From the NCBI GenBank assembly GCA_951640165.1, contig OX621245.1, positions 16,422,330-16,486,329 on the forward strand: a stretch of 64,000 nt of DNA, given 5' to 3'. How positions within the stretch are numbered: position 1 is the stretch's first letter; every line of letters starts with the position of its first letter. This DNA is from Pseudoips prasinana (lineage: Eukaryota > Arthropoda > Insecta > Lepidoptera > Nolidae). This document shows positions 1 to 64,000 of the stretch, piece by piece. Made by a program: the position numbers and the translations under genes. Under the pieces are notes generated by a model, which worked only from the letters and a program-made list of their open reading frames with translations, did no database searches and had not been told where the DNA came from.

Positions 1-660
1 TATCTCACAAACAAAACAATAAAATTGTATCTACTTACTTAAATCACACAATACAAATATTTACCAAAACAAAACACACTTGTGTACACTTCGTTGACTG
101 TGCTCACAGTTAATACACTCGTTAACGGTTAAACCACAATAGTGTTTAGAACAACTCTAAACAAAACGAACGACTCGAAATATAGACTGATCACGTCAAT
201 AGTAGCCGGACTACCCACATTTTGTGTTAATTTTACGGATGTAAAATTACTTTCGATAATTTCTAAACTAATCACGATAGTATCGAACGTACGATATAGA
301 TTTTATTGTGCCTTGGAAGACATTCAGGTTCACACTTACATGAGCTTATACTGCTAACACTCAAGGAACGTAAACGGAAATCGTCCAGTTTTTAACAAAC
401 AAACACACCTAGGTGATCGGTTATTCACTTGAGAGCGCGACTATGATTGCGATCGCAACCGCAGTGTACAGGTAGGGCGTCGGGGGCTACTGCCACGTGC
501 TATATTAGACGCACTTTTTTCTGACTCACGCTACTAATCACAATCCTCTAGCACTCAATTACACGAGATACGCAGCGGCGTTGGAATTTCACAACACCAT
601 AACACACAATATACAACGTGGTTGATTTGTCTTAAGAAAATCACAAATGGAAGTAACACG
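1..660. other. No gene seen; left edge of window
   Basis: The first 660 bases are rich in A and C on the + strand, with scattered AACAC/ACACA motifs. I see no convincing coding frame, tRNA or transposon end. The stretch could be promoter or 5' UTR of a gene leaving the window to the left on the minus strand, but nothing in the sequence proves it. Confidence 0.3.
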
Positions 661-750
661 ATGTTAGATCTTATTAAATTTGGATGGCAACAAGCAGCAC
701 TTGGGTTCTTTATACCAATTCTGATTTTAGGAATTAAAAGGATTTATTAA
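661..750 (+). CDS. Possible 29-residue membrane micropeptide
   Basis: An ATG opens a 29-codon frame ending in TAA. The peptide is mostly one hydrophobic segment (roughly residues 11-25, with AALGFFIPILILGI) between a short N-terminus and a basic KRIY tail, which is the layout of a single-pass membrane peptide. The frame stays open for some distance upstream of the ATG, so it could also be the end of a longer exon. An AATAAA-like run follows the stop directly. I recognise no family, and ORFs this short arise by chance. Confidence 0.18.
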   Translation: MLDLIKFGWQQAALGFFIPILILGIKRIY

Positions 751-870
751 TAAAAAAGAGGTTTATTCACACTTCAGAATAAAGAGTTCCTAAAAGTACC
801 TTACTTCCCAGCTAACTGCCACCCCCCACTGTATGTATATATTGCAACTTATCCGGACACGATTATATTT

Positions 871-1212
871 ATGAATCAAAACCAGGCAGACTATTTCAGA
901 GAGAACTCAAAGATGGTAGATTTTGACGCAATGTACACAGAACCCATATATTTCAATCAAGTTACAAATGGAACGCCAAACTTTCAGACTGAGAATCAGC
1001 AGATTTTTGATGAGAATCCAGTGATGTCTGAAAATAGTACAGAGATGGCTGAAAAAAAGAAACTTAAATATCCATTTATTGAGGAAACCTGTGGAAACAA
1101 ATGCAAGAGACAGTGTGATTTTTTTAAATTAGAGGAACGAAAATTAATATGGAACAATTACTGGGCCATGAATAACGAAAACCGCAGAAGCTTTTTAAAT
1201 AAGTGCACATAA
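871..1212 (+). CDS. Hypothetical 113-residue protein with Cys-rich C-terminal motif
   Basis: This intronless ORF starts at an ATG and ends in TAA. Its first 65 residues are polar (Asn, Gln and Glu rich). The C-terminal 45 residues carry CGNKCKRQC followed by an ER..IW..YW..N...RR.FL pattern. I recall similar motifs near the N-terminus of uncharacterised, often transposon-associated, proteins of insects, but cannot name a family. Such proteins normally continue well past this point, so the copy may be truncated. The translation after the stop at 1210-1212 breaks up quickly. No intron signals or clear poly(A) site define a transcript. The best guess is a truncated transposon-borne or domesticated gene fragment. 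Confidence 0.4.
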   Translation: MNQNQADYFRENSKMVDFDAMYTEPIYFNQVTNGTPNFQTENQQIFDENPVMSENSTEMAEKKKLKYPFIEETCGNKCKRQCDFFKLEERKLIWNNYWAMNNENRRSFLNKCT

Positions 1213-2686
1213 ATTTAAGCTATAAAGAAACACAAAGTTGCGGAAAAAAATCCAAATCCTAAGTACGCTAAAAATTAAAGTCGGTTCTATTACCTAACTA
1301 AAATTAAAAGATGGTATTCTGTCCAAACTTGTGCCGCTCATGCCTTCAAATCGAAGACAATTTTGGATAAATTTACCGGTTTGTGACTCATCCGAAGATT
1401 TAGTTTCAGGGGTCAAATGATTACAGACTAATACGGTTTTGGGTTTCTTTTTTCACGTTTCATGAGTCTTTATTATATACTAAATTGTTCCTACTTTAAG
1501 ACATATATAAATAATTACTGCAAAAATCATGAGTATCATTTAAAATTCGTACTTACTTGCTTTATTAAATGGTCATGGTGGCGATAGGTGAACTTATTCA
1601 ACAATATTAAAATCCTAGTAACGGCACTCACTATGTTATGAAATTGATCAACAGGTTAACTCTAAATTAAAAAAAACAATTTAATCTTCAGTAAGTGCTA
1701 TAAAACGTGATCTATTATTTCTACGCAAAAATAGTTAAATTCTGTTTAAAGCCAAGGATATACCGCATCTTTTGATCTAAAAATCTTCTAGTCTCGGCGC
1801 GGCGAGATCTCAAGGTGACCTACTCGTTTTTTCGCTCTCCTGTAAAATTTGTCCCGACTCCCTTACTAGGTTTTGGAATTGCACAGCCGAGGGGATATTT
1901 TAAAACGGCGCTTTATTGAATCGCGTACTACATAATTAAGGACTAAAAATAATTTCCAAGTGTAGCAAGTCTGTAATTTAAAGTGCGAGCCACTATGGTA
2001 AAATATTCTATACCAGTATATTTAATTAAACTTGCAAAAATATATTGTTGGCGATTCTTTCACCACTAACTTAATTTAAACGATTAAAACTGCTCAATTA
2101 TACGAGTAGATACCGGGCATATAATTAAATGACAGGTTGCTTATTTTTACATAGTATTTCGCGCCAAAACTTAAACTAAAAATGACACAACTAAAATAGC
2201 CCTGTCCTCTTCATACGGACTATGTTAGAAAGAAATGCAATGATATTAAGATTAGTTTAGTTCGTAGGTATTCCATGGAATCGAAGCACAGAGAGGCATA
2301 GACGAAGTATTCTAAAATGTAGTACAATACTAGTTGTTCCCCACGGTTTTCCCCGCGTTGAACTCTATAAATTATAGCCTATGTGTTATTAGGATATAAT
2401 ATAAGCTATATTACTACAAAGTTTCTTAAAAATCCGTTCGGTAATTTATGCGTGTAAGCATCACAAAATTATACCTATACATCCATACTCACAAACTTTC
2501 GATTTATAATATTAATAGAATTTAGACCTAGAGAATAAGACTTCATTTTTAATATAATAAAAATAATTAACGGATTAAGGACAAGTTTCTCCTTATAACA
2601 GACCTTTTTGATAAATTTAATACTTATCTTAAAAATACAGTATGTTTTTTTATCACATCTGGCGAGTTCGAATAGGAGACCGTACC
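1213..2686. other. AT-rich stretch, no gene recognised
   Basis: Both strands are broken by stops. The only ORF of note (74 codons, minus, 2475-2699) is low-complexity and AT-rich and has no recognisable motif. No terminal repeats or tRNA-like boxes were found. Confidence 0.4.
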
Positions 2687-2839
2687 TATAGTGCCACAAA
2701 CTTATCTGGCCCGGTGTCCAAAAGTAGAACTAACGACGCCGGTTTGAAATGTCAATTGGCTGTTATTCCCTGACATTCCTGCCATTGATTGTTTGTTGCG
2801 CGTATTTATTTTTCTTTTTGTGGATTTTAATTGTGAAAA

Positions 2840-2977
2840 ATGCCTAAAGCTTTAAAAAGTGATGCTAGGAACGTTATATTACAAGTATTGAATTATATGA
2901 ATGAAGAAAAACACCTTCAGGCACCAATTATACCCTTCAATAAGTTGTATGAACGCGTAGCTGCTGCTACAGATTAG
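2840..2977 (+). pseudogene. Transposase N-terminal fragment
   Basis: A 45-residue frame starts MPKALKSDARN and continues through YMNEEKH and IIPFNKLYERVAAAT before a TAG. This resembles the helix-turn-helix start of lepidopteran Tc1/mariner-type (DDE) transposases, in which a PxIPxxKxxERxAAAT pattern precedes the DNA-recognition helix. The frame stops exactly where that helix should begin, so this is a remnant. The family link is from memory and unproven. Confidence 0.5.
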
Positions 2978-3132
2978 TGTTGTCAGCTTCTGAAAAATAT
3001 AAACTCCCCCTCGCACTTTAAATTTAAATACATATTTTAAAATATTCATTATTTATTTAATTTTTGCTATTTCCATTGTAGGTGTCGGGGAGTGAATTGT
3101 AAGAAAACTTGTGAAAGAAAAAGAGCAAGCAG

Positions 3133-3294
3133 ATGCCAAAATTTATAGCAGATCAGAATATTGGTAGATCGAATTCTGAAATGCCTACATTGATTGTAGA
3201 AGCTTTTGATAAAATAACAGTCAATGAATGGCAAAAGCATTGCAATCATGTAAAAAATATTGAAAATGAGTATCGAAAGGGGATGGATACTTAG
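3133..3294 (+). pseudogene. Transposase C-terminal fragment
   Basis: A 53-codon frame between an ATG and a TAG contains TLIVEAFDKITVNEWQKH, NHV and a short charged tail. The W....HV..IE..Y pattern fits the last helix of DDE transposases of the Tc1/mariner superfamily, just inside the right inverted repeat. It belongs with the N-terminal piece at 2840-2977. The catalytic Asp residues are not present in the intervening sequence. Confidence 0.45.
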
Positions 3295-3613
3295 ACGAGC
3301 CTTTTATCAATCAATTAGGTAGTGATAGTGAAAGTGAAAGACTTCTGAATTAAACAATTCCGGTGACATAATAATACCTGGAGTATCCCCGTTAGAGGAC
3401 ACTCGGCATACATTTTATGTAAATGATCATAATTATTGTATAAAAATATAAAGATTTGTAATGACAGTATTTGTTTGCTTTTTAGTGAAGTAATATTTAT
3501 GTTACAATGTGCATATTATTTTTACCCACTTTATTGCAAAAAAATGTTACTAGCAACACTAAATACGATAACAGCGACGCTGCCAGCGGGCCAGATAAGT
3601 TTGTGGCACTGTA

Positions 3614-4130
3614 GTCAATGATTAAAAAAAAATTGAATGTAGGTAAATACATGAAAATGTTAAAATTTCTTTTAGCAAAATTTCGCATCTATAATATTTA
3701 AAATACGTCTCCTTCGTGGGGCGTTATCGTTGAACGACCTGTATATTTACTACCTATATATATTTAGTTTCGGACCATTTTCATCAAACTTGTCTGAGAG
3801 ATAACGGCTGTAATCTCGCTAATTGGTGTGCAATAAAGCAAGTCTTATTCATCTCATTTTATCTTCAATCTTTAATGTCCTTGAATTAACTAGATGCTGA
3901 AATGACTCTTGAAAAGTTTATGAAAACGGATAAGATTATACTACTTAGTATCAATAGTCCAACGCGGCATCTTAGGTAATTCCACAAAATATTTCAATAT
4001 ACTTTTTAAAAAATGGTTCATAAGCGCACACGGTATCAACTATCATATACAATTTAAAAATGTAGAATACCACAGTTGTGAGTACCACACGTGTAAACTA
4101 TAATATATCCTATATAAATATATACTCGTA
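3614..4130. other. No gene seen
   Basis: AT-rich sequence with no long frame, inverted repeat or RNA-like structure that I can support. Confidence 0.4.
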
Positions 4131-4251
4131 CGCACGGCTACATATCAAGCTATACATTTTCAATATAAGCTGACCACTCATTGTATAGAAATCTTGTACA
4201 GCGCGAGATCAGCCTATACTGGAAATGTATGGCTTGATATGTAGCCGTGTG
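4131..4251. mobile_element. Short MITE flanked by TA
   Basis: Inverted ends of about 30 bp share CACGGCTACATATCAAGC (left arm near 4131-4159, right arm near 4223-4251) and are bordered by TA on each side. The 121-bp unit has no coding capacity. TA flanks suggest mobilisation by a Tc1/mariner-type transposase. Confidence 0.65.
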
Positions 4252-4261
4252 TACAAGATTA

Positions 4262-4425
4262 CTTGTAAAACACCAACAACGTCGCAGTACTAGATAGCTA
4301 ACATCATAAGCAACAACTATTATAACACGAGTTCGGACTTAACTCAATAGGTACATAAAAAAAATATTTTACCAGTATTTGTTGTACTCATCGTTACATT
4401 TGTAGGTCTATGTTTAACTCATACG
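4262..4425 (+). repeat. Interspersed repeat, shared with 12112-12280
   Basis: The block containing CAGTACTAGATAGCTAACAT and CATAAGCAACAAC recurs at about 12140-12170, with similar flanking sequence over about 160 bp. At the 12-kb site a second inverted piece is also present. I do not recognise the family. Confidence 0.55.
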
Positions 4426-4638
4426 ACACGCGGCCTCGCACGCGCTTCGGCTGCTAATAATAATAACACTTTATTCGCCAGATATTTATCTACTTGATTT
4501 TCCGACTTGGTGTAGGCAAATAATTTGGAACCTTGGGACCGTTGGCTTCTGGGGGAGGGAACGAGTAGGGTTCTTTTGCTCCGAGCGCCAGCGGTCCCGG
4601 GAAGGGTAACCTGCTATAGCTCAGGTAATACGCAACCT

Positions 4639-4702
4639 AATGTTTAGGTTTAATTGAGACCTGAATGCCTCCCCATTCAGGTCCCAATTAAACTTAAACA
4701 TT
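4639..4702. repeat. Hairpin-forming inverted repeat
   Basis: Two 28-bp arms (4639-4666 and 4675-4702) pair with two mismatches around a C-rich loop. No transposon ends were identified. The surrounding GC-rich block looks like part of an interspersed repeat. Confidence 0.6.
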
Positions 4703-4903
4703 CAGGCGGGGAACCAAGTCGCTGATAGCCAGAAAGTGACTGGTCCGCGAAGTTATGCACCTAGGCATTTTGGGCTACCACGAAAACGGTGAGTGGAGTG
4801 GTGCGCTCGCTACGCAGTCGGCCCAAGTTGCAGTCATCATGTCAAACGCCTACTGAGCGGCTTGGTAGGGTAACCTCTGCTCAAAGTAAATACACATACT
4901 TTA

Positions 4904-5475
4904 AAAAACCGGCCAAGTGCGAGTCGGACTCGCCCATGAAGGGTTCCGTAGGTTTGCGGTTTACGATTTATGACGTATTAAAAAAAAATACTTGCTAGAT
5001 CTCGTTCAAACCAATTTTCGTTGTTAGTTTGGATGGTAATGTACAGCATATATTTTTTTAAGATTTATCATTATCTTACTTTAGAAGTTACAGGGGGGGA
5101 GGACACTCATTTTACCACTTTGGAAGAGTCACTCGCGCAAACTGTTCAGTTTAGAAAAAAAATTATATAAGAAAACTTAATATCATTAAATAGGTACCTA
5201 TCCATAGAAAGCTCACATGTATGGGTACGATGAAAAAAAAAATTGAGTTTCAGTTCTATGTATAGGGACCCCCCAAAATTATTGTTCTTTTTCTATTTTT
5301 GTGTAAAAATCTTAATGCGGTTCACCGACTACATCTAGGTACTTACCAAGTTTCAACAGTGCAGCTCTTGTAGTTTCGGAAAAAAGTGGCTGTGGCATAC
5401 GGACGGACAGACAGACAGACATGACGAATGTATAAGGGTTCCGTTTTTTGCCATTTGGCTACGGAACCCTAAAAT
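4904..5475 (+). repeat. Interspersed repeat with GGTTCCGT ends, copy 1
   Basis: The unit opens with GGCCAAGTGCGAGTCGGACT and GAAGGGTTCCGTA. It closes with a GGACGGACAGACAGACAGAC tract, AAGGGTTCCGTT and TACGGAACCCTAAAA. Related copies lie at 43912-44488 (nested in a hAT element) and 54656-54978. The AGGGTTCCGT and ACGGAACCCT ends are inverted with respect to each other. It is non-coding and is a very common repeat type in moth and butterfly genomes. The 69-codon frame over its start is incidental. Confidence 0.7.
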
Positions 5476-6502
5476 TGGATGACCAGCTGTAATACTTAAG
5501 TTTGCTAATAATATTTTACACGGAAATTCTCAGCGCCAACCATTTCATATAAAGACATTGTTCAACTGAAAAAGTTGGCAAATTTGTCTCCCCCGAGGCA
5601 CACATTATCTCTGCTCATATTGCGTTATAAATTGGTGTGATTTAACCGAAGCTGCTGTGACTATTAAGGATAGGACACCTTGGTTATATTCTTCACTAAC
5701 TTTACCCGAGACCTCTACGGCGTGAAAAATAATATAGCCTACGTCTGTTTCTGATCATCCCCCTTTTTATTGTATTTTTTTTTAGTATCCGTCTCCTGCT
5801 GTAAACCTTTCTCTATGCAAAATTTTATCGCTAATTCGCAGACCTATTTGGGCGTCGTAGCCGACCAAACAAATACTTTCGGATATACTAAACCAGGTTA
5901 GAGTGATGTTGGGACTATCGAGGCGCTGTAATGCGTCCTGAATGTTTGCGGAGGCCTATACAGATGGATTCCATGCAATCATCCGCAAGAGAGTCGCATC
6001 AATACTGCACAGAACACCCAATAGTCACAATAGCATTCTGAAAATATTTTCTGAGATGTATGACAACCCGATACTAAGCCACTGGGTGGCTAAAGTAATA
6101 GGTGCTGCTTGATTTAATTTAAGATTATTCATATTTACTAACATAGGATATAAGACCACTAACGAACAAAATATGGCTTGATTTATGTCTGAATTAAGTG
6201 TTTTATTATTATTATAAGTAGTTATTCTAGATGGATAGGATGAGTATGAAATAAAAAATAGAAATGTCGGGGAAGATTATGTAGGTACAAGTAACAAACT
6301 GTATACAAGATTAACTTCTTAAATAAAGTGGTAGAAATAGGTAATGTTGTTGCAAACGATAAGAATTCTCTGTATAATGTAATAAAACAATGTTTATGAT
6401 ATTGAAAGAAAATGAAAATCAAGGCGGAACAACAACACTTTTCACGTATTTTATATGCTTAATAATAAAAAAAACTCTGAGTAAAATCTTTTAAAACTGA
6501 AG
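5476..6502. other. Upstream region of the secreted-protein gene
   Basis: No coding frame or repeat end is recognised in this kilobase. The last 80 bases before the ATG at 6503 are AT-rich, with a TTTTATATGC element near 6450 that could act as a weak TATA box. Transcription start and promoter cannot be fixed from the sequence. Confidence 0.3.
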
Positions 6503-6550
6503 ATGTCGTTGCCTCACCATAACAACCGAATAACATTGTTTTTATTAACA
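6503..6550 (+). CDS. Exon 1 of secreted-protein gene
   Basis: ATG plus 15 codons, ending in TTTTTATTAACA directly before a GTAAGA donor, phase 0. It encodes the n-region and first half of the signal-peptide hydrophobic core. Confidence 0.62.
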
Positions 6551-9500
6551 GTAAGAAATCACACATCTATTTCAATTTAATTGTCATTCATATTGTTATT
6601 TTTATGCTCGTGTCAACCTTTGTTAGTGGTTACCATCAGTCTTAAGCCAACCAGAAGAATTTCGATATAGCTGTTATCTAATGACTACAGTCGGAACCGA
6701 CAGCGATAGCCCTCTGAATCAAGAGGCTCAGAAATTAAACCACTTTCTTTCTTGCTTCTTCTATAAATTGGTGACTCGTATAAGTGCTTTATCTCGCATA
6801 TCGTTAACGGCGTACTGAAAGCCACACTGGTTATAAGCACTTCTCTTCATCATCATCATCATCATATCAGCCGAAAGACGTCCACTGCTGGACAAAGGCC
6901 TCCCCCAAAGATCTCCACAATTGCCGGTCTTGCGCTATCCGCATCCAGCGATTTCCAGCGACCCGCACAAGATCATCGGTCCATCTTGTAGGGGGCCTGC
7001 TCACGCTGCACTTCTCTTATTTTAAGTTAATTTGATCTTAATTTTCAGATCGTAGTTTCGTGTATAATTACTACAAGTGCCGACTCTCAACCCAGGACGA
7101 GTAAGTTCATCTTATGTAAAATTGTTTGGTACTCACTTAAATGAATAATATTTTATATTTATTTATATTTTTAGTTGGTATCAATCTCGGATTTGATGTA
7201 AATCAAGCAAGCGATGGATCCCATTCAATACTTATTAGAGATTTCCATGGTACCTACCTTAGCATTTTCCTCTGAATACATGTTTGTGCATAATACAAAG
7301 TGAGTAGTTACGTAATGGAATCGTGCGTTACTCTGCGGAAATCTATAACATTCAAAATAAGTAAAAGTTAATATGTACGTATACATATTTTATGCGGGCG
7401 CGAAGGCAGTGCATATTTCATTCCGGCTTGATTGAATTGACAATTTTTTTTGAATTTAATTAATTATATTATTTGTGTACAGTTTGATATATGTCAAACT
7501 GTACACAATCAAACATTTCGCATGCTGTTTATGAGTAAAATATATGAGACTAACCTAATAGTAAGACCACCACTGTACTCTATTTTTAAGTGAAATAAAT
7601 AAATGAATGAATAATATTTAATAACTAAATCTAGATAATGAATGATAAAAATATAAAAAAAATATATAATAGGTCTTTACCTATGAAATTGCCGTTTTGT
7701 ATGAAAAAATTTAAACGAATTTTTTTCATGAATTTTTTTATTTGTATTAATCGAAGTAATCACCCATGCAATCAATGCATCTTTGCCATCGCAGTGGCAG
7801 TTTATTGATGCCCTTCTTAAAGAAATCAGCTGGACGGGAGGCAACAAATTCTTCAAAGGCATTTTGTACTGCCTCTCGGGTATTGAATTTTTTTCCCGCC
7901 AAGAAGTTATCCAAATTCTGGAAAAAGTAGTAGTCTGTAGGCGCAAGGTCTGGTGAGTAGGGCGCATGACGGAGAGCTTCCAACCCCAGTTCTTGCAACT
8001 TGGAGACCGTCTGCTGTGCAGTATGAGGTCGCGCGTTGTCGTGCAGGAGCAGCGGAGACGAGCGATTGACCAATGCTGGTTGGAGATGCGCCAGCTTCTC
8101 CATCATTGTGCTCAGTTCTTCACAGTACACATCTGCAGTAATGCTCACCCCGTTTGGTAAGAAGCTGTGATGAATCACACCGGCGCTAGACCACCAAACA
8201 GTGACCATCACTTTTCTAGGGGTAAGTTTTCGTTTAGGGCATTGTTTAGGTGCTGAACCAGGATCCAACCAACTTGCTGAGCGCTTGCGGTTATCAAACA
8301 GAATCCATTTTTCATCGCAGGTAACAATGCGGTTCAAAATTCCTTAATTTGTGTGTCTGTTGAGCAGTGCAAGGCACGTCTCGACGCGTACTTCGCGCTG
8401 GCGATCATTGAGTTCGTGGGGCACCCATTTGTCAAGCTTTTTTACCTTGCCAATTTGACGCAAATGGACCAATATTATTTTGACGCTAACGTCGAAAGCT
8501 GCTGCTAATTCAGCCGTAGATTGTGTATCATCAGCTTCCACAACCGCCTTTAATTCGTCATTGTCGACCAAAGTCTTCGGACGACCGCGAGGTTCATTTT
8601 TCAGGTCGAAATTTCCAGAACGGAAGCGAGCAAACCAATAACAGGTGGTGCGTTGGTTTGTAGTGTTAGCTCCGTAAACGTCGTTGATGTTGCGTGCCGC
8701 TTGTGCCGCGTTGCTGCCACGACGGTACTCATATTCCATAATTACTCGAATTTTTAACGTATCCATGATGACGAAAAAGATTGAAATGCGATGAAAATGT
8801 AACACTAATCAATAAAGAAATGACTACTTTTGGAAAAAAGAATCCATGTTTTTAAAATAAAATTAATTTGAAATTAGAATTCTTAGCCAAACAAAAATTA
8901 TTTTGATTTGAAATGGCCAGTACTGCAGAACGGCAATTTCATAGGTAAAGACCTAATATAAGTAAAGAACAAAAATAATAATATATAATGTGGTTAGCTT
9001 ATATTTGAAACTAGCTAGGAAACTAAAAAATATAAAATAAAAAAATATTTAATAAATAAAATTAACAGCACATGTTAATTTTATTTCGAATATCCTTTTA
9101 AGGTTAAGAGTGGATGCATATACTTGCACAACAAAAACCGCCCTATACTGTTTACATAAATAATAAAATAATATCAAGCTTAAAGTGTATCCTCCGATGT
9201 AGTGTCGACGGTGTCGATGTCATGTGGAACAATCTCCAATCTCCTAGTCGAATTTCAGCCATGGCCAGTTTCAACAACACGAATGCATATGCAAACGCAG
9301 ATGCGCTCTCAAGCCTCACTCACGTGTTCCGATGGGACGAGCTAGCCAACACGGCTGAAGTGAAATCAAATGCAGGCCCAATGGCTTTATATGCTCTCCG
9401 ATACACGAGGGTGTAACACTACCCATATATGACTCCAAGCTGCTTCTGAGTATTTTTCTTGACAGAAAGGAAGCTCACTATTTTTTTTAACCACGGAGAT

Positions 9501-12500
9501 AATCTTCGCTTGGAAACGCTCCCGCTTTCTAGCGGTACAGGCAGTCGTCATGTGAAATTTTATTTGTTTTAGCATCTCAAGAACGATACGATGATCATGA
9601 ACGCTTGAAACCACAAAGGAGGGGGGGAGATTCTACGTCTAGTATGAGCAGTGATTCGAGTAGTGGCGACCTAGACTTAGACAAGGAGGAGAAGTCTGAT
9701 GAGCATGTGGCACGTAATAATAAAGAAAAAGATGATAATGACGACGAAGATGTCTTAAACTTAGACAGTAATTATTTCAACTTATTATATCTTTCCTTAA
9801 TATAATATGTATAGTTATATGACGACATGGTTTAAAATTTCTATTTCTATCAAAGGTACTATTTGTTTATTTAACTATATTCTAACTAAAAATTGTTCAA
9901 AAACCATAGAACCGTCTTCAAATCTTCTCGATTTCAAACGATTTTAAAAAAATGTATGTGGGATCACTCCTAAAGTGTTATTAAGCATCACTCAAAATAA
10001 AAGAAGCATACGCAAGAACACCGATGATGCAACGCAAGACTTGACTTAATCGATATCCTTGGGGAAAGCTTTTATCCCGCAGTGAACGTCTTTCAGCTGA
10101 TGATGATGATGATAATATGTAAAAACATGCACTGAAATTAATAATGTATTTTTGAAGTCGGCTAAAAATGGGAACGAAGTGAAATTAAGGGTAAGGATTT
10201 TCTACGGTGCTATTACATCACCTTCGACTAAGGTAGCTACGAAACAAACGCTAATAAAACTAAACAGTTATGTTGTCACTTACTGATACGTCTATGCCTA
10301 TATTCCCTTTTACAAATGAACTGTAGAATTTTCCATCTAAACAATCTTGTGCAGTGGACGTAGGTCTGACCACTTTAGTATCAATGTTGTGCTTACTCTT
10401 TTACTGGACGGAGTCATAGAATTCATAGACTTATGTAATGCAGTCCATTACTGTCCTACTGCAGGGAGAAGGAATCCTCTTTTCACGATGAGACCCCTCT
10501 CATCGTGAAAACACTAGACCATCGTGGTAGACTATGGCGTATCCCCATACGCCATAGTCTACCACGATGGTCTAGTGCCGGTGAGATAATAAATTTCTAA
10601 TAGGCAATTCGAAAAGTCAGTGGTGGCCTTGGGTTTTAACTCGAGACCACAGACACCACATCTCTTATTTATATAGCCATGGGGCGGCTAAACTTGTATC
10701 TTCCTGTAGATTTAGCGAAGGTTTGATTTGTTAGCGATATAAATTTTTATACAGATCTCACCTTCGATAAGCATTTGTTAGGTGCCTATTATAGACACCG
10801 TTCATCATAATGCCACAAACTGATTTATGAATCGTTTGTTTTACAGCTTCAGACTCTGAGAGACCTGATAGAGCAAGCACACGTGGACTTGCTGAAGAAG
10901 ATGTTGAAGAGCATTGTAAGTTAAAAACAGAAATAATGTAGAAAAATTGCCCTACCTAAACTGATTAGGAAAACGAAAGTCAGCACTCTGATGGGACTGG
11001 CTGGAAGCATTCACATCGAGACGTATATTTCATCGCTGGTGGTTGGTTATCTAACAACAATTTTCTTTGGGTTCGATCTGTTACACAACTCAGGCATTAC
11101 AGATAGAACTAGTTCTAGTTTAGCTAGTCTGCTCTTCGTTATGTACTCAAGTAAAAAGCGGGGTAAGCGTGAACAGTGGCCGATATTATCCTATTCTCAT
11201 ATCATTGAGCTCACGTTATGAGTATGTTAAACAACGCAGGTATTACGTATGGCATGAGCTCTCCATTCGTTTGTCTGTTGTCCCATGGCAAGTACTCTAG
11301 GAAACAAACGGATTCAATGTATAGAAGGAGCGACACTTTATCCTATACTGAGTACGCTGTATTTTGCTTCATTGGTCTAGCGGCAGCGTGTTCACACGCA
11401 GAGAACGAAGTCCTGGGTTCAAATCCCTGGTCGGACAGAATGTGTTTTTGGGACTTTTCTACAACGAAACAAACTCAGCGGGTTTCTCTACTACCGGTTT
11501 CAACACGGCCCAGTTGAGACACTCCGGCGAAACATACTCAATGGGGCATATACACGAAATTTGGTCCACTTACTGAAATTATTTAGCCTTTGTCCAGCTG
11601 TGGGCGTCTTTCGGCTGATATGATGTTGAACGCCTTAAGTATCTCACGTTATTCGCAATGTAACATTTAGGCCTGGCTCACTTTTTTTAAATTTGGATTG
11701 TAATTTTAATACCCTATTTTAGAGTAATGTGTATACACTAAACTCATTACAATTTTTTTATTGTAGATAACCCAAAAAGGCCCCTAAGAGAGGATTTGGA
11801 AGACATCCCTCCTTCGGATGGTAAGTAAAATATTCAAAATAATACTATCGTTTTAATGGCCAAATAAAATTTTGAAAATTTAAAGAAATGCTCTATCAAA
11901 ATTATGGAATTTCAAATCAATCATTTACGATTACAACCGAACGATATTATTCATAAGCGGCTATTATTTACAAAACAATCGTCATAAAATCTAGTAAAAA
12001 CCTATCTATCTCTCAGTTTCTACTGAATTGTAATACGGTTCTTCCTATTAGGCTTATTTTTGCCCATACGTGAATTAGCTGACACGCTAGGCAACTTTAT
12101 GGTGAATAACAAGGTTATTTTTAAAACACCAACAACCTTGCAGTACTAGATAGCTAACATCATAAGCAACAACTTATGTTCTACGAGTTCGGACATAACT
12201 CAAAACATGATAAATAAATGTTTTTTTTTGTACTGACGCATGTCGTGACATTTTTTGGTCTATGTTTCATTCATGAACCAAAGGGCGGCGACGCGCGAAC
12301 GACGCTAAGCTCACGGGCGTGTGCCCGTCTTTGCGATACTCGTAGGTAGAGTTCACACATTCAAGGGGGAAATTAAATTAATACTTATTTTTGTATGAAA
12401 ATAAAATCTAAACAATGTATTTAAAGTTGTTGCTTATGGTGTTTGCAAGGTTTTTGGTGTTATAGAAGCAGTGTAACAAGCTACACCGTACCTACCGTAG

Positions 12501-12910
12501 AAGTACGGGATTTTTTACTTATAGGTACACGGTCTACGGTAACGATTCACTACCGTGTAAATTTACGATAATTTTAAATACTGGTGGTAATCTTACACTG
12601 AATTTAACATAGCAAGCTAATCAAATTTTAGTTCAAAAATAACATAGATCATATATAAAGGTTTTCGGATTTGCAACAATATTCGCCTACCCCAGATTGG
12701 TAAAAAGTGCTGTTTTAAGGCCCGCCAGACGATTATATTTAGGTATGATTTTGAGATATCCTTACCAGTATATATCTGTTTAAATTAAGAGATTTGCTTT
12801 ACTTTCATGTTTAATTAATTAAAGATATTATGCTCTGTGTTACAGAAGAGGTGAGGCGTCGTCGTCATCGCCGTTCTTCTCAACATAATGACTATCCCAG
12901 ATTTATATAA
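6503..12910 (+). CDS. Seven-exon gene for a secreted, acidic, Ser-rich protein of 185 residues (family unknown)
   Basis: I joined exons 6503-6550, 7049-7100, 7175-7249, 9573-9767, 10847-10915, 11767-11820 and 12846-12910. The sum is 558 nt in one open frame from ATG to TAA. Intron 1 is phase 0 and the other five are phase 1. For five of the six internal and terminal exons downstream of exon 1 only the chosen frame gives a continuous protein. Residues 1-27 form a textbook signal peptide (hydrophobic ITLFLLTIVVSCIITTSA), split by intron 1, so the protein should be secreted. Residues 59-123 are rich in Ser, Asp, Glu and Lys. Residues 168-174 are RRRRHRR, followed by an 11-residue tail. A poly(A) signal lies 36 bases after the stop. 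I recognise no domain. A prohormone-like or matrix protein are both possible. The weakest point is the exon 4 donor (ACA/GTAATT). Confidence 0.7.
6848..7007 (-). mobile_element. 5'-truncated RTE-type LINE 3' end, 160 bp
   Basis: Read on the minus strand this is the last part of an RTE ORF (DLVRVAGNRWMRIA-like through WRSLGEAFVQQWTSFG) ending in an ATG/GAT repeat tail. It is bounded by a perfect 11-bp target-site duplication GCACTTCTCTT (6837-6847 and 7008-7018). It sits in intron 1 of the secreted-protein gene. Other fragments of the family are at 16993-17241 and 29853-30267. Confidence 0.82.
7049..7100 (+). CDS. Exon 2 of secreted-protein gene
   Basis: A 52-nt exon between a TTTTCAG acceptor and a GTAAGT donor. 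It encodes IVVSCIITTSADSQPRT, completing the signal peptide (likely cleavage after TTSA), and leaves the frame in phase 1. Confidence 0.65.
7175..7249 (+). CDS. Exon 3 of secreted-protein gene
   Basis: A 75-nt exon after a 74-nt intron, with a TTTTTAG acceptor and a GTACCT donor. Only the phase-1 frame is open. It encodes the start of the mature protein (IGINLGFDVNQASDGSHS). Confidence 0.58.
7473..7508. repeat. Short perfect hairpin
   Basis: 15-bp arms TTGTGTACAGTTTGA pair perfectly around a 6-base TATATG loop, inside intron 3 of the secreted-protein gene. No associated element is recognised. Confidence 0.6.
7672..8953 (-). mobile_element. Near-complete mariner element, 1282 bp
   Basis: Perfect inverted ends starting GGTCTTTACCTATGAAATTG match over 25 bp and continue imperfectly. 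They are flanked by TA on each side (7670-7671 and 8954-8955). The interior encodes a mariner transposase on the minus strand, with short UTR-like stretches at both ends. Length and structure are those of a full element. It lies antisense in intron 3 of the secreted-protein gene. Confidence 0.93.
7747..8766 (-). pseudogene. Mariner transposase with one in-frame stop
   Basis: The frame runs from the ATG at 8766 (MDTLKIRVIMEYEY) to the stop at 7747, 339 residues, close to the usual 340-350. The N-terminal third holds the two helix-turn-helix regions and the linker motif WVPHEL. The catalytic domain has the three Asp residues in TCDEKW, HDNARPH and YSPDLAPTDY, with 34 residues between the second and third Asp (DD34D, the mariner signature). 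The only visible lesion is a TAA at 8344-8346 between the linker and the first catalytic Asp. The frame is otherwise intact on both sides, suggesting a young insertion. Confidence 0.92.
9573..9767 (+). CDS. Exon 4 of secreted-protein gene (Ser/Asp/Glu-rich)
   Basis: The acceptor is TTTGTTTTAG. Only phase 1 is open at this 5' end. It encodes SQERYDDHERLKPQRR, then a Ser-rich run and an acidic stretch ending in VLNLD. The donor ACA/GTAATT is weak. An alternative GT at 9752 would change phase and lead to a stop in exon 6. Confidence 0.6.
10480..10511. repeat. Perfect hairpin, 14-bp arms, CCCC loop
   Basis: TTTTCACGATGAGA pairs perfectly with its complement across a CCCC loop. A second perfect hairpin abuts it at 10512. 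Both lie in intron 4 of the secreted-protein gene. Confidence 0.85.
10512..10577. repeat. Perfect hairpin, 31-bp arms, CCCC loop
   Basis: Arms 10512-10542 and 10547-10577 are exact reverse complements around CCCC. The left arm starts CACTAGACCATCGTGG. The lack of any mismatch implies a very recent origin or active maintenance. Confidence 0.88.
10847..10915 (+). CDS. Exon 5 of secreted-protein gene
   Basis: A 69-nt exon with a TTTTACAG acceptor and a GTAAGT donor. In phase 1 it reads TSDSERPDRASTRGLAEEDV. Phase 0 is also open, but only phase 1 continues through exon 6. Confidence 0.65.
10980..11350 (+). repeat. Degenerate tandem repeat, period about 137 bp
   Basis: Two diverged units can be aligned by eye: one from ACACAACTCAGGCATTAC, the other from AAACAACGCAGGTATTAC. 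Both continue through CTGTTTGT/CTGCTCTT, TACTC-AG, AAAC/AAGC and a TTATCCTAT block. They lie in intron 5 and are not part of the spliced frame. Confidence 0.4.
11366..11577 (+). repeat. tRNA-headed SINE-like repeat
   Basis: The head contains TTGGTCTAGCGGCAGCGTG (A-box-like) and TGGGTTCAAATCCCTGG (B-box-like), the spacing of a tRNA-derived promoter. The body ends with CAATGGGGCATATACACGAAA. A diverged relative of the tail lies at 29250-29410. An RTE tail fragment follows directly (11578-11625). The head cannot fold as a complete tRNA, so this is a SINE and not a tRNA gene. Confidence 0.55.
11767..11820 (+). CDS. Exon 6 of secreted-protein gene
   Basis: A 54-nt exon with a TTGTAG acceptor and a GTAAGT donor. 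Phase 1 reads YNPKRPLREDLEDIPPSD. Both other phases hit stops within 20 bases. Confidence 0.68.
12112..12470. repeat. Fold-back repeat related to 4262-4425
   Basis: The left end carries CACCAACAACCTTGC and CATAAGCAACAACTT. The right end carries the inverted forms AAGTTGTTGCTTATG and GCAAGG, giving imperfect inverted repeats of about 40 bp. It lies in intron 6. There is no coding content. Confidence 0.5.
12846..12910 (+). CDS. Last exon of secreted-protein gene
   Basis: The acceptor is GTGTTACAG. It encodes EEV, then the polybasic RRRRHRR, then SSQHNDYPRFI and a TAA stop. An AATAAA signal follows at 12946. Confidence 0.7.
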
Positions 12911-12945
12911 TATGTATAAATTTTTCTTCCTAGAAATCGTCACAA

Positions 12946-12951
12946 AATAAA
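12946..12951 (+). terminator. Poly(A) signal of secreted-protein gene
   Basis: AATAAA lies 36 bases after the stop codon, in AT-rich sequence with a T-rich stretch upstream and further T-runs downstream. It is well placed to end the transcript. Confidence 0.6.
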
Positions 12952-12954
12952 GAT

Positions 12955-14530
12955 CATAATTATAAAACGATTTTTGTATTTATCTATATACTACATAATT
13001 ATCTACTGTTGAAAATACATAGAACGGAAGAAAGTTCTATGTCTTTTTAAAAATAGAATAGAATATTAAACAGTTATATGTGCCAAATCTAAAGGTAAAA
13101 AATGTTAAACTCGTGTCAGGACACCTGAACGAATATACGTAAGACAGAGTGTCGCTTTTTTATGCACACTGGCCGATTATACACTCACATGACCGCAGCA
13201 TTTTTGAAGTGAAAACTTCTTTTGTGGCCTTGTGCAAATATTTTATTAATTATGTTAGATTTTTTACAGACTGCCTAACCGATATTAGTTCAATTTTTTT
13301 ATAACCCAAGAGCCCTCGACAGCCAGACCATCGTTATTTTACCAAAGCTGAAAGTTTTTCTTTGCATGTCCCCTATGCAGGTAAGAACGATCAGCGACTA
13401 TGGAGTTTGGGTTTTATGGTTAATTTGGCAGATAATGAGTAGTAAAGGTGCATAAAATAGCACCTAAATTTCGTTAAAGTATAAAGCACATTTTTTTATA
13501 TTTTCTTCGAGATAACTTTAGAAATCTCGTCACCAATTGCCGGCCTCTTATGACAGTTGTTACCCCCTGCCAGATATCCCTGAACTTTAATAAATTATGA
13601 TTACACTTTCGTTATAGTATATCCACCCGCATAACTGGGGTTTTCAAAGTTGGGAAGCGCGCAGTACCTCAGCCCCTATTTGAACATGAAACTCTACCGG
13701 ATTCCGGCTTCAACCAGAAAAATAAACATAACTTTAAATCGATTAAGCTAAGAATTAAGATCAAAGCTAAGAACGACCACAATAATAATTACAAATGTAT
13801 ACCTTTCCTGCCCACGAACGAGTCTGGTCCGCAAAATTAGGTTTCAAAGTAGGATTACATGTTTCATACTGTCCTCAAACGGGGAAGTAAGAACTACTAA
13901 GTAAATATAAAACAAGTAGGTACGGACTACGGTCCCTTGATAATATGACAATTCTATCTTATATATGAACGTGACCAAAAGGCATAGCCATTTATGTCGC
14001 GAACTCACTCATCGAACGAAAAGTATCTATCTTATTTTTACTCTTAAGCAAGAAGAGTAAAAACTTCGTGTGTCGTATTTTCAATGTAAAATATTATACC
14101 TACTTTATTACGGTTTCAAAAAACATAAAACCAACTTCAACTTTTCTCATTGACCTATGATTGGAAGCTTAATTTATAAATATGTGGCCATTGAGAAAGT
14201 ACTTACAATCGATCAAAAAAATATATCAAAATCTGCTTACAAACAAGGCAGATATCGCGGAAAATGCATACAAAAAACTTACTAATAAAAGATGTAAGTT
14301 ATCAATTCGCATATTTCATTCTTTTAATTTTTTGTGTATGTTAGGTACCTACTCGATCTTTCTGTTGTTTGTTAATGTTGTTACTGAACCTGTATAAGTT
14401 TTGGTTTTTACTTCATGCAATGGTGCATGCTATATGGTCATGCTATATGGTCTCATAAACATACAGTCATTTGCTCGAATCGTTTATAATAAAGAAAAGT
14501 TGAAGTCAGTTGTATGAATGTGTACAAAGT
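12955..14530. other. Intergenic, no gene seen
   Basis: No frame longer than 71 codons, no repeat ends and no RNA-like folds are supported here. The ORF at 14182-14397 is Lys- and Asn-rich with no recognisable motif. Confidence 0.4.
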
Positions 14531-14531
14531 A

Positions 14532-14666
14532 CAGACGCCAGCATATCAAGCTAACCCAATCTGTCAAATTTCCTCAATTGAAAGTGAACCTAATACTGTT
14601 GTGATAAAGTTGAAAATTTATAAAAGAAATTTGACAGATTGGGATAGCTGGATGTGCTGGCGTCAG
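14532..14666. mobile_element. MITE, GACGCCAGC family, copy A
   Basis: Inverted ends CAGACGCCAGCAYATC are flanked by TA (14530-14531 and 14667-14668). The inner arms contain ATCTGTCAAATTTCCTC and AATTGAAAGTGAAC. 135 bp, non-coding. Related copies are at 22696, 23796 and 57038. The TA flanks indicate a Tc1/mariner-mobilised family. Confidence 0.75.
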
Positions 14667-14674
14667 TACATTGT

Positions 14675-14775
14675 GATCTAGACTCAGAACAACTATTTCT
14701 GGGTCACACAAATAGTTGTCCTGTGCGGGAAGCACGAAGTTGCGAGGCGACTGTCTTAACTGCTGCGCCACACGT
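14675..14775 (-). repeat. SINE family C, partial copy
   Basis: On the minus strand it reads GGCGCAGCAGTTAAGACAGTCGCC (broken into A-box spacing), then the body motif AACTATTTGTGTGACCCAGAA and GTTCTGAGTC. It matches the better preserved copy at 56580-56785. Confidence 0.55.
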
Positions 14776-15735
14776 GAGTCAAATATATGTATATGTAAGT
14801 ATAATGTAATATTTAGGCAGACGGTTTTCATCATTTTCCGTAAATTATTATACACTATAGTAGAAACAACTTCCATGGACACTTTGACATAGACAACGTA
14901 GGTATTTATTAAGTAGCAAGACCTTTTTTCGTCGTGCAAATATATATTTTCACGACGAAAAACGACGAACTAAAATGACGTCGACTTTACATATTTGCTT
15001 ACCGTTGACCTTGAATGATGGAATATTCCAAAAAACATGTTCTCGTCGCAAAAAAGGGGCGTTATAAGTTTGACGTCGATGCCTGTTTGTCGGTTTGTGT
15101 GTGTGTTTGTGGCATCGTAGCTCTCAATGGATGGACTGATTTCGATGCGGTTTTCATTTGAAAGCAGTTTCCTTACGGTGGTTCTTAGGAATGTTTGGTT
15201 AATAACGGTGCAGCAGAGTAAGGGTATCAATCAGCTCTTCTCTAAAATGATATAATTGTAATTGGAGTCGAGGGTTTTCTAATAGTCAGGTCATTTTTAA
15301 TAGGCTTTAAATTACTAACATATGCATAGGGCATCGACCGTAAATCGATGTAAATAAATACGGTAATGCCCTTCAATACGGCAGAAGTGAATTAAGTTTG
15401 CACGGTACCCTCAAGGCACGATTCCAATTCATACCTACTTGTCCTTTATCATAAACTTACTTGGTATCCGATTGTGTCTTTCCTGAATTTGTTTCAAATT
15501 AATGAATTATTCAGAACCAAAAGTTCCACTTCTTTCAATTTTAACTTTTGCTCGTTTTATTTGATTAGGCTCAATATTCTGATAGCGTGATTTTTTCCTA
15601 TATTGATTTTAGGAGCTGTTGTTGATAGAACCCCTATAAATAATGTATGGTTGGGAAATCGCGACCTTTTATTGCTCAGATGCGACGTATCTCTGACTCA
15701 CTTTATAGGTAGGTACCTAGAGATAAGACGTAGCC

Positions 15736-15827
15736 AAATAGACCGATATAAAAAATTCAAGAAAATATCGGAGTCTTGTATAGACAAGACTCCGATATTT
15801 TCTTGAATTTTTTATATCGGTCTATTT
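15736..15827. repeat. Perfect hairpin, 43-bp arms
   Basis: Arms 15736-15778 and 15785-15827 are exact reverse complements around TATAGA. The left arm starts AAATAGACCGATAT. The 67-codon frame crossing the left arm is incidental. Confidence 0.88.
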
Positions 15828-15828
15828 T

Positions 15829-15878
15829 ATACCTACGAACCTATCCTAGTCATAGGACTAGGATAGGTTCGTAGGTAT
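15829..15878. repeat. Perfect hairpin, 23-bp arms
   Basis: ATACCTACGAACCTATCC opens the left arm. The arms 15829-15851 and 15856-15878 pair exactly around ATAG. It lies one base after the 43-bp-arm hairpin. Confidence 0.87.
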
Positions 15879-16524
15879 GGGTTTACAGGGTGATCTTTTA
15901 GTTGCAGCTGATATAGAACAGTCCTAGAAAGTTTGCTTTAGAACTTTTTTTTTTTTTTATCAGACATATCTAGTGATTTTATTTAAACACCATTAAAAAC
16001 GCCTTTACGCCTTTCTTTAATATAGCTTGTATGAAAAGAACAAGGATACATAGAACTGTCAACCTGATGATTGTTATACGCGCATCAATAATGCAATAAG
16101 GATTATTGTTTGCTTTAAGGCTTTGTGTATTAGAAAATACTAATTTGCTGTCGAGACATAACATTTTAAGGAATACTAAACTATACCTACATATATAAAA
16201 AAAAATGGGAACCCACAAATTTAATCATCTGCTACTATATCATTTACCTACTACTGCTCTACGTCCTCCGTAACGATGTAAGCACGGGAACTCGTAATTT
16301 GATCTACCAATATGTATCGTTAGTAGCTTAACGGCAGACCGTTAACCCCGGTTTGGCAAAGGATCTGGATGATTATATTTTCCATACTCCCAAACTCATA
16401 CTTTTTTATGAGTGACCACGTTTAGTACTAGGTTTAAAATAAATCACCGAGGAAACTTAAGGAGTGCTATAAGTATACTTATATTGCTGTACAATTTAAA
16501 AAATAAGACCAGTTTGTGAAATCA

Positions 16525-16780
16525 AATAATAATAATATCTAGCGACAATGTCACACTGATCATCCTAGCCCCAAACTAAGCAAAGCTTGTACTATGGGTA
16601 CCAGGCGACGATATACATACTTATATAGATAGATAAATACTTATATACTTACATAGAAAACATCCATGACTCAGAAACAAATATTCGTGCTCATCACACA
16701 AATATTTGCACTTACCGGTATACGAACTCAGGACCACCAGCTTCGTAGGCAGGAGCACTACCAACTAGGCTACGGTGACA
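16525..16780 (-). mobile_element. tRNA-derived SINE, family B, copy 1
   Basis: Minus strand: the head GTCACCGTAGCCTAGTTGGT and a B-box-like GGTCCTGAGTTCG lead into a body with AATATTTGTTTCTGAGTCAT and ATGTATATCGTCGCCTGGTA. The unit ends in CTAGATATTATTATTATT. Copy 2 at 51287-51530 is nearly identical, pointing to recent activity. Confidence 0.78.
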
Positions 16781-16992
16781 TGCAACGGTGAAAAGCAAAA
16801 CATGGTTTAGCTTCCCTTAAAAAATGCTGTGCGTGTAAACTTTTTGTGTATTTTGCAAGTTTAAGAACTACGTCATTCATATTCATTGTCTACTTCAGGT
16901 CCTTCAGTTATGTATTTTATTTATGAAACACCTTGTATAGGCCGGTACCTATAAAAGGGGACCTCACTCAAATATAGTTATTTAAGTGAGGC

Positions 16993-17241
16993 GGCACATA
17001 GATCGTAAAACCGATGGCCGTTGGGACATAAAGGTTCTCGAGTGGCGACCACGAAGCGGAAGACGCACCCACGCTGCGTCCTCAGCTTCCTGACCGCCTG
17101 CAAGATGGACCGTTGATCTTCTGCGGGTCGCTGGAAACCGCTGGATGGGAATAGCGCAAGACCGGCAATTGTGGAGATCTTTAGGGGAGGCCGTTGTCCA
17201 GCCGTGGACGTCTTTCGGCTGATATGATGATGATGATGATG
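16993..17241 (+). mobile_element. 5'-truncated RTE-type LINE 3' end
   Basis: The + strand carries the diverged end of the RTE ORF (DGRWDIKVLEWRP-like through WRSLGEAVVQPWTSFG) and a GATGATGAT tail. It is bounded by a 9-bp target duplication AAGTGAGGC (16984-16992 and 17242-17250). Confidence 0.8.
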
Positions 17242-17590
17242 AAGTGAGGCAGAGCTTTTTGATACCTACAAGGTATAACATAAATAGTGGAGTAAACTTA
17301 AGGAATACTATCTATTAATGGAACTGAACCAATTAGCATAGAATTATACTGTGGTTCAGTTAATACTATGCTAATTGTTTCATTAACTTTAACATAATAT
17401 GGATATTATTTACAAGGTTAGTCCAACTATGACCTGCCATATTGTGGTAACAACGGCGAAAATCATTATATCATCACCCCACTACATATGTGGGGGGCGT
17501 AGAAGTCAACCCGAGGGCGGATATCTAAGTACCAGAGGACGGGAAGCAACTTCCTTCTGAGTATTTTGCAACAATCTTCTTACATAATAC

Positions 17591-17904
17591 TGTAAGCACA
17601 CTCGCAGCTGCAAGAGGTATTTCTATACGGGATCTAGGGAGATCTTCTCAATGATAACACATGTATTCACAAACAATCACTGATTTTATTGAAATAAAAT
17701 TAGATTCACAATGTTTACTTTAGCACACCATTTTTATAACTCCTGACAAACATCAATCAAACGTAACCCCATACTTTTTATTTGATTCGAATTCGATTCT
17801 CATTTTAAAAGCTATGTTTAGTTATTTTAATAAAATTACCAGAGCTACTAGCTATCTTGATAAAAGAGGTTTTATTCTATAGGAGGGCAGGTAATATCAT
17901 TACA
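17591..17904 (-). repeat. 3' LTR (minus orientation)
   Basis: 314 bp, TG...CA. On the minus strand it begins TGTAATGATATTACCTGCCC and ends GAGTGTGCTTACA. It contains AATAAA-type and T-rich signals usable for poly(A) addition. Confidence 0.88.
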
Positions 17905-17917
17905 TCACCCCCTCCCC
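17905..17917 (-). other. Polypurine tract
   Basis: On the minus strand GGGGAGGGGGTGA abuts the 3' LTR exactly where the plus-strand primer of an LTR element lies. Confidence 0.72.
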
Positions 17918-19263
17918 AAAAAAATTTTTGGAAGTCTTGAAACACTTCCAAAATTCTGTTACCTTCCTACATTATAACTGTCTACCTATGTTGGGAGTTA
18001 TCAAATACATAGGTGCAATAAAAAAGAGTAGAATTGAACCCAGGACCCACTGAAAGTCTAGCAAATGGGAGTATGAGTCCGACTTGCTCAAAGTATAAAA
18101 AAAAACCAACCAAAAATTATACTTTCAAGGCCTTAATTCTACTTTCCTAACACTAGCTAAACGCTACCTAATTATAGCTATCCTAGCTAAAATAAAATAT
18201 TAGTCAACCTTCACACACAATAGCTTCAATGATCATACTTGGTCCTATCACCAAGTAAAAGTACAGAAATAAAAAAAAATGAAAATAATTACAACTTTTA
18301 ACCATTTAAATAAATCATAAATTAATTATCTGAAAATAATTATTTTAAAAGGGCAAACTTAATTATAACAACTGGTTAAAAGTTTAATCCAAATTAAATT
18401 ATCACAACAGTTGACCGTTCAACTAAATTATTAATGATAATCTGAAATAATTAATTAGAACAAGTGGTTAAAAATTAATTGAAGCATGTATAAAAGTTGG
18501 CTAATGGCTATCCTATTATAAAACCTAACTGCTAAACTATCCAAAATAATTGATAACAAAAAGATATTAATCTTATCAATCAGGGGTGGGTTCCAGAGAG
18601 TCAGGACTATGATGGAAGATCATATACCAACCAAGATTAATGAAAAATAAATATCCCATTTATACCAATTAACCTATTATATTACCTATTTGTCCCCAGA
18701 CATGAAAATAAAAGTGTTAGGTAGAATAGAAAACCCATCAACATCATGGAGCCCATGAGGTTCTCCCACATCTATAGTCTACTATGTGCCAGATATGTGA
18801 TGCAAATGAATAATTAAATTCTATCACCCACTCTTAACTACTGACGGAAATATCCCCTTAATCTACGCTTCCCCCATTTCCTAACTCCCTATCACTACCT
18901 GGATGTTTACTTCTTGTAAACCCGTTATTCATTTTTCGATCTTCCATCATGTCCATTGTGGTTGTACTGGATTCTGTAAACTGGAACACCGCCCCTGGTC
19001 ATCGTTGCTCTCGTACGTTTCACATGAAAACAAAATTTATGCGCGAAAGTATATTCATATATTTGACAAATAAAATAAAATTGTAAGTATAAACATTCTC
19101 ATCAGTAACATAAGTAAACGGCTTATATATTCTACCACCGCCGTAACAATAGCAATAAAACTCGCAGTCTTATCGCAGCGCCATCTACCGGGTCTATTAA
19201 CAAATCTAAGTTACCGAAAGACATTTGATTGGGTGCAAAAAAATTATCCAAATAAACATAAAA
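17905..19263. other. Non-coding interior of the LTR element
   Basis: AT-rich and stop-filled in all frames, with no reverse transcriptase, RNase H or integrase motifs. This is where pol should be, so the element is a deletion derivative or an intrinsically non-autonomous family. Confidence 0.6.
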
Positions 19264-19803
19264 TTAAATTATTGTTACTAAAAAAATAGATAGGGCTTGG
19301 TAGTAGAATGGTGAATTTAAAGTTTTATTTAATAGTGGTTGGCAAATATTTAGTAGTGGTTCACCCTTAAACTTAAGGTAAAAAAAAAATATTCGCCAGA
19401 TATTCATACAAAATTTTATGCGAATCGGGCCAGCCGTTTCGGAGATGTTTGGTCGCAAACACCGTGACATGATAATTCCACATTTTTGATGTAATCTATA
19501 AAAGTATTCTAAAATATCTTCCTCAAATTTCTGTCTTGTCATATAAAATTGTTCTACATAGTCGATAGTCCCTGAAAATTCCTCCAGAAAAGCCTTTTCA
19601 ATGTCGGCAAATTCTGTTGCCGTATCTACTATTACATTGTAGAACGATAGTGCTGCTCCTTGCAGAAAAGACGGGATGATCGCTACTTTTTCTTCATCTG
19701 AAAATCTTTTTACGATAGAAAATCTTTTAAATTGTTTGAAAAACTCCTTCGCATCTTGTTTCAAACCATTAAATAATTGTAAATTCACGCTTGTCGATTC
19801 CAT
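19264..19803 (-). CDS. Gag-like protein of the LTR element
   Basis: A 179-residue ORF starts 97 bases after the 5' LTR. Residues 1-110 look like a retrotransposon Gag/capsid region: KEFFKQFKRFS, EEKVAIIPSFLQGAALSFY, an acidic helix and FEEDILEYFYRLHQKCG. The C-terminal third is of different character and may come from a repeat that inserted near 19360-19500 and closed the frame. There is no CCHC zinc knuckle and no pol. It is shorter than a normal Gag, so it may be inactive. Confidence 0.7.
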   Translation of the reverse strand: MESTSVNLQLFNGLKQDAKEFFKQFKRFSIVKRFSDEEKVAIIPSFLQGAALSFYNVIVDTATEFADIEKAFLEEFSGTIDYVEQFYMTRQKFEEDILEYFYRLHQKCGIIMSRCLRPNISETAGPIRIKFCMNIWRIFFFYLKFKGEPLLNICQPLLNKTLNSPFYYQALSIFLVTII

Positions 19804-19886
19804 ATTTTCTTACTTTTCTCTAGATTTCTTGTAAATCTTGTTAAGTCTCCCCTTTGAAAACTTCAAAATCTTTTCAAATAACCAAA

Positions 19887-19900
19887 GGCGCCTACCACCA
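19887..19900 (-). other. Primer-binding-site candidate
   Basis: On the minus strand TGGTGGTAGGCGCC begins directly after the 5' LTR. TGG at the start would pair with a tRNA CCA end. I could not identify the tRNA. Confidence 0.55.
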
Positions 19901-20214
19901 TGTAAGCACACTCGCAGCTGCAAGAGGTATTTCTATACGGGATCTAGGGAGATCTTCTCAATGATAACACATGTATTCACAAACAATCACTGATTTTATT
20001 GAAATAAAATTAGATTCACAATGTTTACTTTAGCACACCATTTTTATAACTCCTGACAAACATCAATCAAACGTAACCCCATACTTTTTATTTGATTCGA
20101 ATTCGATTCTCATTTTAAAAGCTATGTTTAGTTATTTTAATAAAATGACCAGAGCTACTAGCTATCTTGATAAAAGAGGTTTTATTCTATAGGAGGGCAG
20201 GTAATATCATTACA
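19901..20214 (-). repeat. 5' LTR (minus orientation)
   Basis: 314 bp, matching the LTR at 17591-17904 except for one base. It provides the promoter for the minus-strand transcript. Confidence 0.88.
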
Positions 20215-20227
20215 ATACCTAATGTCA

Positions 20228-20440
20228 TTTAAACATTTTGCTGATTGGCAAATGCTTGCTTTTCAAGCCGGAGGTCGTGGGTTCGATTCCGACTCAGGGC
20301 AGATATTTGTCTGCATGGACATGTCTGTTTGTCCTGTAAGTCTGAGTGTAATTATCTATATAAGTAGGTATGTATGTTTCCATAGTACAAGCTCTGCTTA
20401 GTTTGGGATCAGATGGCCGTGTGTAAATATAACGATACTG
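20228..20440 (+). mobile_element. tRNA-derived SINE, family A
   Basis: Head: TTGGCAAATGCTTGCTTTTC, then B box GGTTCGATTCC. Body: AGATATTTGTCTGCATGGAC, TGTAATTATCTATATAAGTA. End: CATAGTACAAGCTCTGCTTA, GGGATCAGATGGCCGTGTGT. Other copies are at 23312, 35205, 39190, 53735 and 58690. Confidence 0.75.
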
Positions 20441-21227
20441 ACGCTGGGATTAGGCATAAAATTATAATTTCAAAGTTCACGATAGATTGTTGCATGCAAT
20501 CTGGAGTCTGACGAAGGTCGGCAGAGGGTTGGTCGAGTTTACCACAAGATATTGCACGAACCTGCAAAATTACACTATTAAACCGAATACATAGCGCCTT
20601 TACAAGGGTCGGGTGGCGATTGTGAAACTTTACTATCGATCAATTTAGAATAAATATCGATTATTCTTTAAGTGATGGAATTCTAATCTGAAATTATTGT
20701 AAAATAAAATTACAGCCAATACGAAAAACAATATAATTTCCTATAGACACATGATAATTATACCTGCGATTTGAGGAAAGAGATATCTACAATGTTTTTA
20801 AAATATCCAACAAGTGCTAATAAGCATAATTACCGATAGCGGTTACCACTGAATACCTTGGAATACCGGGAGCCATGCTCACACATTATCCCTGATAAGC
20901 CAGGGACAGATCATGAAGGTTATGAACACTTGTATTTCTGCCGTATGTGTTTTGCGCTGTGTGGAGACGGCGATGAATATCACTGCCCCCTCGCATGCAG
21001 TGGGGGGGGCGTTGAAGGAATATCTACCAGAGAACAGGCAGCAACGTTTCTCTCCGTGCTATGATCTTCATACTGCGGTCGCCATCCCGTCTGCCAAGCG
21101 CGGCTATTATTGCATATCTATACCCCCATAGGTATAATGGACGCAGTTTCAATGTGCAGATTGGCGAGGCCTTGGTCCAACTGTGGGCGTCAATTGGCTG
21201 ACTTGATGATGCATATTTGTAAGGTAC
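20441..21227. other. No gene seen
   Basis: Overlapping 68- and 72-codon frames around 20858-21131 are Cys-rich but end abruptly and show no domain. They overlap a GC-rich block that grades into an RTE tail fragment (about 21160-21215, with CTGTGGGCGTC and TTGGCTGA). They are best read as repeat-derived. Confidence 0.4.
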
Positions 21228-21230
21228 TTA

Positions 21231-21470
21231 GGCTGAGATCTATAGAGCGTACTTAGACTTTGCTCAAACTTTACTTACGTAAAACTTTGCTAAGTGTATG
21301 CTAAGCTTATACTTTGATTTGGTATTTATAGACTTTTTGAAGTTAAGATTATGCTTAGCATAAGCTAAGACAGACAAAGTCAAAACACCAATTGTAATTT
21401 CGTTACATGCATTAACTTTTGTCTAAGTAAAGTCTGAGCAAAGTCAAAGTACGCTCTATAGATCTCAGCC
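21231..21470. mobile_element. PIF/Harbinger-type MITE, 240 bp
   Basis: The inverted ends GGCTGAGATCTATAGAGCGT match perfectly and extend imperfectly to about 50 bp (ACTTTGCTCA, TTTACTTA). TTA flanks both sides (21228-21230 and 21471-21473), the 3-bp duplication typical of PIF/Harbinger elements. No coding. Confidence 0.78.
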
Positions 21471-21998
21471 TTAGACACTCACATTAGCCTGCTCTTTTTC
21501 TCCTACTCTCTGTAAAGGCGGTCTGTTGAGTATTAAACGTGGTACATAAGCTGCTTTCTATAATGTTAAGCTCGTCTCAAATACCTTGACAACTGACTTT
21601 TTGCTATTGTACGTCAATGCCATGTGTTTTGGTGTATTCCTCATATTGTTCCACTAATAAATATTAAAGACTAGTTATTACTTTAAAAATAATCTAGGTC
21701 TTTTTAACGATACGACCTATTACCGAATCAACAAAAAAGTACTATCATTTTATTTTTACAACTTGTATACATAGTTTTTAATATATCATAGCTTTAGTTG
21801 AGTGGCTTTCTGCCATTAATATTGTTCGTGCATCTATACTTGTCATTTTACTTTCTCAGTACAACTCTTACATTAATTATATATTCATAGTTAATTTATG
21901 ATAAATTTGCAGAATAAAGAACAGTGTATAACAAACAAGTAAATATTAGCTTGGTACTACTCGTACCTACGCCACTTACTCGGGATCTAATTTTCAAT

Positions 21999-22044
21999 TT
22001 GCCGAAGGCTTCAGTCAAGGTCCCTTGACTGAAGCCTTCGGCAA
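21999..22044. repeat. Perfect hairpin, 22-bp arms, 2-base loop
   Basis: TTGCCGAAGGCTTCAGTCAA opens the left arm (21999-22020). The right arm (22023-22044) is its exact complement, with only TC between. Confidence 0.87.
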
Positions 22045-22239
22045 TTGTCAGTTTGTAATCTCTTCGTGTAAAACGGTCGCACCACATTAGGGATTTGAAA
22101 TTTACACTTGGTTGATTGTAGTTCTTGATACCGTAAACTTTGTAACTTAGTTAATGTTGGACGATTAAGAAAGTACCTTTCTGATATTATGACTCGAAGA
22201 CAGGAAGGCAAATATGTATAATAGGGAAGGTGTTATGGA

Positions 22240-22625
22240 GCTGTTCTTTGGCGCCTTCTTGTGGCTACTCCAGTCAGATATATAAATCCATCAATGGTCT
22301 ACTCCCTTCGGAGCTGCGGTGACAGTATGAGAAGTGTTCTCTACTGCCACCACGTGTAAGCAGCTCCGGGAAGACAGCGAACTGTTTGTGGCGCAGTCGC
22401 TGTGCCGGACTGGCAGGAGTCGGCAAATGGGGGGGCAACTCAGAGTCCTCCCAGGGTGCTTGTCCTTGTGCTCAAAAGGGGGGCACCGGAGCTGCATACC
22501 CGCGTTCCCGGGGCTCCTCCCATCAGGTGCCATGAGAAGTCTACGGCAGGTACATAGGTTTAGTCAGTGCGAGTCCGACATACCCACCCGCAGACCTTTT
22601 GCGGGTGGCATGCGTAGGTATTAGT
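22240..22625. repeat. GC-rich probable repeat block
   Basis: This stretch is far more GC-rich than its surroundings. It holds a 96-codon frame on + (22334-22624) and an 80-codon frame on - with no domains. The GC jump and lack of splice logic suggest a transposon or repeat fragment, not a gene. Confidence 0.35.
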
Positions 22626-22695
22626 TAGTGACGCTGGTGTCAACAGGTTAGTACAGACGAGGCAACGTTGCATTACAGTTTGTACATGACAATGT

Positions 22696-22829
22696 ACAGA
22701 CGCCAGCACATTAAGCTACCTAATCTGTCAAATTGCCCCAATTGAAAGTAAACCTTATGCTCATGTGATAAAGTTGAAAATCAATAAAAGAATTTGTCAT
22801 ATTGGGGTAGATGGATGTGCTGGCGTCTG
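22696..22829. mobile_element. MITE, GACGCCAGC family, copy B
   Basis: The ends CAGACGCCAGCACATYAAGC are inverted, TA flanks both sides (22694-22695 and 22830-22831), and the body matches the copies at 14532 and 57038. Confidence 0.78.
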
Positions 22830-23311
22830 TACTTTACCACAACAGCAATAGCAGTAAAGGTGATTAGCAACAATCCCAATGCCAATATTTTTCATTAAAA
22901 ACCTATATAGAACCTATACCTATATTTTTTAGTAATTCGATTAATTACGAAACAATAAGAGAGATATTATTAAACACATTCTTTATATTGATGATCGAGA
23001 CATAGTAATAAAAATCACTTTTACCTGCTGCTTCTACCAACGCATTCCGGGACGACTAATGCAGTAGCACCAAAAACATCCCGTAAACTTACCTTATTAG
23101 CAATTGTTTACCAACACAAATTAGCCTCGAATTCCACACTTTGTACTAAAGTGGGAAGTAAGATAGTACCGCAAATCTGTCGTCTATTCCCTGACCAAAT
23201 TAAAAGGTGCAATTCATGCAGAATATCTTCCGGTATACGGATTAATTCAGATGGCTTATAATAAGGACCGGTTGGTAAATTCTTGCCTTTCACGCTGCCG
23301 GTCATGTTCTA

Positions 23312-23500
23312 TTCCCACCCATATATTTGTGTGCATAAATATGTCTGTTTTGTCCTAATTCTGGGTGTTATTATCTGTATAAGTATGTATTTACAAAACG
23401 AAAGTTGTATACATATGTAGTATATCAGTTACCTAGTTTCCATAGTACAAGCTATGCTTAGTTTGGGATCAGATGGCTGTGTGTGAATAATGTCCTAGGA
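23312..23500 (+). mobile_element. SINE family A, headless copy
   Basis: Body and tail of family A (ATTTGTGTGCATAAATATG, TTATCTGTATAAGTATGTAT, CATAGTACAAGCTATGCTTA, GGGATCAGATGGCTGTGTGT) without the tRNA-like head, as expected for 5' truncation. Confidence 0.68.
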
Positions 23501-23795
23501 TATTATTATACTTACTGCTAAATTCTCGAAGTACTGAAAAAATGTTTTTCTAATACACTCTTCAATAAACTCTTCCACTTATTACAGATGTTCTGTATGT
23601 AAGCCGTTACCATAAATGCTCCTTCACAGATACGAATAATAAACAGGGTAGGAGGTATGTAAACCTAATTTTTTTAATGGAATACCTACTATTGTACATT
23701 TTGTATTTCACAATTAGTTTGAATAATTAAAATAATCAAGTACAGCAATGTATGTAGGTACTACCTACCTACTAATATAATAATCAATATAAATA

Positions 23796-24022
23796 ACCAA
23801 TCTGTCAATTTTTTTTTATAGATTTTTAGAAAATTTCCTCAATTGAAAGTGAACTTTATTCATAGAGCTACCCCAATCTGTCAATTTATTTTTAATAGAT
23901 TTTAACTTTATCCTCTCATATGTTTAGGGGATAAAGTTGAAAATCACTTTCAATTGAGGAAATTTTCTAAAAATCTTTAAAGAAAATTACAGATTGGGGT
24001 AGCTCTATGTGCTGGCGTCTGT
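23796..24022. mobile_element. MITE, GACGCCAGC family, rearranged copy C
   Basis: The block AATCTGTCAATTT occurs twice in direct orientation (near 23799 and 23876) and once inverted (near 23990). Only the right end keeps GCTGGCGTCTGTA. It looks like one MITE that duplicated part of its arm or took a second insertion. Confidence 0.6.
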
Positions 24023-24374
24023 ACCTAACTTATTCAAAAGACAAAAGTTCGCAACCAGACACTGAATACTTATCTAAAGTGTTAAGTGAATTGGGCTATA
24101 TTCTTTAGTTTGAACAAATAGACTACCTATCTAAGTTCTTGGATTTTTTAAATAAGTAATTAAAAATCGTTAGTAATTACGTTAATACTGAATTAAAATA
24201 TGGTGGTAGGTACGTAACTTCCGGCATATTAATTTTAATTCTATAATGAAAGTGAATTTGATTGATGTGCTGTGTGTTCATTAATAGGGGCCCTTTTATA
24301 GGTCAAGGACATCTTGTATTAAAAAATGTAGTACTTGATTATACTTATATTTACTTACATAGTGAATACATAGA

Positions 24375-24417
24375 GCAACACGGCCCACCGGCAGGGTCTG
24401 CAGGTGGCCCGTGTTGC
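24375..24417. repeat. Small GC-rich hairpin
   Basis: 15-bp arms GCAACACGGCCCACC pair with one mismatch around a 13-base loop. No element is recognised. Confidence 0.5.
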
Positions 24418-24422
24418 TTTAT

Positions 24423-27400
24423 GAGTGAATAGGACTATACGACTTTAGAAGCTAGTGAACTTTAACATAGTCAAAGAGCTCTGCTACAACAGATCAGTAA
24501 CGGTCGAGGTAGCAAGATACCATCTAGTCATCAAGCCCCAAACAACAATAAAAAATAACAATAGGACTGCAGACTTATTATGATTCAGTTTTCATTACAA
24601 TATCATCCCTACTCAACAATCACTTCATAATCCGCATAGTCTTAACGGTAAACAGATAATCATATCTCAAAGTACGAATTAATTTAGACGCCTGAGCGCA
24701 TACCTTGAGCTCTCGGCTTCTACTCTCAAAACTTATAATTGAATTTCCAATCCTTAATTGAATAGTAACAGTCGAACAGTCGAAGTCCAGATGAATGAGG
24801 TCCTTGACGAAGGATGATAACGGTTAAGTAGCTATCTGTAGGTATATAAGCATTTCGTTAATTATTCTTAGTTGTTTGCTGATTCTTTTAATACTTCGCA
24901 GTATTTAATTACAATAATTGGCTTATTGGACGATTCGCACGAATTGAACTCGCACGAAACGTGCAGTTCGACTCATTTAAATAATATTATTTTTTCTGTA
25001 GGCGTTTCGCACAAAGTTAATTTATTGGTGTGCGAATCGACCAATTGTTTTTTTATGAAATGCAGCAAAGATAAAGTACATACACTTGAGTACAGAAGTA
25101 ACAAGGGTAAAATATGTTTTAATACGGAAGAAATACAAAGTAATCAAAAATATCGTAATTAAAATGAAAACTAAGTACCTAAGTACTTAACATCCTCTAA
25201 ACTCACTATTTGATAAAAATGTGAAAATATCGATCACAAAGTAATAGATAAGTGTCACTAATAGCAAGTAAAAAATAAAAAGTACAGAAAAAAAAGAACA
25301 AATAATATTATTTAAAGGTGCCCAGTAAGTCTAATAATTTAACGGATTGATTGTTTACTTTAATTTAATAATAGCTTCCGGATACAAAAAAACAGTCAAG
25401 TGCAGTTAAGACTTGCGCAGAGAGAACCTCATCCTAACGCCATGCAGTGCCTTATTGTTATTGCACATAGCTACTTTTTACGAATGCACTTACTGAATGT
25501 GTATTGTTGGGATCCGTTGCTAACGTTTTTCAATAATACTTTAGTATTCACCTCAATTGTTGGGTGGCCTCCAACACGAATGATTGCGCATTATAAGACC
25601 TAAATTAAATAATATGTCACTATGTTATTCAAAATCATCACTGTCACATCTATACTAGGACACGGTGTAACAAGAGACAGTTATTTGATTTCCCTTTCTT
25701 ATAGAACTTACCAAAGTATTGTTTTTTATAGTAGTTTCTAAGAGGAGTTTACGTTTTCGAGAATGTTAAGCACGTAGAAAAGGTCCGAGTTACCGTTTGG
25801 GGACAAATGAACATCTGCCTGCTACGACTATTATTATTATACTTAGCCCTGGAAGGTTCAGCTGTTGCTTCTACCTCATTTTATTCTTTAAGTTGTGCTA
25901 CATATTTTATCACGTGTACCTAGACGTATTGAAAATTGTGGATATTAGGTATTTTAGTTTAATAAATTAATCTGTGTTTTTATGCTGGAATTTTCATTTA
26001 GTATTAAACGACTTTGAAAAGCGTGAATCGTAAGTGATTGTTTTACAGGTATGTAAAAAACATTTTGGGGATATTAAAGTTCGAACTGTGGAAGCTAGAG
26101 GAGTGAAAACCTTGCTAGAACGAGCAAAATACAGAAACGTTGGGGACGATGAATTATTTTTTGGATAACTCCCCAACATCTCCCAAAAATAAAATTGCGT
26201 CCTCTAAAAAATGTACCTAACCTTTCAATGGACTATTTAGCCAAACTTTGTTACTAGCACTTAAAAACAAGTTTGGGTAAACTTTTGTTTTTAAAAATAA
26301 TAATCCATTTTGCAGTTTCCGACATTTTACTTGTTTTTTGCGGGATTTGGATTAAAAGGTTATCAGGCAAATTAAATTAACTCCTTGTTATTTTTATTAC
26401 TTAGAATAATTAATATTTGACGCATAATCCTGCCTTATTATGAACTGAAAACTGCGAAAAAAATTTAGAAATCCGAAATCACTGCAACAAGGTATGTAGC
26501 GTATGTAAGCCCAACGCCTATCCGCCGCTCCGCATATCCATACTTCCGTAGAAAACGGAGACCCAGCTGAAGTCTGGCAGTTCATGAAATCATTAGGTGT
26601 AGTTAAGTGACGACAAAAAACAATCAGATTTGAACTTAGATTTACTAGACCAATATTTCTATGCTTCGTGCAATATTCAAAGGGCAACTAAAACTATTAC
26701 CTACTTTAAATGATATTTTATCTCGAAAGGTAAAATATAATTTAAAGTAATAGTAGTTAGTAGTGTTCCTGATTACACCTAATTTGTCTTTGGTCATTTT
26801 ACTGATTGTGATGTTAAGAGAAGCATAATATCTCGTCCAATGCAAGACAGTCACTGTCTCAGAGTAAAATGATCCTACCCATCTTAGACGAGATAGTCCT
26901 ACGTATTTTTGAATAATTCCATAACCTTTTAACTTTACCGGCTACTTAAACTTGATGTACTTACTGAGTATAAATATCACGACAGACGCTTTCTTCCCGA
27001 TTAACATCGGAAAGCGTTTTGCATTCCAGACTTTATTATTTATGAAGTAGCATATATTGCAGTGTCTTTAATATAAACTATTGATATCTCTATTGATTTA
27101 ATAATTGAGCAATAAATTAATAGCAACCAAAATAGTACCCACCAGTACTTCGAAATAGTCAATAAATAACCTTATGAGATGCTTACCATTTCATCACAAG
27201 TATCTACGATGGCAGTTTAATTAGGAATAGAATCCATATCCAATTTAATTACGCTTGTAGGCATACAGTTTTACAAAATTTCTGAATTCACTTGTTCTTT
27301 TTTATTCCAACATGGATATTGTACCGAAGATTATTGTTGTCTAAATATAAAAAAATATCTATAAGCATTACAACAATAATTGAATTACTTGAAAAAAAAT

Positions 27401-27781
27401 TTTTCCTCGCCATCACACATCCTTTTATTTCTATAATCACTGATTTCAAGTAGTCTTTCAAAGCTATAGATACTTACTGTAGGTTAAATACTCTTTGGCT
27501 ATACTGTCATCTGTCATCATGCCAGTGTCAAATTGTAATTTAACGTATTGTCATTCATAGTGTTCATAAATACTCGAAAATCCTTGATATTTCTTTATTT
27601 TCTTTAAAATTCATACATTATTCAGGTTATTAAACGTGCTCTACAGATTTCTGATACTTCGATAAAGTCAGTTTCTTTGTCCACGCCAAATTTTCGTCGT
27701 TGTGTACAATGACATCTGTTTGTTTTGATCTAAACTTATTGTAATAATTAACTTTCATTCGTTTATTATTGTGCGGTAAAA
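24423..27781. other. Intergenic region upstream of ATG16
   Basis: Mostly unassigned AT-rich sequence. A 97-codon frame at 24872-25162 begins with TTG, has no upstream ATG and shows no motif, although TATATAAGC at 24843 lies about 30 bases before it. A short protein remnant is described at 26049-26168. Frames at 26397-26687 and 26645-26854 (minus) have no recognisable content. The ATG16 promoter should lie in the last few hundred bases, but no core element is clear. Confidence 0.35.
26049..26168 (+). pseudogene. Short coding remnant, KTLLERAKYRN type
   Basis: After a TTTTACAG acceptor-like sequence a 39-codon frame reads VCKKHFGDIKVRTVEARG, then VKTLLERAKYRNVGDDELFFG and TAA. A TV..RG..TL... 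pattern of this kind occurs near the start of transposon-linked proteins in insects, as far as I recall. An AATAAA follows near 26190. No exon upstream could be joined, so this is either a lone last exon or a fossil. Confidence 0.3.
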
Positions 27782-52633
<24,852 letters not shown>

Positions 52634-52836
52634 TAATGTACCTGTTTTATGTATATTTATATATTGGTTTATGTAAAGATTTCTCGTGAGTACATTTACC
52701 AGCACTACAGGTTGTTTTTTTTCGAAGTAGTTATAAATTCAAATTTAATGTTCAAATGTTCTGTGTGGAATTGTATTTTTTCCACCGGACATTGGCAAAA
52801 AATCAGTAGGAACGCTTTTTGTTAAGTATTTGTTTC

Positions 52837-53100
52837 TTAACATAAAATAACTTTGTATTTAAATCTTATGAGCGTTGATTTAAAGCGCAAAGCTCTTTTG
52901 TCTCTTAAATTTAGCTTTAATAGTTCTTTTAAACTTATTTGTAGACCTTTCTCTGATATCACTGGGAAGTTTGTTAAAGAATCCTTTCCATAGCCCCATA
53001 AAGAGTTACTTATTTTGTGGTGGTGGGTAGTACGTAACACAAGGTTATGCTTATATCTAGTATTTATGTTATAAGCTCCAAGGAAATACACAAGGAATCT
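52837..53100 (-). pseudogene. LINE reverse-transcriptase C-terminal fragment
   Basis: A minus-strand frame reads AYNINTRYKHNLVLRTTHHH, KISNSLWGYGKDSLTNFPV and a Lys-rich tail. The NTRYK..L......H...NS...G...... NxxP pattern is typical of the end of Jockey/CR1-type ORF2. In ATG16 intron 8 (or after exon 8). Confidence 0.6.
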
Positions 53101-53579
53101 CTATTTTTATGCACATGAAGTAGATTTTCATATAATATTGTTGTGAGTAAAGTTAGATAACTCGAGCCTACCCTCGCCTCTGTTGTCCAGCAAAATATTG
53201 CAATTCTCCTAGGCTAATTGCAAAACGTCATGTAAAATAACGGAGTAAATAATTCCCCATTATATTATCTAAACATAAATATAAGCAGGCGTTTTTATTT
53301 TATCTGTAACAAAACCAAATCAAATAGTAATAAAAAAAATTGCGTTTATAAAAACATTAAACGTATGCGCAGGAAACAATAATGTTTACCTTATTTACAG
53401 AAATAAACTTGTAATTATTATACTCGCTGACGCCCACATCTTCCGTGGATTTATACTTTCATTAATGTTTCTTTATTGCATAATGTCCGGCGCCTGCCCA
53501 TCTCTCTAAAGAATTTCCCACATTTTTTTCAGTCTGTCACGATAAAGAAAGTTTAGCGCTCCTTTTAATATTTTGTAGG

Positions 53580-53720
53580 TGTGACGCAGTGGTAAAGCCA
53601 GCTGTCTAGCTACCTCCTTAGCGCCCTTATGATACCCGCGCAACACTAAATCTATTTGTGTGGCCCGTAAATAGTTGTTCTGAGTCTGGGTGTTCTATGT
53701 GTCCGTTAATTGCAGGTTTG
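53580..53720 (+). repeat. SINE family C, partial copy
   Basis: GTGACGCAGTGGTAAAGCCA (A-box-like), ATACCCGCGCAAC, ATCTATTTGTGTGGCCCGTA, AATAGTTGTTCTGAGTCTGG. Confidence 0.55.
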
Positions 53721-53734
53721 TTAAAGCCCCACTT

Positions 53735-53985
53735 TTAAATTGCTGGTTGGTAGATACTTGCCTTTCACGCCGTAGTTCGTGGGTTCGATTCCCAACCACG
53801 AAAGATATTTGTGTGCATATCCGCTTGCCCTGAGTCTGGGTGTAATTGTTTATATAAGTATGTATTTACAAAAAAAAAACTAATATATGTAGTATCTATA
53901 TCAGTTATCAGGTTTCCATAGTACAAGCTCTGCTTAGTTTGACATCGAATGGCCGTGTGTGAATAATGTCCCAGGATATTATTTA
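53735..53985 (+). mobile_element. SINE family A, full copy
   Basis: GCTGGTTGGTAGATACTTGC head, GGTTCGATTCC B box, ATTTGTGTGCATATCC body, CATAGTACAAGCTCTGCTTA and GGCCGTGTGTGAATAATGTC end. It directly follows the family C fragment. Confidence 0.74.
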
Positions 53986-54144
53986 TTATTATTGGTTATA
54001 GGTGCGGGCGATGTCTCTAAAAATGAAACGGAGCACAGATTTAGAGATTCAGATTTTTACTATCGTTTATTTTTTAATATGTCTACTACATGTGGCCGGG
54101 CCGGAGGCTTTGACGCTTCATCAGACAATGTACATATATATTTA

Positions 54145-54370
54145 ATAACTAGCTGTGCCCGCGACTTCATCCGCGTGTTAATTAGTTTATTTCGTTTTTT
54201 TTTCTAAAATAAAAGTAGCCTAAGTTACTCCTTATTACATCAGCTACCTGCCAATAAAAGTCCCGTCAAAATCGGTCCAGCCATTTCAGAGATTAGCCAG
54301 AACAAACAGACAGACAGACAGACAAAAATTGTAAAAAATGTTATTTTGGTGTATGTCCCGTATATATATA
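54145..54370 (+). repeat. Interspersed repeat beginning AGCTGTGCCCGCGACTTCAT
   Basis: AGCTGTGCCCGCGACTTCAT, CCGCGTG, then GGTCCAGCCATTTCAGAGAT, TAGCC, and a CAGACAGACAGACAGACAAA tract. A widely seen moth and butterfly repeat type. An inverted relative of its start is at 61855-61900. Confidence 0.6.
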
Positions 54371-54655
54371 TTCATATTAATGTAGTAAAAACCGGTTATT
54401 TCAATATTACAAACAGACACTCCAATTTTATTTATATGTATAGATTTGTAGTGTTGGATATGGGAATAATTTCCTGAAATAAAATTATTATTATAATAGT
54501 GGTAAACGGGTTCGTAAAGCATCTAGAATATAAGATTAAAAATAATTTAAAGATCGAAATCGCAGATTACTACAGGTCGTCACTTAACAGGAGCACAACA
54601 AACCACGTCCTTTCGATACCAAGGTTTTAATGGTCGAGAGCGCGGTAATCATAAA

Positions 54656-54890
54656 AAACAGGCCAAGTGCAAGACGGGCTCGTGCCCGAAGGGTTCCGTA
54701 TCATCTATAAAAACGAGCAAAAAAATCTCGTTTGTTCTATGGGAGCCCCCTTAAAGTACCCTTTTTAGTATTTGTTGTTATAGCGGCAACAGACATACAT
54801 CATCTGTGAAAACTTCAACTGTCTAACTATCACGGTTCATGATACAGATACAGCCTGGTGACAGACAGTCAGACAGACAGCGAAGTCTTA

Positions 54891-54945
<55 letters not shown>

Positions 54946-54978
54946 CCCGTTTTACCCTTTGGGTACGGAACCCTAAAA
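54656..54978 (+). repeat. GGTTCCGT-end interspersed repeat, copy 3, with (TA)25
   Basis: GGCCAAGTGCAAGACGGGCT opens it and GGGTACGGAACCCTAAAAAC closes it. A pure TA run of about 50 bases (54892-54941) replaces the middle of the CAGACAGACAG end region. Confidence 0.7.
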
Positions 54979-55503
54979 ACGTATGTCGGTAGTTTTACAT
55001 AAGTAATAACTGCATTGCATACATTACAGTAAGTAAGGGGACGTAACTTTGGGTTCTGAATCTCGACTCAAGTTTGATGTTATTTCAGTGTTATAAAGTT
55101 GGAAGTGATAAAAATATTATTATAAAAATAAACCAAATCCCTGTGATTATTTTACAAACAAGAATATCAACAATATTTATATTATTTTTATAATAATAAT
55201 AATATTTATAATTATTTTTATAAACAGGAACCTGCCCCAAGTATAAATTAACATATGCAATTTGTGGTTGACTCATCTGATACGATCTCTATTGTCAGCG
55301 TTTTATAACTATGAGAACTCAATTAATTATCATGTTACATTGAATTATTCATTTAAGGCGGACCTCGTATTTAAGTGATGCGGGCCACAAAACATTGATA
55401 TGTATGGCATACATAGCATTTTTTTACGGGAGACATATTATTATTTTTTGACAATTGCTCTATTTACATACATTTATTCCATTTTATAGTATAATTTTTA
55501 TGT

Positions 55504-55802
55504 TAATAAAAGCTAATTAAAGCGCCATCTTGTATGATATTTTGTGAACTGCCTAGTACCAACATGTTCTAAAACAAACTCGATATTCGAACTTTAAGTA
55601 GTACTTTAAAATAGTTCGAATATCGAACGATAAATAAAGTCCAAAAAGGTTTAGAATTGCTTCCAAAAATGTTCATTTAATAATTTTCGAAAAATGAAGT
55701 CAAGTTACGCCATCTAGTAGTTTGACTGTTTATTTAGAACATGTTGGTATTAGGCAGTTCATAAAATCTCATACAAGATGGCGCTTTAATTAGCTTTTAT
55801 TA
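55504..55802. mobile_element. Long-armed fold-back MITE, 299 bp
   Basis: Arms of about 70 bp (TAATAAAAGCTAATTAAAGC, GCCATCTTGTATGA, GAACTGCCTAGTACCAACAT) pair with a few mismatches. Inside is a second inverted pair (TCGATATTCGAACTTTAA and its near complement, 55583-55630), so two hairpins are nested. Confidence 0.75.
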
Positions 55803-56034
55803 TTGCATCTCGATTCAGCTTGCAGCTTCTCTTGCGTGTATATTGTGGTAGAGAAAACAGTTTAATGAATGAATGCTTTTGGTATACCTACATGTTAAAA
55901 TCGAAATTAATTGTAAAATATATGTGTATTGTCTTATGTTAGGTGGCAATAGTAATTTTATATGTCATCTTATAATAAATAATAATTATACATGCCATTT
56001 GTAATCCTATGTAGGAAGTCAGTAACCTTTTCAG

Positions 56035-56215
56035 TGCCTCTAGCACGAGTTCCTGCAGTTTACTTACTCGATCACACGTACAGTTTCCCCCATACATTGA
56101 GCACCAGCGCCCCTCGCGGAAACTATTAAGAACTAAAACTCTGGTGCTCAATGTATGGGACGAAACTGTACGTGTGATCGAGTAAATAAACTGCAGGAAC
56201 TCATGCTAGAGGCAC
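56035..56215. mobile_element. Fold-back element, 181 bp
   Basis: Arms of about 75 bp (TGCCTCTAGCACGAGTTCCT, GCAGTTTACTTACTCGATCA, CACGTACAGTTTC, CATACATTGAGCACCAG) pair with few mismatches around a 35-base GC-rich loop. Confidence 0.75.
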
Positions 56216-56579
56216 AGATACCTTTCCTGTATCGTATGCGGGTGCAACAAACAATGTTTGACTATGTTTAACTATGTTTTTGTTCGTTTGTTTATTTTCG
56301 GATTTATAGTATAGGTGTGGATAGTACAACTATACTAAGTGTAAGTACTTATTTTTCCGTTCATAGACTTCTTAATCGTCACCAGTGGTTCTCTGACGTG
56401 TGTTAACGACTGTCATCTAACGACTATAACTGGGGTCGATTACTTAACGTGCCCTCCGAAGCACGGAAACGCTCAAAATTTAAACCTCTAGGGCGCTCAC
56501 CCATCTATAGACAGGCCTCGCGCTTTGGTGTTTAACCTTCTCACTTACGGACAGTGAGAGAAATAAGCTATAAATATAT

Positions 56580-56785
56580 AATGGGCTGCACGTGTTTCGC
56601 AGCGGCTAAGACAGTCGCCTGGTCGCTTCGTGTCGCGGGTTCGAGTCCCGCGCCGGAAAACTATTTGTGTGACCCTAAAATTGTTGTTCTGAGTCTGGAT
56701 GTAATTTGTGTCCGTCTATTATATGTTTGTAAAGTACCCCGCGACAAAGGGATGAGATTTCCTAGTGCGGACGTTGTCTCTTTAA
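56580..56785 (+). mobile_element. SINE family C, best copy
   Basis: A box CAGCGGCTAAGACAGTCGCC, B box GGGTTCGAGTCCCGC, body AACTATTTGTGTGACCCTAA, GTTCTGAGTCTGGATGTAAT, TATATGTTTGTAAAGTACCC and GGACGTTGTCTCTT end. The tRNA-like head cannot be closed into a full cloverleaf, so it is a SINE and not a tRNA gene. Confidence 0.72.
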
Positions 56786-57037
56786 AAATATCCAAAACTA
56801 ATGTTTTGTTATAATACCACGACTACCTACCTCTGCTTTTAACTCTAAAACGTGATAACTTGACCACGTCATACCTCGCGAAATTTAAATAAAGGTTGAT
56901 GGATTGGTACTACCCTAACGTAGTACCCTTCAAATAGTGTCGTATTTATTTATAAAGTAATGAAAGGATACCAACAAGATTAGTTAGCGACTGAGCCGTA
57001 TTAGTAGCAAAATGTTGCAATCTCTAAAGTGTAGGTA

Positions 57038-57172
57038 CAGACGCCAACACATCCAACTACCCCAATCTGTCAAATTTCTTTTATAGATTTTCAACTTTAT
57101 CACTTAAGCATAAAGTTCACTTTCAATTGGGGAAATTTGACAGATTGGGGTAGGTTGATGTGCTGGCGTCTG
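57038..57172. mobile_element. MITE, GACGCCAGC family, copy D
   Basis: The ends CAGACGCCAACACATCC and GGATGTGCTGGCGTCTG-type pair. TA flanks the left side and TG the right (a mutated TA). Confidence 0.75.
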
Positions 57173-57189
57173 TGCATATATGTATAATA

Positions 57190-57800
57190 ATAATTATAAA
57201 AATAATAGTATATTACTACAAACATGTTCTGACTATTCACAAGCGCTTTTTTAAAGTCTACGTGAATAGAAACCTTTTTTATTTATTTTATTTTATTGTA
57301 CCGAAATGTGATATTTTGATTGGACAACGCGTATATGCATCATTTCATTGTACGGGTAAGTCTGAATAGGTACACTTTTCATTTTTGGTAACAACAAATT
57401 CTCGCACACATTTTAATTATATAAATATAAAAGGATAAAACAATTAACTGACAACTTTTATTCACATTTTTCACGGTTCAGGCAGTCACATTGTGATTTT
57501 ACCTCTCTTCATACATCTGTAACTCTAAGGCAATATATTTGTTAAAAAATTTAAATGAATAAATATTACCTACCCTCTTCATTTAAGTTGTTTATATATA
57601 AGTAGTTTATACATATAGTTCCCTATTACAAGTTATCCCAACATATAACTATTGCCATCCAGCGTGGCAATCCTGCTAGTATTCTGGGAATGTTACTAAC
57701 AGGAGAATAAAATAAAATAAATAAAATAAAAAAGGTTTTTATTCACGTAGACTTTAAAAAAGCGCTTGTAAATAGTCAGAACATGTTTGTAGTAATATAG
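57190..57800. repeat. Inverted pair of AATAAAAACC repeat tails
   Basis: ACAAACATGTTCTGACTATT at 57218 and its inverted form AATAGTCAGAACATGTTTGT at 57772 belong to two copies of the repeat also seen at 41476-41590. They face each other about 400 bp apart. Confidence 0.6.
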
Positions 57801-58173
57801 TTGTATACATTAGATATTATTTCTAGTAACATAGATATTTAGGTACATCTTGTATGAAAACATTTATAAAATTTATTTTATTACAGAAATGATATTTAGC
57901 TAGCTCGTATCAAGTTATTGTCAAGAATTTGTCAAGAAAATTTAGAATAGATTTAGGTACTTTTAGTTTTTTTAATGTCGTACTAGAAATTGATAAAAAC
58001 CAATTAAATATACATTAGTTTATGTAAATGTTAATCTAATCGCATGCTCGTTTCCCCAAAGTTTGTTTACCCACTCGCGGGACTGCTGAAAGAAATTTCT
58101 TTATAATAAGCAGCAGTATTTTTTATGTCTGTCATACAGCACAACACAATTTAGTACCAACTGGTTAGATGTC

Positions 58174-59470
58174 TCATAAAGCTTCTTGAGATAGGATGTA
58201 CAGAGATATGTAAATGTTATCTGTTTATATTTGTCACTTGTACTCATAAATAATACCATCAATATCTTCCTGAACCGGCCACTTACTGTAAAGGTACATT
58301 CTCATAGATGGTAACGGGGTAATGCAGTTGTAAAGACTGTAGTGTGTTAGATCCTCATATTAAATTCCGTACAGTTATTTGGGGTGGGACAATGAGAGAA
58401 CAAAATTTTACTTATTATTATTATTATTATTTATTTATTATCAGATAACATGATCCATTATGATTAGTAACAACAGGAGCTTATAAACTATGTTAGTAAA
58501 TAACTTAAATATACATAACATTTAAATACACTTTACACTAAATACACCTTAAATTATTTTATTTTGCCGTCCCAACTACGATGCTTACCCAGAGCGAGTG
58601 TATCGGACACTGATATTTACTAGATATTATCTTCAGAATGTCGCTGCTGCTGCCGCGCACTCTAGCACTTATGTATAGATCATCTTGGTCTAGCTGTTAC
58701 TGAACCTGACTGCTAATCTAAAGTTCGCGGGTTCGATCCCCGCCCAGGACAATTGTTCTGCGTCTAGGTGAAATTTATCTAGGTGTATTTAGAAGTATAT
58801 ATTTTTATGTATGTTTATCGATTGTCTGGTGGCCATAGTACAGGCTTTGCCTAGTTTGGAAGCTGATGGCGGTGTTTTAGTTGTCCCAAGATATTTATTT
58901 ATCTCTATTCGGGGTGAATAAATATATATACTGTATTTTACCATATTCATAATTTTATATAGTAGCTCGATGTCTCATGAAGTATGACGAACAGGGATAT
59001 GTATCTAGTAATTTACTGTAAAGCTAGATTCACAGTAAATTCATAATTTATGAGACATCTGTGTTTATAAAACGGTTATGGTCTGAATTTAAACAATGAA
59101 ATTTGATAAAATGTCACGTACCCAACCATGGTCAGAGCCCTATGTACTGCGTCAGGGTAATGCAGCGGTAGAGTCTCTGACTATATTGGGATTGGAATAT
59201 TCACCTGTGTTTATAAAATTATTAATATATGTAATTTAATCAATTACTATAGTTTTGATGTTATCTTAATTGTTAATGACACGTATCCCAACATGGTCAG
59301 AGTCCCTACCACTTATCTATTTATAAGACTGGATATTTTATATTTGCCACTTCCAAGATCATAGATATTTCCTTGAATTAGCCATTTACTGTAAAGGTAC
59401 ATTCTCACGTATCACGAATGAGGTAATGTAGTGGTAGATTGTTCAATGTTTTCTATATCAAAGTGGAAAG
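58174..59470 (+). repeat. Degenerate tandem repeats with tRNA-A-box-like motif
   Basis: Three diverged units share TTACTGTAAAGGTACATTCT and GGTAATGCAGYGGTAGA: near 58285-58350, 59020-59185 and 59388-59440. A family A SINE (58690-58910) interrupts the series. Confidence 0.45.
58690..58910 (+). mobile_element. SINE family A, diverged copy
   Basis: TTGGTCTAGCTGTTACTGAA head, GGGTTCGATCCCCGC B box, TTATCTAGGTGTATTTAGAA, CCATAGTACAGGCTTTGCCT, AGCTGATGGCGGTGTT. Confidence 0.65.
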
Positions 59471-59671
59471 ATTTCATTTTAATCGTTAATGTCTTGGGCG
59501 AAATAGTTTAGCTAGTTCGTTAGTAGGACTAAGGGCAATGATCACCCAAATTGTCACAAAGTGATATCGTTAAGAGTAAATGTGTTTTTTTTAAATTACG
59601 GTGATTCTAGGAGACTTTCACTGTTACACCAGACGATAAAGGCTTGGGTTCAAGCTACCTAGCGTAATCTA

Positions 59672-60567
59672 TCTAATATATAAAATTCTCGTGTCACAGT
59701 TTTCGTTGCCATACTCCTCCGAAACGGCTTAACCGATTTTGATGAAATTTTTTGTGCTTATCCGGTATCTATGAGAATCGGCCAACATCTATTTTTCATC
59801 CCCCTAAATGTTAGGGGTAGTCCACCCCTAAATTTTAATTTTTATTTTTTAGACAAAATTTCTAATTTCTATTTTTTTATGATACAACATACAAAAATAC
59901 ATACAATCCCCAATTTTCACCCTTCTACGATCAACCCTTATTTTTTAATAGCCATTTTAGTAATTTAATCAGTTCTCCTCTCCGGTCGAAAACTGATAAA
60001 TCGTCATTTAATTAGTTATCCCCGCCAGATGTCTACAGGTGTCACTCTGACCCAGTAAACGGCATAGAGTAGGGATGAGAACAAAGCCGGTCTCATTTCT
60101 TTCTCACTCCCTACACAGTTGTCGGCCATCATTATTGTTTATGCATCAAGTGTAGTAGTAACGTTGACAATTATTATTTTGCTATCTCAGTGTAACTCTC
60201 ATATTAACTTTTAATTATTCCTATTTTATCAATAATAATTAAATTATCAATTTTGAGTGTATTTTGCACGATTAGATATATAAATCAATTACTGTTCGTT
60301 AGTCTCGCTAAAACTCGAGAACGGCTGAACGGATTTATCTTATCATGGTCTTGAAATGTTCGTGGAAGTCTAGGGAAGGTTTAAAAGGTGAGAAAAATTC
60401 GAATAATTGCCGGGAAAACCCAAAAAACAGACATTTTATTTTCCCCAAATAAATAAAATATTAAATAAAATTATAAATAAAATATGTAGAGTCAATTGGA
60501 ACTTTATTGCTATTCAATAAAGTTCATTTATCGATTGAGGCAGTACGAAGTGTGCCGGGTCAGCTAG
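59672..60567 (+). mobile_element. Non-autonomous Helitron, 896 bp
   Basis: The 5' end TCTAATATATAAAATTCTCG and the 3' end GGGTCAGCTAG lie exactly between A (59671) and T (60568), the Helitron insertion rule. A short GGCA...TGCC stem precedes the CTAG. Inside are stock motifs such as CTCCGAAACGGCTTAACCGA and CTCGAGAACGGCTGAACGGA. No Rep/helicase ORF is present, so movement would need a full-length relative. The 65-codon frame at 59771 is incidental. Confidence 0.8.
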
Positions 60568-61444
60568 TATATTATATATTTACAAACAAATTACCCACGC
60601 TGGAGGGCGGGTCGGTTTATTTAGATACGGTTTGTGTAGCACACGGATGGGTTCGCGGCGGTTAATTCGGCTGGCGAGTAAGATATATTGAAAGGAAATA
60701 CGGATCACAAAATAAAGCCTTACGTTGAAACTTAAACTAATGGAGAATATCTTTAACATACCCTTATTCGACTAAAACTTTGCGTTCAACAACATCGCCC
60801 ACGATGCACAGACTGATCGATTTATTGATAGTACAATAATTTAATCTATAGTATCCGAGTGATGAAAATGGGTATCTGCAACGTATCTGCCAGCAACATT
60901 TATAGCATTGGGTCTATTCAAAACCCAAGCTGTAATAATTTAACTTTGTGACAACACAGTAGCAACACAGCAGTGTCGCGTGTAAGTGGAGCTTAATTGG
61001 AACATTCAAATCAATATTTATTTACCGTCTGGCAAGTGAAGTTGCTATAAGATTTTGATCTCGACCATCATATCACAAATCATATTAGCTATGGCTAGAT
61101 CTTGGTGATATGTGGGTGTTGCTGTGTAAACGCTCTAGAGGCAATAATAATATCCGTCAGTTCGGACATTATTATTGAACAAGGGAGGCGGGGTCACGAA
61201 CACGATCGTCTATTAGCGCATTGTTAGCGCGCGTCTGCGCTTCGTGATCCAACTCTGATCACTTCCGACGTTTTACGCAAGTACCTACCTACCTCATCCG
61301 ATCACAATATGAATTATGTACATTATAATTCGATGATTTAAATCTATGTGAACCGGCGAGTTTGTATTTCATTCCCCGGTGGAAGTTAACAATTGTCTAT
61401 AATCCTGTTCTCATTAGTATGCGTGCATAGTATACTTCATAAAT

Positions 61445-61905
61445 ACTCATAACCTTGTTGTATAAAAGCAGAAACTGACTGACTTATCGATCAACGAACT
61501 ATTGAAACCGCTGGGTCTAGAACCACGAAATTGTACGCAAACATGCCTAAAGTGACGTAGGTGTGCACTAAGAAAGTAATTATGAAAATTCAACCTCTAA
61601 CGGGGCTTAAAAGGGGTTGCAAATTTTATATGAAACAGCGTGTTTTCTTGATCTGAGCTACATCAAACTTGGCATTTATATTCATGTTACATGTTTGAAT
61701 ACTAATATTTCCCCGTAAGGTGTTAATGTGGGGGTGCAATATTTATAAAAAAAAATATATACGGAGTGTTTTTTTTTGGGTTCGGACAAAATGGGGAAGT
61801 GCTATATATATAAACGATAGGTAACATAGAATAGATTCGTTTTAACCTCTTCGATATGACTTCGTCTACCACGCGGATGAAGTTGCGGGCAAAAGGTAGT
61901 AAAAC
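61445..61905. repeat. Interspersed repeat in ATG16 intron 8
   Basis: AAAGCAGAAACTGACTGACT, CCGCTGGGTCTAGAACCACG and GGGGCTTAAAAGGGGTTGCA lead to an inverted CACGCGGATGAAGTTGCGGG. It is of the same general type as the repeat at 54145-54370. The boundary positions are approximate. Confidence 0.5.
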
Positions 61906-64000
61906 AATAAATCTAAACTGATTACGAGCATCTCGAGTGACCTCTGTTGTACGAAAATCTAAACAAATAGCTCCTCCAAAGCTGTACGCACTTTATAGCT
62001 AGTATTTCACGAACAGTAACCAGGATTAAAAATAAAATACACATGTTTTCCAGTTTATATCATAATTTTGTAAGGATTATTAATATATAAATTATTTTAA
62101 AGTAACAAATTTTAGAAACAAGAGAAATATCTACGTATTCGTCACGAGGTCTCAGTGACAGCTTTTCATGCCGTCATCTGTTAAATCTTGAATTCATCTG
62201 ACAAGTCGTAGCATATCAAAGCATAGCCCGTTGCGGGTTGCCAGCAACAATATTCATTGCTCATAATCAGATCCGTTCATTCTGGTCTGTGGTAACATCT
62301 CTTTACAACTTATACAGTCAACCGAAAACCTATATCTAATACATGTATCATAACCCGACACGGGGTGTTTATGTGTTCAAGCAAGATAAAATATGCATCA
62401 GACTACAAAAGTGTTAAGTATAATAAGGTTATAAATATGACCAATATTTTAAAAAATGATTAATTTTTTGACTAAATTATTATTATGTTTAAAACATAAA
62501 CTAAAAATTGTATTATCTTGATAAGGTACTATTTTAATCTGTTGGATTCAATTAAATGAGTTAAACAGGTCAGCAGAATTTTTATCAAGTGGTATCGTGT
62601 TTCTAAAACTGTCTTGTCGCAACAGGTAACATTTACGAGAAAATCAAAAGAGTATTCGGTCTATGAGGTACTTGTACCGTATGCTAAGTCTATGGTTAAA
62701 ACTTAGTCCAACGTTACATAGTTGTCGTGACTTCATTTACATTAATTAACTTTGCAGTATTGCATAATACAGCATCGTGCCATTTAATTAAATATTTCAC
62801 TTTAATCCAAACTCGGAAAGAATCTTATTTGAAAATCGATATTAAATCGACACCGTGGAATCGATTTGCGAGCATTATACAGGGCTTTGGGTAATTAGTT
62901 TTATTCACCGTTACTATTATATTTTTTATTCATGGTCTAAAGTGGGTTATTCAAAATCATTAATAGATCACGGTACTTAAACAAACAAAAACCCGAAATA
63001 AGACTGTTTCACGTTTGTTTGTAAAATGTTTATCCCAATCTATCGATTATCGTGATCTAAAAACGATTCTGAGCAAACTATTAAGTCGTGTAAAAACTTT
63101 AAGGGTGGCTTGTATTAAATTATGTAATTTTAATCATGAAACATTTATAGATAATAATGCACAAACTGTATGCCGTATCATTGAGTACACAACATGTAAA
63201 ATGTATAAATGAATGAATATTAAAAAAATGGAATATTTTTAACCGTGTATTAATAGAAGATCATGTAGTTAAAGACTTTTTGGATGAAGCAAACATTTAT
63301 TACTAACACAACGTGAATAAGACTTGGACAACGAGTACCTAGATGGCGCCAATTCCCCGTAAAATCTGTTTGAATGATGATGTTTGACAATTTGTCATTC
63401 GTTTTTATGCCATTTTAGACATTTGCCAATTACGGCATATAAAGGGCTTCACCAGATACTTAAATACAGTTTTAAAAAGAATGTGGTGTAAATTTACTAT
63501 TTGCATATTTGAATAGAAAATGTATTAATTACAATACAAACACGCCATGTGTTTGTATTGTAATCATACACTTTCTTACTTAAATATTGTTTAGACTGTT
63601 TTTACATAGAAAAAAATAAATTTAATTTTGGAATATAATTACTTTTTTATAAAACATAGCATCGACTTTTCTTTCTTTATACTAACCGATTCGAAAAGTC
63701 CATAGACGAAGGAGAGAAAAAAGTGACCGTAGAGGACTCTTTGATATACATATACGAACGTAAATACGTCTTGTGGAAGTTCATAATTTATTCTAATACA
63801 CATACACACACACTAATAAACTAATATATTTACAACATTGTATCATACCAGTCGTATTCCGTCGTTTATCTTAATATAATTATTGTCTATATCCGCCACT
63901 GGTGAACACCATGTATAAATATCGAGATTACTGAGACCGATAAATAAATATTGTACACGGGAATATGGTGGTTTCAATAAGTATAACAGATGCCACTTTA

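What the first reader, a model, noticed from the sequence alone, without database searches (positions are those of the whole stretch)
6503..12910. Unrecognised seven-exon secreted protein gene hidden in tiny exons
Every exon is 48-195 nt and would be missed by ORF calling. Joined, they give a perfect signal peptide split across an intron, consistent phases, open frames, a stop and a poly(A) signal. The mature protein is acidic and Ser-rich and matches no family I know. Seen: splice sites, phases, frame. Inferred: that all seven exons belong to one transcript.
Basis: partly seen in the sequence, partly recalled or inferred. Interest (0 to 1): 0.75.

Follow-up and report, generated by a model that had tools for sequence, protein, structure and literature searches.

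The report
Possible moth secreted-protein gene
A stretch of moth DNA probably holds a real, so far unnamed single-copy gene for a small acidic protein that may be secreted, but its two ends are uncertain and nothing yet shows that it is expressed or conserved.

Summary
Splice sites and open phases alone do not convince: an equally good 7-exon chain occurs in 4 of 60 resampled regions and 6 of 40 real locus-strands. What convinces is content: exon 4's acidity (21 D/E of 65) is matched by 0 of 561 open segments in 256.5 kb of the same genome, exon 5's by 6 of 6863, in the phase that splicing demands. The protein's only matches in the 1.126-Gb genome are these seven exons: single-copy, not a repeat. 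The signal-peptide leader is plausible (5 of 96 control acceptors have one as good); the last exon is one of 11 that fit. No relative was found, but these searches mostly see close kin. Best reading: a real, perhaps lineage-restricted gene for a small acidic, largely disordered protein, probably secreted, possibly cut at RRRRHRR. Exons 4-5 are solid, exon 6 likely, exons 1-3 and 7 tentative. It fails tests for aphid bicycle genes, schistosome micro-exon genes and seroins. Interest is modest.

The parts
6503..6550 (+). Candidate exon 1: ATG and first half of a signal peptide (tentative)
   Evidence: in-frame stop just upstream; donor gtaaga.: with exon 2 it is the signal-peptide-like start found among 7 in-phase leaders at the stricter thresholds; 5 of 96 control acceptors have one as good
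7049..7100 (+). Candidate exon 2: second half of signal peptide, putative cleavage after Ala27 (tentative)
   Evidence: acceptor in top 1.2% of window AGs, donor gtaagt in top 1.2% of GTs; 1229 of 11516 background open segments hold a stretch as hydrophobic
7175..7249 (+). Candidate exon 3 (75 nt, phase 1-1; least certain, frame-neutral if skipped)
   Evidence: phases; weak donor (11.6% of GTs as good); composition unremarkable (3748 of 6071 segments as polar); tblastn of the chain in the own genome hits only here
9573..9767 (+). Exon 4 (195 nt): acidic Ser-rich core; strongest coding evidence
   Evidence: 21 D/E of 65, 0 of 561 open segments match; other two forward frames hold 6 and 13 stops; its 10 Ser use both TCN (5) and AGY (5) codons; donor weak
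10847..10915 (+). Exon 5 (69 nt, phase 1-1), acidic
   Evidence: 8 D/E of 23, 6 of 6863 open segments match; strong acceptor (top 1.2%) and good donor
11767..11820 (+). Exon 6 (54 nt, phase 1-1), acidic
   Evidence: 5 D/E of 18, 133 of 9497 segments match; donor in top 0.4% of GTs, acceptor in top 0.8% of AGs
12846..12910 (+). Candidate terminal exon 7: EEVRRRRHRRSSQHNDYPRFI and stop (tentative)
   Evidence: one of 11 in-phase terminal exons that fit exon 6, 7th by acceptor score, but with the nearest AATAAA (36 nt) of the 11
12946..12951 (+). AATAAA, possible poly(A) signal
   Evidence: such hexamers occur 2.1 per kb on this strand, so weak on its own
7665..8960 (-). Mariner-type DNA transposon inside intron 3 (not part of the gene)
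   Evidence: 35-nt inverted ends, 94%; PF01359 1.2e-23, PF17906 Mos1 HTH 2.4e-19

Best explanation
A real single-copy moth gene on the + strand encodes a small acidic, mostly disordered protein. Shown: exons and frame are there; exons 4 and 5 (and with less weight 6) have coding-type content in the phase dictated by splicing; no other copy in the genome. Inferred: exons 1-2 supply a signal peptide (cleavage after about Ala27), so the product enters the secretory pathway; the D/E/S stretch stays unfolded and may be phosphorylated (three S-x-E sites) and act as an acidic, ion- or protein-binding or spacer segment; proprotein convertases could cut at RRRRHRR and free an 11-residue tail, SSQHNDYPRFI. 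Symmetric phase-1 exons 3-6 would let the moth drop or add segments by alternative splicing without a frameshift.
For: Exact coordinates and phases. Acidity of exon 4: 0 of 561, exon 5: 6 of 6863, exon 6: 133 of 9497 open segments from 256.5 kb of the same genome. Seven matches at E<=10 in 1.126 Gb, all at these exons (9 candidates scored). Codon-position G+C 53/40/33% and purine-rich first positions. Charge-hydropathy value negative (disordered) for residues 58-185, slightly positive (+0.05) for 28-58; net charge -16 from residue 28, +6 for residues 167-185.
Against: Splice-plus-phase chains as good arise in 4 of 60 resampled and 6 of 40 real locus-strands, and with codon score in 4 of 12 resamples. 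Leader as good in 5 of 96 controls. Two weak donors. No synonymous codon bias. No homologue. No RNA evidence available.
Confidence: 0.5

Rival explanations
1. Real gene, wrong ends: exons 4-6 belong to a gene whose true first and/or last exons are others, and the product is an intracellular (for instance nuclear) acidic protein. Signal peptide and/or exon 7 are accidental.
For: 5 of 96 control acceptors have an equally good accidental leader; looser thresholds give a leader with a different third exon scoring slightly higher, 12.0 against 11.4; ten other terminal exons fit exon 6, six with better acceptors; weak donor at 7249.
Against: At strict thresholds only the exon 1+2 start is signal-peptide-like among 7 leaders; exon 7 has the nearest AATAAA of the 11 candidates.
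Confidence: 0.3
2. Chance chain: no working gene; an accidentally open, GAN-rich stretch joined to ordinary AT-rich intergenic splice-like sites, or a decayed gene.
For: Chains of this splice quality occur by chance; codon usage is null-like; no homologue.
Against: Exon 4 composition 0 of 561 and exon 5 6 of 6863 in the same genome; Ser in exon 4 is written with both TCN and AGY codons, unlike a simple repeat; no in-frame stop in seven exons; not a repeat.
Confidence: 0.12
3. Peptide precursor: the acidic part is a pro-region and the basic C-terminal piece after RRRRHRR is the active peptide (neuropeptide-like or antimicrobial). Same gene as the best explanation, with a specific job.
For: Signal-peptide-like start, dibasic/polybasic sites at residues 74, 150, 168-174; net charge -17 for residues 76-147 against +6 for 167-185.
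Against: No Gly for amidation, no cysteines in the mature part, no N-glycosylation site; no conserved peptide could be shown; exon 7, which carries the tail, is the weakest 3' call.
Confidence: 0.08

Closest known systems
Aphid bicycle genes (PMC9168663; passages seen)
   Same: Many small exons starting at codon position 2 (intron phase 1), predicted signal sequence, no outside homology
   Different: No CYC motif (only Cys is residue 21); 7 exons against a mean of about 17; published classifier gives logit -9.6 against a probability cutoff of 0.72; single-copy rather than a large family; other insect order
Schistosome micro-exon genes (PMC10526429; abstract and passages seen)
   Same: Short exons mostly multiples of three, long introns, signal peptide, hard for gene finders
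   Different: Those have 10-20 exons, mostly far shorter (majority 15 nt, up to 81); here 7 exons of 48-195 nt; no family in the genome
Seroins, small lepidopteran silk proteins (PMC6405961; passages seen)
   Same: Signal peptide, modules rich in Ser, Glu and Asp, size up to about 250 residues, splice isoforms
   Different: Class marks absent: no Trp, no RYGG, no VYGE, no Pro-rich linker; not shown to be made in silk gland

Membership tests
Aphid bicycle genes | CYC motif(s) in the mature protein | tested here: not met
   Only one Cys, residue 21, inside the signal peptide
Aphid bicycle genes | Gene-structure classifier above 0.72 | tested here: not met
   Logit -9.59 with the published coefficients; trained on an aphid, so only indicative
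Aphid bicycle genes | Internal exons start at codon position 2 | tested here: met
   4 of 5 internal exons, plus the last exon
Schistosome micro-exon genes | 10-20 very short exons (6-81 nt) | tested here: not met
   7 exons of 48-195 nt; range from PMC10526429
Seroins | Class marks: Trp near residue 20 or 35, RYGG, VYGE | tested here: not met
   No W in the mature part; no W, RYGG or VYGE in the 185-residue sequence as printed, read by eye
Secreted protein (any) | N-terminal signal peptide | tested here: inconclusive
   Hydrophobic core and small residues present by a crude home-made score; 5 of 96 controls as good; no SignalP run
Neuropeptide or antimicrobial precursor | Convertase sites releasing a conserved peptide | tested here: inconclusive
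   Polybasic sites present; conservation not testable, no related genome held
Any Pfam family | Profile match | tested here: not met
   0 families at E<=1 among 24736

The most novel reading that the evidence does not exclude
A lineage-restricted secreted precursor in moths, built from symmetric phase-1 exons, whose acidic disordered pro-region is cut by furin-type enzymes to release a short basic-flanked C-terminal peptide of no known family.
Probability: 0.1. Interest if true: 0.5.

Novelty: new member of a known kind. Interest (0 to 1): 0.28.

Why it matters
If confirmed it is one more fast-evolving, small, acidic orphan protein that ORF calling and homology-based annotation would pass over, and its uniform phase-1 exons would make it a test case for finding such genes by structure rather than sequence. 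It does not by itself open a new mechanism.

Tried and rejected
Codon usage as evidence: trained on 36 TCP-1 exon pieces of the same genome (2511 codons); it scored the real Atg16 exons worse than background, so I discarded it as uninformative. Splice-only chain test: not significant. Paralogue hunt: none beyond the locus. Viral-contig scan with exon 4: 37 pattern matches, none confirmed. Protein search with residues 18-80: no candidate. Literature on unannotated, short-exon or acidic secreted lepidopteran genes: nothing that names this gene was seen in the listings; one search returned 0 papers. Paper search for Atg16 synteny: nothing useful. Bicycle, MEG and seroin membership: tested and rejected.

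Full report
What was checked. The window lies at C11:16422330-16486329 of a 1.126-Gb, 56-contig genome. That it is lepidopteran follows from the reverse transcriptase in the window: among the 120 best listed relatives, those that carried a species name and that I read were moths or butterflies. The seven exons were read out and joined: lengths 48, 52, 75, 195, 69, 54, 65; 558 nt; 185 residues and a stop; intron phases 0,1,1,1,1,1. The acidic mature part (residues 29-185) has 15% Asp, 10% Glu, 13% Ser, 12% Arg and a computed pI of 4.8. AATAAA begins at 12946.

Is it more than chance? By splice sites and phases alone, no. With a matrix trained partly on this genome, the chain scores 30.4 bits; 4 of 60 resampled regions and 6 of 40 real 8-kb locus-strands contain a 7-exon open chain at least as good, and the same region holds one of 41.8. 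Adding a codon score did not help (4 of 12 resamples higher), but that score fails on Atg16 exons in this very window, so it says little either way. Two donors are weak (7249 and 9767).

By content, yes for the middle of the gene. In 256.5 kb of the same genome (20 fetched stretches plus the rest of the window, both strands), 0 of 561 open segments long enough contain a 65-residue stretch with 21 or more Asp/Glu like exon 4; 6 of 6863 match exon 5 (8 of 23); 133 of 9497 match exon 6 (5 of 18). Exon 7's polar content is matched by 221 of 7833, the hydrophobic core by 1229 of 11516, and exon 3 is unremarkable (3748 of 6071). In exon 4 the other two forward frames hold 6 and 13 stops, and the ten Ser use five TCN and five AGY codons, which is hard to get from a simple repeat. 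The test was chosen after seeing the sequence, so I treat exons 4 and 5 as very likely coding and exon 6 as likely, not proven.

The two ends. Upstream of exon 4, seven in-phase leaders of one to three exons exist at strict thresholds; the signal-peptide-like ones (2 of 7) both use exons 1 and 2, one with and one without exon 3. In a control, 5 of 96 acceptors with an open frame had a leader as good (splice at least 8.1 and hydrophobic core at least 2.9), and 21 of 96 had some signal-peptide-like leader. At looser thresholds a leader with a different third exon scores slightly higher (12.0 against 11.4). So the secreted start is plausible at about the 5% level. Exon 7 is seventh of 11 terminal exons by acceptor but has the closest AATAAA.

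Copies and relatives. A six-frame search of the whole genome with the protein gave seven matches at E<=10, which are the seven exons, out of 9 candidates scored: single-copy and not transposon-derived. Pfam, PDB sequences (one match at E = 1, not significant) and two searches of a 5.8-billion-protein collection found no relative. The collection does hold lepidopteran proteins, but it demands shared exact 5-residue words, so a fast-evolving orthologue could be missed. No related genome is held, so conservation could not be tested.

How it probably works. If exons 1-2 are right, the product enters the secretory pathway. Residues 58-185 fall on the disordered side of the charge-hydropathy line; residues 28-58 do not. 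Three S-x-E sites could be phosphorylated by secretory kinases, and RRRRHRR fits a furin-type cut that would free SSQHNDYPRFI; both are inferences from motif knowledge, not tested. Exons 3-6 are all phase 1-1 and can be skipped without a frameshift.

Compared with what is known. Uniform phase-1 small exons with a signal sequence recall aphid bicycle genes (PMC9168663, passages), but there is no CYC motif and the published classifier rejects it (logit -9.6). Exon sizes and number exclude a schistosome-type micro-exon gene (PMC10526429, passages). Seroins share acidic and Ser-rich modules but their class marks are missing (PMC6405961, passages). It is best filed as a probable orphan gene of an ordinary kind.

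Neighbourhood. The introns carry repeats: a repeat fragment at 6842-7010 (copies at 17094-17247 and 30117-30268), a mariner with 35-nt ends at 7665-8960 and a repeat at 12109-12226 (copy at 4253-4370). An Atg16-like gene follows on the same strand.

Noticed in passing
32238-51803 (+), ORFs at 32238-32465, 34386-34715, 51582-51803: Exons of an Atg16-like gene: Pfam ATG16 2.5e-11 and 1.7e-8, WD40 6.9e-10. Open frames at 29670 and 49517 look like further exons by eye but had no Pfam match.
   Followed up: partly
7665-8960 (-): Mariner-type element with 35-nt inverted ends (94%); its transposase frame is split by one in-frame stop into two adjacent ORFs.
   Followed up: partly
36260-38392 (-): Non-LTR retrotransposon: reverse transcriptase ORF (PF00078 2.2e-32), best relative 59% identical; an endonuclease-like ORF lies next to it by eye.
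   Followed up: partly
17591-17890 and 19901-20200: Two 300-nt direct repeats, 100% identical, around an ORF at 19264-19809 (-) that looks gag-like by eye: probably a young, short LTR element (Pfam gave nothing above cut-off).
   Followed up: no
51368-51530 and 16617-16779: Dispersed repeat (90% alike) whose one copy scores as tRNA in Rfam on the - strand (51458-51530): probably a tRNA-derived SINE.
   Followed up: no
10512-10577: Near-perfect hairpin (arms of about 31 nt, 4-nt loop) in intron 4, seen by eye.
   Followed up: no
754-1212 (+): 152-residue open frame with a Cys-rich C-terminal half and no Pfam match.
   Followed up: no
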